This document shows, piece by piece, positions 1 through 64,000 of a stretch of DNA of 64,000 bases. This DNA comes from Dongia deserti (GTDB taxonomy: Bacteria; Pseudomonadota; Alphaproteobacteria; Dongiales; Dongiaceae): the NCBI RefSeq assembly GCF_003574735.1, contig NZ_QORW01000028.1, positions 1-64,000 of the forward strand, in the 5' to 3' direction. Within the stretch, counting starts at the first letter, position 1. Each line of letters starts with the position of its first letter. Made by a program: the position numbers and the translations under genes. The notes below the pieces were generated by a model. It saw only the letters and a list, made by a program, of their open reading frames with translations, made no database searches and had not been told where the DNA came from.

Positions 1-235
1 GAGCGGCAGTGGACAGACGATCACACTGGTTGGCACGCCGAACTTCTCCGGTGCCTTCGTCCAAGCCCAAGACCTCGCCTATGTCGCCTTCACAAGCATC
101 ACCTGGAGCGGCTCGGCGACCGGCACGCGTTACAACGGCTCCGGCAATTCCATAATCCAGACCGCCGGCGGCGGCGCCACCTATCTTCCGGGCAACGCGG
201 CGGGCACCACCTCGACAGGAGCGCAATATCTATGA
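1..235 (+). CDS. C-terminal end of a phage tail-type protein (partial)
   Basis: An open frame enters from the left edge (codons begin at base 2) and ends with TGA at 233-235, leaving 77 residues. The composition is rich in Gly, Ser, Thr, Ala and Asn with few charged residues and ends in the residues GAQYL, which is typical of phage tail fibre or receptor-binding proteins. The next gene starts inside its stop codon (ATGA at 232-235), as in tightly packed phage late operons. The structural role is inferred from composition and neighbours; no catalytic motif is visible and the N-terminus lies outside the window. Confidence 0.6.
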   Translation, partial: SGSGQTITLVGTPNFSGAFVQAQDLAYVAFTSITWSGSATGTRYNGSGNSIIQTAGGGATYLPGNAAGTTSTGAQYL

Positions 236-792
236 AGTCGCAGCGCATCGAGATCGAAAAGGGCGTGTTCATCGACAGATTCGAAGTGGCCGGCTCGCTC
301 GCTGCCGCCCGCCAACCCAGCTCGCTCGCCGGCATTGCCGCCGAGCTGGACCGCAAGAGCTTCAATCCGACGGACTGGTACTGGCAGATCAAGGGCGATG
401 TCGGCTTCGTGTGGTCGAGCGGGCGCAACGCGCGGGTGCCGATCGCGGATCTTGCTTTTCAGGCCTGGCTCGGCGAGGGCGGCAGCCTCACCTACATCGC
501 CTCGATCGAGGAGATGCGCGATGTGTGGGCGCAGCACGGCATGATCCAGGATCCCGCGGCGCAATACCGCATGGCCCGCAAGCAGCGCTACATCGAGGAG
601 CTGCGCAAGCCCGAGGCGTCGGAAGAGCCCAGCTTCGAGAACACCGTCGGCGACGTGCTCGACATCCTCCTGACGCAGGTCGAGGCGATGCGCCAAGTCG
701 CCGGCGCGCCGCCGACGCCGGAGTTCGCCGCGCTGATCCAGCGCATCCAGCAGATCAAGAGCGAAGTGCCGAAGCCCGCGGAGCCGAAGTGA
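232..792 (+). CDS. Phage-associated protein of unknown function
   Basis: This 186-residue soluble protein starts with ATG in a 4-base overlap with the gene before it. The first half (about residues 1-110) contains several Trp and aromatic residues and the segment WYWQIKGDVGFVW. The second half (about 110-186) is predicted to be helical and ends in a Lys/Pro-rich tail. I do not recognise a named family. The position between a tail-type protein and a DUF1353 gene suggests a tail-tip or lysis-module accessory protein of a prophage. There is no signal peptide or membrane segment. Confidence 0.65.
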   Translation: MKSQRIEIEKGVFIDRFEVAGSLAAARQPSSLAGIAAELDRKSFNPTDWYWQIKGDVGFVWSSGRNARVPIADLAFQAWLGEGGSLTYIASIEEMRDVWAQHGMIQDPAAQYRMARKQRYIEELRKPEASEEPSFENTVGDVLDILLTQVEAMRQVAGAPPTPEFAALIQRIQQIKSEVPKPAEPK

Positions 793-1166
793 TGCGCACG
801 ATCGACGACATCCAGGCCATCGTGGACCAGGTGCGCTGCGCGCTGATGCCAAGCTGGCACCTGATCGTGCTGGATGACGGGACCATTTATCTTCAGGTTG
901 AAGACACGGACGCGCGCTGCGCCGTCACCGGCGAGCCGACCGCCTGGCGCGGCCGCAAGTGGCGGCTCTCCTATCACATGACGGAGACGGAGATCGTCTG
1001 CACCGCCTTCAAGGCGCTGCAGGCGGCACTCGATCACGAGCTGCGCGAGCACTTCACCTACAGGGGTGCACGTGTGTTCGACCCGCACCGGTCGATCGCG
1101 CTCTTGGTGGAGATCGCCGGCCGGGCGGACGCGCTAGATGCGCGGGAAGAGGTCGCGCAGCCGTGA
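792..1166 (+). CDS. Phage-associated small protein of unknown function
   Basis: This 124-residue protein has its ATG sharing one base with the previous stop (TGATG), so the two are probably translationally coupled. The frame is open further upstream, but that extension would lie inside the preceding gene and is rejected. The sequence is mixed alpha/beta with the segments LIVLDDGTIYLQVED and EIVCTAFKALQAALDHELREH. No known motif is seen. The following gene starts by GTGA overlap, placing this gene in the middle of a four-gene coupled phage-type unit. Confidence 0.6.
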   Translation: MRTIDDIQAIVDQVRCALMPSWHLIVLDDGTIYLQVEDTDARCAVTGEPTAWRGRKWRLSYHMTETEIVCTAFKALQAALDHELREHFTYRGARVFDPHRSIALLVEIAGRADALDAREEVAQP

Positions 1167-1678
1167 CGCCGGCGAGCCCATATCCGCCCTTCGCCGTCGT
1201 GCCGATCGTGGACTTCGTCTACGAGACCCCCTTGTGGCTCACCCGTGGCATCGCGGCGGTGAAGGCCCGCAGCGGCGAGGATGCGGACTATGTTGTCGGG
1301 CAACCCTACACGATCCGCTATCGCCGCAAGGGCGAAGGCTGGCGTCGCATCACCGTGCCGGAAGGACTGACGACGGACCTTGCGTCGGTGCCGCGCTTCA
1401 TCCGGCCTCTGATCGATCGCGTCGGGCCGCACCTCGAAGCGTCGATCGTCCACGATTACCTCTATGTCGCCTGGCAGGACATCGAGCGATACGAGCCGTG
1501 GGAGCGCGACCGCGCCTTCGCCGACGCGCTGTTCCTCGCCGGCATGGCGGCCGCGCGGGTGCCGCGCTGGAAGCGCTGGACGATCTACGGCGCGGTGCGC
1601 CTGTTCGGCGGCCGCGTCTACCGCGACCGCAACCCGGCACGATATGCACCGATGCCGGCCCTTCAAGGAGTGGGTTGA
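1163..1678 (+). CDS. DUF1353 family protein
   Basis: This 171-residue protein starts with GTG, overlapping the previous stop. The core matches the DUF1353 pattern: a Thr/Asp-Leu-Ala-Ser-Val-Pro stretch (TTDLASVPRFIRPLID) followed by the HDYLY motif and, further on, AFADALFLAGM. DUF1353 proteins are common near the end of phage late operons and in gene transfer agent-like clusters, and their biochemical function is not established. The C-terminal third is rich in Arg and aromatics. Assignment to the family is firm; the role in this module is inference. Confidence 0.8.
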   Translation: MTPASPYPPFAVVPIVDFVYETPLWLTRGIAAVKARSGEDADYVVGQPYTIRYRRKGEGWRRITVPEGLTTDLASVPRFIRPLIDRVGPHLEASIVHDYLYVAWQDIERYEPWERDRAFADALFLAGMAAARVPRWKRWTIYGAVRLFGGRVYRDRNPARYAPMPALQGVG

Positions 1679-1680
1679 GG

Positions 1681-1803
1681 ATGGATACGGCGGTGACGTG
1701 GGGTGACCTCGCAGTGGCGGGCCTGGTTGTGCTGGCCGTCTTGGTCCTCATCGGAGTCTGGGAATGGCTCACCCACAATCCGAATGGGCCGGGTGTTGAG
1801 TGA
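1681..1803 (+). CDS. 40-residue single-span membrane protein
   Basis: A short ATG-initiated frame begins 2 bases after the DUF1353 stop. It encodes one hydrophobic segment of about 20 residues (residues 8-28, mostly Val, Leu and Ala) flanked by a short polar N-terminus and a Trp/Asn-rich C-terminus. Size, topology and location at the end of a phage late-type operon fit a holin-like or spanin-like component, but no sequence motif proves this. It is in frame within a longer shadow frame; the start was chosen for spacing and the DUF1353 boundary. Confidence 0.5.
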   Translation: MDTAVTWGDLAVAGLVVLAVLVLIGVWEWLTHNPNGPGVE

Positions 1804-1904
1804 CTTCCTCGCGGCCGGAACCGGCCGGCGGGGGCCGCGCTGTTGGCGCAGCGCGAACCGCGAGCGTGACCTCGCACGACCATCACCGGCCGAACAATGG
1901 CCGT

Positions 1905-1927
1905 CCCGCCACCCCTGCAGGGGCGGG
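1905..1927. other. GC-rich stem-loop between phage genes
   Basis: A self-complementary segment with CCCC and GGGG arms around a TGCA loop is extended by CCCG/CGGG across a 3-base bulge. It lies in the 146-base gap between the small membrane protein and the adenine methylase. There is no T-run, so it is a weak terminator candidate at best; a processing or attenuation structure is equally possible. Confidence 0.3.
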
Positions 1928-1949
1928 AGAATGATCGTGAGAATCCCTT

Positions 1950-2750
1950 ATGAAATCCTTTCGAGAAGTGGAGCCGGCGCTGCCCGTGGCACCCTACGTC
2001 GGCGGCAAGCGCAACCTCGCCGATCGCCTGATCAAGCGCATCGAGCGCATCCCGCACAGCGTCTATGCCGAGCCCTTCGTGGGAATGGGCGGCGTGTTCC
2101 TGCGCCGCCGCAGCGCGCCCTCGGTGGAGATCATCAACGACCGCAGCAAGGACGTGGCGACGCTCTTCCGCGTGGTGCAGCGGCACTATGTGCCCTTCAC
2201 CGAGATGATCCGTTGGCAGCTCACCACGCGCGCCGATTTCGAGCGGCTGTCGAAGACAGATCCGGAGACGCTGACGGACCTGGAGCGGTCGGCGCGCTTC
2301 CTCTACCTGCAGCGCACGGCCTTCGGCGGGAAGGTCAGCGGGCGCAACTTCGGCGTCTCGTTCCAGCATGCGGCGCGCTTCGACCTGGCGCGCGTGCTGC
2401 CCATGCTGGAGGCGCTGCACGAGCGGCTCAACGGCGTGACCATCGAGTGCCTGCCGTTCGACGCCTTCATCGCCCGCTACGACCGTCAGGGCACGCTGTT
2501 CCTCCTCGACCCGCCCTATTGGGGCAGCGAGAAGGACTATGGCGCGGAGCTGTTCGACCGGGGTTGCTTCGCTGCGCTCGCGGCGCAGCTCGCCGGCATC
2601 AAGGGCAGATTCCTGCTGACCATCAACGACCGGCCGGAGACCCGCAAGCTGTTCGGCCGCTTCAAGATCGAAGCCGTGCAGACCAGCTACAGCATCGCCG
2701 GCGGCCACAAGTCCAAGCGCGCCGGCGAGCTGATCGTCGAGGGGCCGTGA
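1950..2750 (+). CDS. D12-class DNA adenine N6-methyltransferase (Dam-like)
   Basis: This 266-residue protein has the ordered motifs of the D12/Dam family: PYVGGK near residue 15, the SAM-binding motif EPFVGMGG near 40, and the catalytic DPPYW motif near 187, followed by NDRPE near 229. It is expected to transfer a methyl group from SAM to adenine N6 in a short DNA site. No restriction endonuclease lies beside it, so it is an orphan methylase. With the phage-type genes upstream, it is most likely phage-encoded, protecting or marking phage DNA. The recognition sequence cannot be read from the protein. Confidence 0.88.
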   Translation: MKSFREVEPALPVAPYVGGKRNLADRLIKRIERIPHSVYAEPFVGMGGVFLRRRSAPSVEIINDRSKDVATLFRVVQRHYVPFTEMIRWQLTTRADFERLSKTDPETLTDLERSARFLYLQRTAFGGKVSGRNFGVSFQHAARFDLARVLPMLEALHERLNGVTIECLPFDAFIARYDRQGTLFLLDPPYWGSEKDYGAELFDRGCFAALAAQLAGIKGRFLLTINDRPETRKLFGRFKIEAVQTSYSIAGGHKSKRAGELIVEGP

Positions 2751-3193
2751 CAAGCACCTCAGAGGCTGCCTATACTCGGTTTATGGTCCTAGCTGAACAT
2801 GGCCGGCGCATTCGCGTCTTGGTAGTGGATGATGATCCGGGAGTCGCCGCGATCACGCGGCAAATGGCTGAGCAACTAGGCCACGTGGTCGAGTCGATCG
2901 GAGACAGCCGTCTCTTCGTCACGGCCGTCGTCCGATTCAAACCCGATGTCATTATCATCGACGTCCTGATGCCGGAGGTAGACGGCTTCGAGTTGATGCA
3001 GTGCTTGATCGACCTCGATTACACTGGCCACGTGGTGGTCATGTCGGGGGCGGAGAACTATCCGGCGATGGTCGCTTCCATCGCCAAGGCCAAGGGCCGG
3101 ATGACGGTGGCCGCGCTTCACAAGCCCTTTCGCTTGGCGGAGCTGAAGGCTGCGCTCGGGCATGCCGCTGGACGGGGCAGCTCCGAGGGTTAA
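2747..3193 (+). CDS. Stand-alone response-regulator receiver domain (CheY-like)
   Basis: This 148-residue protein consists almost entirely of one receiver domain. The acidic pocket VDDDP lies near residues 25-30, the phosphoacceptor Asp is in IIIDVLMPE near 71, and the conserved Lys is in HKPF near 125. There is no DNA-binding output domain, so it should act by protein-protein contact in a phosphorelay. GTG at 2747 overlaps the methylase stop and has GAGG just upstream; ATG at 2783 is an alternative giving 136 residues. No histidine kinase is adjacent. The overlap suggests co-expression with the methylase, though the receiver may be host DNA at the prophage boundary. Confidence 0.8.
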   Translation: MTSTSEAAYTRFMVLAEHGRRIRVLVVDDDPGVAAITRQMAEQLGHVVESIGDSRLFVTAVVRFKPDVIIIDVLMPEVDGFELMQCLIDLDYTGHVVVMSGAENYPAMVASIAKAKGRMTVAALHKPFRLAELKAALGHAAGRGSSEG

Positions 3194-3309
3194 AATGCCG
3201 CTTTTCGGGGGTTCAAACGGCCGTGGAAGCCCGCTTTTTGGAGGTGCGCAAATCAAGTGTCCGAACTGCGCAATTCATGTGGCGCGCTTCATTAAGCACA
3301 TGCACTGGT

Positions 3310-3348
3310 CCCCTCCCCCAACATGGGGGAGGGTTAGGGAGGGGGAAG
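3310..3348. repeat. GC-rich dispersed repeat, copy 1
   Basis: A short element contains a near-perfect hairpin (CCTCCCCCA with TGGGGGAGG around a short loop) followed by a second G-rich block. A second, inverted copy lies at 3380-3420. Elements of this shape are scattered through intergenic regions of many alphaproteobacteria. Here they separate the receiver gene from iolD and may end transcription. Confidence 0.6.
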
Positions 3349-3379
3349 TCGCGCTCCGATGTGAGACGGTCTTCGCTTG

Positions 3380-3420
3380 TTTCCCCCACCCCGGCCCTCC
3401 CCCAATTCGGGGGAGGGGGA
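3380..3420. repeat. GC-rich dispersed repeat, copy 2 (inverted)
   Basis: The reverse complement of this element closely matches copy 1, including the CCTCCCCC/GGGGGAGG hairpin and the outer block. The two copies face each other across about 30 bases, so the pair could fold into a larger structure. The remainder of the 3194-3476 gap holds a degenerate direct repeat (CCGCTTTT followed by a G-rich run, near 3199 and 3228) and no convincing gene. Confidence 0.6.
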
Positions 3421-3476
3421 TTTTGCTTTGGGTGGAAGGGGACTAATAAGAATCCATACAGACTGGGAGCCATTCA

Positions 3477-5324
3477 ATGAAAACCATCCGCCTGACCATG
3501 GCGCAGGCTGTGGTGCGGTATCTTGCGGCGCAGCGCGGCGTGCGAGACGGAAAGGAAGTGCCGTTGTTCGCCGGCGTATGGGCGATCTTCGGGCACGGCA
3601 ATGTCGCGGGGCTCGGCGAGGCGCTGTATCACACGCAAGATGTGCTGCCGACCTTCCGCGCGCACAACGAGCAAGCGATGGCCCACAGCGCGATCGCCTT
3701 CGCCAAGGCCGCGCGGCGCAAGCAGATGATGGCCTGCACCACTTCGATCGGCCCGGGTGCGACCAACATGGTGACGGCGGCGGCGCTGGCGCATGTCGAC
3801 CGCTTGCCCGTCCTGCTGCTGCCGGGCGACATCTTCGCCAACCGGCGGCCCGATCCGGTGCTGCAGCAGGTAGAGGATTTCGGCGACGGAACTGTCTCCG
3901 CCAACGACTGCTTCCGGCCGGTGTCGCGCTATTTCGATCGTATCCTGCGGCCGGAGCAGGTCCTGACCGCCCTGCCCCGCGCCATGAGCGTACTGACCGA
4001 TCCGGCGGAATGCGGACCGGTGACGCTCTGCCTGTGCCAGGACGTGCAGACGGAAGCCTACGACTATCCCGAGGCGTTCTTCGAAGAGCGGCTGTGGACC
4101 TATCGCCGCGTCGAGCCGGATCGTGACGAGTTGGCGCACGCGGTTTCGCACATCAAGCGCGCCAAGAAGCCGATCATCATTTCCGGTGGCGGCGTGCTCT
4201 ACTCAGAGGCGGAGAAGGCACTGGCGGACTTTGCTGACAAGCACGGCATTCCGGTGAGCGAGACGCAAGCCGGCAAGTCCGCGCTCTCCATCCAGCACAA
4301 ACAGAACATGGGGTCGATCGGCGTGACCGGCAGCAGCGCCGCCAACGCGCTCGCGCAGGAAGCGGATCTGGTGCTTGCCATCGGCACGCGCCTGCAGGAC
4401 TTCACCACGGGCTCGCGCGCCCTGTTCCGCAATCCGGAGCGCAAGATCATCAATCTCAACACCCAGGTCTTCGACGCCGCCAAGCATGGCGGCATTCCGC
4501 TGGTGTGCGATGCGCGTGCCGGCATCGCCGCGATCGACAAGGGATTGGGCGATTGGGCCGCACCGGGTGCCTGGCAGAAACAGGCGGCATTGGTGCGCAA
4601 GACCTGGGCTGCCGAACATGCGGCCGCGACGGCAGCGCCTAACCGCGGCCTGCCGTCCGATGGCCAGGTGATCGGCGCGGTGCAGCGCGCGGGCAAGCCG
4701 AGCGACATCGTGGTCTGCGCCTCGGGCGGCTTGCCGGGCGAACTGCACAAGCTGTGGCAATCGGGTGCGCCGGGCGGCTATCACTTGGAATACGGCTATT
4801 CCTGCATGGGTTACGAGATCGCCGGCGGGCTGGGCGTGAAGATGGCTCTGCCCGAGCGCGATGTCGTGGTGATGGTGGGCGACGGCTCCTATCTTATGAT
4901 GAATTCGGAGATCGCGACCTCGGTCATGATGGGGCAGAAGCTGATCATCGTGCTCCTCGACAATCGCGGCTTTGGCTGCATCAACCGGCTGCAGCGCGCT
5001 ACCGGCGGCGAGAGCTTCAACAACCTGCTGCAGCATGCCAAGCATGAGACGTTGCCCGACATCGACTTCGCCATGCATGCGCGCAGCATGGGCGCGGTCG
5101 CGGAGAAGGTTGTGAATACGTCCGAGCTGGAAGCGGCGATGAACCGCGCACGCAAGGCCGGCCGCACCAGCATTATCGTGATCGAGACCGATCCCTACAA
5201 GACCACCGAGGCCGGCGGATTCTGGTGGGACGTGGCCGTGCCGGAAGTGTCGGAGAGACCGAAGGTGCGTGCGGCCCGCAAGGCGTACGAGAAGTCAACC
5301 ACATTGCAGCGCGTTGGAGAGTAG
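3477..5324 (+). CDS. iolD: 3D-(3,5/4)-trihydroxycyclohexane-1,2-dione hydrolase
   Basis: This 615-residue enzyme belongs to the thiamine-diphosphate family and opens the ring of the diketone formed by IolE, giving 5-deoxy-glucuronate. The catalytic Glu lies in HNEQAMAH near residue 65. The TPP/Mg motif begins with VGDGSYLMMNSE near 467 and ends with LLDNRGFG about 30 residues later. The N-terminal segment (MKTIRLTMAQAVVRYL) is characteristic of IolD rather than acetolactate synthase. ATG has GGGAG upstream. iolE follows after 7 bases, so iolD is the first gene of an iolDEB operon. Confidence 0.95.
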   Translation: MKTIRLTMAQAVVRYLAAQRGVRDGKEVPLFAGVWAIFGHGNVAGLGEALYHTQDVLPTFRAHNEQAMAHSAIAFAKAARRKQMMACTTSIGPGATNMVTAAALAHVDRLPVLLLPGDIFANRRPDPVLQQVEDFGDGTVSANDCFRPVSRYFDRILRPEQVLTALPRAMSVLTDPAECGPVTLCLCQDVQTEAYDYPEAFFEERLWTYRRVEPDRDELAHAVSHIKRAKKPIIISGGGVLYSEAEKALADFADKHGIPVSETQAGKSALSIQHKQNMGSIGVTGSSAANALAQEADLVLAIGTRLQDFTTGSRALFRNPERKIINLNTQVFDAAKHGGIPLVCDARAGIAAIDKGLGDWAAPGAWQKQAALVRKTWAAEHAAATAAPNRGLPSDGQVIGAVQRAGKPSDIVVCASGGLPGELHKLWQSGAPGGYHLEYGYSCMGYEIAGGLGVKMALPERDVVVMVGDGSYLMMNSEIATSVMMGQKLIIVLLDNRGFGCINRLQRATGGESFNNLLQHAKHETLPDIDFAMHARSMGAVAEKVVNTSELEAAMNRARKAGRTSIIVIETDPYKTTEAGGFWWDVAVPEVSERPKVRAARKAYEKSTTLQRVGE

Positions 5325-5331
5325 CAAAGTC

Positions 5332-6216
5332 ATGGCTGTTCGTTTCGGCACCAACCCCATCGCCTGGTCGAATGACGACCTGCGCGAGCTGGGCGGCAGG
5401 ACTCCCCTCGAGACCTGCCTCAAGGAGGCCAAGGAGGCTGGGTATGAAGGCATCGAGCTCGGCCACAAGTTCCCGCGCGAAGCCAATGCGCTGAGGGCTG
5501 TGCTGAGCACGGCGGGCCTCGATCTGGTTTCCGGCTGGTATTCCTCCGAATTGCTGGTGCGCGATCCCAAGGAAGAAATGAAGCACCTGCGCGGGCATCT
5601 TGGTCTCTTGAAGGCGCTTGGCTCCAACATCCTCATTTTCGCCGAGACATCGAACGCGACCCATGGCGACCGCAGCAAGCCACTGAGCCAGCGGCCGAAG
5701 CTGAAACCGGCCGACTGGCGCGAGTTCGGCCAGCGCGTGACGGAAGTGGCCGAAGCGGTCGCAAAGGAAGGCGTCGCCCTCGCCTATCATCATCACATGG
5801 GGACGGTGGTGCAAAGCGGCGAGGACATCGACGCCTTCATGGAATCGGCTGGCAGCGCGGTGAAGCTGCTGCTGGATACCGGCCACGCCACATTTGGCGG
5901 CGCCGATCCGGTTGCGCTGGCCAAGCGATACCGCGCCCGCATCGCCCACGTGCATTGCAAAGACGTGCGGAACGATGTGCTCGCCGAGGCGCGTGCCAGG
6001 GATTGGAGCTTCCTCGATGCGGTCGTGGAAGGCTGCTTCACGGTACCTGGTGACGGTATGGTGAACTTCCCGGCTGTTTTCAACGAGCTGCCCGGTTATT
6101 CCGGCTGGCTGGTCGTCGAGGCCGAGCAGGATCCCGAGAAGGCGAACCCGCTGAAATACGCCAAGATGGGCTGCGAGAACTTGAAGCGCTACGCCAAGGA
6201 CGCCAAGTTGCTCTGA
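5332..6216 (+). CDS. iolE: Inosose (2-keto-myo-inositol) dehydratase
   Basis: This 294-residue TIM-barrel protein of the xylose-isomerase-like fold dehydrates 2-keto-myo-inositol to the trihydroxycyclohexane dione used by IolD. Metal-site segments are visible in order: YHHHMGT near residue 148, LLDTGHATF near 182, HVHCKD near 206, and a C-terminal VVEAEQD segment. ATG at 5332 has GGAGAG upstream; earlier in-frame codons lie inside iolD and are rejected. Its position between iolD and iolB leaves little doubt about the pathway. Confidence 0.93.
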   Translation: MAVRFGTNPIAWSNDDLRELGGRTPLETCLKEAKEAGYEGIELGHKFPREANALRAVLSTAGLDLVSGWYSSELLVRDPKEEMKHLRGHLGLLKALGSNILIFAETSNATHGDRSKPLSQRPKLKPADWREFGQRVTEVAEAVAKEGVALAYHHHMGTVVQSGEDIDAFMESAGSAVKLLLDTGHATFGGADPVALAKRYRARIAHVHCKDVRNDVLAEARARDWSFLDAVVEGCFTVPGDGMVNFPAVFNELPGYSGWLVVEAEQDPEKANPLKYAKMGCENLKRYAKDAKLL

Positions 6217-6230
6217 GGAGAACGCGAGAG

Positions 6231-7046
6231 ATGCCGAACCTGCTGGTCAAAGCGAAGAACCCTGGCCCCGACGGCTTGGCCCTGTCCGTGACGCCGGAGA
6301 GCGCGGGCTGGAAGTACGTCGGCTTTCAGGTCTATCGCCGCACCGCAGGCCAGGAGCTCGACTGGAGGATCAGCGGAAAGGAAAGTTGCCTGGTGCTGCT
6401 CTCCGGCAAGGCGACTGCGAGCATCGACGGCAAGGCGCCGGTCGAGATCGGCGGGCGCAAGAGCGTGTTCGAGGGCCCGGGCTGGTCGGTCTATCTGCCA
6501 TCCGATGCCGGCTGCATCTTGCGGACGACCACGGATATCGAGGTCGGCATTTGCACCGCGCCCGGCGGCAGGAAGTTTCCCGCGCGCATCATCCCGCCCG
6601 AGGAAGTGGGATTCGAGGAGCGCGGCAAGGGCACCAATCGCCGCCTCGTTTACAATATCCTGCCGGACACCGCAGCCGCCGAAAGCCTGCTCGTTGTGGA
6701 AGTGGTGACCCCAGGCGGCAACTGGTCCTCCTATCCGCCGCACAAGCACGATCGCGACGCGCTGCCGGAAGAGAGCTTCCTAGAGGAGACCTACTACCAC
6801 CGCCTCAATCCGCCCCAGGGCTTTGCGTTCCAGCGCGTCTATACCGACGACCGCTCGATCGACGAGACGATGGCGGTGGAAGACGGCGATTGCGTGATGG
6901 TCCCGCGCGGATATCACCCGGTCGGTGCGCCGCATGGCTATGATCTGTACTACCTGAACGTGATGGCCGGCCCGAACCGCAAGTGGGTGTTCAAGAATGA
7001 TCCCGCGCATGAGTGGATCGTGAAGCCGAACAAGCAATCAGCCTGA
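6231..7046 (+). CDS. iolB: 5-deoxy-glucuronate isomerase
   Basis: This 271-residue bicupin enzyme converts 5-deoxy-glucuronate to 5-dehydro-2-deoxy-gluconate. The second cupin shows the metal-binding cluster PPHKHD (about residue 166) with a Glu cluster shortly after (PEESFLEETYYHRL), and VPRGYHPVGAPHGYDLYYLNV near 225. Its ATG follows GAGGAG with good spacing, 14 bases after iolE. The next pathway genes (iolC kinase, iolJ aldolase) and the first enzyme (iolG) are not in the window, so the pathway must be completed elsewhere. Confidence 0.94.
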   Translation: MPNLLVKAKNPGPDGLALSVTPESAGWKYVGFQVYRRTAGQELDWRISGKESCLVLLSGKATASIDGKAPVEIGGRKSVFEGPGWSVYLPSDAGCILRTTTDIEVGICTAPGGRKFPARIIPPEEVGFEERGKGTNRRLVYNILPDTAAAESLLVVEVVTPGGNWSSYPPHKHDRDALPEESFLEETYYHRLNPPQGFAFQRVYTDDRSIDETMAVEDGDCVMVPRGYHPVGAPHGYDLYYLNVMAGPNRKWVFKNDPAHEWIVKPNKQSA

Positions 7047-7056
7047 CTATAGGCTG

Positions 7057-7109
7057 TGACGTTTCTGGTACAGGGATTCTGCTTACTCCGGCAAAGTGTT
7101 TGCGATATG
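7057..7109 (+). promoter_or_regulatory. Shared upstream block A (first propeller gene)
   Basis: The block starts with TGACGTTTCTGGTACAG and ends in TTGCGATATG. Closely similar blocks occur at 8790 and 10385, in front of the two paralogous genes. A sigma70-like reading gives -35 CTTACT at 7082-7087 and -10 GATATG at 7104-7109 with a 16-base spacer; the spacer length is the same in all three copies. The conserved part upstream of the -35 may be an activator or repressor site. The leader to the start codon is about 160 bases. Confidence 0.55.
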
Positions 7110-7270
7110 CTCTCCTGCACTGGACGTACTAAGGCACCCGCACGCCAGGTGAGTTCACATCAGTAGCGCGCGCACGATCGCTTCCGGAGTGGCGGCTGAA
7201 GCTATCGGTCGGTGATCTGCAAGGCAGACCGTTAGTAAGCAGACGCGATCCGCTTTACGTGACTACCACT

Positions 7271-8737
7271 ATGCGCTGGTCAGACATGGGGATCGAATCA
7301 GCATCTTCATCGGAGCGGCCCAGTCCTCTGTCGATGTTCGACCGCATTCTCGGCAGGTCGTTCCCTGCTTGGGTCGTGGTCGCGCTTGCTCTCCTGTTCG
7401 CCCTGGGCACCGTGGCGTTCGGCTGGTATGTGAAGAGGTCACTCTATCTCTCCGACAGTAGTGCACCCGCGCGAGCCGCGCTGGCCGTGGCATCGTTTCC
7501 GACCATGGCCAAGGAAGTCTTCTTAGACATCAGAGAAACATTCCGTGGCGAAAAGCCATTCCACTACGTACGCGCGGCCGCGCCGAAACGAGAACTGTCT
7601 GGCCTCTCGCCTTTACCGTCCCAACTCGACGTCGCGGTCGAAGGTCTGATGGTCCGCCGTGGCTCAGGCTTGCCTGCACGCGGCTGGCGCGTCCTCGTCG
7701 GCGGGCTCAAAATCGATGGCTCGATCGAAGATGCCGCGGTGCTGCTCTCTCCTGACCTGGAGATCGTCCATCACTGGCTTCTGGCCGAGGAAGGACCGAC
7801 GAATGCCGAACCTGGCCCGCCGACCGCGAACCTCACGCACGGTTTCACCATGTTGCGCGATGGATCGGTGGTCTTCAACCTTTACGGCGAGAAGGCGTTG
7901 CGCAGGAAGGACAGTTGCGGCCGGACGATGTGGACGAACACTGCAGGCAACTATCATCACAGCGTGGCCGCCGACGAGGCGGAAACGACAGTATGGACAC
8001 TCCGCGAAGACCGGACAGGCGACCCGGCGGAATCGAGCAAGCTCGTTCAGGTCTCCATCGCTGACGGAAGGATCGAACGGGAGATCTCCATTAAAGAAAT
8101 CGTGGCTGCAAATCCGAGCATAGACATCCTCGAACTGAGGCGGGTCCACGAGGAGGCGCCAACGACAAACGATTCCGGTCGCCCTGGTGAGTGGTTGAAG
8201 GATCCGTTCCACCTCAACGATATCAATCCGCTGCCCCGGAGCATCGCCGACAAATTCCCGATGTTTTCGGCTGATGACCTACTCGTCAGCGCGCGAGAGA
8301 CCAATCTGATCTTTGTCGTCAACCCGAACACTCTTGCGATAAAATGGTGGAGCATTGGAGCCTCTATTCGCCAGCACGATCCCGACTGGCTGCCGAGCGG
8401 CCGGGTATCGGTATTCAATAATCGTATGACGCGGGGCTACAGCGAAATCATTGAGATTGATCCCGCCACGAAAGCCAAGACGGTGACCGTGGACGGCAGA
8501 GCTATCGACTTCTACGCGCGCGGCGGGGGGAATCATTCGGTCATTCCGGGAGGCGGCTGGATCATCGCACGCGGCTGGCAAGGCACTGTTACCGAGATAT
8601 CCGATGATGGAAGCATTGCGCTGGAGTTCTACAGCGTACTGGACGACAACGGCCCAATCCTCGGCAAGCTCTCCGAAGCGCTCTTTCTGCCTGAAGAGTC
8701 GTTTGATCTCGCAACACTTCAGTGCGGCAATCCTTGA
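7271..8737 (+). CDS. Membrane-anchored arylsulfotransferase-like beta-propeller, paralog 1
   Basis: This 488-residue protein has one N-terminal membrane span (about residues 32-53) and a large, presumably periplasmic, propeller domain. It resembles the arylsulfotransferase (ASST) superfamily: HHS at 229-230, HLND at 314, SARETNLIFV shortly after, QHD at 369 and an HSVIP motif at 422. These histidines recur in all three paralogs and plausibly form the active site; ASST enzymes use a His to carry sulfate between phenolic donors and acceptors without PAPS. ATG at 7271 was chosen because the other copies also begin MRW; GTG at 7259 is possible. The ribosome site is weak. The substrate is unknown. 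Confidence 0.65.
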   Translation: MRWSDMGIESASSSERPSPLSMFDRILGRSFPAWVVVALALLFALGTVAFGWYVKRSLYLSDSSAPARAALAVASFPTMAKEVFLDIRETFRGEKPFHYVRAAAPKRELSGLSPLPSQLDVAVEGLMVRRGSGLPARGWRVLVGGLKIDGSIEDAAVLLSPDLEIVHHWLLAEEGPTNAEPGPPTANLTHGFTMLRDGSVVFNLYGEKALRRKDSCGRTMWTNTAGNYHHSVAADEAETTVWTLREDRTGDPAESSKLVQVSIADGRIEREISIKEIVAANPSIDILELRRVHEEAPTTNDSGRPGEWLKDPFHLNDINPLPRSIADKFPMFSADDLLVSARETNLIFVVNPNTLAIKWWSIGASIRQHDPDWLPSGRVSVFNNRMTRGYSEIIEIDPATKAKTVTVDGRAIDFYARGGGNHSVIPGGGWIIARGWQGTVTEISDDGSIALEFYSVLDDNGPILGKLSEALFLPEESFDLATLQCGNP

Positions 8738-8789
8738 GTGACGGCTGCAGAGCGCCTGCCACATCGTAAGCGCATCCAACGGCTCTTCA

Positions 8790-8842
8790 TGACATTTCTG
8801 GTACAGAGTTTCCGCTTACCGCCGCAACCGGTATGCGATATT
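8790..8842 (+). promoter_or_regulatory. Shared upstream block B (second propeller gene)
   Basis: This is the second copy of the block, starting TGACATTTCTGGTACAG. The sigma70-like reading has CTTACC at 8815-8820 and GATATT at 8837-8842, spacer 16. It is ungapped relative to block A. It lies in the 182-base gap between paralogs 1 and 2, so paralog 2 can be transcribed independently. Confidence 0.6.
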
Positions 8843-8919
8843 GTTTTTCGGTGCTCGATCGTTTTTGCAACCGACTGTCGTAAAGAGGGTCTGGCACATA
8901 TTCTCAAAGGAGTGCGTGC

Positions 8920-10356
8920 ATGCGCTGGATGGCGCTGCACTCGGGTGCTTCGCCCTCGGTTCTTGAGCGGATTCTCGCCAAGAGACTGCCGCTGTGGCTG
9001 GTTGCGGCCATGGTCATCGTTTTTGCTCTGACGACCGTCCTGTTCGGCTGGCTCGTGAAACGGTATTCCGAGGACGATCAACGTCCGCTTGCGACGCCCG
9101 TACTGGCGATTGCATCCTTTCCAGATGAGACGAAGACAGTGTTCAAAGAGATTGGCCGGATCCTGTCCGGTAAAACGGATTACAGCGCCATCCGCGCCGT
9201 TCCTCCCGACCGCCTGCCCAACGACTTGGTTCCCGTCCCATCCATGCTCGAGGGTGTTGGCGAAGGGCTGATCATGCACCGCGGACCCGGAACGCCGGCA
9301 TATGGCTGGCGCATGATCGCAGGTGTCCTCCAGATCGATGGGTCACTGCAGACTGCCGCCGTTCTCTTGTCCCCTGACCTGAAGATCGTCCACTACTGGC
9401 CTTTGATCGAAGACGGGCCTATCGATGCTGAGATCGGACCGCCGCTGCGCAAGCTGCCGCACGGGGTCGCCGTGCTCCGCGATGGTTCCGTGATCTACAG
9501 CTTCGATGGCGGCGCCTCGCTTCACCGAAAGGATGGATGCGGCCGCACGATGTGGGCGATACCGGGAGAGTTCCATCACACCGTGACACTGGATGACACG
9601 CAGGAGACGGTGTGGGCGTTCCGCTACAACGCCGATGGCGATCCTTCCGAAATCTCGAAAGTCGTCCAGATCGCGACAGCGGACGGCGCGATCATGAAGG
9701 AGTTCTCGATAGCCGACGTCATATCCGCAAATCCGAAAATCGACATTCTCGAGCTGCGCCGCTTTCATCCGGACGACATCGGCGGCAATTCCGAAGGAAA
9801 AGCCGGTCACTGGCATGCTGATCCGGTTCACCTGAACGATACCGACCCGCTGCCCCGGAATTTGGCGGACAAGTTCCCGATGTTCGCACCCGGCGATCTG
9901 CTCATCAGCGCGCGCGAGATCAACCTTCTTTTCGTGCTCGATCCCGTCACGCTTGCGATCAAGTGGTGGCGGGTGGGTGCTACGATCCGGCAGCACGACG
10001 GCGACTGGGGTAGAGATGGCCAGATCTCCGTATTCAACAACCGGACCGCGCGCGGTTACAGCGAGATCGCGAAGATCGATCCGGAGACATTCGCCAGCTC
10101 GGCGGCTATCGACGGCCGGGGCATCGATTTCTATACGCGCCGCAGGGGCCAGCACCAGGCCCTTCCCAACGGCAATTGGTTGATCACCAGCACGCAGCAG
10201 GGCCGTATCATCGAAGTGTCACCGCGCGGAGATGTTGTGCTGGATTTCTATAACCGCACAAAGGAAGAAGGCCTGGCGTTCACCATGCTCTCGGCTTCCG
10301 CCTTCTTCCCCGACGGAACCTTCAATTCAGATGCGTTCCAATGCGATGGAAGATAG
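8920..10356 (+). CDS. Membrane-anchored arylsulfotransferase-like beta-propeller, paralog 2
   Basis: This 478-residue protein has a membrane span at about residues 24-46. The conserved set is HHT (219-220), HLND (304), SAREINLLFV with Arg 332, QHD (359) and HQALP (412). It is very close to paralog 3, with the same MRWMALHS start, the same segment order and an almost identical length, so the two come from a recent duplication. ATG follows AAAGGAG with ideal spacing. Most of the protein consists of alternating strand-like segments expected of a propeller. The function by family is sulfate transfer or sulfate-ester binding outside the inner membrane; this is inferred from motifs, not shown. Confidence 0.68.
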   Translation: MRWMALHSGASPSVLERILAKRLPLWLVAAMVIVFALTTVLFGWLVKRYSEDDQRPLATPVLAIASFPDETKTVFKEIGRILSGKTDYSAIRAVPPDRLPNDLVPVPSMLEGVGEGLIMHRGPGTPAYGWRMIAGVLQIDGSLQTAAVLLSPDLKIVHYWPLIEDGPIDAEIGPPLRKLPHGVAVLRDGSVIYSFDGGASLHRKDGCGRTMWAIPGEFHHTVTLDDTQETVWAFRYNADGDPSEISKVVQIATADGAIMKEFSIADVISANPKIDILELRRFHPDDIGGNSEGKAGHWHADPVHLNDTDPLPRNLADKFPMFAPGDLLISAREINLLFVLDPVTLAIKWWRVGATIRQHDGDWGRDGQISVFNNRTARGYSEIAKIDPETFASSAAIDGRGIDFYTRRRGQHQALPNGNWLITSTQQGRIIEVSPRGDVVLDFYNRTKEEGLAFTMLSASAFFPDGTFNSDAFQCDGR

Positions 10357-10384
10357 CGCTAAGCACCGGCTAACTGCGGATCTA

Positions 10385-10438
10385 TGACATTTCTGGTACA
10401 GAGTTTTCTGCTGACCGCTGCAACCGGCTTGCGATACT
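10385..10438 (+). promoter_or_regulatory. Shared upstream block C (third propeller gene)
   Basis: This is the third copy of the block, starting TGACATTTCTGGTACAG. It carries one extra T relative to A and B before the -35 region. CTGACC at 10411-10416 and GATACT at 10433-10438 are again separated by 16 bases. Because the indel falls between the upstream motif and the -35, the promoter core is preserved, which supports the promoter reading. Confidence 0.6.
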
Positions 10439-10534
10439 ATCGCCGCATCGTGAGGGGGCACTCAGGGAGTCCTTTGTAACCGGGTATCGTCGTCCGAAGA
10501 GGGGCGGACACGAAGTCTCAAGAGGAGTGCTCGC

Positions 10535-11974
10535 GTGCGCTGGATGGCGCTGCACTCAGATTCTTCGCCCTCCGTTCTCGAGCGGATTCTCGCCGTGCGA
10601 GTGCCGCTGTGGCTGGTTGCGGCCATAGTCATCTTCTTCGCGCTGGCGACTGTCTCGTTCGGATGGCTCGTGATGCGGTCCGCGAACGACGAGCGCCCGC
10701 TTGCCAAAGCGGCATTGGCGGTCGCCTCCTTTCCGACCGAAACAAAGGCCGTGTTCAAGGAGATTGCCCGGATCCTGTCGGGAAAACCGGATCACGGGCC
10801 TGTCATGGCATATCCGCCCGAGCAATCGTGGTCCGAGTTCCAGCCCGTCAAGTCCAGGCTCGAGGGTGTCGGTGAGGGCCTGCTCATGCGCCGAGGGCCA
10901 GCCACGCCGGCGCGCGGCTGGCGGGTCATCGCGGGCGCGATGCAGATCCATGGATCCCTCCAGACCGCGGCCGTGCTGTTGTCTCCGGAGCTGGAGATCG
11001 TCCACTACTGGCCCTTGATCGAGGACGCCGAGATCGGAGCGCACTACTCGCGTCCGTTACGGAAGATGCCGCACGGGTTGGCCGTGCTGAGTGACGGCTC
11101 CGTGATCTACAATTTCGACGGCGGTGCCTCGCTGCACAGGAAGGACATCTGCGGCCGTACGCTTTGGGCCGTTCCAGGCGACTACCATCACAGCATAACG
11201 TCGGACGACACGGAAACGACGGTGTGGACGCACCGGGACGACGAGACCGGAGACCGCGCCCAAAAGATGCATCTCATGCAGGTCGCGACGGCTGACGGCA
11301 GGATCGTGAAGGATATCTCCGTTCCCGACATCATAGCGGCCAATCCGGACATCGACATTCTGGAGCTGAGGCGGCTGCATACACCCGACAAGACAGGAAA
11401 CACCAGGGAGAGGCCCGGCCGATGGATGAGTGACCCCATTCATCTGAACGACATCGACCCACTGCCGCGCAGCCTCGCGGATCGGTATCCCATGTTCTCG
11501 CCCGGCGACCTCCTCATAAGCGCACGCGAGCTCAATCTTCTCTTCGTCATGGATCCTGAGAGCCTCGCGATCAAATGGTGGAAAGTAGGAGCGACCATTC
11601 GGCAGCACGACAGCGACTGGAATACGGACGGTCGCCTCTCGGCATTCAACAATCGGATGTCGCGCGGATACAGTACGATCACGAAGATCGATCCAGCTAC
11701 GCTCGCCAGGAGCGTCGCAGTGGACGGCCGCGGCATGGACTTGTATTCGCGGCACCGGGGCAGCCATCAGCCCCTTCCCAACGGCGGCTGGTTGATCTCA
11801 AGCACCCAGCAAGGCCGAATACTCGAGGTTTCGCCTGACGGCAAAGTCGCACTGGATTTCTACAGTCGACTGACCGGCGACACCCCTCTCTACAGCATGC
11901 TTTCCACCTCAGTCTTCCTACCTGAAGACGCCGTTGATCCGGGAGCTCTGAAATGTGGCGTAAACTCACAGTAG
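10535..11974 (+). CDS. Membrane-anchored arylsulfotransferase-like beta-propeller, paralog 3
   Basis: This 479-residue protein starts with GTG after AGAGGAG and begins with the same residues as paralog 2. One membrane span lies at about residues 23-45. The invariant motifs are HHS (218-219), HLND (303), SARELNLLFV, QHD (358) and HQPLP (411). Its 3' end overlaps the next gene by 22 bases, so it heads a coupled chain of propeller, two small membrane proteins and sulfotransferase. That chain ties this copy, more than the other two, to a PAPS-dependent sulfotransferase and suggests a role in making or moving a sulfated cell-surface or secreted product. Confidence 0.68.
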   Translation: MRWMALHSDSSPSVLERILAVRVPLWLVAAIVIFFALATVSFGWLVMRSANDERPLAKAALAVASFPTETKAVFKEIARILSGKPDHGPVMAYPPEQSWSEFQPVKSRLEGVGEGLLMRRGPATPARGWRVIAGAMQIHGSLQTAAVLLSPELEIVHYWPLIEDAEIGAHYSRPLRKMPHGLAVLSDGSVIYNFDGGASLHRKDICGRTLWAVPGDYHHSITSDDTETTVWTHRDDETGDRAQKMHLMQVATADGRIVKDISVPDIIAANPDIDILELRRLHTPDKTGNTRERPGRWMSDPIHLNDIDPLPRSLADRYPMFSPGDLLISARELNLLFVMDPESLAIKWWKVGATIRQHDSDWNTDGRLSAFNNRMSRGYSTITKIDPATLARSVAVDGRGMDLYSRHRGSHQPLPNGGWLISSTQQGRILEVSPDGKVALDFYSRLTGDTPLYSMLSTSVFLPEDAVDPGALKCGVNSQ

Positions 11975-12183
11975 CTACGTGTCTCGTTCTCACGGCCGGT
12001 CCAGCCGCGGCCTATATCGGGCCTGGTGTCGGCGCCGGGATGATCGCGACGGTGCTCGGCATCCTGACCGCAATCGCATTGGCCGTGGTTGCCATCGTGT
12101 GGTACCCGCTCAAGCGGCTGCTCAAGAGGAACGCGCATTCTTCGACGGCAACGAAGGTGATCGACGATAGCCGAGAAACATGA
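11953..12183 (+). CDS. Small membrane protein with YIGPG motif
   Basis: This 76-residue protein has an N-terminal signal-like segment (residues 1-20, ending in AAA) followed directly by YIGPGVGAG. A membrane span at about 29-50 and a basic motif, WYPLKRLLKRN, precede a polar tail. Small proteins of this pattern occur beside surface-polysaccharide and phosphoryl/sulfuryl-transfer genes in several proteobacteria; their role is unknown. It overlaps the propeller gene by 22 bases and the following gene by 4 (ATGA), which strongly supports it as a real, co-translated gene. Confidence 0.7.
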   Translation: MWRKLTVATCLVLTAGPAAAYIGPGVGAGMIATVLGILTAIALAVVAIVWYPLKRLLKRNAHSSTATKVIDDSRET

Positions 12184-12563
12184 CCCTCGCGCTCCTTCTT
12201 GTCGTCACGATTGCGGTGGCCGAGTGCGCGTCGCACCTTCCGCTGCTGGCGATCTCAAGGCGCTTCGCCGGCATATTCCCGCGCGCGCTTCGGACGGTTC
12301 GCAACGCCAAGGCGTCCGATCACTGGAAAGAGATGGCGCTGCTGAAGCTCGCGAGATTGTCGCTGATCTCTTCAGGGTGCGCCGCCGGCGCGATTCTCGG
12401 CATCGTCGCCTTGTTCGTCGGCGGCATCTACGTCTTGGATCTGGTCTCGCCTCGCCTCTGGGAGCTTGCCATGAGCATCGAGGGTATCAGCATCGCATCT
12501 GCTGCCGCTATCCTGTATCTTGCGGCGAGGTCCCATGCAAGGTCACTCCTACAACGCCGTTGA
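12180..12563 (+). CDS. Three-span membrane protein of unknown function
   Basis: This 127-residue protein begins by ATGA overlap with the preceding gene. Hydrophobic segments are seen at about 2-24, 55-87 (a long segment rich in Gly, Ala, Ile and Val) and 96-116, with a basic loop between the first two and a basic C-terminus (ARSHARSLLQRR). No family is recognised. It overlaps the sulfotransferase start by 29 bases, so expression of the three proteins is probably coupled. It may form a membrane platform with the YIGPG protein; that is speculation from context. Confidence 0.6.
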   Translation: MTLALLLVVTIAVAECASHLPLLAISRRFAGIFPRALRTVRNAKASDHWKEMALLKLARLSLISSGCAAGAILGIVALFVGGIYVLDLVSPRLWELAMSIEGISIASAAAILYLAARSHARSLLQRR

Positions 12564-13620
12564 ACGCGCCCTGCACTATCTCGCGCTCGGATCGAAGCCG
12601 GTTGCGGAGCTCACCTTCGATCTGAACGCTGTCCTGTCTTCCCGCGGGAAGCAGGTCAAGGTGGATGATCGGCACGTCTTCGTGTCCGGCTTGGCGCGCG
12701 CGGGGACGACCATCATCATGCGTCGGCTGCACGAAACGGGCATGTTCCGATCGCTGACCTATCGGGACATGCCGTTCGTGCTCTGCCCCGATCTTTGGGC
12801 ACGACTCTCGGCGCACTCCCGGCGGAACATCGACGCCGTCGAGCGCGCGCATGGAGACCGGCTGCAGGTGGACGCAGACAGTCCCGAAGCACTCGACGAA
12901 GTCTTCTGGCGCGTGTTCGCGGGCGTCGACTACATCAAGCCAGATCATCTCTGTGCCCATGCCGCGGATGCCGAACTCATCGAGAAGTTCCGGCTTTACA
13001 TTTCGTGCATCCTTCGTCCGCACGACGGTCGCAGCCCGCAGAAGCGATACCTGTCCAAGAACAACAACAACATCCTGCGCCTGAACACCCTACAGGCGGC
13101 GTTTCCCGAGGCGGTCATCTTGATTCCCTTTCGCGATCCGCTCCAGCACGCCATCTCCCTGCTCAATCAGCACGCCAAATTCTGCACGATGCAGAAAGAG
13201 AGTCGGTTTGTGCGGTCGTACATGACGTGGCTTGCCCATCACGAGTTCGGCCTTGAACACAAACCGTTCTGGTTCGACACGAAGAAGCCATTCGAAAAGC
13301 CCACCCATCCCGAGAGCAGCATCAACTACTGGCTCGAGACCTGGCTCAGAACCTATCGCCGGATCCACGAAAGCAGGCCCGCAAACAGCCTGCTGGTCTG
13401 CTATGAGGATCTGTGTTCCGATCCCGCCGTCTGGAGCGCGATTCTTGAGCGCCTCGGTATCGAGAATCGAGTGACCGATCCAGGCCAACCATTCTCCCGC
13501 GCCGAAAACAGGACAGCGCCGGACATAGACATGCCGCTCTTGGAACGTGCCCGTGGCCTGTACGGCGCGCTGCGTCAAGATTCCGCACACGCTCTCGGTC
13601 GATCGCGAGCACGCCAGTAG
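12535..13620 (+). CDS. PAPS-dependent sulfotransferase family protein
   Basis: This 361-residue protein has the 5'-phosphosulfate-binding loop near the N-terminus (SGLARAGTT, about residues 51-59, the equivalent of PxSGTT). A later segment, IPFRDPLQHAISLLNQH near 196, matches the 3'-phosphate-binding Arg/Ser region. Family members move sulfate from PAPS to hydroxyls of glycans, lipids or small molecules in the cytosol. ATG at 12535 follows GGCGAGG; a TTG 15 bases earlier is less likely. Neighbouring ASST-like genes suggest a shared sulfated product. The C-terminus ends only where the deleted propeller remnant begins, so its last residues may derive from a recombination junction. Confidence 0.8.
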   Translation: MQGHSYNAVERALHYLALGSKPVAELTFDLNAVLSSRGKQVKVDDRHVFVSGLARAGTTIIMRRLHETGMFRSLTYRDMPFVLCPDLWARLSAHSRRNIDAVERAHGDRLQVDADSPEALDEVFWRVFAGVDYIKPDHLCAHAADAELIEKFRLYISCILRPHDGRSPQKRYLSKNNNNILRLNTLQAAFPEAVILIPFRDPLQHAISLLNQHAKFCTMQKESRFVRSYMTWLAHHEFGLEHKPFWFDTKKPFEKPTHPESSINYWLETWLRTYRRIHESRPANSLLVCYEDLCSDPAVWSAILERLGIENRVTDPGQPFSRAENRTAPDIDMPLLERARGLYGALRQDSAHALGRSRARQ

Positions 13621-14007
13621 CCGCCACATGCTGGCGCATCCTTGCCGGCGTGCTCGGGATAAGCGGGTCGCTCCAGACTGGCGCCGTCCTGCTGTCGCCG
13701 GACCTCAAGATCGTCCATCATTGGCCCCTGTTCGGGGACGGCAAGATCGACGCCGAGTTCGACGCGCCCCCGCGGAGGATCCCGCATGGCCTCAGCCTGT
13801 TGGCGGATGGATCCGTCATCGACACGTTCGATAACGGCTCTTCTCTGCACAGGAAAGACAAGTGCGGCCGCACGATGTGCGCGATCTGCGCTGGAGTTCT
13901 ACAATCGGACAACGGGCGACGTGCCGTTCTACACGATACTTTCCTCGGCCAACTTCCTCCCGGAGGAGTCGCTCACGCTGGACGCTTTCCAATGTGGCGA
14001 ACCCTGA
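13621..14007 (+). pseudogene. Remnant of a fourth arylsulfotransferase-like gene
   Basis: Translation of 13629-13880 gives a clear match to the second quarter of the propeller paralogs (WRILAGVL, LLSPDLKIVHHWPL, RKDKCGRTMCAI). At about 13880-13890 the sequence jumps, with a frame change, to the extreme C-terminus of the family (LEFYNRTTGDVPFYTILSS, ending FQCGEP and TGA at 14005-14007). The N-terminus with its membrane span and roughly 220 central residues, including every conserved histidine motif, are missing. No copy of the shared upstream block precedes it. It is a decayed duplicate and cannot encode an active enzyme. Confidence 0.85.
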
Positions 14008-14028
14008 TGGCTCGCGATCAGGTGAGTT

Positions 14029-14925
14029 CTATCCCTTCTTCTCGTTCCACTTTCCGAGGATGTCGACCATAGTCGGCACGTAATCCTCGCCGTGCCCCGC
14101 ATTGTCCGCCATCGCATAGGCTTGGTGGATCGCCTGCGCGACCGGCGTGGCGACGGCCAGGCTCTCGCACATGTGGACGAAATAGCGCACGTCCTTGCTG
14201 GCGTTAGCGATGGCGAAGCGCAGCTGCGTGTTGTCGCTCTCGATCGCATAGGCCGCGAGGCGCTGGAACATCACCGAATTGGCGCCGCCGCCGCTCACGA
14301 CCTCGCGGAGCGCCTTGAGGTCGATGCCGCCCTTCTTGGCCGCGAGCAGCGCCTCCGCGGTCACCATGCCATAGCCAAGGCTCAGCATATTGTTGACCAG
14401 CTTCACCTTGTGGCCGGCGCCGACATCGCCGCAATGGACGATGAGGTCGGAGAAGCACTCCAGTACCGGGCCGATCTCCGCGAGGGTCGCCGGGTCACCG
14501 CCGGTCATCAGGCCGAGCTTGCCCGCCTCCGCCTCCTTCGGCGTGCGGGTCATCGGTGTGTCGACGAAGCGGCCACCCTTGGCCCGGATAGCCTTGGCGA
14601 TCTTCAACGTGGAGTCCGGCATCGCGGTCGTGCAATCGGCCATGATCGTGCCCTTGTGCACGCCCGCCAGAATGCCGTCCTCTCGGAAGACGATGTCCTC
14701 GAGCTGGGTCGAGTTACCCACGACGGTGATGACGAGGTCGCTGGCGGCCGTGATCTCCTTGGGGCTTTTCAGCTCCTTGGCGCCCTTGGCGACCAGGTCC
14801 TCGACCGGCCCGCGGTTGCGATGCGCAAACACATTGAGCGCATAGCCTTTGCTGAGGATGTTCTTGCCGATGCCGTGGCCCATCAGGCCGACGCCGATCA
14901 AACCAATGCGCTCCGGTTTCGCCAT
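14029..14925 (-). CDS. NAD(P)-dependent beta-hydroxyacid dehydrogenase (3-HIBDH family)
   Basis: This 298-residue protein has the N-terminal Rossmann motif GLIGVGLMGHGI (residues about 7-18). It also has the family's substrate-binding TPMTRTPKEAEAGKL region near 123 and the catalytic Lys helix GAGHKVKLVNNML near 170. Members reduce or oxidise 2-hydroxy-3-oxopropionate, 3-hydroxyisobutyrate or related acids. It is last in a long minus-strand operon for sugar-acid breakdown, where it could act on a tartronate semialdehyde-like or aldehyde product. ATG at 14925 follows AGAGG; longer frames run into the SDR gene. Exact substrate unknown. Confidence 0.82.
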   Translation of the reverse strand: MAKPERIGLIGVGLMGHGIGKNILSKGYALNVFAHRNRGPVEDLVAKGAKELKSPKEITAASDLVITVVGNSTQLEDIVFREDGILAGVHKGTIMADCTTAMPDSTLKIAKAIRAKGGRFVDTPMTRTPKEAEAGKLGLMTGGDPATLAEIGPVLECFSDLIVHCGDVGAGHKVKLVNNMLSLGYGMVTAEALLAAKKGGIDLKALREVVSGGGANSVMFQRLAAYAIESDNTQLRFAIANASKDVRYFVHMCESLAVATPVAQAIHQAYAMADNAGHGEDYVPTMVDILGKWNEKKG

Positions 14926-14948
14926 GTCGCTACCTCTCGAGCTTGAAA

Positions 14949-16899
<1,951 letters not shown>

Positions 16900-16901
16900 G
16901 G

Positions 16902-18434
16902 CTACATCACCGCGCCGATCTGCCAGGGCGTGAACTCGTTATCGCCAAAGCCGAGCTCTTCGCTCTTAGACTTGTCGCCCGACGCCACGCGTAGGATGAG
17001 ATCGAAAATCCGCTGGCCCATGTCCGGCACAGTCACACCCTTGCTCAGGATCTCGCCGCAATCGACATCCATGTCTTCCGACAGGCGCTGATACATCGGC
17101 GTATTGGTGGCAAGCTTGATACTCGGCACCGGCTTGAAGCCGAAGACCGATCCGCGGCCCGTCGTGAAGCAGACCACATTGGCCCCGCTCGCCACCTGCC
17201 CCGTCACGGAGGCCGGATCGTAACCCGGCGAATCCATGAACACGAAGCCCTTGGCCGTTACCCGCTCGCCGTACTTGTAAACGTCCACCAGGTTGGTCGT
17301 GCCGCCCTTTGCCGCGGCGCCGAGCGACTTCTCGAGAATGGTGGTAAGGCCGCCTTCCTTGTTGCCTGGCGACGGGTTGTTGTTCATCTCGCCGCCATTG
17401 CGGCTGGTGTAGTCCTCCCACCAGCGGATGCGAGCCAGCAGTTTCTCGCCGACCTGCTGGCTTACCGCGCGCCGCGTCAGCAGATGCTCCGCGCCATAGA
17501 CTTCCGGCGTTTCGGAGAGGATCGCGGTGCCGCCATGTCGCACCAGCAGGTCCGCGGTTGCGCCGAGCGCCGGATTGGCCGTGATGCCGGAATAGCCATC
17601 GGAGCCGCCGCATTGCAAAGCGAGCGTCAGATGCTCGGCGGAGACTGGCTCGCGCGCCACCTGGTTTGCCTTGGGAAGCATCGCCTTCACGCGCTTCAAG
17701 CCTTCCTCGATTGTGGCGCGGGTGCCGCCCGTGTTCTGGATCGTCATGTACTGGAATGCGTCGGTCGCCTTGACGCCGTAGGTGTCGAGGAGGAAGCGGA
17801 TCTGCGCCGCCTCGCAGCCCAGACCGATCAGCAGAACACCCGCGAAATTCGGATGGCGCAGATAGCCCCACAGCACACGCTGTAGGGTCTCGAAGCCCTC
17901 GCCCTTGGTCGCCATGCCGCACCCTGTGCCATGCACCAGTGCGACCACGCCATCGACATTGGGATAGTCTTCAAGACCGCCATGCTCGAATGCGGCGGCG
18001 ACGCGCTTCGCCACGGTCGCGGAGCAGTTCACCGTGGTGAGCACGCCGATGTAGTTGCGGGTGGCGACACGACCATCCGCGCGCACGATGCCCTGGAAGG
18101 TCGCGCGGTCCTTCCCGGTGAAATATTGCGTCGGCCGCATGTCGGCGCAGAAGGCATAGTCGCGCTCGAATGCGCTCATGGCGCAGTTCTGAACGTGCAC
18201 ATGCTGCCCAGGCGTAATGTCCGCCGTGGCGACGCCGATGATCTGGTTATATTTGCGCACGAGCGCGCCGGCCGGAATCGCACGGGTGGCGATCTTGTGG
18301 CCGGACGGTACCGCGCTCGCCGTCACCACGCCTTCGCCGGGAAGGCTCGCGCCCGCCGGAATGGCTTGCGCGGCCACTACTACATTGTCGTCCTGATGCA
18401 GGCGGATGGTCGTACCGCCAATGATCTGGTTCAT
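16902..18434 (-). CDS. Altronate/galactarate dehydratase family protein (UxaA-like)
   Basis: This 510-residue protein has an N-terminal SAF-type domain (about residues 1-90, with the QDDNVVVAA segment) and a C-terminal dehydratase domain. The dehydratase has the marks RNYIGVLTTVNCSATV near 125, GTGCGM near 170, LGCEAAQ near 205, and LQCGGSDGYSGITANPALG near 273. Family members dehydrate altronate, galactarate or related aldonic acids to 2-keto-3-deoxy acids with iron or another metal. A second, unrelated dehydratase (IlvD type) is in the same operon, so two stereoisomers or two chain lengths may be handled. Confidence 0.82.
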   Translation of the reverse strand: MNQIIGGTTIRLHQDDNVVVAAQAIPAGASLPGEGVVTASAVPSGHKIATRAIPAGALVRKYNQIIGVATADITPGQHVHVQNCAMSAFERDYAFCADMRPTQYFTGKDRATFQGIVRADGRVATRNYIGVLTTVNCSATVAKRVAAAFEHGGLEDYPNVDGVVALVHGTGCGMATKGEGFETLQRVLWGYLRHPNFAGVLLIGLGCEAAQIRFLLDTYGVKATDAFQYMTIQNTGGTRATIEEGLKRVKAMLPKANQVAREPVSAEHLTLALQCGGSDGYSGITANPALGATADLLVRHGGTAILSETPEVYGAEHLLTRRAVSQQVGEKLLARIRWWEDYTSRNGGEMNNNPSPGNKEGGLTTILEKSLGAAAKGGTTNLVDVYKYGERVTAKGFVFMDSPGYDPASVTGQVASGANVVCFTTGRGSVFGFKPVPSIKLATNTPMYQRLSEDMDVDCGEILSKGVTVPDMGQRIFDLILRVASGDKSKSEELGFGDNEFTPWQIGAVM

Positions 18435-18457
18435 CTCATCTCCTCACGGCCCGGTCG

Positions 18458-19375
18458 CTAAGGTCGTTGGCAGCCGGTGGTGTTGACATATACGGCATAA
18501 AGCGACGTGGTCGCTGTGATAAAGAGGCGATTTCGCCGCTTCCCGCCGAAGCACACGTTGGCGACGATCTCCGGAACGTTGATGCGGCCCAGCAGCGTGC
18601 CATCGGGCGCATAGCATTCGACGCCGGCATGAGTGCTGGTCCACAGATTCCCGTTCACATCGATGCGGAACCCATCCGGGATGCCAGTCTTGATGTCGCA
18701 GAACACGCGGCTGTTGGCGAGGCGCTTTCCATCGAGCACATCGAAGGCGCGGATGTGGTGCGGCGCGCTTGGATCATGGGAGCCGGCGGAATCGGCGATA
18801 TAGAGGATCTTTTCATCAGGCGAAAAGGCAAGGCCGTTGGGCTTCATGAAATCATCCACCACCACGTTGACCTCGCCATTGGCGGGATCGACGCGATAGA
18901 CGTAGCAGCCACCCTGCTCTTGCTCCGACCGGCTGCCCTCGAACTCGGTCATGATCCCATAGCTGGGATCGGTGAACCAGATGCTGCCATCGGACTTGAC
19001 CACCACGTCGTTCGGCGAATTGAGGCGCTTGCCCTGGTATTTGTCGGCGATGACGGTGATCGATCCGTCGGGCTCGGTGCGCGTCACGCGGCGCGTCAGG
19101 TGCTCGCACGTCACCAGCCGACCCTGCCGGTCGCGGGTGTTGCCGTTGCTGTTGTTGGAGTCCGCACGATAGACGCTAGCGCCCGTCTCCGGCATCCAGC
19201 GCAGCATGCGGTTGTTCGGAATGTCGCTCCAGATGAGGTAGCCGCCATCGGCGAACCAGACCGGTCCTTCGGCCCAGATGCAGCCATCCGCCAGTTTCTC
19301 CAGATGCGCGATCCCGATCATGAGTGGGCGGAAGCGCTTGTCAAAAATCTCGTAGAGGCCGTCGTTTGCAGGCAT
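18458..19375 (-). CDS. SMP-30/gluconolactonase family lactonase
   Basis: This 305-residue six-bladed propeller has the metal-site elements of the family: AEGPVWF near residue 35, NSPNDVVV near 118, FTDPSYG near 132, KPNGLAFSPDE near 175 and IPDGFRIDVNGNLW near 228. It hydrolyses an aldonolactone to the open acid, the step between sugar oxidation and the dehydratases in this operon. The absence of a signal peptide implies a cytosolic enzyme. The final residues (TGCQRP) are unlike the family and may be species-specific. Confidence 0.85.
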   Translation of the reverse strand: MPANDGLYEIFDKRFRPLMIGIAHLEKLADGCIWAEGPVWFADGGYLIWSDIPNNRMLRWMPETGASVYRADSNNSNGNTRDRQGRLVTCEHLTRRVTRTEPDGSITVIADKYQGKRLNSPNDVVVKSDGSIWFTDPSYGIMTEFEGSRSEQEQGGCYVYRVDPANGEVNVVVDDFMKPNGLAFSPDEKILYIADSAGSHDPSAPHHIRAFDVLDGKRLANSRVFCDIKTGIPDGFRIDVNGNLWTSTHAGVECYAPDGTLLGRINVPEIVANVCFGGKRRNRLFITATTSLYAVYVNTTGCQRP

Positions 19376-19389
19376 GTCGGTCCTCCCTG

Positions 19390-20340
19390 TCAGCGGCTCG
19401 GCTTATCGCCGCCGGCCAGCGTGATCATGGCAATGATGATGAGCCCGGTCAGGACCAGGCGTATTCCGGCGCTGGCGCCGTAGGTGTTGAGCATGGTGAC
19501 CAGCAGATACAGGAACAGGGCCGCGCCCCAGATGCCGGGCACATTGGCGCGGCCGCCGGCGACCGAGGTGCCGCCAATCACCACCACGGCGATGGTCGCC
19601 AACAGATACTCTTCGCCCATATTCAGCGCGTTGCCGCCGGAGAAGCCCGCCAGCAACGCGCCGCAGAGGCCGGCGAAGGCGGCGCTCATCAGGTACGTGA
19701 TGCAGCGCGCGCGCTCCACCTTAACGCCGGCCAGGTGCGCGACGCGCACATTCTGCCCGATGGCGAGCGTGGCGCGGCCATAGATTGTCCGCTCCAGGAT
19801 GATTGCCATCGCGATAGCGAACAGGATTGCGCAGATCGAGAGGACCGGGACGCCAGAGATCTGTGCCGTCGTGAAGTCGGCGAAGCTGGGTGGCGGCTTG
19901 ATCTGCAAGCCCCGGCCATAGGAGATCGCGACCGACATCACGATCAGGCTCGACGACAAAGTCGCGATAATGGGCGGGATCTTGAGCAGGCGGATGAGTG
20001 CATAGTTGAAGGCGCCGACCGCCAGTCCCGCCCCGATGCACGCCAGCAGGCCGAACCAGATCAGGCTGTCCTGCCCACCCATGATCTTCATGGCGACCCC
20101 TCCAGCGAGGGCGATGGTCGATGGGATCGAGAGATCGACATTGCCCGGACCGGTCGTGATGACGAACATCTGGCCGATGCCGACGATGACGGTGAAGGTG
20201 GCAAAGGACAGCGCCGCCGTGATCATCTCGCCACCCCCCTTTCCTTCCGTGAACAGGATGGTGGCGAGCCAGACCGCGAAGGCGCCTGCGAAGGAGAGCA
20301 GCCAGGGCTTGTTGCCGAGACGGGCAGCGAGCGCGTTCAT
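19390..20340 (-). CDS. Sugar ABC transporter permease (CUT2, RbsC-like), second subunit
   Basis: This 316-residue integral membrane protein of the ribose/xylose permease family has about nine hydrophobic spans. Family landmarks are TTGPGNVDLSIPSTIALAGG near residue 62 and AGGRANVPGIWGA near 268. ATG at 20340 overlaps the stop of the other permease (ATGA); longer frames are rejected. Two different permeases with one double ATPase suggest a heterodimeric channel. Confidence 0.88.
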   Translation of the reverse strand: MNALAARLGNKPWLLSFAGAFAVWLATILFTEGKGGGEMITAALSFATFTVIVGIGQMFVITTGPGNVDLSIPSTIALAGGVAMKIMGGQDSLIWFGLLACIGAGLAVGAFNYALIRLLKIPPIIATLSSSLIVMSVAISYGRGLQIKPPPSFADFTTAQISGVPVLSICAILFAIAMAIILERTIYGRATLAIGQNVRVAHLAGVKVERARCITYLMSAAFAGLCGALLAGFSGGNALNMGEEYLLATIAVVVIGGTSVAGGRANVPGIWGAALFLYLLVTMLNTYGASAGIRLVLTGLIIIAMITLAGGDKPSR

Positions 20341-21311
20341 TTCGCCTCCCGCAGCTTGATAAGGGCGCGCAGGGCCAGCACGACGATCAGGACGGCGCCC
20401 TGCGCCCCGATCTGCCAGTCCGGCGAGATGCGCATGAAGATCAAGAACGAGCCGGTCAGCACCAGAGTGACGGCTCCGATCACCGCGCCGATGGGTGAGA
20501 CGCGCCCGCCGACGAACTCGCCGCCGCCGAGGATCACGCCGGCGATGGAGAGCAGCGTGTAGCGGTCGGCGATATGCGCATCGGGCGAGGTGGTGAGACC
20601 GATAAGGCTGAGGCCGGACAAGACACCGAAGAAGCCGGCCAGCGCATACATCGACATGCGGATCCGGAGCAGCGACCAGCCGGCACGGTCGATGGCGGTC
20701 GCGTTGCCGCCCGCCCCGCGCAGCACGGCGCCATAGGAAGATTCCATTAGAAGAACGTGTGCCACCAGGGCGATCACCAAGCACGCGATAATGGGGAACG
20801 GAACGAGCGGCGGCTTCCAGCTCATAAGGGCCTTCAGCCAGTCCGGCACCATGCCGCCCGGCGTCGGCATCAGGATGACGGCGATGCCGAGCCACACGAA
20901 AGACATGCCAAGTGTCACCACGATGCTGGGCAGGCGGCGCATATGGATCAGCGCGCCGATGGCCGCATAGGAGGCGATACAGCCCGCCAGGATCAGGATG
21001 CAAAGTACGGGCTGGTCCACCAGCCAAGTGCCGGCAATGCAGGCCACCAGCCCGACGAAGGCGCCGATCGAGAGGTCGAGATCGTTCACCGTGAGAATGA
21101 ACATCTGCGCGATGGTCGCGAAAGCGATCGGCACTGCGTATTTCAGCATGAGGTCGAGCCCGCGATAGCTCATCGCGCGTTCATTGAGGACGAAGATCGC
21201 GATCAGGATCGCAACCAATGACACCGCCGGCAGAGCCTTGCGCAGCAGCCGCGGGTCGCCGAGGAACGCCATACGGTCGCGGGCGGGTGTGGCGAGGGTG
21301 GTGTCGGTCAC
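20337..21311 (-). CDS. Sugar ABC transporter permease (CUT2), first subunit
   Basis: This 324-residue permease with about nine spans has the landmarks [16 protein letters not shown] near residue 74 and [18 protein letters not shown] near 261. Its start overlaps the ATPase stop and its stop overlaps the next permease start, so the three proteins are translationally coupled. The cytoplasmic N-terminus (about 25 polar residues) precedes the first span. The substrate is probably a pentose, hexose or aldonic acid, given the catabolic genes downstream. Confidence 0.88.
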
Positions 21312-22789
21312 GCCCGGCCTCCTTCGCGGAACGAGGCCTGCAGCACCTTCTCCTCGGTCAGGTCGGCGCGCGCGACATCGGCGACGATCTGGCCGTCGCG
21401 CATGACATAGACGTGGTCACAGTTGTTGAGTTCTTCGATCTCCGTCGTGTACCAGATGAAAGTGCGGCCCGCCTCCGCTTCGGCACGGATCAGCTCATAG
21501 ACTTCCAGCTTGGTGCCGACGTCCACGCCGCGCATCGGGTCGTCCATGAGGATGATGCCGGCGTCGGAGCCGAGGGCGCGAGCGAACAGGACCTTCTGCT
21601 GGTTGCCGCCGGAGAGCGACAGGATGTTGTTCTCCACGTCGGGAGTCTTGATGCGGATGCGCTCGCGCCACTTCTTGGCCAAGGCGGATTCGGCGTCGCG
21701 GTCGATCAAGCCGCCCTTCACCAGCGCCCGCATGGAGCGCACCGAAATGTTGCGCGCGATCGACCAGAGATGCAGCACGCCATCAGTCTGCCGGTCGCCC
21801 GCGACAAGGGCCACCGGCCCCGATACGCTTGTATCCGCGCGCGTCTTCCCGGCGGCCTCATAGATCTGCAGCAGCAGCCGGGTCTGGCCGTGCCCAGCCA
21901 GACCGGCGAGGCCGATGATCTCGCCTTTGTGCGCGACCAGTGCCGTCTGATCGCTCTGCTGTTTCGGAACGGCACGTACGACGACCGGGGTCTCGCCGCG
22001 CTGCGCGGTCACGTGCTCATGTGCCTTGATGCGCGCCTCGCTGATCACATTGCCCATGGCGGCGACTAGGCTCTCCCGGTCGAACTCGACGGCAGACCGA
22101 TCGGCGACCACGCCGCCATCCTTCATGACCACGATGCGGTCGCAGTAATCGAGGATGTCGCCCAACAGGTGGGAGGTCAGCAGACATGACCCGCCTTCCT
22201 TCACGAAGCGACGGACATAGGTCAGCAGCTGCTTGCCCGCCACCGCGTCCAGCGATGAAGTCGGCTCGTCCAGAATGACCAACCGCGTGGGACTGTCAGT
22301 CACAGTGAAGGCGCGCGCGACTTCCACCATCTGGCGCTGACCGATCAGCAAGTCGCCGACCGTTGCGTGCGGCGGAATGCCATGGCCAGGAAAGACCTCA
22401 TCCAGCTTCCGGCGCACCAGCTCAGCCGCGTTGCGGCGCCAGCCCCAACCGCGCAGACTCTTGTGATAGATACGGGTGTTTTCGGCGACGCTGAGATTGG
22501 GGCACAGCGACAGCTCCTGGAACACACAGCGTATGCCAAGCGCGCCGGCGCGCCGTACGCCGTAATCGGCAGCCTGAGCCACCCCGCTCACTCGAATCTC
22601 CCCGCCATCCGGCGCCAGCGTCCCGGCCAGCAGATTGATCAATGTCGACTTGCCGGCGCCATTGTGGCCGACCAGCCCCAGGCACTCGCCGACGCCGACC
22701 GCGAGGTCGACATTGGCGAGCGCGCGAACTGCGCCGAAGCTCTTCGTCATGCCGGAGAGGCTGACGATCTTCTCAGTTGCCTGGAGCAT
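21308..22789 (-). CDS. Sugar ABC transporter double ATPase (CUT2, RbsA/AraG-like)
   Basis: This 493-residue protein is made of two fused nucleotide-binding domains. Domain 1 has Walker [10 protein letters not shown] near residue 40, a weak signature ([12 protein letters not shown]) and Walker [10 protein letters not shown]. Domain 2 lacks a good Walker A (GLAGHGQTR) but keeps LSGGNQQKV and [11 protein letters not shown]. One intact and one degenerate site is normal for CUT2 ATPases. ATG at 22789 is preferred; the longer frame begins at a TTG without a ribosome site. Confidence 0.9.
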
Positions 22790-22816
22790 GGTCCCAAATG
22801 CCAATCGAGGGCAGCC

Positions 22817-23857
22817 TTACTTCGCAGCCGCGATGACCTTCTGCGCGTCTTCCAGCGTATATTCGACGTTGGCAACGCCGCCTTGCTCGGTATTGGCAAG
22901 GCTGGACTCCAGGTTAGCCTGGTCGATTCGCAGGAACGGCACGATCATGTCCTTCGGCACTTCCTTGCCATCGAGGATCTGCTGCGCCACCCAGAAGGCG
23001 AGCGTGGAGACGCCCGGCGCGATCGACACCGACATGGTCTCGTAGCCGCTCGCGTCCTTCTGCTCCTTCCACCAGGCGAGTTCGTCCTGACGGTTGCCCA
23101 TGATGATCAGCGGTGTCGGGCGACTTGCCGCCTTGAAGGCCTGGGCCGCGCCATATCCGTCGCCGCCCTGGGTCACGACGGCAGCCACTTCCGGCAGCGA
23201 GGGCAGCACGCCCGCGACGGCCTTCTGCGCCACCGTTTGCGTCCAGTCGCCATGGACCGACCCGACGACCTTGAACTGCGAATATTTCTTCACGCCGGCT
23301 TCGATGCCCTTGTGAATCTCGTCGTCGACGAACACACCGGCCAGGCCGCGGATCTCCAGAAGATTGCCGCCGTTCGGCATCTTCTCGTTCAGGTAGTCGA
23401 GCTGCACTTCGCCCATTTTCGCGAAGTCGACGGCAATCCGCCAAGCGCAGGGCTCGGTCACGATACCATCGAAGGAGACAACGACGATACCTGCGTCGCA
23501 TGCCTCCTTCACCGCGCCGTTGAGGGCATCGGGCGACGCGGCATTGAGCACGATAGCGTCATAACCTTGCAGGATCAGGTTTTGGATCTGCGCCGCCTGC
23601 TCCGTGACTTGGTTTTCGGACGTGGTGAACGCCGTCGCCTCCGCGACGACGCCATCGGCGACCGCCTTCTTCGTGACCTTGTCCCAGCTTTTCAGCATCG
23701 ACTGACGCCAGGAATTTCCGGCGTAGTTGTTGCTGAGCGCGATCTTCTTGCCTGCAGCACCTTCTTGCGACTTCTGGAACTGCAGGTAACCGAATACTGC
23801 AGCGACCGCGATAACGATGACGGCAATAATGCCGATCAGCTTTCCTCTGCCTTGCAT
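22817..23857 (-). CDS. Periplasmic sugar-binding protein of the CUT2 transporter
   Basis: This 346-residue type-I periplasmic binding protein has an uncleaved-looking hydrophobic N-terminus (about residues 7-26, rich in Ile, Val and Ala) that may act as an anchor. Landmarks are ALSNNYAGNSWRQSM near residue 39 and the VVVSFDGIVTEP segment near 125. The ATG is preceded by GGAGGGAAGT. The unusual residue GDWTQTVAQKAV segment near 210 is family-typical. It is encoded directly before the ATPase and permeases, so it supplies their ligand. Confidence 0.85.
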   Translation of the reverse strand: MQGRGKLIGIIAVIVIAVAAVFGYLQFQKSQEGAAGKKIALSNNYAGNSWRQSMLKSWDKVTKKAVADGVVAEATAFTTSENQVTEQAAQIQNLILQGYDAIVLNAASPDALNGAVKEACDAGIVVVSFDGIVTEPCAWRIAVDFAKMGEVQLDYLNEKMPNGGNLLEIRGLAGVFVDDEIHKGIEAGVKKYSQFKVVGSVHGDWTQTVAQKAVAGVLPSLPEVAAVVTQGGDGYGAAQAFKAASRPTPLIIMGNRQDELAWWKEQKDASGYETMSVSIAPGVSTLAFWVAQQILDGKEVPKDMIVPFLRIDQANLESSLANTEQGGVANVEYTLEDAQKVIAAAK

Positions 23858-23894
23858 ACTTCCCTCCTCAGATCTGGTTTCAGTTTCTTGGTTC

Positions 23895-25634
23895 TCAGTG
23901 TGATTCCCGCGGAATGCCGGCGCCACGGCTGCCGACCAGGAAGTCGAGGTCAGCGCCCTTGTCGGCCTGCAGGACGTGGTCGACGTAGAGCTTCTGGTAG
24001 CCGCTCTCCATCGGCGGCGGCGGCGCTTTCCATTGCGCGCGGCGCTTGGCCAGCTCCTCGTCGCTGACTTCGAGGTGCAGTCTGCGGCCGGCGACGTCCA
24101 GCTGGATCATGTCTCCGTCCTTCACCAGCGCGAGCGGCCCGCCCGCCGCCGCTTCCGGCGAAGTGTGGAGGACGACGGTGCCGTAGGCCGTGCCGCTCAT
24201 GCGCGCGTCGGAAATGCGCACCATGTCGGTGATGCCCTTCTTCAGCACTTTGGGCGGCAAACCCATGTTCCCGACCTCCGCCATGCCGGGGTAGCCCTTC
24301 GGCCCGCAATTCTTCAGTACCATGACGCAGGTCTCGTCGATATCGAGATCGGGATCGGCGATCTTCTTCTTGTAGTCGTCGATGTTCTCGAACACGACAG
24401 CGCGGCCGCGATGCTGCATCAAGGCCGGTGTGGCCGCAGACGGTTTCAGGATCGCGCCATTGGGCGCCAGGTTGCCGCGCAGTACCGCGATGCCGCCTTG
24501 CGCCGTCAGCGGATTGTTCCAGGGGCGGATGACCTCCTGATTGTGGTTCTGTGCGTCCTTGACGTTCTCCCATATGGTCTTGCCGTTGACGGTGACGAGG
24601 TCCTTGTTGAGGAGCCCATGCTCGCCCAGTGCCCTCAGCACGACGGGGAGGCCGCCGGCATAGCAGAAATCCTCCATCAGGAAACGGCCCGAAGGCATGA
24701 GGTCGACGATGGTCGGGACATCCCTGCCCCACTTGTCCCAATCGTCGAGGGTCAGATTGATGCCGAGGCGGCCGGCAATGGCGAGCAGATGCACGACCGC
24801 GTTGGTAGACCCGCCGATCGCGCCGTTGGCGCGGATGGCGTTCTGGAAGGCTTCGCGCGTCAGCACCTTGGAGATGCGCAGATCGTCTTTCACGACCTGA
24901 ACCGCGCGCATACCGACCAGGTGCGCGAGGCGCTTGCGGCGCGAGTCGACCGCGGGATAGGCCGCGTTCTCCGGCAGGCCGATACCGAGAGACTCCACCA
25001 TACTGGCCATCGTGGAAGCCGTTCCCATGGTCATGCAGTGGCCGGGCGAACGCGACATGCCGGATTCGGCGCTCATGAAATCGGCGAGCGTCATCTCGCC
25101 CGCCTTCACCGCCTCGCTGAATTGCCAGACAGACGTGCCCGAGCCGACGTCACAGCCGCGGAACTTGCCATTCAGCATCGGTCCGCCGGAAAGACAGATG
25201 GTCGGCAGGTCGCAGCTGGCGGCGCCCATCAGCAACGCGGGCGTGGTCTTGTCGCAGCCGACCAGCAGCACGACGCCGTCGATCGGATTGGCGCGGATCG
25301 ATTCCTCGACCTCCATGCTCGCGAGGTTTCGGAACAGCATGGCGGTCGGGCGCAGAGTCGTCTCGCCCAGCGACATGGCCGGGAACTCCACCGGGAAGCC
25401 GCCGGCCTCGTAGACGCCGCGCTTCACCACCTCCGCCAGGTCCTTGAAGTGCGCGTTGCAGGGATTGAGGTCGGACCAGGTATTGCAGATGCCGATCACC
25501 GGCCGGCCGTCGAACATATGGTCCGGATGACCCTGGTTCTTGATCCAGCTCCGGTGCATGAAGGCGTCCTTGTTGGCGCCGCCATACCAGTGGCGGGATC
25601 TCAGCTGTCTCTTGGGGTCCGTTCCATCGGCCAT
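23895..25634 (-). CDS. IlvD/EDD-family pentonate (L-arabinonate-type) dehydratase
   Basis: This 579-residue iron-sulfur dehydratase has cluster cysteines at about residue 59 (SDLNPCN), 126 (VGCDKTTPA) and 199 (GHCMTMGTA). That spacing is as expected for sugar-acid dehydratases of the family that carry a [2Fe-2S] cluster. The N-terminal RSRHWYGG motif is characteristic of arabinonate, xylonate and galactonate dehydratases rather than dihydroxy-acid dehydratase. It converts an aldonic acid to its 2-keto-3-deoxy form. ATG at 25634 follows AGGAG. It lies directly downstream of its probable regulator. Confidence 0.87.
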   Translation of the reverse strand: MADGTDPKRQLRSRHWYGGANKDAFMHRSWIKNQGHPDHMFDGRPVIGICNTWSDLNPCNAHFKDLAEVVKRGVYEAGGFPVEFPAMSLGETTLRPTAMLFRNLASMEVEESIRANPIDGVVLLVGCDKTTPALLMGAASCDLPTICLSGGPMLNGKFRGCDVGSGTSVWQFSEAVKAGEMTLADFMSAESGMSRSPGHCMTMGTASTMASMVESLGIGLPENAAYPAVDSRRKRLAHLVGMRAVQVVKDDLRISKVLTREAFQNAIRANGAIGGSTNAVVHLLAIAGRLGINLTLDDWDKWGRDVPTIVDLMPSGRFLMEDFCYAGGLPVVLRALGEHGLLNKDLVTVNGKTIWENVKDAQNHNQEVIRPWNNPLTAQGGIAVLRGNLAPNGAILKPSAATPALMQHRGRAVVFENIDDYKKKIADPDLDIDETCVMVLKNCGPKGYPGMAEVGNMGLPPKVLKKGITDMVRISDARMSGTAYGTVVLHTSPEAAAGGPLALVKDGDMIQLDVAGRRLHLEVSDEELAKRRAQWKAPPPPMESGYQKLYVDHVLQADKGADLDFLVGSRGAGIPRESH

Positions 25635-25644
25635 CGTTGCACTC

Positions 25645-26430
25645 CTATCTGTAAGCCTGGCGCAACCGTCGGGCGGAGGCAGCACGCGCTGCACGGCCAC
25701 CGCGAGGCTTGGCCAGAATTCGTTCGATATCGATTTGCGCTTCCTGCAGCAGCTTCACCATCGCCGCCTGGGCGCCGCGTGGGTCGCCCTTCTCGATCCG
25801 TTCCAGCACGACACGGTGCAGCGGCACCGACTGAACGCGCAGGTTCGGAAACTTCACCGACAATCTGATGTTGAAGGCGATCGCCGATTCGATCACGTGC
25901 CCCATGGACACCAGAAAGGGATTGTTGGTTGCCTCCAGGATCGCCAGATGGAACCGCAGATCATGATCGGCGCTGTCCTCAGCGTTCTGCCCGGCTGCCT
26001 CCATCGCCTCATAGGTCGAGCGGATGCGGGCGATCTGCTCGAGGGATGCCCGTTGCGCGGCGAATGCCGCGCCGGCGGGCTCCAGCACGCGTCGCATCTC
26101 CGACACCGCGAGGGCATAGTCCTCGGCCTCATGCGAGGCAAGGCTCCAGCTCAGGACGTCGGGGTCGAGCATGTTCCACTGGTCGCGCGCCTTGACGCGC
26201 GTGCCGATCTTAGTACGGGATTCCACCAGGCCCTTGGCTGCCAGGACCTTGATCGCCTCGCGCAGAACCGTCCGGCTGACGCCAAATTCGGCGCCCAGAT
26301 CGGTCTCGCTGGGAAGAACCTCGCCGGGCGCCAGGTCGCCGCGCAGGATCTGCTGGCCGATCTCGTGTGTGATCCGGCCATGGATGCTGCGCTGCGAAAG
26401 CATGCGCGACGGCTTGCCTTTGACCTGCAC
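25645..26430 (-). CDS. GntR-family (FadR subgroup) transcriptional regulator
   Basis: This protein of about 261 residues has an N-terminal winged helix (VLPSETDLGAEFGVSRTVLREAIKVLAAKGLV) and a C-terminal all-helical FCD domain with a DHDLRFHLAILEATNN region. FCD regulators bind organic or sugar acids, often pathway intermediates. GTG at 26430 has a good GGGAGGG site; ATG at 26403 would remove nine residues. The operon's first gene, it probably represses the operon and the divergent galM through the dyad at 26485-26542. Confidence 0.85.
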   Translation of the reverse strand: MQVKGKPSRMLSQRSIHGRITHEIGQQILRGDLAPGEVLPSETDLGAEFGVSRTVLREAIKVLAAKGLVESRTKIGTRVKARDQWNMLDPDVLSWSLASHEAEDYALAVSEMRRVLEPAGAAFAAQRASLEQIARIRSTYEAMEAAGQNAEDSADHDLRFHLAILEATNNPFLVSMGHVIESAIAFNIRLSVKFPNLRVQSVPLHRVVLERIEKGDPRGAQAAMVKLLQEAQIDIERILAKPRGGRAARAASARRLRQAYR

Positions 26431-26484
26431 TCGGGCGGACCCTCCCAAAGTCCCGACAGCGGGGTCGTTATTTGTAGTATTATA

Positions 26485-26542
26485 TGTTTTATCAGTGGCG
26501 GGGGACAGGTCGGGAGTCAAGTCCCCGACATCGGATAAAACA
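26485..26542. promoter_or_regulatory. Long inverted repeat between gntR and galM (candidate operator)
   Basis: Arms at 26485-26506 and 26521-26542 are imperfect reverse complements. Each carries TGTTTTATC (or GATAAAACA) at the outer end and a GGGGAC/GTCCCC block at the inner end, with a 14-base spacer. On the minus strand TATAAT follows the outer end, a plausible -10 for the gntR operon. A regulator dimer or pair of dimers bound here would control both divergent units. Confidence 0.55.
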
Positions 26543-26565
26543 GCGAAAAACGAGGGATCAGTCCT

Positions 26566-27594
26566 ATGTCGATCACGGATTTCGGCCATGTCGGGGACCA
26601 AAGCGTTCAGGAAATCAAGCTGCGCGGGGCCTGCGGGACGGAAGCCTCCGTCATCACCTACGGCGCCATTCTGCGTGATTTGATCGTACCGGTGGGCGGC
26701 GGAAAGCGGCGCGTGGTGCTCGGCTACCGTTCGCTGCACGGCTATCTGGACGGCCGCGCTTACATCGGTGCCACGGTCGGCCGCTGTATCAACCGAATCA
26801 ATCGTGGCTTCACGCTCGACGGCAAGCACTACACGCTGCCGGTCAATGAAGGCGATCATGTTCACCTGCATGGCGGACCGAACGGCTTTTCCAAGCGTGT
26901 CTGGCGCCTCGTCGGCTGCACCGACAAAGCCGTTACGATTGAGATCACTTCACCCGATGGCGATGAGGGCTACCCCGGCGCCCTGACCGCGCGCTGCACC
27001 TACGCGATCGATAGCCCCGGCACGCTGAGCGTCGAACTCACCGCCACCTGCGACGCGCCGACCGTCTGCAATCTCGGCCACCATTCATATTTCACGCTGC
27101 AGCCGGGCAGCGACGTGCGCGACCACAAGATGATGGTCGCGGCAGGTTTCTACACGCCGCTCGACCAAGCTCTGATCCCGACCGGCGAGATCCGCAAGGT
27201 CGCCGACACCATCTACGATTTCCGCACGATGCGGACGATACGGGCAGATCACGGTCCGGGCTACGACATCAATTTCGTCCTGGACCAGGGATGGTTGCCG
27301 CACGCCGCAGCAACGGAGCTGCCGGTGGCGGCGCGCCTCGTCTCGCCAAACGGTGACTTGGCGATGGATCTATCGACCACCGAACCGGGGCTGCAGTTCT
27401 ATGAGGGCATCCGCCTCTCGCCGTCCAGCGACGCCTATGAAGGCGAACCGCATCTGCCTTATCGAGGGCTTTGCCTGGAACCACAGCGTTTCCCCGACTC
27501 GATCAACCGCGCGCACTTTTCGCCGATCGTGCTGCGGCCGGCCGAGACCTACCGGCAGGTGACGCGGTTCCGCTTCTCGCAGACCTCGGCTTGA
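26566..27594 (+). CDS. galM: Aldose 1-epimerase (mutarotase)
   Basis: This 342-residue beta-sandwich enzyme interconverts alpha and beta anomers of free aldoses. Family marks include GRCINRINRG and the substrate-site VHLHGGPNGFSKRVW near residue 103, the catalytic His region NLGHHSYFTLQPG near 167, and the catalytic Glu region GLCLEPQRFPDSIN near 305. ATG follows CGAGGG. It is divergent from the sugar-acid operon and shares its control region, so it probably prepares the sugar for oxidation in that pathway. Its last 92 bases overlap the opposing regulator gene. Confidence 0.9.
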   Translation: MSITDFGHVGDQSVQEIKLRGACGTEASVITYGAILRDLIVPVGGGKRRVVLGYRSLHGYLDGRAYIGATVGRCINRINRGFTLDGKHYTLPVNEGDHVHLHGGPNGFSKRVWRLVGCTDKAVTIEITSPDGDEGYPGALTARCTYAIDSPGTLSVELTATCDAPTVCNLGHHSYFTLQPGSDVRDHKMMVAAGFYTPLDQALIPTGEIRKVADTIYDFRTMRTIRADHGPGYDINFVLDQGWLPHAAATELPVAARLVSPNGDLAMDLSTTEPGLQFYEGIRLSPSSDAYEGEPHLPYRGLCLEPQRFPDSINRAHFSPIVLRPAETYRQVTRFRFSQTSA

Positions 27595-28657
27595 TCGCAG
27601 GCCGCTGCGGGGCAAGCTGCGAAGACTGCCGTGCCGCGAGCTGCCCGATGAGCGCGGGCAGCTGGAGCTTCCGGCGGTAGTCGCCTGGTGACATGCCGGC
27701 CAGCCGTCGGAACAGTCGCCGGAAGGATGCGAGATCCTCGTAGCCGACCTCGCGGGCAATCTCTTCAATCGGGCGGGTGCCGGTTTCCAGCAGGTGCTTG
27801 GCTTCCTCGATGCGCAGGGTCTGCACATAAGCGAGCGGCGAATAGCCCGTCGCGGCCCTGAACCGCCGGTCGAAGGTCCGCTTGGGCAAGCCTGAGCGGC
27901 GCACCAGTTCGGTGACGATGTCCGGGCGCTCGTAGTTCTCGGCCAGCCAAGTCTGACAACGGAGGATGACCGCGTCGCCGTGCTGGACATTGGCGGTCAT
28001 CGATGCGTAGGGCAGCTGGCCATCGCGGTGCCATTGATAAAGGAAGAATTTGGACATGCGGATCGCCTCCTCCGTCCCGCCATATTTGGCGACCAGCAGA
28101 AGGGCCAAATCCTGCCAGGATGACGCGCCACCGCAGCAGGCGATGCTATGGCCGTGTCCCGCTTGCACAAGGACGCGATCTTCGTGCAGCTCGATGTTCG
28201 GATATTGCTGCCGGAACAGGGGGGCGTAGCCCAAATGAGTCGTTGCCTGCTGGCCGTTCAGCAGGCCCGCCTCTGCAAGTACGAATGAGCCGCCGCAGGC
28301 CGCGTAGAGGTGGGATCCCTGTGCGTGCATGCGCGTGATCCATTCCAGCAGCCGCCGGTCCAGCGCACGCAGGTCCTCGCCGGAATAGATCATCACGTTC
28401 GGGACGAACACAACGTCGGTGCGGGTGACCTCGGCGATCGTGGCTTGCGAGAGAATGCTGACGCCGGTGCAAAGCTGTAGGAGACCTGGCTCGGCCGTCA
28501 CCAGCTGCAGTTCGAACAGCGCTTCCTCGCGGTTGAGGCCCTTCCCGCTTTCCCATTTGGCGCCGGCAAACCACAAGGTGTCGAACACGCCGTAGATGAT
28601 CGACGGGTCGCATTCCGGGAACACGACCAAGCTGACGTGGATGCGTTTCTCGCCCAT
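27503..28657 (-). CDS. GlxA-type AraC-family transcriptional regulator
   Basis: This 384-residue protein has an N-terminal DJ-1/PfpI-like domain (nucleophile-elbow-like AACGGSFVLAEAGLLNG near residue 118) and a C-terminal AraC domain with two helix-turn-helix units. The second unit includes EEIAREVGYEDLASFRRLFRR. The basic, low-complexity tail (about the last 30 residues) is encoded on the strand opposite the galM 3' end. ATG at 28657 follows GAGGGGG; upstream starts are less convincing. It is divergent from the methyltransferase gene, a likely target. Confidence 0.85.
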   Translation of the reverse strand: MGEKRIHVSLVVFPECDPSIIYGVFDTLWFAGAKWESGKGLNREEALFELQLVTAEPGLLQLCTGVSILSQATIAEVTRTDVVFVPNVMIYSGEDLRALDRRLLEWITRMHAQGSHLYAACGGSFVLAEAGLLNGQQATTHLGYAPLFRQQYPNIELHEDRVLVQAGHGHSIACCGGASSWQDLALLLVAKYGGTEEAIRMSKFFLYQWHRDGQLPYASMTANVQHGDAVILRCQTWLAENYERPDIVTELVRRSGLPKRTFDRRFRAATGYSPLAYVQTLRIEEAKHLLETGTRPIEEIAREVGYEDLASFRRLFRRLAGMSPGDYRRKLQLPALIGQLAARQSSQLAPQRPAIKPRSARSGTASPAGRSRPAAARSAKSARG

Positions 28658-28773
28658 CGACGCCCCCTCGGTTGGCTCAAGTGGCTCTGTCGCGGCCATT
28701 CTGCCTCTCACTCCTCCCCAACGCCATCCCTATGTTCGCCGCCCTCAGCGCACAAAACATTGGAGTAAGGATT

Positions 28774-29823
28774 ATGAATCTGGACACGGAAAAGCTGGAA
28801 TCCCTGCTGGGGACGATGGTCAACGAATTGGGCGCTGCGGCGAACGCGGCGCTTGTCTTCACCGGTGACCGGCTGGGGCTCTACCGCGCGATGGCCGATG
28901 GGAAGCCAGTGACGTCACAGCAGCTTGCGGGAAAGACCGGGACGCATGAGCGCCTGGTCCGGGAATGGCTGTCGTCGCAAGCCGCTTCGGGTTTCGTGAC
29001 ATACGACACGCGCGAGGGGACATTCGCTCTGTCGCCCGAACAGGCGGCAGTCTTCGCGGATGAGAACAGCGTGGTCAATATGACTGGCGGGTTCCATTCG
29101 CTCGCTGCCGTGTTCGCGGATCAACAGAGTCTCGAGCAAGCCTTCCGCACCGGCAAAGGCGTCGGCTGGAGCGATCGCTGCAATTGCCTGTTCTGCGGCG
29201 TCGAGCGGTTCTTCCGGCCCGGCTATCGTGCGAACCTCATCTCCAGTTGGCTGCCCGCCCTGGATGGCGTGGCGCAGAAGCTCGAGCGCGGCGCGAGGGT
29301 CGCGGATGTCGGATGCGGGCACGGCGCATCGACCATCATCATGGCCGAGGCATTCCCCAAATCGCAGTTCGTGGGTATCGATTTCCACGGACCGTCGATT
29401 GCGCATGCCAAGGAGCATGCGAAGCACTTGACCAACGTACGCTTCGAGACCGCGCGCGCCCAGGACTTTGCAGGCAAGGACTTCGACCTCATCACGATGT
29501 TCGACGCGCTGCACGACATGGGCGATCCAGCTGGCGCAACAGCTCATGCCCGCAAGACGCTAAAACCCGATGGGACCCTGATGCTGGTGGAGCCGATGGC
29601 CGGCGACAGCCTCGGAGAAAACCTCAATCCCGTGGGGCGCGTCTTTTACGCCTTCTCGACGGCCGTATGTGTGCCAGCGTCCCTCAATCAAGAGGTGGCC
29701 GCGGCCCTAGGCGCGCAAGCCGGCGAGAAGCGGCTGTCGGAGGTCGTGCGACAGGGTGGCTTCTCGCGTTTCCGCCGCGCGGCGGAAACGCCATTCAACA
29801 TGGTGCTCGAAGCCAGACCATAG
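28774..29823 (+). CDS. Class I SAM-dependent methyltransferase
   Basis: This 349-residue protein has an N-terminal winged-helix region (about residues 10-85, with LYRAMADGKPVTSQQLAGKT) like that of O-methyltransferases and a Rossmann domain with motif I VADVGCGHGAS near 176. FDLITMFDALHDMGDP near 245 and LMLVEPMAGD near 270 are later motifs. The small-molecule substrate is not evident. ATG at 28774 has GGAGTAAGG upstream; earlier frames cross the divergent promoter region. Near its 3' end an inverted repeat in the coding sequence (TTCCGCCGCGCGGCGGAA) is visible. Confidence 0.82.
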   Translation: MNLDTEKLESLLGTMVNELGAAANAALVFTGDRLGLYRAMADGKPVTSQQLAGKTGTHERLVREWLSSQAASGFVTYDTREGTFALSPEQAAVFADENSVVNMTGGFHSLAAVFADQQSLEQAFRTGKGVGWSDRCNCLFCGVERFFRPGYRANLISSWLPALDGVAQKLERGARVADVGCGHGASTIIMAEAFPKSQFVGIDFHGPSIAHAKEHAKHLTNVRFETARAQDFAGKDFDLITMFDALHDMGDPAGATAHARKTLKPDGTLMLVEPMAGDSLGENLNPVGRVFYAFSTAVCVPASLNQEVAAALGAQAGEKRLSEVVRQGGFSRFRRAAETPFNMVLEARP

Positions 29824-29837
29824 CGCGCCTGCCTACG

Positions 29838-29868
29838 CGACGTGGCAAGGATGCGCCTTGCCACGTCG
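29838..29868. terminator. Perfect 13-bp stem-loop between convergent genes
   Basis: Arms at 29838-29850 and 29856-29868 are exact reverse complements (CGACGTGGCAAGG and its complement) with a 5-base loop. It lies 14 bases after the methyltransferase stop and 13 bases before the tetR stop. There is no clear T-run on either strand, but the perfect stem in a convergent gap suggests a bidirectional transcription end or RNA stabiliser. Confidence 0.6.
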
Positions 29869-29881
29869 ACGGCGGCGACTA

Positions 29882-30445
29882 TTACTCGCTCCAATGGTCG
29901 AGGATGCGCTGGGCGGCGCGCTTGGCTTCAAGGGCCGCGGCGCGGTTGCCTTCGGCGGCTGCAATGGTGCAGCCTGTCATGAGCATGTGCCAGACGTCGC
30001 AGAATTCGGGCACGTTTCCGATGCCCGCCCGGACAGCCAGATCCCCGATGTAGGCGCGCACCTTCGCCAAGTGGCCGGCGGCGGCGCCATGCAGTGGATT
30101 GTGGGCAGGGTATTCCAGAAGAACGTTGATGAAGGCGCAGCCTTCGAAATCGTCGATCTGAAACCAATCGTGATACGCATCGAAGATCGCCAGCAGCCGC
30201 TCTTTCGGATCGCTGGTGCGGGTGCTGACTTCGCGAATCAGCCAGTCTTCCGTCCATAGAGCCTCGCGCCGCTCCAGGAACGCAAGCACGAGGTCCTGCT
30301 TGGACTTGAAATGACGGTAGAGCGTCATTTTCGCGACGCCGGACTTCTCAATAATGGCATCCACGCCCACCGAGCGCGTGCCTTGATGGGCGAACAGATC
30401 GTAGGCCGCTTCCAGAATCCGTTCGCGTGCGTCCTGTCGCGCCAT
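29882..30445 (-). CDS. TetR-family transcriptional regulator
   Basis: This 187-residue protein has an N-terminal helix-turn-helix (GVDAIIEKSGVAKMTLYRHFKSKQDLV, split by family numbering at about residues 26-50) and a ligand-binding helical domain with a TetR_C-type DWFQIDDFEGCAFINVLLE segment. ATG at 30445 has AGGA upstream; the longer frame is rejected. A TetR-type operator lies about 150 bases upstream in the divergent gap, so autoregulation and control of the HAD gene are plausible. Confidence 0.87.
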   Translation of the reverse strand: MARQDARERILEAAYDLFAHQGTRSVGVDAIIEKSGVAKMTLYRHFKSKQDLVLAFLERREALWTEDWLIREVSTRTSDPKERLLAIFDAYHDWFQIDDFEGCAFINVLLEYPAHNPLHGAAAGHLAKVRAYIGDLAVRAGIGNVPEFCDVWHMLMTGCTIAAAEGNRAAALEAKRAAQRILDHWSE

Positions 30446-30593
30446 CGTCCTGATGGTTTCCGAATTGCCGTGCAAAGGGATACTCCACTGCTGGCGGTCG
30501 CGCAGCAGACCGTGCATATCCCAACGCGTATGGTTTTGGCTATGCTGTTTGTGAGTTTACTGTGGTGTGAGGATGTATAGGAATCCGTTTTAG

Positions 30594-30607
30594 ACAGACT
30601 GGTTTGT
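30594..30607. promoter_or_regulatory. TetR-type operator palindrome
   Basis: ACAGACTGGTTTGT is a near-perfect 14-bp palindrome (ACARAC-YR-GTYTGT) of the kind bound by many TetR dimers. It sits in the divergent gap between tetR and the HAD phosphatase, 57 bases before the HAD start codon, in a locally AT-richer stretch where promoters for both genes would lie. Confidence 0.6.
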
Positions 30608-30664
30608 ATCGAGACGACACCACAAAATCGGCTCAAAAATCACCTAATGAAGGAGTGCTGCCCA

Positions 30665-31342
30665 ATGCCGCGCCTGCAAACATCCTTTCTCTTTGACCTC
30701 GACGGCACGCTCGTCGATAGCGTGTATGAGCATGTCCTGGCCTGGCGCGACGCACTGGATGAGGAAGGCATCGAGCTCTCCGTCTGGCGCATACACCGCA
30801 AGATCGGCATGAGCGGAGGTCTCTTCACGAACATCTTGCTGCGCGAGACCGGCCTGAACATCACGGAGGATCGGATCGACCGTCTCCGCAGGCTGCACGC
30901 CGAGGCATATTTGACGCGCGCGCGGAAAATTCCGCCACTCCCCGGCGCACGCGAGCTGCTGGCCTATCTGACCGATGCGAAAATTCCCTGGGCGATCGCG
31001 ACCAGCGGAAGAATGGAAACGGCGCGGCCGGTGATCGAGAATCTCGGCGTCGATGTCGACAGCATCCCGGTCGTCACGCGCGACCAGGTGAAGTACGCCA
31101 AGCCCGATCCGGACCTGTTCCTGGAAGCGGCACAGCGGCTGGGCATCGACATCACCACGGCCTGCGTGGTGGGGGACAGCATCTGGGACATGCTGGCGGC
31201 GCGGCGCGCCCACGCGCTCGGCATCGGGCTGCTCAGCGGCGGCTATGGCCGCGAGGAGCTGGAGCGCAGTAGCGCCTATCGGGTCTTTGAAGATCCAGCC
31301 GACCTGCTGCATCACATCGACGAGGTCGGCGGGCGGCGCTAG
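30665..31342 (+). CDS. HAD-superfamily phosphatase (subfamily IA)
   Basis: This 225-residue protein has motif I FDLDGTLVDS near residue 11, motif II ATSGR near 112, motif III Lys in YAKPDPDLF near 143, and motif IV VVGDSIWDM near 168. Members dephosphorylate small sugar phosphates such as phosphoglycolate or hexose phosphates. ATG at 30665 is preferred because AAGGAG sits 9 bases upstream; ATG at 30647 would use that site as coding sequence. It is convergent with, and overlaps by 4 bases, the polyol operon. Confidence 0.85.
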   Translation: MPRLQTSFLFDLDGTLVDSVYEHVLAWRDALDEEGIELSVWRIHRKIGMSGGLFTNILLRETGLNITEDRIDRLRRLHAEAYLTRARKIPPLPGARELLAYLTDAKIPWAIATSGRMETARPVIENLGVDVDSIPVVTRDQVKYAKPDPDLFLEAAQRLGIDITTACVVGDSIWDMLAARRAHALGIGLLSGGYGREELERSSAYRVFEDPADLLHHIDEVGGRR

Positions 31343-32364
31343 GCGCGCGCGACACTGAGCGCCTTCCGGTACTTCTCCGCATCCCAGTTGAGCAGCGCCT
31401 GCTCCTCTTCCGCCGGCAGATAGCTGATCACGGCATCGGCCGGCAAACGCTCCGCCACCAGCGCGAGGCAGATCAGCATCGCTTCGGCCCCGGGCTGGAT
31501 GTCGGCGCGCACAATCGCGCCGGCGCCGGGCACCAGCAGTGCGACCGGTGGCGGCAAGTTCGCCGCTTCGCTGACCGCGATGACATCGGTCACGCTTTCG
31601 CCTTGCGCCAGCGCGCGCATGGCGGGCCCGAGGAACACGACATGATCGGGGTAAAGTGAGCCGGCGGTCACAAAAGCCAGGTTCTGCGGGCCAGTCGCTA
31701 AGCGGTGGCACACATCCTCTGCGGGGCGATAGTCGGTGCCGCGGCACACCGCATCGAGGGCGGCGCGATCGCCGACCGGCGCCGGCCGCGCTGGCAGATG
31801 CAGCCGGCGTTCGACCTCGTGCACCAACGCCTCGGCACCCGCGCAGTCGTCCGCACCGACCAGCAGGCCGTGATTGCCGAGGATCAGCACATCGGGCCTT
31901 TGTTGCGCCGCGACCTCCGCCACCACTTGGCTCAGCGGCAGCCCTGGACGGCGATAGGGCACGCGCGCCCAGGCAAGCCCCTGTAAGCGTTCCGCCATCT
32001 CGTCCTCCATGCCAACGCAGGATGCCCAGGCGATGGTGTTCACGGCATGGACATGCAGCACGACGCGATGCGGCAACAGTGCGTGCAGCGAGGTTTCGAT
32101 CGACGGGCGCAGCGTCCCGGCCGGATCAGCCACCGGCATCTTCTCGATCCCTTGCTCCAGCGCGCGCAGGGCGCCGGAAAGATCCACCGGAACGAAGATG
32201 TCGCGCGTCTCGGCCTCGGCCAGCCAGGCACCGGATGCTTTGACCCAGAGGACGCCATCGCGCTTGATCGACGTGTTGCCGCCGGCCCCCTGCACCAGGT
32301 TGATGTCGCTGCCGACGCGGGCCGAGACTTCTCGCAAGTTTTGGAGTTCCGCCGGTTTGATCAT
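31339..32364 (-). CDS. Class II aldolase/adducin-family protein (long form)
   Basis: This 341-residue protein is longer than single-domain fuculose-phosphate aldolases. The zinc-ligand motifs HVHAVNT near residue 108 and GNHGLLV near 164 are present, together with VQGAGGNTSIK near 26. The layout resembles the aldolase half of rhamnulose-phosphate aldolase/dehydrogenase fusions. It is the last gene of the minus-strand polyol operon. A ketose 1-phosphate split to DHAP and an aldehyde is the likely reaction. ATG at 32364 follows AAGGA, 8 bases after the HAD gene. Confidence 0.8.
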   Translation of the reverse strand: MIKPAELQNLREVSARVGSDINLVQGAGGNTSIKRDGVLWVKASGAWLAEAETRDIFVPVDLSGALRALEQGIEKMPVADPAGTLRPSIETSLHALLPHRVVLHVHAVNTIAWASCVGMEDEMAERLQGLAWARVPYRRPGLPLSQVVAEVAAQQRPDVLILGNHGLLVGADDCAGAEALVHEVERRLHLPARPAPVGDRAALDAVCRGTDYRPAEDVCHRLATGPQNLAFVTAGSLYPDHVVFLGPAMRALAQGESVTDVIAVSEAANLPPPVALLVPGAGAIVRADIQPGAEAMLICLALVAERLPADAVISYLPAEEEQALLNWDAEKYRKALSVARA

Positions 32365-32372
32365 GCCCGTCC

Positions 32373-33245
32373 TTACCAGGTCAACTGCGGGATTGCCCAA
32401 TGGGGCACGCGGATCGGATCTCCCGCCAGATCGCGGATTGCCCCACTCGTATCGCCGCCGTTCGCCAGCGCTTCGGCATGCACGCCGGAGGTGATCAGCG
32501 CCGTCAACATGCCGGCGCGCCGCCCGCCTTCGACGTCATGATCGAGAGAGTCTCCGATCACCAGCACCCGCTCGGGCTTTGGATCGCCGAGGTGTCGCAG
32601 CGCCGCGGCGAAGATCGCCGGATGGGGCTTGCCGACATAGTGCACAATCCCGCCGAGCTCCTGATAGATCCTTGCCAGCGCGCCGGGCGCCGGCATCAAT
32701 CCACGTGACGTGAACATCGTCAGATCCGGATTCGCGCACAGCATCGGCAGGCCGCGCGCGGCAAACAATTGCAGATCCTCGCGCCAGGCGTCCAGATCGG
32801 CATTGTGCTCGTCGAGCCCAGCGAGCCAGATGAAATCCGCGCGCGACGGGCTAGTGACCGCGACGAAATCGAGCCCCTCCACCAGCGACAGGACATTGCC
32901 TCGCCCGACCAGCAGGGCGTGCCGGCCGAACGCGTTGAAGGGTGGCGCGGCGCGCTCGTGCAAACCATGCCAGACGACCTCACCGGAAGTGAGAACGCCG
33001 TCATGCTCCTCCGGCGGAAGGCCGAGGAGAGCGAGCCGCTCCACATTGTCCTCGGAGCGGCGCCCGGAGTTCGACAGGATGAGCACGCGTTTGCCCGCCT
33101 TGCGCAAGGCGCGCACACAATCGCGCGCCTCCGGAAATACCGCATCACCCTTGTGCAGGACACCCCACTGATCCAGCAGCACGTGGTCGAATTGGTCGGC
33201 GATCTCGCGAATGCCGGCGATGGATGTGGTGGTCAGTGGACTCAC
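32373..33245 (-). CDS. HAD-superfamily hydrolase, class IIA
   Basis: This 290-residue protein starts with GTG overlapping the kinase stop. Motif I is degenerate relative to DxD (LLDQWGVLHKG near residue 24: Asp, then Trp-Gly-Val), as is usual in the TIGR01459-type group. SNSGRR near 58, KPHPAIF near 205 and VIGDSLDHDVEGG near 223 are clear. It probably removes phosphate from a sugar phosphate in the same pathway, or repairs a side product. The position between a kinase and an aldolase supports a role in polyol catabolism. Confidence 0.8.
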   Translation of the reverse strand: MSPLTTTSIAGIREIADQFDHVLLDQWGVLHKGDAVFPEARDCVRALRKAGKRVLILSNSGRRSEDNVERLALLGLPPEEHDGVLTSGEVVWHGLHERAAPPFNAFGRHALLVGRGNVLSLVEGLDFVAVTSPSRADFIWLAGLDEHNADLDAWREDLQLFAARGLPMLCANPDLTMFTSRGLMPAPGALARIYQELGGIVHYVGKPHPAIFAAALRHLGDPKPERVLVIGDSLDHDVEGGRRAGMLTALITSGVHAEALANGGDTSGAIRDLAGDPIRVPHWAIPQLTW

Positions 33246-34522
33246 GGCGGGCCACCATGTAGAGCCAATAAGGCGACCCCGAAGCTGGCCTCCGTCTCCT
33301 CCGCCACGCTCACCGGCACGCCCAGGATGCGGTGACGCATGGCCGTCCAGGCCGTGTTGCGTGCGCCGCCGCCGATGCTGATAACTCGCTGCAAGGATGG
33401 TGCTCCGAGGTCCTTGAGCGCTTGATAGGCCAGCGCCTCGACCGCTGCAATGCCCTCCAGAAGCCCCTGGAAGAACTGCACGTCGTCGGCGGGCCTCGGC
33501 GAAAGGCGCGGCGGCAGCACGGGATCGGAGATCGGGAAACGCTCGCCCGGTTTCGGCAGCGGATAGTAGTCGAGGCCCGTCGGCTTTTCAGGACTCAGCA
33601 ACGGCATCAGCTCTGCCATGCGCTCCGCGCTGAAATGCGCCAGCAGGGCCGCACCACCACTGTTGGAAGCGCCGCCAGCCAGCCAGCGTTCGCCCAGCCG
33701 ATGCGAATAGACACCCTGCGCCGGCGCGAAGATCGGCCTGTCCGACAGCAGCTTCAGCACCAGGGTGGTGCCGAGGGACGTGACCGCATCGCCCGGCGCC
33801 GATGCGCGGGTCGCGATGAAAGAGGCCACGCCGTCCGTGGTGCCGACACAGATGATGGTGGTTTCGGGCAGACCGAGCATCGCCGCGGCCTTGGGATCGA
33901 CCGTGCCGATAGAACTGCCCGGCACCAGGACTTCCGGCAGCAGACTACACGGCACTTGCAGCGCATCCAGCCAGGCCGGCCAGGAGCGCGTGACCGGGTC
34001 GTAGCCCAGCTTCAGCGCGTTGTTCTCGTCACTCACACCGAAACGGTTCGCCAAGCGGCCAGCGACCCAATCGGCCTGGTGCAGCGCATGGCGCGCTTGC
34101 GTGCGGATACTGGTGCCGAGCAGGTAGAGCAGCTTGGCCAGCGCGGCGCTTGGGCCATGGGCGCCGCTCTCGGCGGGAGCAATGCCCTTGATGCGCGCCG
34201 CCTCGTGGGTCGAACGGGCGTCGTTGTACATCAAGCCTGGCGAGACCGGCCGGCCGGCGGCATCCGTCAGCAGCAGCGTGCCGGAGGTGCCGTCCACTGC
34301 AATGCGCCAGATGGCCGAGAGATCGACGGAGCGGCCAAGGGCGCGGATCGCGTCACAGGTGGCTTGCCACCAGAATTCCGGTTCCTGGTCGATGGCGGCG
34401 CCATCCCGGCGCGGCGGCGGCAAGGCGACCGAGGCCGCGCCGACAATGCGCTCCTCGCCGTCGATGGCACAGGCGCGCACGCCGCTGGTGCCGATATCGA
34501 TGCCGAGAAACAGTGGTGTCAT
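33242..34522 (-). CDS. FGGY-family carbohydrate kinase (short form)
   Basis: This 426-residue kinase is shorter than typical FGGY kinases (about 490-520) and resembles the compact ribulose/xylulose kinase group. The N-terminal phosphate-binding motif GIDIGTSGVRA lies near residue 7, VDGTSGT near 82, VGTTDGVASF near 234 and the C-terminal GGGARNTAW near 386. The start overlaps the stop of the GlpD-like gene. It may phosphorylate a ketose produced by the dehydrogenase, giving the operon a second, distinct kinase step. Confidence 0.85.
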   Translation of the reverse strand: MTPLFLGIDIGTSGVRACAIDGEERIVGAASVALPPPRRDGAAIDQEPEFWWQATCDAIRALGRSVDLSAIWRIAVDGTSGTLLLTDAAGRPVSPGLMYNDARSTHEAARIKGIAPAESGAHGPSAALAKLLYLLGTSIRTQARHALHQADWVAGRLANRFGVSDENNALKLGYDPVTRSWPAWLDALQVPCSLLPEVLVPGSSIGTVDPKAAAMLGLPETTIICVGTTDGVASFIATRASAPGDAVTSLGTTLVLKLLSDRPIFAPAQGVYSHRLGERWLAGGASNSGGAALLAHFSAERMAELMPLLSPEKPTGLDYYPLPKPGERFPISDPVLPPRLSPRPADDVQFFQGLLEGIAAVEALAYQALKDLGAPSLQRVISIGGGARNTAWTAMRHRILGVPVSVAEETEASFGVALLALHGGPP

Positions 34523-36060
34523 GTTGCGGCGCGCATGGGTTCGGGCGCGGCATCGTTCAGGCCTTGCAGCCAGTGTGTGAAGGCCTGACGTTCGGCGGCA
34601 CTCAGATGCAGGCCATGCTTGGTGCGCCGGTCGAGGATGTCTTCCGCGCTGCCCGCCCATTCGGTGCGGATGAGAAAACGCGCCTCGCGCTCGTGCAACA
34701 ACGCGCCGAAGTGCCGGCCAAGATCGGACAGACTCTTCGCGCCTTCCAGCAGCTGCGTCGTGCGCGTGCCGTAGAGCCGGCCGTAGTGCAGAGCGAGGCC
34801 GTCCGGCAGCCAGGGGAACTGCCGGCGAAAGGCCGCGAGCCAGCCATCGAAATCCGCATCCGGCATGTCGCCGCCGGGCAGTGGCGTGCTCGCTGTCCAC
34901 GCCTTGCCCATGGCCGGAAAGAACGGCGAGAGCCGGTCGAGCGCGTGCTCCGCCAGCTTGCGATAGGTCGTGATCTTGCCGCCAAAGATCGAGAGGATGG
35001 GGGGCCTCGCGTTGGCCGGCTGTTTCGGATTGATGTCGAAGATGTAGTCGCGTGTCACCGCCGACGGGTTCGCCGCCTTGTCGTCATAGAGCGGGCGCAC
35101 GCCGGAAAAGCTGTGCACGATGTCGGCGCGTGTCGGTGGGCGATCGAAGTAGCGCGCGACCACGGCGAGGAGATAGTCGATCTCCGCATCCTCGATGTGA
35201 GCGTCCTCCGGCTTGCCCTCCACCGCGATGTCGGTGGTGCCGATGAGCGCCAGATCGTCCTCGTACGGATTGACGAAGATCACGCGCCTGTCGTGATTCT
35301 GCAGCAGATAGGCTTGGTCGCCGGCCCAGAACTTGCGCGTGACAATATGGCTGCCTTTGACCAGGCGAACGCGGCGCTGGCTCGACGAGCCTTCGACACC
35401 CTCAAGCACGTCCTCCACCCACGGCCCGGCAGCATTCACGAGGCAACGCGCGCAGACTTGGCGCCGCGCGCCGCTGGCATCGCCAAGATCGACGCTCCAG
35501 AACCCGCCGTCGCGCCGCGCCGACAGGACTGCAGTGCGGGTCAGAATTCCCGCGCCGCGGGCCTGAGCATCGAGGGCGTTCAGCACCACCAGGCGCGAAT
35601 CATCGACCCAGCAGTCGGAATACTCGAACGCGTTCGTGAAACTGCCTTTGATCGGCTTGCCGACAGGGTCCCCCGTGAGGTCGACGGCGCGGGTCGGCGG
35701 CAGCTTCTTGCGGCCGCCGAGATGGTCGTAGAGAAAAAGGCCAAGGCGCACCAGCCAAGCCGGCCGCTGCTCCGGCGAGTGCGGCAGCACGAAACGCATG
35801 GGCCAGATGATGTGCGGCGCGGCGTCGAGCAGCACCTCGCGTTCGATCAAGGCCTCGCGCACCAGGCGGAATTCGTAATATTCCAGATAGCGCAGGCCGC
35901 CATGCACCAGCTTGCCGCTGCGCGAGGACGTGCCCTGCGCCAGATCATCCTTCTCGCACAGCAGGACGCTGAGCCCCCGCCCCGCCGCATCCCGCGCAAT
36001 GCCGGCGCCATTGATGCCGCCGCCGATGACGAGGAGGTCGTAGGGAGTCACAGCGGACAC
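34519..36060 (-). CDS. FAD-dependent glycerol-3-phosphate-type dehydrogenase (GlpD/EryB-like)
   Basis: This 513-residue membrane-associated FAD enzyme has the dinucleotide motif VIGGGINGAGIARDAA near residue 11 and the SSRSGKLVHGGLRYLE motif near 45, both characteristic of the GlpD family. A C-terminal cap domain contains TASTPLPGGDMP. In erythritol loci a GlpD paralog (EryB) oxidises erythritol 4-phosphate; the EryA-like kinase and SorC regulator in this operon make a polyol-phosphate substrate as likely as glycerol 3-phosphate. The start codon is GTG. Electrons would go to quinone. Confidence 0.88.
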   Translation of the reverse strand: MSAVTPYDLLVIGGGINGAGIARDAAGRGLSVLLCEKDDLAQGTSSRSGKLVHGGLRYLEYYEFRLVREALIEREVLLDAAPHIIWPMRFVLPHSPEQRPAWLVRLGLFLYDHLGGRKKLPPTRAVDLTGDPVGKPIKGSFTNAFEYSDCWVDDSRLVVLNALDAQARGAGILTRTAVLSARRDGGFWSVDLGDASGARRQVCARCLVNAAGPWVEDVLEGVEGSSSQRRVRLVKGSHIVTRKFWAGDQAYLLQNHDRRVIFVNPYEDDLALIGTTDIAVEGKPEDAHIEDAEIDYLLAVVARYFDRPPTRADIVHSFSGVRPLYDDKAANPSAVTRDYIFDINPKQPANARPPILSIFGGKITTYRKLAEHALDRLSPFFPAMGKAWTASTPLPGGDMPDADFDGWLAAFRRQFPWLPDGLALHYGRLYGTRTTQLLEGAKSLSDLGRHFGALLHEREARFLIRTEWAGSAEDILDRRTKHGLHLSAAERQAFTHWLQGLNDAAPEPMRAAT

Positions 36061-36076
36061 GCTGGCCCCCCACTAC

Positions 36077-36176
36077 GTCATGGTCGTGCTTGGCACGACC
36101 ATCCAGGAGTCTACCGGCAACAGCAGACTCCAGCCCAACGAAACTCGTGGATGGTCGGACCAAGTCCGACCATGAC
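36077..36176. repeat. Triple stem-loop GGTCG-type intergenic repeat
   Basis: Outer arms GTCATGGTCG (36077-36086) and CGACCATGAC (36167-36176) are exact complements. Inside are two perfect 8-bp hairpins with 3-base loops (GGTCGTGC-TTG and GGTCGGAC-CAA) and a third stem GGAGTCT/AGACTCC in the middle. Elements of this form are scattered in alphaproteobacterial genomes. Here it lies between two genes of one operon, where it could trim or stabilise mRNA. Confidence 0.75.
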
Positions 36177-36213
36177 GACAGGGGGCAGGTGCGGTTCGAT
36201 CTGACGACACTGC

Positions 36214-36927
36214 CTATTTCCTGCGCTTGGCTGCCGGCTTGGACTTTGCCGCCGCCTCCTTGAGCGCGGTCGGCTTCGCCTTTGGGCCGTAGTTCTTGAA
36301 CTTCTCGACGACACGCGAGATTTCGTCGTCCGGCAGGATCTGCGCGCCGCCGATCGTGAGCGACAGGTAGTATTGTCGCGCCAGCGTCTCGATCTCCACC
36401 GCCAGCCAGAGCGCGCGCTTGATGGTGGCACCGGTCGCGATCACGCCGTGATTGCGCAGCAGGCAGCAGGTGCGCCCCTCCAGCGCCTTCAGCGCGAGTT
36501 CGGAGAGTTCCGGCGTGCCGTAGGTCGCGTAGGGTGCCACACGGATGTTGGGCCCGCCGGCCGCCGCCACCATGTAGTGGATGGCGGGAATCTCCTTGCC
36601 GCAGATCGCGAGCGTCGTCGCGTAGGTGCTGTGGGTATGCACCACCGAGCCAACCTCCGGACGGGAGCGCATGATGTCCAGATGGAATCGCCACTCGGAG
36701 GACGGATTGAGCGGTCCTTTCCAGGAGCCGTATTCGCCCTTGATCGGCATGGTTGCGATATCGGTGGGCTTTAGATCCTCGTACGGCACGCCCGACGGCG
36801 TGATCAGCATCACGTCGTGGTAGCGCGCGCTGATATTGCCCGACGTGCCCTGGTTGACGCCGAGCGAGTTCATGGCGCGGCACGCGGCGATGATCCCTTT
36901 ACGCAGTTCCAACTCGTCTTTGTTCAT
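36214..36927 (-). CDS. Class II aldolase (fuculose-1-phosphate aldolase family)
   Basis: This 237-residue single-domain zinc aldolase has the zinc ligands in VHTHSTYAT near residue 97 and RNHGVI near 160, and GNISAR near 34 for phosphate binding. It is expected to split a ketose 1-phosphate to DHAP plus an aldehyde, for example glycolaldehyde from a pentulose. The C-terminus is an unusual Lys/Ala-rich tail (about 25 residues). ATG at 36927 follows AGAGGA; a TTG 15 bases earlier is less likely. A second class II aldolase closes the operon. Confidence 0.85.
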   Translation of the reverse strand: MNKDELELRKGIIAACRAMNSLGVNQGTSGNISARYHDVMLITPSGVPYEDLKPTDIATMPIKGEYGSWKGPLNPSSEWRFHLDIMRSRPEVGSVVHTHSTYATTLAICGKEIPAIHYMVAAAGGPNIRVAPYATYGTPELSELALKALEGRTCCLLRNHGVIATGATIKRALWLAVEIETLARQYYLSLTIGGAQILPDDEISRVVEKFKNYGPKAKPTALKEAAAKSKPAAKRRK

Positions 36928-36935
36928 CGAGTCCT

Positions 36936-37979
36936 CTAGCAAGGATTGAGCGGCGGCTCGCCCGCCCCGTGACGCCGGATCTCCTCGGCGATCATGCGGG
37001 CAGCGATGCGCACGGTGGTGGTGGACGCGCCAGCGATGTGCGGGGTCAGCGTGACATTGTCAAGCTTGAGCAGCGGTGAATCGGGCGGCGGCGGCTCGAG
37101 CCAGAAGGTCTCGAGCATCGCACCGCGAATGTGCCGCGATTTCAGCGCCTGGTAGAGATCGTCATAATTCACCATCGGCCCGCGCGCTGTGTTGATGAAG
37201 TACGATCCCTGCTTCATGCGCGCGAATTGCGGTGCCGCCAGGAAGCCCTTGGTCTCATCCGTCACGCGGGCGTGCAGGCTGACCACGTCGCTGTGCTGAA
37301 GCAACGTATCCAGCTCGACCTGCTCGATGCCGTCGGCGCGGTCCTCCGCCGAGACCGGCACATAGGGGTCGCAGACCAGGATGCGACACCCGAACGGCTT
37401 CAGCAGGCGCACGACCTTGGTGCCGATATGCCCGTAGCCGATAATGCCGACGGTCATCTCCGACAGCTCGGCATCGATCTTGTCGAAGCGGTAGAGGTCG
37501 CCGCGCCAAGTGCCCTGCCGCAATGCTTCGTGGCCGGCGCGGATCAGGCGCGTTTCGGCCAGGATCGCGGCGATGGTGAACTCCGCCACCGCAGAGGAAT
37601 TGCGGCCGGGCGTGTTGACCAGCTTCACATTGCGCGCCTTGCAGGCGGCAACATCGATATTGACCGGGCCGCCGCGCGACACCGCGATCAGCTTCAGTGC
37701 CGGCAGCCGGTCCAGCACGTCACCATTGATCGGTGCCAGATGCGTGATGAGGATATCGGCGCCGTCGACGAAGCGCACGATGTCGTCTGGTTCGCCGAGA
37801 TATTCCTTGAGACCCGGAATCCCGCCATCGACATAGCCGTGGCGCATCGGCTGATCCGGCCAAGGCAGCTCCATGGTGCGGATGTCGGCGTCGAGGCCCG
37901 GCACCTTGGCGAGCGCATCGGTGAAGGCGGAGGCCTTCATGAACTGGTCGCCGATGACGGCAATCTTGAACTTGTTCAT
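36936..37979 (-). CDS. D-isomer-specific 2-hydroxyacid dehydrogenase
   Basis: This 347-residue NAD-dependent enzyme of the phosphoglycerate/lactate dehydrogenase type has the NAD motif GIIGYGHIGTKV near residue 177, the catalytic Arg in NTARGP near 268, Glu in ETFWLEP near 292, and His in TPHIAGAS near 314. It may reduce or oxidise a hydroxyacid side product (such as glycolate, erythronate or glycerate) of the polyol pathway. ATG at 37979 overlaps the kinase stop by one base (TGATG). Confidence 0.83.
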   Translation of the reverse strand: MNKFKIAVIGDQFMKASAFTDALAKVPGLDADIRTMELPWPDQPMRHGYVDGGIPGLKEYLGEPDDIVRFVDGADILITHLAPINGDVLDRLPALKLIAVSRGGPVNIDVAACKARNVKLVNTPGRNSSAVAEFTIAAILAETRLIRAGHEALRQGTWRGDLYRFDKIDAELSEMTVGIIGYGHIGTKVVRLLKPFGCRILVCDPYVPVSAEDRADGIEQVELDTLLQHSDVVSLHARVTDETKGFLAAPQFARMKQGSYFINTARGPMVNYDDLYQALKSRHIRGAMLETFWLEPPPPDSPLLKLDNVTLTPHIAGASTTTVRIAARMIAEEIRRHGAGEPPLNPC

Positions 37980-39550
37980 CAATGAGTCCTGTTGCGCGCC
38001 GCGGCGAGATCCGCCCAGACCGGCGGCATCGCCTGGCGCGCTTTCACATAGATCGGGAACAATTGGTCATAGCGGGCCTTAAGCTGCGCGTCGGGTTGCA
38101 CCGTGCCGCGCAAGCACGGCTTTACCCACTTCTCGACAGCTACCGCCATGTCGGGAACGGCGCCGATCGCCACCGCCGCCATCATGGCAGCACCGGCCGC
38201 TCCCGATTCCTCCCGCGCGCTCTCGCGCACCGGAACGCCCATGGCGCTCGCCAGCAGCAGCTTCAGCGCCTTGGATCGCGCAGCGCCCCCCGCGATCCGG
38301 ATCTCTTCCGGCTGCGAGCCCATCGCCGCATAGCAGTCGCGCGCCGCCAGCACCAAACCGTCGTACACGGCGCGGACCAGATCGACGAATGTCGTGTGGT
38401 GCGTCAGGCCGATGAATTGCGCCCGCGCGTTGGCGTTGGTGAACGGCCCGCGCTCGCCCGCTTCGAGGATATACGGGTGATAGAGCTCGAGCTGCGGGTC
38501 CGCATGAAGCACGCGCGCATCGAAGGCCTTGAGCGCGTCCTTGCGATCCACCTCGTGCCCAAGCGCCCGGGCAGCGTCACGGCCAACCTCGACGATCCAG
38601 TCGATATTGATCGTCGCGGCCATGGTGGATTGCATCTGCGCGATGGCTCCATCTACCGGGAAAGCCATGGTGTAGCCGCCCGGCTCCGGCGCCAGCGTTA
38701 CGTCACTGGCGTTCGGCACGAACCGCATGTTCATGCCGGTCGAGCCGACGATGGAGCAGCCGACATTCCGTCCCGGGTCATAGAGCCCGCCGCCGAGCGC
38801 CGAGCAGGCCACGTCGACACTGCCCAGCGAGACCGGCAGTCCGGACGGCAGGCCGGTCTCCTTGGCAGCCGTCTCGGTCAGGCCGTGCGTCACGCGCGTG
38901 CCGTCCACCAGCTCCGGCAACAGGTGGCGGCGCTTTGCGATCTCCATCCAGTCCAGGATCTCCGGCACGTAACGTCGCGTGCGGAAATCGCCGAAGGTGA
39001 AGACGCCTTCCGTCACGTCGGTCGCGCGCCGGCCGGTCAGATTGAGATAGAGCCAGTCCTTGCAATGCTGCGCCGTGGCGGCGCGATCCAGCACCTCCGG
39101 TGTGTGGCGCTCCATCCAGGCGAGCTGGGAGGTCTGGTTGCAGGCATTGAGACCGCAGCCGGTATGCTGATACATGCGGTGGCGAATGCCGCTGGTATCC
39201 TTCTCCTCGACGATTCCGGCCGCACGGGAGTCCAACCACAGCCAAGCCGGCGCCACCGGCACGCCGTCTCTGTCGACCAGCCAGGTGCCGTCTCCCTGCC
39301 CCGTGACGGCCAGCGCCGCCGCGCGGCTAGCCACGCCCTCATTGCTTTCGGTCAGTTCCCGCAACACCGCAACAGTATCGCGCCAGGTGCGCGCCATGTC
39401 CTGATCAACCGCGCCGCCGGGGCCAGTGCGATAGGTGTTGGGACGCGCGGCGGACGCCACCTCCTTGCCGTCGAGATCAAAGGCCAGCACCTTGATCACC
39501 GAGGTGCCTGCATCGATCGCCAGAATGAGGTCGCGCGCCACTTGGCTCAC
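37979..39550 (-). CDS. FGGY-family kinase resembling erythritol kinase EryA
   Basis: This 523-residue kinase has the phosphate motif AIDAGTSVIKV near residue 10, VTGQGDGTWLVD near 79, WLWLDSRAA near 98, HCKDWLYLNLTGRRATD near 160 and the C-terminal GGAARSKALKLLLA near 435. The pattern around TGQGDGTW and the following WLWLDSRAA is what I know from erythritol kinases of Brucella and Sinorhizobium. GTG at 39550 overlaps the ATPase stop (GTGA); GTG at 39541 is an alternative. The substrate is probably a C4 or C5 polyol; erythritol itself is not proven. Confidence 0.8.
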   Translation of the reverse strand: MSQVARDLILAIDAGTSVIKVLAFDLDGKEVASAARPNTYRTGPGGAVDQDMARTWRDTVAVLRELTESNEGVASRAAALAVTGQGDGTWLVDRDGVPVAPAWLWLDSRAAGIVEEKDTSGIRHRMYQHTGCGLNACNQTSQLAWMERHTPEVLDRAATAQHCKDWLYLNLTGRRATDVTEGVFTFGDFRTRRYVPEILDWMEIAKRRHLLPELVDGTRVTHGLTETAAKETGLPSGLPVSLGSVDVACSALGGGLYDPGRNVGCSIVGSTGMNMRFVPNASDVTLAPEPGGYTMAFPVDGAIAQMQSTMAATINIDWIVEVGRDAARALGHEVDRKDALKAFDARVLHADPQLELYHPYILEAGERGPFTNANARAQFIGLTHHTTFVDLVRAVYDGLVLAARDCYAAMGSQPEEIRIAGGAARSKALKLLLASAMGVPVRESAREESGAAGAAMMAAVAIGAVPDMAVAVEKWVKPCLRGTVQPDAQLKARYDQLFPIYVKARQAMPPVWADLAAARNRTH

Positions 39551-40665
39551 CGCTGACCCAGGCCATGCGCCAAGGCGCGGCCGGATTCGGCGTCGAACAG
39601 ATGGACCGCGCCGAGCGGGAAGCGCACCGGCAGTGCATCGCCGGCGCGGGCATCGATCGGCTTGTCCGTCACGCCCACGACGGAACAACCACCGATCTCG
39701 AAGCAGATATGGCTCTGGTCCCCCAGCCAGTGATTGGTGATGACCCGGCCGGTCGCGTCGGCAGAACCATTCGCACCGATCTCGATCAGATGCGGGCGGA
39801 TGCCAAGGCACACGCGTTTGCCGTTCGCGGCTTCCATGGGAGCATTCAGGCGGAACGCCGGCTCGCCATTGGGACCAAGGCCGCTGATGGCGACGGCGTT
39901 CCCCTCCGAGGCGATGGCGGCATCGAAGATGTTCATCGGCGGTTCGCCGATGAAGCTGGCGACGAACAGATTGCTGGGGCTCTGCTTGATTTCGGCGGGG
40001 GTGCCGAACTGCTGCAACTCGCCCTTCTCCATCACCGCGATCCGGTCGGCCAGCGCGATCGCCTCGGTCTGGTCGTGCGTGACGAAGACCGTCGTCATCT
40101 TGTGCTCGATCAGGTAGTCCTTCAGCCGCGCGCGCAGGATGGCGCGTAATTGCGGCTCGAGCTGCGACATCGGCTCGTCGAGCAATGAGACCGGCGCGCG
40201 GCGGATCAGCGCGCGGGCGAGCGAGGTGCGCTGCTGCTGCCCGGCCGAGATCACGGTCGGGTAGCGGTCGAGAATGTCGGTGATCTCCAGCAGCTCGGCG
40301 ATGTGGCTGACGCGCTTTTCGATATCGGCACTGGCCCCACGTTCGCGCAGCAGGGCGAAGCCGATATTCTCCCGCACCTTCAGGGGCGGATACAGCGAAT
40401 AGCCCTCGAACGCCATCGCCACGTCGCGCTGCGCCGGCGGGAGGTTATGGATCTCCTTGCCGCCGATCCTGATCGTGCCTTCGGTCACTTCTTCGAAGCC
40501 GGCGATCATGCGCAGCATGCTGGTCTTGCCGCAACCGGAGGAGCCGAGCAAAGCGACGATCTCACCGTCCTTTACATCGAGGCTGACGCGCTTGACGGCC
40601 TGCACCTGCTCCTTGCCGCGTGGGCGGTAGGTCTTGGAGACATTGCCGAGAGCTAGCTGTGCCAT
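39547..40665 (-). CDS. ABC transporter ATPase (CUT1/Glp-type), second subunit
   Basis: This 372-residue ATPase has Walker A GSSGCGKTS near residue 41, Walker B LLDEP with Glu 164 and switch His 197 (VTHDQ), all normal. Two deviations are clear: the Q-loop has Glu 87 where Gln is usual (AFEGYSLYP), and the signature is ISAGQ (139-143) instead of LSGGQ. A C-terminal TOBE-like domain follows. It pairs with the adjacent, differently degenerate ATPase, as in the rhizobial glpST-type transporters. ATG at 40665 follows AGGGAAGG. Confidence 0.87.
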   Translation of the reverse strand: MAQLALGNVSKTYRPRGKEQVQAVKRVSLDVKDGEIVALLGSSGCGKTSMLRMIAGFEEVTEGTIRIGGKEIHNLPPAQRDVAMAFEGYSLYPPLKVRENIGFALLRERGASADIEKRVSHIAELLEITDILDRYPTVISAGQQQRTSLARALIRRAPVSLLDEPMSQLEPQLRAILRARLKDYLIEHKMTTVFVTHDQTEAIALADRIAVMEKGELQQFGTPAEIKQSPSNLFVASFIGEPPMNIFDAAIASEGNAVAISGLGPNGEPAFRLNAPMEAANGKRVCLGIRPHLIEIGANGSADATGRVITNHWLGDQSHICFEIGGCSVVGVTDKPIDARAGDALPVRFPLGAVHLFDAESGRALAHGLGQR

Positions 40666-40675
40666 GGCCCTTCCC

Positions 40676-41776
40676 TCAATGAACCTGCGGCGCGATGCGC
40701 TGGCCGCTCGCCGCGTCAAACAGCAGCAGATCGCCGGGCGCGAACCGCACCCACACCTTGCGCTGGCCGCGACCGAACCTAGCGGATTCGCTCTCGCTGA
40801 CGGTCGCCAGCAATTCCTCGCCCGCGGCCCCGCGCAGATAGAGCACGCTGCGCACATTGACCGGCATGACGGCGTCGAGATCGAATTGCATCGCATCCGG
40901 TGCTTCGGTCTCGGTGACGACCACGTGCTCAGGCCGCAATCCGGCTACCAGGTCACGTCCAACGGCATGGGCATAGGCGCCCGAGATTGGCACGCGTCGC
41001 CCGAACACAGTGACTTGGCCGCCGGCCCCATTCATCTCCAGCTTGCAGGGCAGCAGGTTGATGGTGGGATCGCCGAACAGCCGCGCCACCTCGATGGAGA
41101 CCGGCTCCCGGTAAACGGTTGTCGGCATCGCCCATTGCTCGATGCGGCCGTTGCGCAGCACGGCGATGCGGTCGCCGAGCGCCATCGCCTCCTTATAGTC
41201 CTGGGTCACATAGATGACGGCGGCGTTGAAGGTGCGCAGGAGGCGCGGCAGCTCCATCCGCATTTCATAGCGCAGCTTGGCATCGACATTGCGCAGCGGA
41301 TCGTCCAACAGCAGCACCTTCGGCTGCGCCACCAATGCCCGCGCCAAGGCGGTGCGCTGCTTCTGCCCGTTGGAGAGCTCGCGCGGCGCATGGCCCAGCA
41401 CATGGTCGATCTTCAGCATGCGCGCTATGGCGCCGACCTGTTCCTTGACCTTGGACGCCGGCGTCTCACGCGCTTCCAGCGGGCTCGCGATGTTCTCGAA
41501 GGTGCTGAAGTGGGGGAACAGAGCGAAATTCTGGAACGCCATGCCGACGCCGCGCGCCTCGGGCGAGGCTTCCGTGACATCCTCGCCATCAATAGCGATC
41601 GTGCCGGTATCGGGATAGTGCACGCCCGCAATCATGCGCAGCAGCACAGTCTTGCCCGTGCCCGAGGGACCGAACACGACCACAATCTCGCCCGCAGTCA
41701 CCGACAGTGAGACATCGTCCAGCACTTTGCCGGACTTGAAGCCCTTCGAGACATTGCGCAGTTCAAGGCTGGTCAT
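40676..41776 (-). CDS. ABC transporter ATPase (CUT1/Glp-type), first subunit
   Basis: This 366-residue ATPase has Walker A GPSGTGKT at residues 36-43 and signature LSNGQ at 134-138. The position normally held by the catalytic Glu after Walker B is Asp 159 (LLLDDP), and the switch His is Gln 192 (VTQDYKEA). The protein is therefore probably weak or inactive in hydrolysis at its own site and works as a heterodimer with the next gene product. A C-terminal TOBE-like region lies at about 240-366. It follows the permease genes in the operon. Confidence 0.87.
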   Translation of the reverse strand: MTSLELRNVSKGFKSGKVLDDVSLSVTAGEIVVVFGPSGTGKTVLLRMIAGVHYPDTGTIAIDGEDVTEASPEARGVGMAFQNFALFPHFSTFENIASPLEARETPASKVKEQVGAIARMLKIDHVLGHAPRELSNGQKQRTALARALVAQPKVLLLDDPLRNVDAKLRYEMRMELPRLLRTFNAAVIYVTQDYKEAMALGDRIAVLRNGRIEQWAMPTTVYREPVSIEVARLFGDPTINLLPCKLEMNGAGGQVTVFGRRVPISGAYAHAVGRDLVAGLRPEHVVVTETEAPDAMQFDLDAVMPVNVRSVLYLRGAAGEELLATVSESESARFGRGQRKVWVRFAPGDLLLFDAASGQRIAPQVH

Positions 41777-41780
41777 GGCG

Positions 41781-42638
41781 TCACCCTTTCACCGCGCCGA
41801 GAGACAGGCCTTCGACCAGATAGCGCTGGGCATAGAGCGCCAGCAGCAGGGTCGGCGTGACAGACAGCACGATCGCGGCAGCGATCTGGCCATACTGGAT
41901 GCCCGACGCCGTGACGAAGGCGAGCGCGCCGACCGTCACGGGCTGCTTGCTCGCGGAGGCGAGGATCAGGGCGAAGATGAAGTTGTTCCAGGCGAAGATG
42001 AAGGCCAGCAGACCGGCGGCCGCGATGCCGGGCCGCGCCAAGGGTATCGCGATCTTGCGGAACGTCTTCCACCAGCCGTGGCCGGAGATGCGATAGGCAT
42101 GCTCGATATCGGGGCTGATGTCCTCGAAATAGCCGCGCACGATCCACAGGATGAGCGGCAGGCAGATCAGCTGATAGACCCAGATCAGGCCGATATAGGT
42201 GTCGGTCAGGTGCAGCTGCCGAAAGAACAAGCTGAGCGGCAGCAGCACCAGGAGCGGCGGTGCAAAACGGAACGAGAGCAGCGTGAAGGCGATGCTCTCC
42301 CCCAGCCGGAACTTATAGCGCGCAAAGGCATAGGCGGCGGGCACGCCGAGGGCAAGCGCCAGCAGCACCGAGCTGGTCGACAGCAGCAGCGAATTGCCGA
42401 GGTTTCGCATGAAGGCGATGTCGAGATTGCCCGCCGCGGTCTGCAGCCGACCGGTCAGCAATGCGACGTAGTTCTGCAGCGTCGGTTCGAAGAACAGGCT
42501 GGGCGGGATCCTGAGGATCTGCTCGTTGGTCTGGAACGACATCAGCAGGATCCAAAAGATCGGGAACAGGAAGAACAATAGCACCAGCGCGATCAGCAGG
42601 CCGCGGACGATTCGCTCAAAGGTTGAGATCTGGTTCAT
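41781..42638 (-). CDS. ABC sugar transporter permease (MalG-like)
   Basis: This 285-residue permease has six spans and the cytoplasmic EAA loop near residue 185 (EHAYRISGHGWWKTFRKIA, with the invariant Gly). The N-terminal span starts at about residue 12. It pairs with the upstream MalF-like permease and resembles the GlpQ-type subunit of alphaproteobacterial glycerol/polyol transporters. Four bases separate its stop from the ATPase start. Confidence 0.88.
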   Translation of the reverse strand: MNQISTFERIVRGLLIALVLLFFLFPIFWILLMSFQTNEQILRIPPSLFFEPTLQNYVALLTGRLQTAAGNLDIAFMRNLGNSLLLSTSSVLLALALGVPAAYAFARYKFRLGESIAFTLLSFRFAPPLLVLLPLSLFFRQLHLTDTYIGLIWVYQLICLPLILWIVRGYFEDISPDIEHAYRISGHGWWKTFRKIAIPLARPGIAAAGLLAFIFAWNNFIFALILASASKQPVTVGALAFVTASGIQYGQIAAAIVLSVTPTLLLALYAQRYLVEGLSLGAVKG

Positions 42639-42648
42639 CGCGGCATCC

Positions 42649-43584
42649 CTAGGCCGGCCCGTGCGCGCGTTCGCGCAGCTTCAGCCAATGCTTGATGAAG
42701 AGGTTGGACAGCGCATAGGTGATCGCCCACAGCACGATCAGCAGCGCCGCGGACCTGCCGACATTGGTGTACTGGAAGAACTCCAGGTACGACTGGACCT
42801 GGAATACCATCAGCCGGTCGCCCGGCCCGCCCTGGGTCATGGAATAGATGATGTCGAACTGCTGGATGGAATCGAGCAGCCGGAACAGAGTCGCCGTGAT
42901 GATGTAGGGCATCAGCATCGGCAGCGTAATCCGAAAGAACACGAAGGAGCGCGGCACGCCGTCGAGCGCTGCCGCCTCGAACGGCTGCTTGGGGAGCGAG
43001 CGCAGGCCCGCCAGCAGCAGAATCATGATGAAGGGCGTGTAGACCCAGATATCGACCAGCACCACCGTCAGCAGAGCGGTCGATGGATCGGACGCCCACT
43101 TGAAGTTCTCGAACCCGAGCAGGCTGACCAGATAGCTGAGGATGCCGAAGTTCGGGTTGGTCATCAGCTTCCACATCAGCGCCGCCAGCGCCGGCGCCGT
43201 CATCAGTGGCAGCAGCAGCATGATCGAGACGGCGTTGTTGAGGCGCGTGGGGCGCACCAGCAGTAAAGCGATTCCGAGACCGAGGATCAGCTCGCCCGTC
43301 ACGGTCACGAAGGCGTAGATGAGCGAGATCGAAAGCGTGTTCCAGAACGCACCGTCGCTCAAAAACGAAATGTAATTGTCGAACCAGATGAAGCCCTTCA
43401 GCATCGGCAGATTCAACCGGAAGCGCATCATCGAGTAATAGACCGCTGTGAAGAACGGAATCAGGATTCCAATGCAGACCAGGAGTGCCGGCAGGCTCAG
43501 CAGATAGGGCAAGGCCTGCCGCAAGGCGCGGCGCCGGGCAGGCGCTCGGGTCGCGGTCTGCGAATGCTGAGTCGCGGTCGTCAT
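42649..43584 (-). CDS. ABC sugar transporter permease (MalF-like)
   Basis: This permease of about 311 residues has a basic N-terminal region, six spans and an EAA loop (FEAAALDGVPRSFVFFRITLP near residue 220). It is the partner of the MalG-like protein. ATG at 43584 is used; ATG at 43614 adds ten residues, and neither has a strong ribosome site. The gene starts 116 bases after the binding-protein stop, with a terminator-like hairpin in between. Confidence 0.85.
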   Translation of the reverse strand: MTTATQHSQTATRAPARRRALRQALPYLLSLPALLVCIGILIPFFTAVYYSMMRFRLNLPMLKGFIWFDNYISFLSDGAFWNTLSISLIYAFVTVTGELILGLGIALLLVRPTRLNNAVSIMLLLPLMTAPALAALMWKLMTNPNFGILSYLVSLLGFENFKWASDPSTALLTVVLVDIWVYTPFIMILLLAGLRSLPKQPFEAAALDGVPRSFVFFRITLPMLMPYIITATLFRLLDSIQQFDIIYSMTQGGPGDRLMVFQVQSYLEFFQYTNVGRSAALLIVLWAITYALSNLFIKHWLKLRERAHGPA

Positions 43585-43647
43585 GCTTGATCTTACCGAA
43601 TCCGTAAGGGCCATGGCTCAAATTTCCAGGGCTTACGCAACCTTGAG

Positions 43648-43685
43648 AAAAAGGGCGGCAGCCCGGACGAACAGCCGGGCTGCCG
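43648..43685 (-). terminator. Intrinsic terminator after the binding-protein gene
   Basis: A perfect 11-bp stem (CGGCAGCCCGG at 43656-43666 and its complement at 43675-43685) with an 8-base loop is followed on the minus strand by CCCTTTTTCTC. This is a textbook Rho-independent terminator. Because permease and enzyme genes continue downstream, it probably stops only part of the transcripts and lets the binding protein accumulate in excess. Confidence 0.8.
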
Positions 43686-43699
43686 TTGCTCAGGGAGGT

Positions 43700-45142
43700 T
43701 CAACCGCCCAACCCGGCGTCCTTCAATTGCTTATCAACACTGGCGGCGAGCTGGTCCAGCCCCTCGTCCACCGGCACTTCCTTGGCGACCATCTTCTGCA
43801 GCGTCTCCGCCCACTGAGTCGTGAGGTCGAAGAACAGCGGCTGGGCCGTGAAGTAGATCTTGGCTCCAGGCGCTGAGACATCATGCTGCTCGAGATACCC
43901 CGGATAGGACTTGTCGATGCGGTTGCGGAACTCCTCGTCCTTCCAGACCGACGCACGGACCGGATTGACGAAGTCCATTTTGCGCGCGCCGAACAGGTCA
44001 TGTTCGACCGATGAGGCCCACTGCATGAAGTACCAAGCGGCTTCCTTCTGGCCCGAGAAGCTGGACAGCGCCAGCGACCAGATCCAGACGTTCGGCGTCG
44101 GGGCCGAGGCGGCCGGATTGGCGGCAAAGGGCGCGTAATGGATGTTGCCCTTCTCCTTGTTGTCGCCGCCATTCATGAAGTAGCCGAGGATGTCGGCATC
44201 GAAGATCATGGCTGACGCGCCCGCGCCGAGATCGGTGCCGACCTGATACCACGTATAGGTCGACCAGTTTTTCGGGCCGGACTCCTGGATCATCTTCACC
44301 CAGAGTTCGTGATAGGCCTTCGATTCCTTGGTATTCATCGCGGCCTTCAGCTTGCCGTCGCTGACGCTGAAGTCGCGCTGGCCGTAGTTCGAATAGCCGG
44401 ACAGGAAGCCCGGGTGGATGGTGGCCCAGGAACGCGAGCCACGCACGCCGACGCCATATGGGCCGCCGAGATCCTTGGTGAGCTTCGCGGCGGTCTCCAC
44501 CATCTCCGGCAGGTTCTTGGGCGGCTTCACGCCGACCTTGTCGAACATCGGCTTGTTATAGGAGACGTTGTTCAGCTCATAGCCCCAGGGGATGCACCAT
44601 TGCTTGGCATCGGCCGAGCCGAGCTCGCCGCCCGGCACGCCATTCCACGCCGTCGAAGCGCGCAGGCCCGGCAGCACGTCGTCCCAATTGTAGTTGGGAT
44701 TGGTCAGGTCTGAATCCTGGATGTATTCGTTGAGGTCTTCGATCCAGCCTGCGGGGCCATAGGTCCAGGTCATGTAGGCGCCGGTCATGAAGGCGTCATA
44801 TTCGCTGGAGCCGGAGGACAAGGCTGCCGTCACCTTGTCGAAATAGACGTCTTCGGGGAAGATGTCGTAGCTCACGTTCATGCCGGTCATCGACTTGAAC
44901 GTGTCGAGATTTGCGATCATCGCATCCGCATAGGGGTGCTTGTTCAACAGCAGCTTCAGATTCGTGCCCTTGTGCTTCTGCCAATCGAAGTCGGCCGCCA
45001 TGGCCTGGCTCATCGCCTGATTGACGAAGAAGCTGGTTGCGGCAACGCTGAGGCCGAGCTGGCTGGCGCGCTGGATCAGTTCGCGACGGCTCACCTGTTT
45101 CCTGACGAAGGCGGCCGCTAGATCACGCCCTTTCTCGTACAT
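43700..45142 (-). CDS. ABC transporter periplasmic polyol/sugar-binding protein
   Basis: This 480-residue type-II extracellular binding protein has a Tat-like export signal: SRRELIQ with the Arg pair at residues 19-20, followed by a mild hydrophobic stretch and AMA before the mature part. The mature protein has an ExsB/MalE-type fold with the NYNWDDVLPGLR and WCIPWGYELNNVSYNK segments. Size and operon position match GlpV-type receptors. The ligand is probably the polyol consumed by the downstream enzymes. Confidence 0.85.
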   Translation of the reverse strand: MYEKGRDLAAAFVRKQVSRRELIQRASQLGLSVAATSFFVNQAMSQAMAADFDWQKHKGTNLKLLLNKHPYADAMIANLDTFKSMTGMNVSYDIFPEDVYFDKVTAALSSGSSEYDAFMTGAYMTWTYGPAGWIEDLNEYIQDSDLTNPNYNWDDVLPGLRASTAWNGVPGGELGSADAKQWCIPWGYELNNVSYNKPMFDKVGVKPPKNLPEMVETAAKLTKDLGGPYGVGVRGSRSWATIHPGFLSGYSNYGQRDFSVSDGKLKAAMNTKESKAYHELWVKMIQESGPKNWSTYTWYQVGTDLGAGASAMIFDADILGYFMNGGDNKEKGNIHYAPFAANPAASAPTPNVWIWSLALSSFSGQKEAAWYFMQWASSVEHDLFGARKMDFVNPVRASVWKDEEFRNRIDKSYPGYLEQHDVSAPGAKIYFTAQPLFFDLTTQWAETLQKMVAKEVPVDEGLDQLAASVDKQLKDAGLGG

Positions 45143-45168
45143 GATGCTGTCTCCTCTCCGTATCGCAT

Positions 45169-46152
45169 TTATCGTTTGGCCCTTTGCAGGCCGCCTGCTT
45201 TGGCACCGGCGTCGATCATCTCGACGATGGTCTTTGCAGTGGCTTCGTCCGTGATCAGGCCTTTAATCACGTGACTTTCCAGAACCGCCATGATCGCCTG
45301 CGGCTTGTCCTCGCCGCCGGCGATCGCGACGACCGGCTTCCCCTCGATCTCCTCCAGATTGACGGCGACGGCGCGATCGTTCAGCCCGGCGTGCACGGCG
45401 CGGCCGTTCTTGTCGAGGAAGCGCCCGAGCACTTCGCCGACTGCGCCGGCCAGCTTTACCTCGCGCAGCTCTTTCTCGGTGATCATGCCAGTCGCAAGCA
45501 TATGGGCATGCGCGCCGATCTCGCCGATGCCGACCACGTAGAGCTCGGCCGCACGGGCGAGATTGAAAACGTCCTTGAGGCTCTTCTGCGCCAGCAGGAC
45601 CTTCTTGTCCTCGATCGAATCCGCAAAGAACGGCGCCGGCATGAAATGGCATTCGGCACCCGTCACGTCGGCCAGGCGATGGATCACGTCGAACGGATTG
45701 GCGGCCGCGTGGCGCGTCAGGCTGCCCAGCAGCGAGACGAAGCGCACGTTCGGCCGGCTGGCGCGGGGCAGATATTTGACCACTTCGTCCAGCGTTCGGC
45801 CGTGGCCGATGCCGATCAGCTTCTTCTCGCCGCGCTCCAATACGTTGTGCAGATAATGAGCGCCCGCTGCCGCCAGGGTACGCAGCGGCAGCGGGCCTTC
45901 GCCAACCGTGGGAGACACGGAGCAAAAATCCAATTTCCAGTGCGCCACGATGCGGTCCTCGAGCGCCACGCACTCGGCGGCAGTGCCTTCGACAAAGACG
46001 CGCACTAGGCCGGCCTGGGTCGCTTCCGCGATCAGGCGGTTGATCTTCACGCGCGAGAGACCGAGCTTCTTCGCGATCTCTTCCTGCGTATAGCCACCGA
46101 TGAAGGACAGCCATGCGGCCCGCGCCGCGAGGCTGCGATCGTTTCCCTGCAC
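45169..46152 (-). CDS. SorC/DeoR-type sugar-binding transcriptional regulator (EryD-like)
   Basis: This 327-residue regulator has an N-terminal helix-turn-helix (YTQEEIAKKLGLSRVKINRL, about residues 21-40) and a C-terminal sugar-phosphate-binding domain of the SorC family (GIGHGRTLDEVVKYLP near 112, VGIGEIGAHA near 205). In erythritol loci the SorC regulator EryD represses the operon until the polyol or its phosphate is present. It is the first gene of the operon, 26 bases before the binding protein, with palindromes directly upstream. Confidence 0.87.
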   Translation of the reverse strand: MQGNDRSLAARAAWLSFIGGYTQEEIAKKLGLSRVKINRLIAEATQAGLVRVFVEGTAAECVALEDRIVAHWKLDFCSVSPTVGEGPLPLRTLAAAGAHYLHNVLERGEKKLIGIGHGRTLDEVVKYLPRASRPNVRFVSLLGSLTRHAAANPFDVIHRLADVTGAECHFMPAPFFADSIEDKKVLLAQKSLKDVFNLARAAELYVVGIGEIGAHAHMLATGMITEKELREVKLAGAVGEVLGRFLDKNGRAVHAGLNDRAVAVNLEEIEGKPVVAIAGGEDKPQAIMAVLESHVIKGLITDEATAKTIVEMIDAGAKAGGLQRAKR

Positions 46153-46184
46153 CTGGAGCGCTTCCTGCCGCTTTTTTGTGTTTT

Positions 46185-46214
46185 GAACTTTAGTTCACAT
46201 ATCGAACATATGTG
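46185..46214. promoter_or_regulatory. Paired palindromes upstream of the sorC operon
   Basis: GAACTTTAGTTC (46185-46196) and CACATAT-CGAAC-ATATGTG (46196-46214) are perfect inverted repeats that abut each other, 33-62 bases upstream of the sorC start. The stretch is AT-richer than its surroundings. It is a good candidate operator for the SorC protein or, less likely, a CRP-type regulator. Confidence 0.6.
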
Positions 46215-46322
46215 CAAGTAGACGACTAACCAGCGCCCTTGTCAAGCCGCGAATGACCAAGCCGCGATCGATGGCCTGCCTTGACCCCGGTGCGTGGAAG
46301 AGGAGAAAGTGCTGATCCCGAC

Positions 46323-47576
46323 ATGCGGACGATTACGCAACGAATGGCAAAAATCCTATTCGTCCATAACAACTTCCCCGGTCGCTTCGAATTCCTCCTG
46401 CCATCGTTGAAGGCCGCCAGCCATCAATGCGTCGCCATTGCCCAAGGCGGGCGTCAGGTCGAGGGCATTCCGCTGCTGCTCTGGAAGAGCAACCGCTCCT
46501 CCACCCCAGGAATCCTGGACCTGGCGGTGCGCGCAGAGGCGGACTTGATCCGCGGACGAGCCGCCGCGGATTGCGCCATTCAGTTGAAGGAGAGCGGCTT
46601 CGAGCCGGACCTCATCATCGGCCATCCCGCCTGGGGCGAAGTGACCCTCATGAAGGAGATATTTCCGGACGCCCGGCAGATCCTGGTCGGCGAGTTCTAT
46701 TACAAGGCCAAGGGCGGCGATGTGGGCTTCGACCCCGAGTTCCAGGACGGCGGGGCGGTGGATGCCTTCAGGGTCCACGCCAAGAATGCCGTGATGGCAA
46801 TGTCCTATGCAGAAGCGGATCACATCATCTGTCCGACGCCGTTCCAGGCGAGCGCATTCCCGCCGGCGCTGCGGGACCGGGCGCTGATCATCCACGAGGG
46901 CATCGACACTGACCGTATCTACCGCCGTGCCTGTGCCAAGCTGAAGCTCGGCGACACAGGGGAGCTGGACGGCTCGACCCCGATCGTCACCTTCATCAAC
47001 CGTGTGTTCGAGCCGATGCGCGGCTTCCACATCATGATGCGAGCGCTGCCGGAGTTACTGCGGGCCGTGCCGAACGCGACCGTGCTCATGATCGGCAGCG
47101 AGAAGACCGCAGGCTATGGCGCGGCCGCGCCGGAAGGCGGAACTTGGCGCAGCCACATGATGAAGGAGGTGGGCGATCGGCTGGATCCCCAGCGCGTTCT
47201 GTTCACCGGTCCCGTGCCGCACGAGACGATGCTCACCGCGCTCTCCTTGTCGTGGGCGCACGTCTACTACACCTACCCGTTCGTGCTGTCCTGGTCCGCG
47301 CTGGAAGCCATGGCTTGCGAATGCGTCTTCGTCGGTTCCGACACGCCGCCGGTGCGTGACGTCATCGAGCACGGCGTCAACGGCCTGCTGGTCGACTTCT
47401 TCGACGTTGGCGCATTGTCGAAGACCTTGATCGACGCCTGCCTGCATCCGGCGCGCTTCACCGAATTGCGGACGGCCGCGCGCCAGACCGTGCTCCAGCA
47501 CTACGACCAGAAGCGGATCTGTCTGCCCGCCTGGCTCAAGGTCATCGACGAGCTGCTGCCTGCCGCCCGCTACTAG
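46323..47576 (+). CDS. Family-4-type glycosyltransferase
   Basis: This protein of about 417 residues (410 if ATG at 46344 is used) has a GT-B fold. The N-terminal acceptor domain begins ILFVHNNFPGRFEFLL and the C-terminal nucleotide-sugar domain has FINRVFEPMRGFHIMMRALP near residue 237 and the E-x7-E region (SWSALEAMACECVFVGSDTPPVRDVIEHGVNG, quoted in part). It likely adds a sugar to a surface polysaccharide or glycolipid. No strong ribosome site is close to either ATG. It is a single gene between the sorC operon and the metal-efflux operon. Confidence 0.8.
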   Translation: MRTITQRMAKILFVHNNFPGRFEFLLPSLKAASHQCVAIAQGGRQVEGIPLLLWKSNRSSTPGILDLAVRAEADLIRGRAAADCAIQLKESGFEPDLIIGHPAWGEVTLMKEIFPDARQILVGEFYYKAKGGDVGFDPEFQDGGAVDAFRVHAKNAVMAMSYAEADHIICPTPFQASAFPPALRDRALIIHEGIDTDRIYRRACAKLKLGDTGELDGSTPIVTFINRVFEPMRGFHIMMRALPELLRAVPNATVLMIGSEKTAGYGAAAPEGGTWRSHMMKEVGDRLDPQRVLFTGPVPHETMLTALSLSWAHVYYTYPFVLSWSALEAMACECVFVGSDTPPVRDVIEHGVNGLLVDFFDVGALSKTLIDACLHPARFTELRTAARQTVLQHYDQKRICLPAWLKVIDELLPAARY

Positions 47577-50500
47577 GCCGCCGGCGCCATCTCCGACGCC
47601 GGAACCTTTTCGAGGTTGAAGCCTTTGACAAGCGCATAGACCGCCGGGATGACGACCAGCGTCAGGATGGTCGATGACACCATGCCGCCGATCATCGGCA
47701 CGGCGATGCGCTGCATGACTTCCGAGCCGGTGCCATCGCTCCACAGGATCGGCAACAGGCCAGCCATGATGGCGACGACGGTCATCATCTTTGGACGCAC
47801 GCGCTCGACCGCGCCCTCCATGACGGCGCTATAGAGATCTGCCCGGGTCAGATTCTGGCCCTCGGTGGTGCGCCATTCTGTCATTTCCTTCAGCGCATTG
47901 TCCAAATAGATCAGCATGACGACCCCGGTCTCGGCCGCGACTCCGGCGAGCGCGATGAAACCGACAGCGACGGCGACGCTCATGTTGAAGCCCATCCAGT
48001 ACATGAGCCAGAAGCCGCCGACCAACGCGAACGGCAGCGAGAGCATGACGATCATGGTCTCTGTCAGTCGCCGGAAGTTGAGATAGAGCAGCAGGAAGAT
48101 GATCAGCAGCGTGACCGGCACGACCACCGCCAGGCGCGCCTTTGCCCGCTCCAGATATTCGAACTGGCCGCTCCAGGTGATGAAATAGCCGGGCGGAAAG
48201 CGTACCTGCTGTTCGACAGCGCGCTTGGCTTCGGCTACATAGCCGCCGAGGTCGCGCCCGCGGATATCGATGAAGATGTAGAGCGCCAGCAGCGCGTTCT
48301 CGGTGCGGATAGTCGAAGGACCCTGCGAGAGCTCGACCTTCGCCAGCTGCCCGAGGGGGATGGCGGCACCGGTCGGGCTGTCGATCAGCACCCGATTGAT
48401 CGCGTCCGGATCGCTGCGCAGGCCGCGTGGATAGCGCAGGTTGACGCTGTAGCGCTGCCTGCCTTCGACGGTCGTCGTCACCGCCTCTCCACCCAGCGCC
48501 ATGCCGATGGCTTCCTGGAAATCGGCAACCGCGATACCGTTGCGCGCCAGCGCGGCACGATCCGGGATGATGTTGAGGTAGTAGCTGCCGCCGATGCGCT
48601 CCGCAAACGCGCTGGTGGTGCCGGGCACTGTGCGCACCACCGCCTCGATCTGCTTCGCCAACCGTTCCATCTCGGCGAGGTCATTGCCGATCACCTTGAT
48701 TCCGACCGGCGTCCGGATACCGGTCGACAACATATCGATGCGCGCCTTGATCGGCATAGTCCAGGCATTGCTGACGCCGGGCAGCTGCAAAGCGTCGTCC
48801 ATCTTGGCGATCAGGCTGTCGATGGTCGTGCCGGCCGGCCATTCCGATTCAGGTTTCAGATTGATGATGGTCTCGACCATTTCCGTCGGTGCCGGGTCCG
48901 TCGCCGTCGCCGCGCGGCCGGCCTTGCCGAAGACCGACTCCACCTCCGGAAACGACTTAATGATCTTGTTCTGGGTCTGCAGCAGTTCCGCCGCCTTGGT
49001 GACCGACAAGCCCGGCAAGGTCGTCGGCATGAACATCAAGGTTCCTTCGTTCAGGTTCGGCATGAACTCCGAGCCGAGATGCTTGATCGGAATCCAGGTC
49101 GCCGCCAGCGCGACCAGAGCCGACAGGATGGTCACGGTCTTCGCTCGCAGCACCAGGCGGATGATTGGTCGATACAGCAAGATCAGCAGCCGGTTCAGCG
49201 GGTTCTTGGCTTCCGGCACGATCCGGCCGCGCACAAAGATCAGCATCAGCACCGGCACCAAGGTGACGGACAACAGCGCCGCGCCGGCCATCGCAAAGGT
49301 CTTGGTGAAAGCCAGGGGATGAAACAGGCGGCCCTCCTGCGCCTCCAGCGCGAACACCGGCAGGAACGATACCGTGATGATCAGGAGGCTGAAGAACAGC
49401 GCCGGTCCGACTTCTACGGCGGCATCGATGATGACCTGAGCGCGCGACTTGCCCGGTGGCGCGTGCTCCAGGTGCTTGTGCGCGTTCTCGATCATGACGA
49501 TGGCGGCATCGATCATGGCGCCGATCGCGATCGCAATGCCACCCAGGCTCATGATGTTGGAGCTGACGCCGAGCAGTTGCATGACGATCATCGCCATCAG
49601 CACGCCGATCGGCAGCATTATGATGGCGACGAGCGCGCTGCGCACATGCAGCAGGAACACGAAGCACACCAGGGCAACGACGATGCTCTCCTCGATCAGC
49701 GTGCGCTTGAGATTGTCGATTGCCCGGAAGATAAGGTCCGATCGGTCGTAGACGGCCTGGATCGATACGCCCTCTGGCAGCCCCTTCGCGATCTCCTCGA
49801 TCTTGCCCTTGACGTTCCCGATCACATCGAGCGCATTCTCGCCGAAGCGCTGCAAGGCGATGCCGCCGACCGCTTCACCTTCACCGTTCAGCTCAGTGAT
49901 GCCGCGGCGCTCATCGGGACCAAGCTCGACCCGCGCGACGTCCTGCAGCAGCACGGGAGTGCCGTTCTCGACCTTCAGCACGACCTGTTTCAGATCCTCG
50001 ATGCTGCGCAGATAGCCGCGGCCGCGCACCACATACTCGGCTTCGGTCAGCTCGACCGTGCGGCCACCGACATCCATGTTGCTGTCGCGGATTGCGTCGC
50101 GTACCTGCTTCAAGGAGATGCCGTAGGCGCGCAAGCGTTGTGGATCGACGACCACCTGATATTGCTGGGTGAATCCACCGACGCTCGCGACCTCGGCGAC
50201 GCCGGGCGCTTTGGCGATTTGGTATCGCGCGAACCAATCCTGCACGGACCGCAGTTGGGCCAGTGATTGATGCGCGCCTTGCACGACATATTGGTAGATC
50301 CAGCCGACACCCGTCGCGTCAGGACCGAGCGACGGCGTCACGCCTATCGGCAGGTTGCGTTGCGCGAAGTTCAGATACTCGAGGACCCGGCTGCGCGCCC
50401 AATAGATATCCGTGCCGTCCTCGAAAATGATGTAGACGAAGGAGACGCCGAAATAGGAGAAGCCTCGCACAGCCTTGGATCGCGGCACGCTGATCATTGC

Positions 50501-50713
50501 CGTGGTCAAGGGATAAGTGACCTGGTCCTCCACCACCTGCGGCGCCTGGCCGGGATATTCGGTGTAGACGATGACCTGCGTGTCCGAGAGGTCCGGTATC
50601 GCATCAAGCGGAATGTTGCGGACCGCATAGACGCCCCACGCAACCAGGAAAGCCGCGCCAAGCAGGACCAGCATGCGATTGTTCGCCGACCAGCGGATGA
50701 GCCCGGCGATCAT
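47573..50713 (-). CDS. cusA: Cu(I)/Ag(I) efflux RND transporter, inner-membrane pump
   Basis: This 1046-residue heavy-metal RND pump has twelve spans. The metal-relay methionines known from E. coli CusA are present with identical spacing: Met 562 (FMP), Met 612 (PTEM) and Met 661 (RIDM), 50 and 49 residues apart. The proton-relay Asp lies in GAMIDAAIVMIEN (Asp 402). This identifies copper/silver rather than zinc/cobalt as substrate. The start overlaps the cusB stop by 4 bases; the stop overlaps the convergent glycosyltransferase by 4 bases. Confidence 0.93.
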   Translation of the reverse strand: MIAGLIRWSANNRMLVLLGAAFLVAWGVYAVRNIPLDAIPDLSDTQVIVYTEYPGQAPQVVEDQVTYPLTTAMISVPRSKAVRGFSYFGVSFVYIIFEDGTDIYWARSRVLEYLNFAQRNLPIGVTPSLGPDATGVGWIYQYVVQGAHQSLAQLRSVQDWFARYQIAKAPGVAEVASVGGFTQQYQVVVDPQRLRAYGISLKQVRDAIRDSNMDVGGRTVELTEAEYVVRGRGYLRSIEDLKQVVLKVENGTPVLLQDVARVELGPDERRGITELNGEGEAVGGIALQRFGENALDVIGNVKGKIEEIAKGLPEGVSIQAVYDRSDLIFRAIDNLKRTLIEESIVVALVCFVFLLHVRSALVAIIMLPIGVLMAMIVMQLLGVSSNIMSLGGIAIAIGAMIDAAIVMIENAHKHLEHAPPGKSRAQVIIDAAVEVGPALFFSLLIITVSFLPVFALEAQEGRLFHPLAFTKTFAMAGAALLSVTLVPVLMLIFVRGRIVPEAKNPLNRLLILLYRPIIRLVLRAKTVTILSALVALAATWIPIKHLGSEFMPNLNEGTLMFMPTTLPGLSVTKAAELLQTQNKIIKSFPEVESVFGKAGRAATATDPAPTEMVETIINLKPESEWPAGTTIDSLIAKMDDALQLPGVSNAWTMPIKARIDMLSTGIRTPVGIKVIGNDLAEMERLAKQIEAVVRTVPGTTSAFAERIGGSYYLNIIPDRAALARNGIAVADFQEAIGMALGGEAVTTTVEGRQRYSVNLRYPRGLRSDPDAINRVLIDSPTGAAIPLGQLAKVELSQGPSTIRTENALLALYIFIDIRGRDLGGYVAEAKRAVEQQVRFPPGYFITWSGQFEYLERAKARLAVVVPVTLLIIFLLLYLNFRRLTETMIVMLSLPFALVGGFWLMYWMGFNMSVAVAVGFIALAGVAAETGVVMLIYLDNALKEMTEWRTTEGQNLTRADLYSAVMEGAVERVRPKMMTVVAIMAGLLPILWSDGTGSEVMQRIAVPMIGGMVSSTILTLVVIPAVYALVKGFNLEKVPASEMAPAA

Positions 50714-52170
50714 GGCTGGCTCTCCGTCTGAGGCGCGCCGGCCGGCTGGTCACCGGCTGTAAAGGCGCGCAGCGCTGCCTGCAGATTGCTCTCCGCGTCG
50801 ATCAGGAAATTGGCGCTCACGACCACCTTTTCGCCGGTGGTCAAGCCTTCCAGAATCTCCACATGGCCGTCGGCCCGGCGACCGAGCCTCACCTCCCGCG
50901 GTTCGTAGCGACCTTCGCCGCGCTCCACCAGCACGGCTCGCCGCCTGCCGGTGTCGAGAATGGCACTCTCGGGAACGGAGAGAACGTCCGCGCTCGCCAT
51001 GTCGGTGGAGACGAGGACTGCGGCATACATATCGGCCTTCAATCGCCCGTCCGCATTGCCGAGCTCCACGCGAATCTTGGCCGTTCGTGTCTCTGGCGTC
51101 AGGTTGGGATAGATGAAGCTCACCTCCCCTTGGAATCGCTCGCCCGGAAAGGCATCGAGCTCGACCTCGACTGGAAGCCCCGGCTGCACCGAGGGCAGAT
51201 CCTGCTCGTAGATCTCCGCAATCACCCACACATGGCTGAAGTCGACCAGACGGTAGAGCGGCTCACCGGCCATGATACGGGCGCCTTCGACCGCCATCTT
51301 CTCCACCACCTGCCCGCCTTCTGGTGCGATCACGGCAATGGTCCCGGGTGCCTCTCTGGCATCTTCCAATGCGGAGATCTGAGCGGTCGTCAGACCAAGC
51401 GTCTTCAACCGCTGTGCTGCGGCTGCCGCCAATGCCGGATCGGTGCGCCGCGCCAGGATGTATTCCTGCTGCGCCAGGCGCAGAGAGGGACTGAATAGTT
51501 CGAGCACCGCCTGCCCGGGCTTGACCATATCGCCGGTCTTGTCGACGTGAAGCCGTTGCACCCAGCCGTCGAACCGTGCCGTCACGATCGTCTGTCGTGA
51601 TTCATCGGGCTGGAGGGTTCCGGTCGCACGGATGGTGCGCGTGAGACGACGGACTGCGGCGGCCTCCGTCGCGACGCCAAGCTTCTGCACCTTGTCCAGG
51701 CTGATCCTGACGACGTTGCCGTCCTCCTGTGCTTCGTTTTCGTAGACGGGGATGTAATCCATCCCCATCGAGTCCTTCTTGGGCTCATAGGAGATGTCCG
51801 GTAGGCCCATGGGATTGCGGTAGTAGAGGACCTTGCCCTTGCCTCCCGGCGCCTCATTAGTCGGTGCAGCGCCAGTGGGCGTGTCATAGACCGGGATGTA
51901 GTCCATCCCCATGGAGTCTTTCTTCTGTACTGGCGAGATCTCCGGCAGCCCCATCGGGTCGCGGTAGAACAGAATCTTGCCCTCACCTGCCATGGACGCA
52001 GGCGGCGGTGGCACCTGGGCCGCCTGCGCTTTTGGCGCCGGTCCCATGGATGGCAGATGGCCTGCAACGAGCTGCTCGAGGGCGGAGCGCCCGCCCATCA
52101 AATAGACGCCGCCGATCGCGGCGAGTGGGACCAGCAGCAGCCCGCTTGCAATCCACAGAGCCGGCCTCAT
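50710..52170 (-). CDS. cusB: Cu/Ag efflux periplasmic adaptor with doubled metal-binding motif
   Basis: This 486-residue membrane-fusion protein has an N-terminal span (about residues 5-25) and two tandem heavy-metal-binding units at about 66-95 and 114-143. Both contain DPMGLPxIS or NPMGLPDIS followed by KKDSMGMDYIPVY. Most homologs have one such unit. Barrel and lipoyl-like regions follow, and the HlyD-type hairpin lies between about 200 and 300. It links CusA to CusC in the tripartite pump. ATG at 52170 overlaps the cusC stop. Confidence 0.9.
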   Translation of the reverse strand: MRPALWIASGLLLVPLAAIGGVYLMGGRSALEQLVAGHLPSMGPAPKAQAAQVPPPPASMAGEGKILFYRDPMGLPEISPVQKKDSMGMDYIPVYDTPTGAAPTNEAPGGKGKVLYYRNPMGLPDISYEPKKDSMGMDYIPVYENEAQEDGNVVRISLDKVQKLGVATEAAAVRRLTRTIRATGTLQPDESRQTIVTARFDGWVQRLHVDKTGDMVKPGQAVLELFSPSLRLAQQEYILARRTDPALAAAAAQRLKTLGLTTAQISALEDAREAPGTIAVIAPEGGQVVEKMAVEGARIMAGEPLYRLVDFSHVWVIAEIYEQDLPSVQPGLPVEVELDAFPGERFQGEVSFIYPNLTPETRTAKIRVELGNADGRLKADMYAAVLVSTDMASADVLSVPESAILDTGRRRAVLVERGEGRYEPREVRLGRRADGHVEILEGLTTGEKVVVSANFLIDAESNLQAALRAFTAGDQPAGAPQTESQP

Positions 52171-53432
52171 AGCGAGCCTCCCACCAGACGTTCCAATTCG
52201 GCCAGCAAGGTCTGCTGCTCGAACAGCATCCCGATATGTTCGATCTCTGCCTGCTTGAAGCGCCTTGCCGCGCCAATCGCATCGGCCAGATCGGCCTGAT
52301 CGGCAGCATAGGCGCGCTGCGCAGCCTGCACCGCTTCCGCAAGCCGCGGCAGCTGCTTGGTCCGCATCGCCGCTTCGCGTGCATTCGCGGCGCGCAGATT
52401 CTCCAGCGCTTCGACGATTGCAGCGGAAAGCTCCACGCGCGCAGCAGATGCCCGCGCTTTCGCCTCCGCCAGTCTCGCCTTTGCCTGTGCCTGTTGGGAT
52501 CTCCGCAGGCCCCATTGCAGAGGAATGTTGAACCCGACCTTGGCCTCGTACCCGGTGATATCGCGGTCTTCATCGACCACCGATACGCCCAGGGTCAGGT
52601 CCGGATACCAGTTCCGCTCAGCCAGGTCGCGAGAAGCATTCGCGCCGTCGATCGCGGCAGTGCGCGCGGCGAGTGCCGGACTCCGTCTCTCCGCCAGGGC
52701 AATCAGCTCTGCCGTATCAAGCGCCGCGGCATCGAGGATCGGCGGTAAAGCCGCCGGTTGCGCCAGGGGAGACTCCACAGATCGGCCGATCAGCGCGTTG
52801 ATGCGTCCGACGGCAATCGCTCTGTCACGCTCGGCATCGGCCAACGCACCTTCCAACGCCGCAAGCTCGGCCTCTGCCTCAAACGCATCCTGCTGCCGCC
52901 CCAACCCCTGCGCATAGCGGTCCCTGGCGATCTCCGCGAGGTCGCGCAACGTGTCCCCTTCCTGCTGGATTGTCCTGGCCGTGAGAATGGCAAGGGCATG
53001 TTGCGCGAACGCAGTTTTCATCTGTGCCGTGAGGTCGAGCAACGTCTGGTCGCGCTCTGTCGCCGCCTCGGCAACGCCGGCTTGGGCGATCTTTCGCCGC
53101 AGCGCGCGTTTTCCCCCGAGCGGAAACGTCTGCTCGATCGAATAGAAGATACTGCCGACGCGCTGCGGCAATGGCCCGTCATCTTCGCGATCGATATCCT
53201 CAAAGCTCGCTCCGAACTGCGGATCGTCGAGCGCGCCAGCGATCTCGATTTCCGCTGCGGCGGCATCGCGCGACGCGGATGCGGCGTTCAACGCTGGATG
53301 AAACCGCTCCATGGCCTCCACCAGCCTCTGGAGATCCGCGCCAAGCGGCTCGGAGAAGGCCGGCCTGCACAACAAGACCAGGATGATCGCGCCAAGCAGG
53401 AATGCTTGGCGGCTTGGAACAACATCGAACAT
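52167..53432 (-). CDS. cusC: Outer-membrane efflux channel (TolC/CusC family)
   Basis: This 421-residue protein has a signal peptide (about residues 1-27, ending near AFS) and two repeats of the outer-membrane efflux domain. These are built from long Ala/Arg-rich helices with ERDQTLLDLTAQMKTAF near 125 and ANASRDLAERNWYPDLTLGV near 265. It forms the exit duct for the CusAB pump. ATG at 53432 is chosen by signal-peptide fit. It is the second gene of the operon. Confidence 0.87.
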   Translation of the reverse strand: MFDVVPSRQAFLLGAIILVLLCRPAFSEPLGADLQRLVEAMERFHPALNAASASRDAAAAEIEIAGALDDPQFGASFEDIDREDDGPLPQRVGSIFYSIEQTFPLGGKRALRRKIAQAGVAEAATERDQTLLDLTAQMKTAFAQHALAILTARTIQQEGDTLRDLAEIARDRYAQGLGRQQDAFEAEAELAALEGALADAERDRAIAVGRINALIGRSVESPLAQPAALPPILDAAALDTAELIALAERRSPALAARTAAIDGANASRDLAERNWYPDLTLGVSVVDEDRDITGYEAKVGFNIPLQWGLRRSQQAQAKARLAEAKARASAARVELSAAIVEALENLRAANAREAAMRTKQLPRLAEAVQAAQRAYAADQADLADAIGAARRFKQAEIEHIGMLFEQQTLLAELERLVGGSL

Positions 53433-53528
53433 CGTGACAATCCCATTCGCAGTCGCGGCCGAGGCAGATATCGGAGCCGGCGACGTGAATCCGCAGCGCA
53501 ACTTCGGTCGCGCCGTTACGACGTGGGG

Positions 53529-53849
53529 TCAGATGCGTGGAGGCGCGGTCTCAGGCAGGATGTAGGTCAGCTCGACAGCCGCCGCTGGGGCTTGATCATA
53601 TGTCGTGCCAGCCAGCATCCACATAGCGCCAGCTGTCGATCGCGGCAGCATGGTCTGAGCCTGGCTGGCACAAGTCTGGCTGAGCTGGCAAACCAGTGTT
53701 GCTTCCGGACAGGGAGCGTGATCCGCGGCTGGCGCCGTGACGGTGCAATCCTGGCACGCGAGGCAATCCGCCCGGACAGACAAGGGCGCGCCGATCGCGA
53801 AGATCGCGATCAGGAGAGCAGTCAGCAAATGAATCGTGGCCGCGCGCAT
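53529..53849 (-). CDS. Small secreted cysteine-rich protein
   Basis: This 106-residue protein has a signal peptide (about residues 1-27, cleavage near RADC) and six cysteines, four in the CLACQDCTV and APCPEAT segments and two further on. A hydrophobic C-terminal region is rich in Ala and Pro. It lies 96 bases upstream of cusC on the same strand. The Cys pattern and context suggest periplasmic copper or silver binding, like other small accessory proteins of metal-efflux operons; no known family was recognised. Confidence 0.6.
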   Translation of the reverse strand: MRAATIHLLTALLIAIFAIGAPLSVRADCLACQDCTVTAPAADHAPCPEATLVCQLSQTCASQAQTMLPRSTAGAMWMLAGTTYDQAPAAAVELTYILPETAPPRI

Positions 53850-53975
53850 GGACGAAGCCTATAGCACAGGTTCTCGGGAATTGGCTGCGTCAAAAGCGGC
53901 GTCACGGCAAATTGAGCGGCATGGTTTCGATGCCGCCGCACTATCGACTGCTTGAGGGCAGCCGATCCCACCCAG

Positions 53976-54749
53976 CTACAAGTTGAGCTCGATCTCCGCC
54001 TTACGCAGCGCGACCGCCATTTCGCGCGCCGGTGCCTTGTCGGTGACGATGCGGTTGAGGTCCGCCAGCGGACAGACGACCTCCAGATTCGGCTGCCCGA
54101 ATTTGACGTGATCGATCAGCAGCATGCGCTCCTGGGCCCGCGCGAGCATGGCGCGCTTGACCGCGGCGGCATTGGAATTCGCTTCGTTCGGTCCCTCCAT
54201 GGTGAGACCGCTCGCGCCGATGACGGCGCGATTGGCATTGAAGCGGGAGAGAAACGCGATGCAATCCGGCCCGGCGACACCACCCTCCTGCACTTCGTAG
54301 CGACCAGGGCAAGCGATGACGGTCATCGAGGGATTGGTGGCCACCGCCTGAGCAACCGCAAAGCTGTTGGTGATGACAGTGAGGTCCTTGAGCTCCGCCG
54401 CCAAGCGTCGTGCGAAATGCAGCGTGGTGGAGCCGGCATCGATCATCAGCACCTCGCCCGGCTGCACGAACTTGATGGCGAGCGACGCAATCTGCTCGCG
54501 CTCAGCCATCATGGCGTTGGCGCGCTCGCTCCAGGCCGGCTCGAAGCCGAACGGCCGCGCGACGGCGCCGCCGTAAGTGCGGTTGATGAGGCCGCTTTCC
54601 CCCATCTCCTCCAGGTCGCGGCGGATGGTCTCGTACGACACGCCGAGCTCGTTCGCCAGCTCTGAAATGCGCAAGGTCGCCGAAACCCGAAGCTCCGCCA
54701 GGATCCGTTGCTGCCGGTCCCGTTTGGATAGCCTTTGCGTTCCACTCAT
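53976..54749 (-). CDS. DeoR-family transcriptional regulator (GlpR/AgaR-like)
   Basis: This 257-residue protein has an N-terminal helix-turn-helix (LRISELANELGVSYETIRRD, about residues 27-46) and a C-terminal sugar-phosphate-binding domain with DAGSTT near 100 and VIGASGL near 182. The DNA-reading SYETIRRDL helix is typical of DeoR repressors controlled by sugar phosphates. It is divergent from an ABC binding-protein gene. ATG at 54749 follows AGAGG. Confidence 0.88.
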   Translation of the reverse strand: MSGTQRLSKRDRQQRILAELRVSATLRISELANELGVSYETIRRDLEEMGESGLINRTYGGAVARPFGFEPAWSERANAMMAEREQIASLAIKFVQPGEVLMIDAGSTTLHFARRLAAELKDLTVITNSFAVAQAVATNPSMTVIACPGRYEVQEGGVAGPDCIAFLSRFNANRAVIGASGLTMEGPNEANSNAAAVKRAMLARAQERMLLIDHVKFGQPNLEVVCPLADLNRIVTDKAPAREMAVALRKAEIELNL

Positions 54750-54824
54750 GATGGCCCCGCCTCTGATCTGAACCTGCCGTCCTCTATACCCGAAAATTAC
54801 CGGAGTCGGCATGTGGTGAGTTAC

Positions 54825-54865
54825 GCATTTATGACGGATCACATGTGCAACATCGCAATTTATGC
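54825..54865. promoter_or_regulatory. Repeated sites in the deoR/binding-protein gap
   Basis: The stretch carries GCATTTATG at 54825-54833 and GCAATTTATGC at 54855-54865, direct repeats 30 bases apart, with the palindrome CACATGTG between them (54840-54847). DeoR proteins often bind direct repeats of about this size. The rest of the 295-base gap has no gene. Confidence 0.4.
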
Positions 54866-55044
54866 TCTTGAAGGTCAACAGGCCGCCTGCTAGCGTCCAG
54901 ATGGGGTCCGGCAGCGATTTCCAGCGAAGTAACCACAACGCGTTCGGCTGCGATGGCTGCCTCAGCAGGTCGGACGGGACCATTTTCACAACATTGCACA
55001 ACCCGGGCCAACGGCACCAACGGGCTTTCGGAAGGAGGGACAGC

Positions 55045-56157
55045 ATGAAACCGTGCTTGCTGCGGGCCGCGATCGGTTCGCTTTCTGTCGCGGCTCTTCT
55101 CACCGCCAACAACCCGGCCGTGGCGGACGCGATGAGCGAGCTGGTCGAGGCGGCAAAGAAAGAGGGTGAGCTCACCATCATCGCCGTGCCGCATGATTGG
55201 TGCAATTACGCGGAGGTCGTCGCCAACTTCAAGAGCAAGTATCCGTTCCTGAAGCTCAATGAGCTTGATCCTGATGCCGGCTCGGGCGACGAGATCGAAG
55301 CGATCAAGGCCAACAAGGGGAACAAGGGACCGCAGGCCCCGGATGTGATCGACGTGGGCCTGTCCTTCGGGCCCTCCTCGAAGGCGGAAGGTCTGCTGCA
55401 GCCGTACAAGGTCTCGACCTGGGACAGCATCCCGGAGCATCAGAAGGATCCCGATGGATATTGGTACGGCGACTATTACGGCGTGCTGGCCTTTGAGGTG
55501 AACGCCGATCTGGTGCCGAATCCGCCGGCCGACTGGGCCGATCTGAAGAAGCCTGAATACGCCAACATGGTGGCGTTGAGCGGGGATCCGCGCGTCTCCA
55601 ACGAGTCCATCCTCAGCGTATTCGCAGCCGGCCTGGCCATGGCAGGCGGAGATGCGGACAAGGCGCCCGCCGAAGGGCTGAAGTTCTTTGCCGAGCTCAG
55701 CAAGGCCGGCAACTTCGTGCCGATCGGCGGCCAGGCAGCGCCGCTCGCTCAAGGTACGACGCCGATCATCATTCGCTGGGACTATCTGTCACTCGCCGAC
55801 AACGACACGCTGAAAGGCAATCCGGAGGTCAAGACCATCGTGCCGAAGACCGGTGTGATCGCGGGCGTCTATGTGCAGGCGATCAGCGCGTATGCGCCGC
55901 ATCCCAACGCGGCGAAGCTGTGGATGGAACATCTCTATTCCGACGAAAGCCAGATCGCCTGGCTGAGGGGCTATTGCCATCCGATCCGGTTCCTCGACCT
56001 GGTGAAGAGAGGAAAGGTCCCGCAGGAGCTACTCGACAAGCTGCCGCCAGCGGAACACTACGAAGCGGCTCTCTTCCCCACCATCGAGCAGCAGGCCAAG
56101 GCCAAGGAAACCATCACCAAACAGTGGGACGTGGTGGTCGGCGCCAACATTCAGTGA
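55045..56157 (+). CDS. ABC transporter substrate-binding protein (orphan)
   Basis: This 370-residue secreted binding protein has a signal peptide (about residues 1-29, ending in VADA). The mature part is of the type-II class that binds iron, polyamines, phosphonates or sugars; landmarks are GELTIIAVPHDWCNYAEV near 37 and YWYGDYYGVLAFEVN near 137. There is no permease or ATPase gene next to it, so it either serves a transporter elsewhere or acts as a sensor. ATG follows GGAAGGAGGG; a terminator lies directly downstream. Confidence 0.83.
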   Translation: MKPCLLRAAIGSLSVAALLTANNPAVADAMSELVEAAKKEGELTIIAVPHDWCNYAEVVANFKSKYPFLKLNELDPDAGSGDEIEAIKANKGNKGPQAPDVIDVGLSFGPSSKAEGLLQPYKVSTWDSIPEHQKDPDGYWYGDYYGVLAFEVNADLVPNPPADWADLKKPEYANMVALSGDPRVSNESILSVFAAGLAMAGGDADKAPAEGLKFFAELSKAGNFVPIGGQAAPLAQGTTPIIIRWDYLSLADNDTLKGNPEVKTIVPKTGVIAGVYVQAISAYAPHPNAAKLWMEHLYSDESQIAWLRGYCHPIRFLDLVKRGKVPQELLDKLPPAEHYEAALFPTIEQQAKAKETITKQWDVVVGANIQ

Positions 56158-56174
56158 CGCCGCCTCCCTTCTGC

Positions 56175-56208
56175 GCCGCGCCCCGGCAACCGGGCGCGGC
56201 CCTTTTTT
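56175..56208 (+). terminator. Intrinsic terminator
   Basis: GCCGCGCCCCGG pairs with CCGGGCGCGGC around a CAA loop, with one bulged C, and is followed by CC and a run of seven T. It lies 18 bases after the binding-protein stop and ends that transcript before the DUF72 gene. Confidence 0.88.
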
Positions 56209-56246
56209 TGTGCGGATCACAGCGTGTGTTCTCGTGTTGTTTCCGC

Positions 56247-57134
56247 ATGGCAAAGGCAGGACAGGTACGGATCGGCGTTTCAGGCTGGCGGTACGAGGGC
56301 TGGCGGGGCGTGTTCTATCCCGACGGTCTGCGCCAGAAGGATGAACTCTCCTATCTCGCACGGCAGTTTGCGACGGTCGAGATCAACGGCACATTCTACT
56401 CGCTACAGCGGCCGGAATCCTTTGAGGCCTGGAGCAGCGAGACGCCAGCGGACTTCGTCTTTGCCGTCAAAGGATCACGCTACATCACGCATATGCTGCG
56501 TTTGGTGAAGTTCGAGCAGCCACTAGCCAATTTCTTTGCCAGCGGCGTGCTGGCGCTCGGCCCGAAGCTCGGCCCGATCCTGTGGCAGTTTCCGCCCAAC
56601 TTCCGCTTTAATGCAGAGAAACTGGAGGCCTTCTACCACCTGCTGCCGCGCGATACCGAACAGGCGGCGCGTCTCGCCCGCCGGCACGATGCGCGAGTCA
56701 CGGGCCGGGCCTTTCTGAAACCCGGGCCGAAACGCAAGCTGCGCCACGCGATGGAAATCCGGCACGACAGCTTCATCGCCCCGGAGTTCATCAAGCTCCT
56801 GCGTAAGTATCGCATCGGCTTGGTTGCCGCCGACACGGTCGAATGGCCGCTGCTGATGGACCTGACCAGCGACTTCGTTTATTGCCGGCTGCACGGCTCG
56901 GAGGAACTCTACGCCAGCGGCTATGACGATGCGGCGCTGGAGCGCTGGGCCGATCGCCTGGCGGCTTGGGCAAAAGGAAGCGAGCACAAAGACGGAACGC
57001 GCGTGATCGACAAGCCGGCGCCGGCGCGCGTGACGCGCGACGTCTACGTCTACTTCGACAACGACAAGAAAGTGCGCGCCCCGTTCGACGCGCACTCTCT
57101 GATCAAAAAGGTCGATCGGCGTTTGGGGAAATGA
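56247..57134 (+). CDS. DUF72 family protein
   Basis: This 295-residue TIM-barrel-like protein has the family start (VRIGVSGWRYEGWRGVFYP) and the later FVYCRLHGSEELYASGYDD region near 210. DUF72 proteins are widespread and of unproved enzymatic function. It has no signal peptide. ATG at 56247 has no strong ribosome site, but upstream frames run across the terminator. It is convergent with the CBS gene. Confidence 0.88.
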   Translation: MAKAGQVRIGVSGWRYEGWRGVFYPDGLRQKDELSYLARQFATVEINGTFYSLQRPESFEAWSSETPADFVFAVKGSRYITHMLRLVKFEQPLANFFASGVLALGPKLGPILWQFPPNFRFNAEKLEAFYHLLPRDTEQAARLARRHDARVTGRAFLKPGPKRKLRHAMEIRHDSFIAPEFIKLLRKYRIGLVAADTVEWPLLMDLTSDFVYCRLHGSEELYASGYDDAALERWADRLAAWAKGSEHKDGTRVIDKPAPARVTRDVYVYFDNDKKVRAPFDAHSLIKKVDRRLGK

Positions 57135-57140
57135 AGGTCC

Positions 57141-57581
57141 TTAGGCCGCCGCCGACTGGCAGTGCTCGCCGCCCGGCTCGACAACGCGCAGGAATGCTTC
57201 TCCCACTACCACCGGATCGTGCTCCAGCGCGGCGTCGGCCAGAGTGACAATTCCCACCAGCCGCTTGCTGCGGTCCATCACCGGGAGGCGGCGGACCTGG
57301 TTGTCGCCCATGTTCTCGACGACATGGTCGACATCCTCGTCCTCGAAGCAATATTTTACGTCCTCGGTCATGACCTCGCCGATCTTTGTGTCCGGCCCTT
57401 TCCCGGCAGCGAGGCAACGCACGACGATGTCGCGGTCCGTGACCATGCCGATGATACGGTCATGGTCGCCGACCGGCATGAATCCGATGTCCCGTTCCGC
57501 CATGATCTGCGCGACCTCGCCAACAGTCTCACGTGGGCTGGCCAGGATGACGTCGCGGTTCATGATTTCCTTGATCTGCAT
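57141..57581 (-). CDS. Tandem CBS-domain protein
   Basis: This 146-residue protein is made of two CBS domains (about residues 1-58 and 70-127) that usually bind AMP, ATP or NADH and form a dimeric disk. The linker includes the MTEDVKYCFEDEDVDHVV stretch. ATG follows GAGGAGG. It has no catalytic domain, so it is a stand-alone energy or redox sensor. Confidence 0.88.
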   Translation of the reverse strand: MQIKEIMNRDVILASPRETVGEVAQIMAERDIGFMPVGDHDRIIGMVTDRDIVVRCLAAGKGPDTKIGEVMTEDVKYCFEDEDVDHVVENMGDNQVRRLPVMDRSKRLVGIVTLADAALEHDPVVVGEAFLRVVEPGGEHCQSAAA

Positions 57582-57732
57582 GACGAAACCTCCTCTTGCG
57601 CAAGGACTCTATGACGGTCAACCGGGCGACTGGCGCTGCGTTGCACGATATCGAGCCGTGCGCCGGCCTATTGCGCATCGGGCAACCTGAACACATGTCA
57701 GTGTTACCAAGCCCTCTGCCCTGGAGATTCCG

Positions 57733-58692
57733 ATGAGATTCGTTGCACTCTCCGCTGCGCTGGTTTGCCTCGCGACCGCAGCATCCGTTACCAAGGCCGA
57801 AACCACCCAGTATTTTCCGGTGCCGGAAGGCGCCGGGCCACATGACGTCGCGCCGGCGCCGGACGGCACCGTGTGGTACACAGCGCAGGGCCAAGGCGCG
57901 CTGGGGCGCCTCGATCCCAAGAGCGGAGAAGTCAAACAGATCCCGCTTGGCGACAGCTCCGCGCCACACGGCGTCATTGTCGGTCCCGATGGTGCAGCGT
58001 GGGTGACGGATGGCGGGCTGAACGCCATCGTGCGGGTGGATCCCGCAACGTTGGAGGTGAAGACCTTCCCCCTCCCCGATTCTTACGACTCCGCCAACCT
58101 CAACACACCGGCCTTTGGCAAAGGCGGCGTCCTGTGGTTCACGGGACAGAACGGGATCTACGGCTCACTTGATCCAGCCACGGGCAAGATGTCGGTCTAT
58201 GAGGATCCCGAGGGGCGCGGTCCGTATGGCATCACTGCGACGCCGGACGGCACGGTCTATTACGCCTCCCTCGCTGGCAGCCACATCGCGCGCATCGATG
58301 CGGAGACCGGCAAAGCCACGATCATCGAGCCGCCTACGGAGGACCAGGGGGCACGCCGCGTCTGGTCAGATTCCAAAGGTCGCATCTGGGTCAGCGAATG
58401 GCGTTCGGGCCAAGTCTCTGCGTACGATCCCGCTTCGGACACCTGGCGCAGTTGGCGCCTGCCGGGCGATGGGCCGAAAACCTATGCCGTCTACGTAGAC
58501 AACAAGGACAAGGTCTGGCTGACCGATTTCGGCGCCAATGCCATCGTGCGCTTCGATCCTGAGAAGGAGACCTTCAAGAGCTTTCCCAGTGACCGCGACA
58601 ACGCCGATGTCCGGCAGCTGCATGGCCGCCCGGGCGAGGTCTGGGGCGCCGAATCCGGCACCGACCGGCTGGTAGTGATCCGCGCGGAGTAG
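57733..58692 (+). CDS. Secreted Vgb-like (streptogramin-lyase-type) beta-propeller
   Basis: This 319-residue protein has a signal peptide (about residues 1-22, ending near TKA) and repeats of about 40 residues with the DGTVWYT, DGAAWVTD and KVWLTDFG pattern, typical of the seven-bladed Vgb family. True virginiamycin B lyases are cytoplasmic and have catalytic His and Glu positions that I cannot place with certainty here, so resistance function is unlikely; a secreted binding or sensing role is equally possible. ATG follows GGAG. Confidence 0.82.
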   Translation: MRFVALSAALVCLATAASVTKAETTQYFPVPEGAGPHDVAPAPDGTVWYTAQGQGALGRLDPKSGEVKQIPLGDSSAPHGVIVGPDGAAWVTDGGLNAIVRVDPATLEVKTFPLPDSYDSANLNTPAFGKGGVLWFTGQNGIYGSLDPATGKMSVYEDPEGRGPYGITATPDGTVYYASLAGSHIARIDAETGKATIIEPPTEDQGARRVWSDSKGRIWVSEWRSGQVSAYDPASDTWRSWRLPGDGPKTYAVYVDNKDKVWLTDFGANAIVRFDPEKETFKSFPSDRDNADVRQLHGRPGEVWGAESGTDRLVVIRAE

Positions 58693-58698
58693 CGCGCG

Positions 58699-58963
58699 AG
58701 AGCGTAGCCCGGTCAGCTAGATGCATTCTGTTCGCCGGTGGTGAGGCAGCCGGTAGGAAGGCTGCGCAGGCCGTAGTGGGACTACGGCCAAGCGGCCTGA
58801 CGCCGCGGATGCCCGCCACCGGCGAACCCGAAAGGACGGGCGCTTTTCGGCCAGGGCCGCGTCAGAGGCCTTGCCTGTAGTCCCACTACGGGCCGCGGGC
58901 TCTTCCTTCCCCTGGCCGAAAAGCGCTCCGTCAGAATGCGTCTAGCTGACCGGACTACGCTCT
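58699..58963. repeat. 265-bp nested palindrome
   Basis: The outer arms at 58699-58730 and 58932-58963 are 32-base reverse complements with 2 mismatches. Inside are two further paired units. Unit 1 has TTCGCCGGTGG and CCACCGGCGAA (58731-58741 and 58816-58826) enclosing a perfect 9-bp hairpin, GGCCGTAGT-GGG-ACTACGGCC (58769-58789). Unit 2 has a perfect 17-bp stem starting GCGCTTTTCGG (58840-58856 with 58910-58926) enclosing CTGTAGT-CCC-ACTACGG. The element exactly fills the gap between two convergent genes, touching one stop codon. Confidence 0.85.
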
Positions 58964-59511
58964 TAGCGCCACTTGATGGAGCAGCCCATCGCCGGGCTCT
59001 GCTCCCGCGGATAGGGCTCGCCCGCCAGCGCCGCTTCGACGGCCATGGAGAGGTCTTGACCGGTGATGGGGCGGCCATTGCCCGGCGTGCTGTCATCGAA
59101 GCGACCGTGATAGAACAGCTTGCGGCCGCTATCGAACAAATAGAATTCCGGCGTGCACGCCGCGCCGTAGGCCTTCGCCACCGCCTGGCTCTCGTCCACC
59201 AGATAGGGGAATGGGTAGCCATAGGTGTCGATGTCCGCCTGCATCTTCTCCGGCGAATCGTCGGCGTAGCGCGACCAGTCGTTGGCGTTGATCGCGACCA
59301 TCGCAAGTCCGCGCGCCTGATACTTCGTCGCGAAATCCACCAGCGCCTTCTTGAGATGCTTCACGTACGGGCAGTGGTTGCAGATGAACATGACCAGCAG
59401 CGCCGGCGCCCCCGCAAAATCCTTCGACGCATGACGGCGGCCCTTCGGATCCGGCAGATCAAAGGCCGGTGCTGGTGTTCCCATGGTCATATCGGCGGAA
59501 GGGGTCGGCAT
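58963..59511 (-). CDS. Thioredoxin-fold protein (AhpC/TSA-redoxin family)
   Basis: This 182-residue protein has the N-terminal GTPAPAFDLPDPKG segment and an active-site-like motif with Cys 44 and Cys 47 (FICNHCPYVKHL). The CNHCPY motif is found in a group of bacterial redoxins that resemble peroxiredoxins but have a CxxC pair. The catalytic specificity is uncertain. ATG at 59511 follows GAGGAG. The stop codon touches the nested palindrome. Confidence 0.85.
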   Translation of the reverse strand: MPTPSADMTMGTPAPAFDLPDPKGRRHASKDFAGAPALLVMFICNHCPYVKHLKKALVDFATKYQARGLAMVAINANDWSRYADDSPEKMQADIDTYGYPFPYLVDESQAVAKAYGAACTPEFYLFDSGRKLFYHGRFDDSTPGNGRPITGQDLSMAVEAALAGEPYPREQSPAMGCSIKWR

Positions 59512-59585
59512 GACTGAAATCTCCTCGCAATCGGTGATGGGACAATCTAGCAGGCTTAACCGCGTGGGTGAACGCGGGTTCCGGC

Positions 59586-60161
59586 TTACAGACCGAACGT
59601 CGCCTTGATGGCTTCCGCGCACTGCATCGGCGTGGCAGCGCTGGCATCGAGTTCGAGATCGTAGCGCTTGCCCTGGTGGACGCGGTCATATTGCCAGCGG
59701 GCCAGGCCGATCAGTCGGTCGCCGCGCTCCCGCTCGCGCGCTTCCAGCACGTCCAATGGTGCAAATATCCCCACCGTATGGAACGTGAATCCGGCGAGGA
59801 GAGCGATGTAGTCGGCCATCTCATCCTCGAGCAGGACATCATCGATGATCAGGTTATTGCCTTGGCGCGCCATCGCCGCCACGGCATGGCGCATGCCGCG
59901 CAATGTGCGTTCGGTGACCGACCCGCTCTTGATGGCGACCGTCGGCTTGCTGTCCTGCATCACGGTCTCGAAAGTCAGCCCATCGGGATGATCCCAGAAG
60001 CGTTCCGGCATCATGTTGAGGAATGCATCCATCTCCACGTGCAGGAAAGGCTCCGTGGCGATGGTCTGCAGCGCCTTGGCGATCGACGACTTGCCAACGC
60101 TACCGACGCCGTTGAAGAGAATGACTGTCGACGTTCCGTCCAAGGTGTCCCCCGCGATCAC
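59586..60161 (-). CDS. Chloramphenicol phosphotransferase-like P-loop kinase
   Basis: This 191-residue nucleotide-binding protein has the P-loop GVGSVGKSS at residues 18-26 and HVEMDAF near 41 with the Asp that is catalytic in CPT. AKRQGNNLIIDDVLLE-type strand 3 lies near 103 and RERERGDR near 145. Similar proteins phosphorylate the 3-hydroxyl of chloramphenicol or act as small kinases of unknown substrate. It starts with GTG. A resistance role cannot be concluded from similarity alone. Confidence 0.78.
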   Translation of the reverse strand: MIAGDTLDGTSTVILFNGVGSVGKSSIAKALQTIATEPFLHVEMDAFLNMMPERFWDHPDGLTFETVMQDSKPTVAIKSGSVTERTLRGMRHAVAAMARQGNNLIIDDVLLEDEMADYIALLAGFTFHTVGIFAPLDVLEARERERGDRLIGLARWQYDRVHQGKRYDLELDASAATPMQCAEAIKATFGL

Positions 60162-60203
60162 GCACGAATGATGTGCACTGAAAGCGGCGCCGGCGCAATG
60201 ACG

Positions 60204-61382
60204 TCAGCGATGGACCGTGCGCTGCGCGGGAAAACGGGCGTGGACCGTGGTTCCCTCTCCGAGCTTGGATTCGACCTGCAGACTGCCTTGATGGAGCTCG
60301 ATCAGCGCCTTCACTAGCGGCAATCCCAGGCCGGTCCCTTCGTATCGGCGACCCAGGGAATGCTCGAGCTGGCGAAAGGGGCTCAGGGCGCGCGGAATGT
60401 CGTCGGGGCTCATCCCGATTCCGGTATCCCTGACGCTGATGACGATCGTGCCGCAATCGTCCAATCGGGCACCGACATCGATCTCGCCACCCTGTGGCGT
60501 GAACTTCACCGCATTCGATAGGAAGTTCACAACGATCTGCCGGAGCGAGCGCTGATCGGCCAGCAGAAACGGGAGATCCGCAGGGACAATCGTGTGCAGG
60601 CACAGGTCCTTTCTGGCCGCAAGCTCCCGCATCAGACGGGCGCCCTCCGCGATCGCCTTCGAGATGTCGCAGACTTCCTCATTCAGCTCATATCTGCCGG
60701 CTTCGACTTTGGTGAGATCGAGGATGTCGTTGATGAGCTGCAGCAGATGAACGCCGCTTCGATGAATGTCCTCGGCATACTCGCGGTAGCGTTGCTCGTT
60801 GATCGCGCCGAGCAATTCATCCTTGATGATTTCGGAGAAGCCGATGACCGCATTCAAGGGCGTGCGCAACTCATGGCTCATGTTGGCCAGGAACTGCGAT
60901 TTCGCCCGATTGGCGTCTTCAGCCTGCACCTTCGCAGCGAACAGATCCTGTTCGATCCGCTTGCGCCCGGTGATGTCGGAGATCACGCCGACCAGGTAGC
61001 GGCGGCCGTCCTGCATCTCGACCATGGACTTGCGCGTGTGGAGCCAGAAATCCATGCCTTCGGGATTGGTCAGCCTCTCCTCGTTTTCGTGCGCCGCACC
61101 GCTGGCGAGGACCTTGCTGTCGACCTGCTGAAAGAACGCAGCTTGCTCGGCCGGCACGACGTCGAAGTCGGTGCGGCCGACCAGCTCCGCGCGCGTCCGG
61201 CTGAGCAGCGCGCAGAATGCATCGTTGAAGAAAACGAAGCGGAACTGCTCGTCCTTCACGAAAACCGGACTCTGAACCGCGTTCACGACCTGTGACAGGA
61301 ACTCTTCGGTCGTCGCATGCGTGCGCGGACCGGCCAGGCTGGACGGGTCAGGAGCGGCAGCGCATGACGGCGGCAAGTTCAT
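60204..61382 (-). CDS. PAS-domain sensor histidine kinase
   Basis: This soluble kinase of about 392 residues has a PAS domain (about residues 28-140, with FRFVFFNDAFCALL) followed by HisKA with the phosphorylated His 170 (FLANMSHELRTPLNA). The HATPase domain has N-box NFLSNAVKF, G1 DTGIGM and G2 GTGLGLPLVK. No membrane span is seen, so it senses a cytosolic signal. ATG at 61382 is chosen; ATG at 61466 is possible and neither has a clear ribosome site. No response regulator is adjacent. Confidence 0.86.
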   Translation of the reverse strand: MNLPPSCAAAPDPSSLAGPRTHATTEEFLSQVVNAVQSPVFVKDEQFRFVFFNDAFCALLSRTRAELVGRTDFDVVPAEQAAFFQQVDSKVLASGAAHENEERLTNPEGMDFWLHTRKSMVEMQDGRRYLVGVISDITGRKRIEQDLFAAKVQAEDANRAKSQFLANMSHELRTPLNAVIGFSEIIKDELLGAINEQRYREYAEDIHRSGVHLLQLINDILDLTKVEAGRYELNEEVCDISKAIAEGARLMRELAARKDLCLHTIVPADLPFLLADQRSLRQIVVNFLSNAVKFTPQGGEIDVGARLDDCGTIVISVRDTGIGMSPDDIPRALSPFRQLEHSLGRRYEGTGLGLPLVKALIELHQGSLQVESKLGEGTTVHARFPAQRTVHR

Positions 61383-61586
61383 CGCGTCGCGGCCGGCGTC
61401 TGTTGCAGTTCGAAATGGACGCGGAGCATTGGCAGCGTGGTCCCACCGTGCTGTTCGAAACGCCATAGGGTAAGGACGCTTCGTTAATCCGGCCTTACGG
61501 AACGGTCCATGGGCCAACTAGCCTATATCAATGGTAGTAGAGGCCGTCACGCGCGTGCACATCTGGAAGAAGCTTTCCGGTGGTGG

Positions 61587-63365
61587 CTAGTGCACCGGCC
61601 AGACCAGCAGCAAGGCCGGCACCGCCACCAAGATGACCAGCAGGGACAAAGGTGCGCCGAGCCGCCCGTAATCGCCGAAGCGATAGCCGCCAGGCCCCAT
61701 GACCAGCGTGTTGCATTGATGCCCGATCGGCGTCAGGAAATCGCACCCAGCGCCAATGGCGACCGCCATCAGGAATGCATCGGGCCGATAGCCGAGCGAG
61801 CTCGAGAAGCTCACCGCGATCGGCGCCATCACCAGCACCGTCGCCGCGTTGTTGAGGAACGGCGTCACCAGCATCGCAGCGGCCAGGATCAGGGCCAGCG
61901 CTCCGTAGACAGGCAAGCCAGACGCCGCATGCGACAGCCAGCCCGCGATCAGGTCGGTGCCACCGGTGGCGCGCAGCGCCTCGCTGACCGGAATCAGGGC
62001 CGCAAGCAGGATGATAATCGGCCAGTCGACGGTCTGATAGACCTGGCGCAAGGTAACCGCACCGGTCATCACCATCAGAACTGCAGCGGTAAAGAATGCA
62101 ATCGATACCGGTACGATCCCGAGCGCCGTCGTCGACATGGCGGCGATCAGGATCAGGACCGGAAAGAGCGCCCGCCGGGCCTTGCCGAGATGCAGGGTTC
62201 GCTCGGCAAGCGGCAGACAATCCAATGCCTTGAGCCGGTCAGGCATGTGCGCGAGGTTTCCCTGCAGCACAATGATGTCGCCGGCCCTGAGCGTGATAGT
62301 ACCAAGCCGCTCGGTCAGCCGCTCCCCTGTTCGGCTGACGGCGAGCAGATTGACGCCGAACCGCTCGAACAGCGCACTTGCCTGCGCCGAGAGGCCCGTG
62401 AGCGGCGAGTTCATGCCGATCACCGCTTCGATGTTGCTGATTTCTCCTTGCGGCTGGTTCGCCTCCGGCATGCGCTGGCCGGATTCCAGTCTCAGCTTGC
62501 CCACTGCGACCAGTCGCTCGAGAGCGTGCGGATCGCCTTCCAGGATGAGAATGTCCTCGGCATTCAGCTCAATGTCGGGTAGCGGCGCAACCCGTGTGCC
62601 GTCCGGCTTCAGGATGGCGACCACCTTTCCCTCACCATGAGCCAGTTCCTGAAGATCGGCGATGGTCTTGCCGACCATGGGCGATTCCCACACCACCTCC
62701 GCTTCCGTCACGTACTTCTTGACCGCGAGCGCCTCATCCAAGGAGACGGTCATGCGGGTACGGACAGGCAGGACGCGGTAGCCGAACATCAGGAACACCA
62801 CGCCCGTGACTGCCAACGCAGCGGCCACCGGCGTGAAATCGAACATCGAAAAAGGCGTCCCGACGATCTCCGCCCGTGCCCGCGAGACGATGATGTTGGG
62901 CGATGTGCCGATCTGGGTCATGAGGCCGCCAAGCAAGGCGCCGAACGACATCGGCATCAGGAAGCAGGAAGGTGAGGTCCCCGAGCGCTTGGCGATCTGG
63001 AATGCCAGCGGGATCATGAGGGCGAGAGCTCCGACATTCTTCACGAAGGCCGAGAGGATGGTGACCGTCGCGACCAGCACGAGGATCTGGAGCCGGGTAG
63101 AATTGAGGTGACGCGAAATGCGCTGGAGCGCCAGCTCCGGCAGACCGGTCTGTGCGATCGCGGCACTCACCACCAGGGCGCTGCCAACGATAATGACGAT
63201 GTCGTCGCTGAACCCGTTGAAGGCATCTTCCGGACTGACCAGCCCGGTCGCGACCGACGCAATGAGTGCCAGGCAGGCGACCATGTCGTAGCGCGGCCGC
63301 CCCCACACGAACAGCACCATCGCGGCAATGACGATTGCGAACGCCAAGCCTTGGTCGAATGTCAT
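61587..63365 (-). CDS. SLC13/DASS-type anion transporter with two RCK_C domains
   Basis: This 592-residue transporter has an N-terminal membrane half, two cytosolic TrkA-C (RCK_C) domains at about residues 215-385, and a C-terminal membrane half. Symmetric substrate motifs GTSPNIIVS near 153 and CNTLVMGPGG near 555 match sodium-dependent anion (dicarboxylate/sulfate) carriers. The regulatory domains may bind nucleotides. Sulfate uptake would fit the sulfotransferase cluster, but the two loci are 47 kb apart and this link is only a suggestion. Confidence 0.85.
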   Translation of the reverse strand: MTFDQGLAFAIVIAAMVLFVWGRPRYDMVACLALIASVATGLVSPEDAFNGFSDDIVIIVGSALVVSAAIAQTGLPELALQRISRHLNSTRLQILVLVATVTILSAFVKNVGALALMIPLAFQIAKRSGTSPSCFLMPMSFGALLGGLMTQIGTSPNIIVSRARAEIVGTPFSMFDFTPVAAALAVTGVVFLMFGYRVLPVRTRMTVSLDEALAVKKYVTEAEVVWESPMVGKTIADLQELAHGEGKVVAILKPDGTRVAPLPDIELNAEDILILEGDPHALERLVAVGKLRLESGQRMPEANQPQGEISNIEAVIGMNSPLTGLSAQASALFERFGVNLLAVSRTGERLTERLGTITLRAGDIIVLQGNLAHMPDRLKALDCLPLAERTLHLGKARRALFPVLILIAAMSTTALGIVPVSIAFFTAAVLMVMTGAVTLRQVYQTVDWPIIILLAALIPVSEALRATGGTDLIAGWLSHAASGLPVYGALALILAAAMLVTPFLNNAATVLVMAPIAVSFSSSLGYRPDAFLMAVAIGAGCDFLTPIGHQCNTLVMGPGGYRFGDYGRLGAPLSLLVILVAVPALLLVWPVH

Positions 63366-63424
63366 CCCCTCGAAGCTCCACCGATGCGGTTAGAAGGAAC
63401 CCCGAATCCGCCGATCGGTTCCGG

Positions 63425-63892
63425 TCAGTGCTTGCCTGCACCCAGCCGCGCGGCCAACTCATTGATAATCGGAACCTGACTGCTCAGCAGCCGCCGGCGA
63501 GCCTCCGCGATCGAAAACCACTGCCCCCGGTCGACCTCAGGGAAACGCGCCTTGCGACCCGACCTGGGCGGCCATTCCATTTCGAATTCGTTGCTCTTGA
63601 CTGCGGCCTCGTCAACATCGCCTTCGACCGCCCAGGTGTAAATGATCTTGCCGCCCTTCTGCTTGACCGGGATCAGCGCGACACAATCGCCGTCGATCGT
63701 CTGGCCGACTTCTTCGAAAAACTCGCGCTTGGCCGCAGCCAGGCCGTCTTCGGATTCGTCGAACTCGCCCTTGGGGATCGACCACGCGCCCTGATCCTTC
63801 TTGGCCCAGAACGGGCCGCCGGGATGCACCAGGAAGACCTGGAGCCCGTCTCTAGTGCGTCTGTAGACAAGAAGTGCGGCGCTACGCCTCAT
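63425..63892 (-). CDS. NUDIX hydrolase
   Basis: This 155-residue protein has a complete Nudix box: Gly 42, Glu 48, and R56-E-x-x-E-E-x-G at 56-63. It begins with RRSAALLVYRRTRDGLQVFLV, as in the group that hydrolyses dinucleoside polyphosphates or diphosphoinositol compounds. It likely sanitises a nucleotide or nucleoside diphosphate compound. ATG at 63892 is preferred by homology; a GTG at 63958 is possible. Confidence 0.85.
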   Translation of the reverse strand: MRRSAALLVYRRTRDGLQVFLVHPGGPFWAKKDQGAWSIPKGEFDESEDGLAAAKREFFEEVGQTIDGDCVALIPVKQKGGKIIYTWAVEGDVDEAAVKSNEFEMEWPPRSGRKARFPEVDRGQWFSIAEARRRLLSSQVPIINELAARLGAGKH

Positions 63893-63972
63893 GACGATCG
63901 TTGCAACTGCCGGAACGGCCTCGCTCCCACCCGGTTTAACAATCAGGCAATCCAACACGAGGATACCAGATC

Positions 63973-64000
63973 ATGGCTCAGGAACTACGGGGCAAGATGA
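63973..64000 (+). CDS. Possible start of a gene leaving the window
   Basis: An ATG at 63973 is preceded by GAGGATA at a suitable distance and runs open to the window end (MAQELRGKM). It is divergent from the NUDIX gene. Nine residues are too few to assign a family. Confidence 0.35.

Follow-up and report, generated by a model that had tools for sequence, protein, structure and literature searches.

A 7.0-kb gene array in Dongia deserti raises the question of why a PAPS-type sulfotransferase should be encoded together with several propeller proteins resembling PAPS-independent aryl sulfotransferases (ASSTs), and whether the two kinds of enzyme work together. The window analysed is the whole 64,000-nucleotide stretch of contig NZ_QORW01000028.1, and the features of the array within it are listed in Table 1. 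In gene order, three ASST-like propellers are followed by a YIGPG microprotein, a three-span membrane protein and the sulfotransferase, and last comes what is left of a fourth propeller. The array is a segment inserted at this site relative to two congeners, which align to the window as far as 7027 and 7025 and again from 14036 and 14038 onward; the stretch between measures 139 bp in the first and 217 bp in the second. At E<=1e-20 propeller 2 has no match in any of 16 other genomes of the family, and GC3 within the segment is 0.70–0.76, versus 0.79–0.88 in eight neighbouring genes. The tandem of three full-length paralogs described in the earlier note, with the third overlapping a chain of small-protein and sulfotransferase genes, is borne out by the open reading frame coordinates: the YIGPG gene starts inside propeller 3, the three-span gene shares an ATGA with the YIGPG stop, and the sulfotransferase start precedes the three-span stop.

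Table 1. Features of the inserted array, with positions in the window.
Feature	Position	Strand	Basis and remarks
Segment flanked by iolB and a 3-hydroxyisobutyrate-dehydrogenase-like gene	7028..14035		Two congeners lack it at this site
Upstream repeat 1	7057..7108	+	79% match to copy 2
Propeller 1, ASST-like, membrane-anchored	7271..8737	+	PF14269, 99 bits; ATG 7271 likelier (MRW alignment), GTG 7259 possible
Upstream repeat 2	8790..8841	+	Alignment with other copies
Propeller 2, ASST-like	8920..10356	+	PF14269, 101.5 bits
Upstream repeat 3	10385..10437	+	Alignment with other copies
Propeller 3, ASST-like, opening the module proper	10535..11974	+	PF14269, 106.8 bits; AF2 model
YIGPG microprotein, 76 aa	11953..12183	+	Family alignment
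Three-span membrane protein with SDHWKE loop	12180..12563	+	Spans by eye
PAPS-type sulfotransferase	12535..13620	+	PF13469, 59 bits; start chosen, TTG 12520 alternative
Fourth-propeller remnant, decayed, start and middle missing	13623..14007	+	69% identical over query residues 127-214; C-terminal piece at 13888

Propellers 2 and 3 share 65% identity and propeller 1 is 51–53% identical to either; all three copies look maintained, because dN/dS among them is 0.23–0.29 (dS 1.1–1.7). The same ratios led us to reject the idea that they are dead duplicates, though dS is high. The remnant covers residues of about 127–214 of propeller 2, followed by the C-terminal end. Each of the three propellers is preceded by an element of approximately 50 bp, whose first 22 positions have no further match in the genome at <=3 mismatches. 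It may be promoter-like or regulatory, or may simply have been copied along with the propeller genes; a sigma-54 promoter was considered and rejected, since the spacing does not fit the consensus as judged by eye.

The linkage of these genes is seen well beyond this locus. A genome search for the block of propeller, YIGPG-type (YxGPG) protein, three-span protein and sulfotransferase, as proposed earlier, finds it to be widespread, with the four-gene unit present in several phyla, from marine lineages (Prochlorococcus and SAR86 among them) to Bacteroidota, and with a second block in the Dongia deserti genome itself, adjoining rpoC (named by eye). A laboratory strain, Sphingomonas leidyi DSM 4733 (L143), also carries the module. 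Propeller and YxGPG genes accompany the sulfotransferase at 75 of the 80 named loci anchored on it, and contig ends cut four of the five misses. Anchoring on YxGPG instead, all 14 strong matches outside the Dongia deserti genome have a sulfotransferase nearby and 13 have a propeller, a count that is not fully independent of the first given the shared origin of the profile. Scoring in this search took in up to 13 candidates per genome, and genomes with no match prove little. The YxGPG gene begins directly behind a same-strand propeller in 89 of 103 cases. A chance neighbourhood was rejected on this two-way linkage. Four loci have YxGPG and sulfotransferase genes with no propeller nearby, one of them cut (L094) and three for which contig ends offer no explanation (L044, L050 and L054), and at L084 the propeller's place is taken by a PF01663 phosphodiesterase-like gene. 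Propellers of the family can occur independently of the block: in the class sample (samples of 385 and 372 genomes), 13 of the 25 genomes with a propeller have no sulfotransferase of this type, and the 14 kb covered around each of three further propellers of the Dongia deserti genome contain no block.

Several lines of evidence bear on what the propellers are. First, among the profiles for PAPS-independent aryl sulfotransferases (PF14269/PF05935), all three match PF14269 (Arylsulfotran_2 in Pfam; cut-off 27 bits) at 99–106.8 bits. Secondly, the AF2 model of propeller 3 (mean pLDDT 78.8) has a predicted ASST-like fold. Its nearest solved structure is Cpz4 (Z 27.0–27.4 over 310–315 residues, rmsd 3.6–3.8 Å), well clear of all others, and E. 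coli ASST is next with Z 22.5 over 324 residues, a value tied by Z with unrelated propellers, e.g. megalin (21.9 over about 250 residues); Foldseek ranks Cpz4 and E. coli ASST in the same order. The comparison with E. coli ASST suggested in the earlier note thus did not return an unrelated fold, and the N-terminal membrane anchor that it described agrees with a helix at residues 25–51 of the model. The propellers resemble the ASST of E. coli CFT073 (3ELQ) in fold and in the position of the sulfo-histidine. They differ at the N-terminus, where that enzyme has a beta-sandwich, and in context; that enzyme needs a disulfide and has DsbL/DsbI in its operon (PMC13426309). Residues 1–100 of the propeller 3 model are instead mostly helix or coil, partly at low confidence; here the N-terminus has a membrane helix, and the partner in the module is a PAPS sulfotransferase.

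Thirdly, the active-site residues are conserved. In the propeller profile, QH falls on chain position 436 in the alignment to E. coli ASST, and the alignment to Cpz4 covers HxN, SxR, QHD and FDN; the sulfo-histidine position, His358 in propeller 3 and equivalent to ASST His436, is histidine in all 108 propellers with a residue there, and H219, H303, N305 and N373 are likewise kept in all 108 (propeller 3 numbers). The His-containing motifs of the earlier note are real, and the motifs conserved are HH, HxN, SxR, QHD and FxN. That the conserved His residues would share one pocket follows from homology to ASST and Cpz4. The near-invariant HxN and SxR are placed by alignment to Cpz4, and their E. 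coli numbers (His356, Asn358 and Arg374), like that of HH (His252), by order and motif only. E. coli ASST was absent at E<=0.1 from the matches listed for a profile built on 12 propellers of the rpoC-block and stand-alone types, and for this reason the equivalents of His252, His356 and Arg374 are matched by motif only. Many propellers are binding or scaffold proteins, and loss of enzyme function here would fit the low identity to solved ASSTs (12–19%) and the alteration of R331 in five of 108 propellers (it is kept in 103); we consider this very improbable, with H219, H303, N305, R331 and H358 all kept in 102 of 109, and two of the seven exceptions being cut fragments.

The sulfotransferase belongs with PAPS-dependent enzymes by its PF13469 match (cut-off 27 bits), its loop motif GLARAGTT, presumably the PAPS-binding loop, and its fold, with Z scores of 15–17.7 to sulfotransferases. 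Its AF2 model (mean pLDDT 90.9) matches the mycobacterial STF9 (Z 17.7) and STF1 (Z 17.0), followed by tyrosylprotein sulfotransferase (TPST1/2, hereafter TPST; Z 15.4). Searched against the PDB as a single sequence it gives nothing significant (best E 0.059, STF1 0.081), and a 32-row profile has TPSTs as its best matches, such that a resemblance to protein-tyrosine sulfotransferases emerges that is new to this analysis. However, a short profile alignment puts its HRYRDFP opposite EETRVIP of TPST, the stretch after the PAPS-binding loop that we take to be the site of the TPST catalytic Glu; this alignment speaks against a TPST, and we do not class the enzyme as one. TPST substrates usually carry acidic residues near the tyrosine, unlike most YxGPG proteins: among 101 distinct sequences, 99 are free of acidic residues over their first 12 positions. 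For making PAPS the Dongia deserti genome has three APS kinases over cut-off. Also new are fusions in other genomes of the three-span membrane protein to the sulfotransferase, the two lying in one open frame at L097, L114 and L154.

The remaining member of the module, the YIGPG protein, has a predicted signal peptide ending in AAA, then Tyr-Ile-Gly-Pro-Gly, one membrane span and a basic tail; neither it nor two relatives match a Pfam family over cut-off. The tyrosine is invariant in all 109 aligned rows, recovered with a profile that was built from sulfotransferase-anchored loci, includes the tyrosine and biases the rows toward it. Alanine directly precedes it in 97 of 104. From the AxA pattern, judged by eye, we predict that the invariant tyrosine begins the exported protein, a feature that the earlier note had not described.

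On balance we think it somewhat probable that the module acts as a transmembrane sulfation relay. Beside the features computed here (the four-gene unit, the fold, the conserved active-site residues, the invariance of the tyrosine, the fusions and the insertion), we infer its topology, order of events, carrier and acceptor. The sulfotransferase would be tethered to the inner membrane through the three-span protein and would move sulfate from cytosolic PAPS to a phenolic hydroxyl; across the membrane, the phenol sulfate would be the donor for the anchored propeller, which would take the sulfuryl group onto His358 and hand the sulfate to an envelope acceptor, the two enzymes acting in series at these locations. 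The most plausible acceptor would be a surface glycan, a guess because glycan genes were seen at only three of the 10 loci whose neighbours were partly scanned. The two extra propellers of the Dongia deserti array, with their shared upstream element, perhaps serve further acceptors.

The same neighbourhoods bear on an alternative that we regard as unlikely, in which a lipid-linked glycan would receive sulfate from the cytosolic sulfotransferase while still awaiting export, and the propeller, working separately outside, would add sulfate or redistribute it, drawing on environmental or metabolic aryl sulfates; the genes would then travel together through a common polymer with no hand-over. One block lies among glycosyltransferases, an EpsG-family protein and an epimerase (L147), another adjoins a polysaccharide-export-family protein (L088), and at L043 a sulfotransferase with no propeller adjoins an acyltransferase; E. 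coli ASST is also thought to use small sulfated phenols, according to PMC13426309. However, no glycan gene was seen at seven of the 10 partly scanned loci, and parallel action leaves the YxGPG protein and its tight pairing with the propeller unexplained.

In the relay that we favour, the likeliest carrier within the module would be the YxGPG protein, through its invariant tyrosine. More tentatively, and as a possibility rather than a probability, we propose that this microprotein is a sulfate carrier, its tyrosine being sulfated by the membrane-tethered sulfotransferase either before export or through a membrane complex; once positioned on the outside of the inner membrane, sulfo-Tyr would then donate to the propeller histidine, and the propeller would modify the envelope. 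The carrier could instead be a diffusible or membrane-soluble phenol (tyramine, hydroxybenzoate or a quinol) supplied by genes in another part of the genome, with the YxGPG and three-span proteins as export path or scaffold, and the Gly-rich YxGPG span might indeed pack into an oligomer. A small carrier has a counterpart in the caprazamycin relay, where it is a pyrone. We give this version a low probability: no gene for a small phenol lies within the module, and the terminal tyrosine, unchanged in every aligned row, is left unexplained.

The two-step sulfation of caprazamycin, reportedly first described by Tang in 2013, provides a precedent for the relay idea, because Cpz4 is its second enzyme. 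In that pathway the PAPS enzyme Cpz8 charges a phenolic donor and the PAPS-independent Cpz4 then acts, as described in PMC4257720. A PAPS-dependent sulfotransferase and an ASST-like propeller are thus combined in one gene set in both cases. The differences are that caprazamycin belongs to a Streptomyces antibiotic pathway whose pyrone carrier comes from the type III PKS Cpz6, whereas a Pfam scan of the segment's coding parts found no type III PKS, and that the passages of PMC4257720 consulted mention neither a YxGPG nor a three-span protein. The two-stage relay proposed in the earlier note is thus supported in part, by the ASST-like fold and the conserved sulfo-histidine equivalent, and has a described precedent in caprazamycin; with the block at many other loci, and twice in this genome, the layout is no peculiarity of this array. 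Judged by titles and the openings of abstracts, we recognised no description of the module itself in open-licence literature on arylsulfotransferases, caprazamycin/Cpz4, two-step sulfation and DltX; one may exist elsewhere.

A second parallel is DltX, a membrane microprotein with an invariant tyrosine close to its extracellular end, on which a group is carried to an extracytoplasmic transferase acting by way of a covalent enzyme intermediate (PMC12148441). YxGPG may be comparable, its invariant tyrosine being predicted by eye from AxA to lie at the extracytoplasmic end of a small protein with one membrane span. The DltX/PatA systems differ in carrying an acyl group, D-alanine in the case of DltX, in having the tyrosine near the C-terminus within FXYXXF, and in needing an MBOAT protein; YxGPG has its motif at the N-terminal end, and its partners are the propeller, the membrane protein and the sulfotransferase rather than MBOAT/SGNH proteins, with no MBOAT encoded in the module.

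Most bacterial aryl sulfotransferases have natural acceptors and physiological roles that are not known (PMC13426309). A relay would explain the sulfate source of this poorly understood outer enzyme. If the tyrosine is the carrier, PAPS-driven sulfation could take place outside the cytoplasm with no PAPS there, by a logic like that of envelope-polymer acylation; sulfo-Tyr YxGPG would do for sulfate what the acyl-Tyr shuttle of DltX does for acyl groups, and ASST-like enzymes would gain a built-in donor, from Prochlorococcus and SAR86 to Bacteroidota. The four-gene unit ties an aryl sulfotransferase to a PAPS enzyme and a tyrosine-bearing microprotein, and so brings the question within reach of experiments on cultured strains.

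The array in the window carries three full-length propeller genes in tandem, resembling arylsulfate sulfotransferases (ASSTs), the third overlapped by a chain of three genes encoding a YIGPG protein (76 aa), a three-span protein (127 aa) and a PF13469 sulfotransferase (361 aa), just as the earlier note had observed. The propellers share 51–65% pairwise identity, with dN/dS of 0.23–0.29 at dS of 1.1–1.7, i.e. per site about one quarter as many non-synonymous as synonymous changes. An element of about 50 bp precedes each propeller and is possibly a common promoter; its first 22 positions have no other match in the 6.1-Mb genome with up to 3 mismatches allowed. The element matches at 79% between copies 1 and 2, against 67–68% where the coding sequences of those copies are aligned.

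Coordinates of the array and of related features
Feature	Sequence	Position
Prophage-like stretch	window	1-3200
DNA-adenine-methylase-like frame (by eye)	window	1950-2750
Array	window	7057-14007
Upstream element, copies 1, 2, 3	window	7057, 8790, 10385
Propeller 1	window	7271-8737
Propeller 2	window	8920-10356
Propeller 3	window	10535-11974
Fourth-propeller remnant	window	13623-14007
Further propeller, contig C12	L014	6440-7864
Further propeller, contig C51	L015	4865-6769
Further propeller, contig C3	L017	5646-7100
Block with phosphodiesterase-like gene	L084	7492-10467

The block of propeller, YxGPG microprotein, membrane protein and PAPS-type sulfotransferase is a widespread module rather than a local oddity, and the genome search proposed in the earlier note recovered it broadly. 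In D. deserti itself a second block adjoins rpoC (named by eye), with a propeller, a YVGPG protein, a 238-aa membrane protein and a sulfotransferase. The window sulfotransferase matched 13 others among 385 genomes of the class, and in the 13 places, all fetched, a propeller lies nearby in 10 (counting that of L049, weakly matched with the first queries) and a YxGPG protein in 11; at the sulfotransferase matches in six more genomes of the family, likewise fetched, all six have the YxGPG protein, and five the propeller. With the YxGPG protein as anchor, matches came from 16 other genomes in a sample of 398 from the phylum, and the 14 strong ones (E<1e-16) all have a sulfotransferase nearby and 13 a propeller; the weak match in genome G113 is partial and beside a sulfotransferase, and that in G503 reads YVDPG and is without partners. 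The sulfotransferase alignment, run against named genomes, gave 358 relatives, and among the best 80 of these both a propeller and a YxGPG gene lie within 6 kb in 75. Four of the five misses (L092, L094, L098, L110) end at contig ends, and that of Pseudoxanthomonas (L160) is genuine. Going by their titles, the best 80 take in Sphingomonas, Novosphingobium, Halioglobus, Mariprofundus, SAR86, SUP05, SAR116, Prochlorococcus, Synechococcus, Mucilaginibacter and Daejeonella, together with bins labelled Planctomycetaceae, Nitrospina, Chitinispirillaceae and Desulfobacteraceae, labels that may be wrong. Two 1.2-Mb genomes both keep the sulfotransferase, G221 in a full block (L041) and G113 without a propeller and with only the partial YxGPG match (L043); its retention in such small genomes speaks for real use.

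Gene order was counted at 108 loci, a set that excludes the window's own block and the four loci recognised as duplicates. The order propeller, YxGPG, membrane protein, sulfotransferase is found at 69, and propeller, YxGPG, sulfotransferase, with the membrane gene fused or not recognised, at 15; the membrane protein and sulfotransferase precede the propeller and YxGPG gene at three, the sulfotransferase stands alone at four, and 13 have rarer forms. Two propellers come first at four loci, as tandem pairs before the YxGPG gene (L090, L095, L100, L138), and thus propeller duplication inside the module recurs. Among 103 YxGPG genes, 94 have a same-strand propeller and 89 start directly behind it; the propeller is behind the sulfotransferase in L079 and L155, on the opposite strand in L127, L131 and L137, and absent nearby in L044, L050, L054 and L094. 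The membrane protein and sulfotransferase form a single open frame in L097, L114 and L154, as judged by hydrophobic stretches in all three and the SDHWKE motif in L097 and L154. In L084 a YxGPG gene is followed by a PF01663 phosphodiesterase-like gene in the propeller's place and a membrane protein gene, with the sulfotransferase on the opposite strand, and the outer enzyme seems to be exchangeable. D. deserti encodes three more family propellers (L014, L015, L017), none with a block within the 14 kb fetched around each; these might draw on a relay located elsewhere in the genome.

The array is flanked on the left by the myo-inositol breakdown genes iolE and iolB and by a frame that looks, by eye, like iolD; on its right is a 3-hydroxyisobutyrate-dehydrogenase-like gene. 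Just upstream of the iol genes the window resembles a prophage end, with a DNA-adenine-methylase-like frame and small frames of phage type, and it also has a response-regulator-like frame there (all named by eye). The alignments of two congeners to the window break off after positions 7027 and 7025 and resume at 14036 and 14038; between these points the congeners have 139 and 217 bp in place of the array segment, which was either inserted here or lost in the relatives. Propeller 2 has no match at E≤1e-20 in any of the 16 other family genomes, several of which contain the rpoC-type block, and third-position GC is lower in the array (0.70–0.76) than in eight neighbours (0.79–0.88). Acquisition of the segment is the simplest reading.

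The YxGPG alignment (109 rows, with 101 distinct exported parts; L049 and L087 are weak) has the Tyr in all 109 rows, a count biased by the Tyr-bearing profile used to gather them, the two Gly in 108 and 109, and the Pro in 107. Ala precedes the Tyr in 97 of 104, and the position after it is variable (I, V, T, L, M, S, G). Because the Tyr is preceded by AxA, a signal-peptidase-I pattern, the exported protein is predicted to begin with it. Behind the Tyr motif lie a single span and a basic tail, and the three members checked have no Pfam family above cut-off.

The sulfotransferase model (mean pLDDT 90.9) is nearest to mycobacterial STF9 (Z 17.7) and STF1 (Z 17.0), then to the tyrosylprotein sulfotransferases TPST1/2 (Z 15.2–15.4); farther away come the curacin sulfotransferase at Z 13.3, heparan sulfate enzymes at roughly 12.8 and cytosolic SULTs at roughly 10; TPST1 is also the first PDB match of its profile (E 3.2e-13). 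The catalytic Glu of TPST seems not to be retained, and the substrate is thus not deducible. The genome encodes three APS kinases above cut-off, so PAPS can be made.

Propeller 3 was modelled (AlphaFold2, 21-row alignment, mean pLDDT 78.8), and the comparison with solved structures bears out the proposed ASST-like fold. The closest solved structure is the caprazamycin ASST, Cpz4 (Z 27.0–27.4, 310–315 aligned, rmsd 3.6–3.8), followed by E. coli ASST (Z 22.5, 324 aligned, rmsd 4.0), whose Z is on a par with that of unrelated propellers (21.9 over some 250 residues); Foldseek ranks Cpz4 and then ASST first. In E. coli ASST, His436 is transiently sulfated and surrounded by His252, His356, Asn358, Arg374 and Thr501 (PMC13426309). 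The QH motif of the propeller profile falls on chain position 436, its HxN, SxR, QHD and FDN motifs align to Cpz4, and the HH motif corresponds to His252 by order only. In propeller 3 numbering, H219, H303, N305, H358 and N373 are kept in 108/108 propellers with a residue there (109 propellers) and R331 in 103/108; H219, H303, N305, R331 and H358 are all kept in 102 of 109, and of the seven exceptions two are truncated fragments.

The acceptor is, as a best guess, a surface glycan. Among 20 neighbour genes from 10 loci, glycan genes occur at three: L147 (SAR86; glycosyltransferases, EpsG, epimerase), L088 (PF01943, polysaccharide synthesis) and L043, where an acyltransferase adjoins the sulfotransferase. 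The remaining loci have unrelated neighbours (gyrase A, alanine racemase, S41 protease, LysE, radical SAM) or none with a Pfam match, which is absent for 5 of the 20 genes.

ASSTs require an aryl sulfate donor, and tyrosine sulfate is an aryl sulfate. The module would couple an ASST-like propeller to a membrane-held PAPS sulfotransferase, with the invariant Tyr of YxGPG, predicted to lie on the outward side of the inner membrane, as putative sulfate carrier. RaxST/RaxX is a case of sulfation before export, and the Tyr could likewise be sulfated before export, at the cost of one protein per sulfate; no route for sulfate across the membrane complex is apparent, as the module lacks an MBOAT-like channel. 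Tyr-containing peptides are given as substrates of one characterised aryl sulfotransferase (table in PMC13426309). Envelope acylation offers a precedent for a Tyr shuttle: the membrane microprotein DltX, with an invariant Tyr, is described as handing D-alanine from DltB to DltD, and the C-terminal Tyr of PatA as handing acetyl to PatB (PMC12148441), although these carry acyl groups and the proposed one sulfate. For caprazamycin, the PAPS sulfotransferase Cpz8 is described as producing the phenolic sulfate esters on which Cpz4 draws (PMC4257720), and the pyrones as coming from the type III PKS Cpz6 (PMC6560455); the module instead has a Tyr microprotein and no phenol-making gene. The earlier note knew of no system with this layout, and the block is uncharacterised as far as the literature searched shows, but caprazamycin provides a two-enzyme precedent, and a two-stage sulfate relay across the membrane is plausible. 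The sulfo-Tyr microprotein, if the reading is true, would be a new way of moving sulfate across a membrane.
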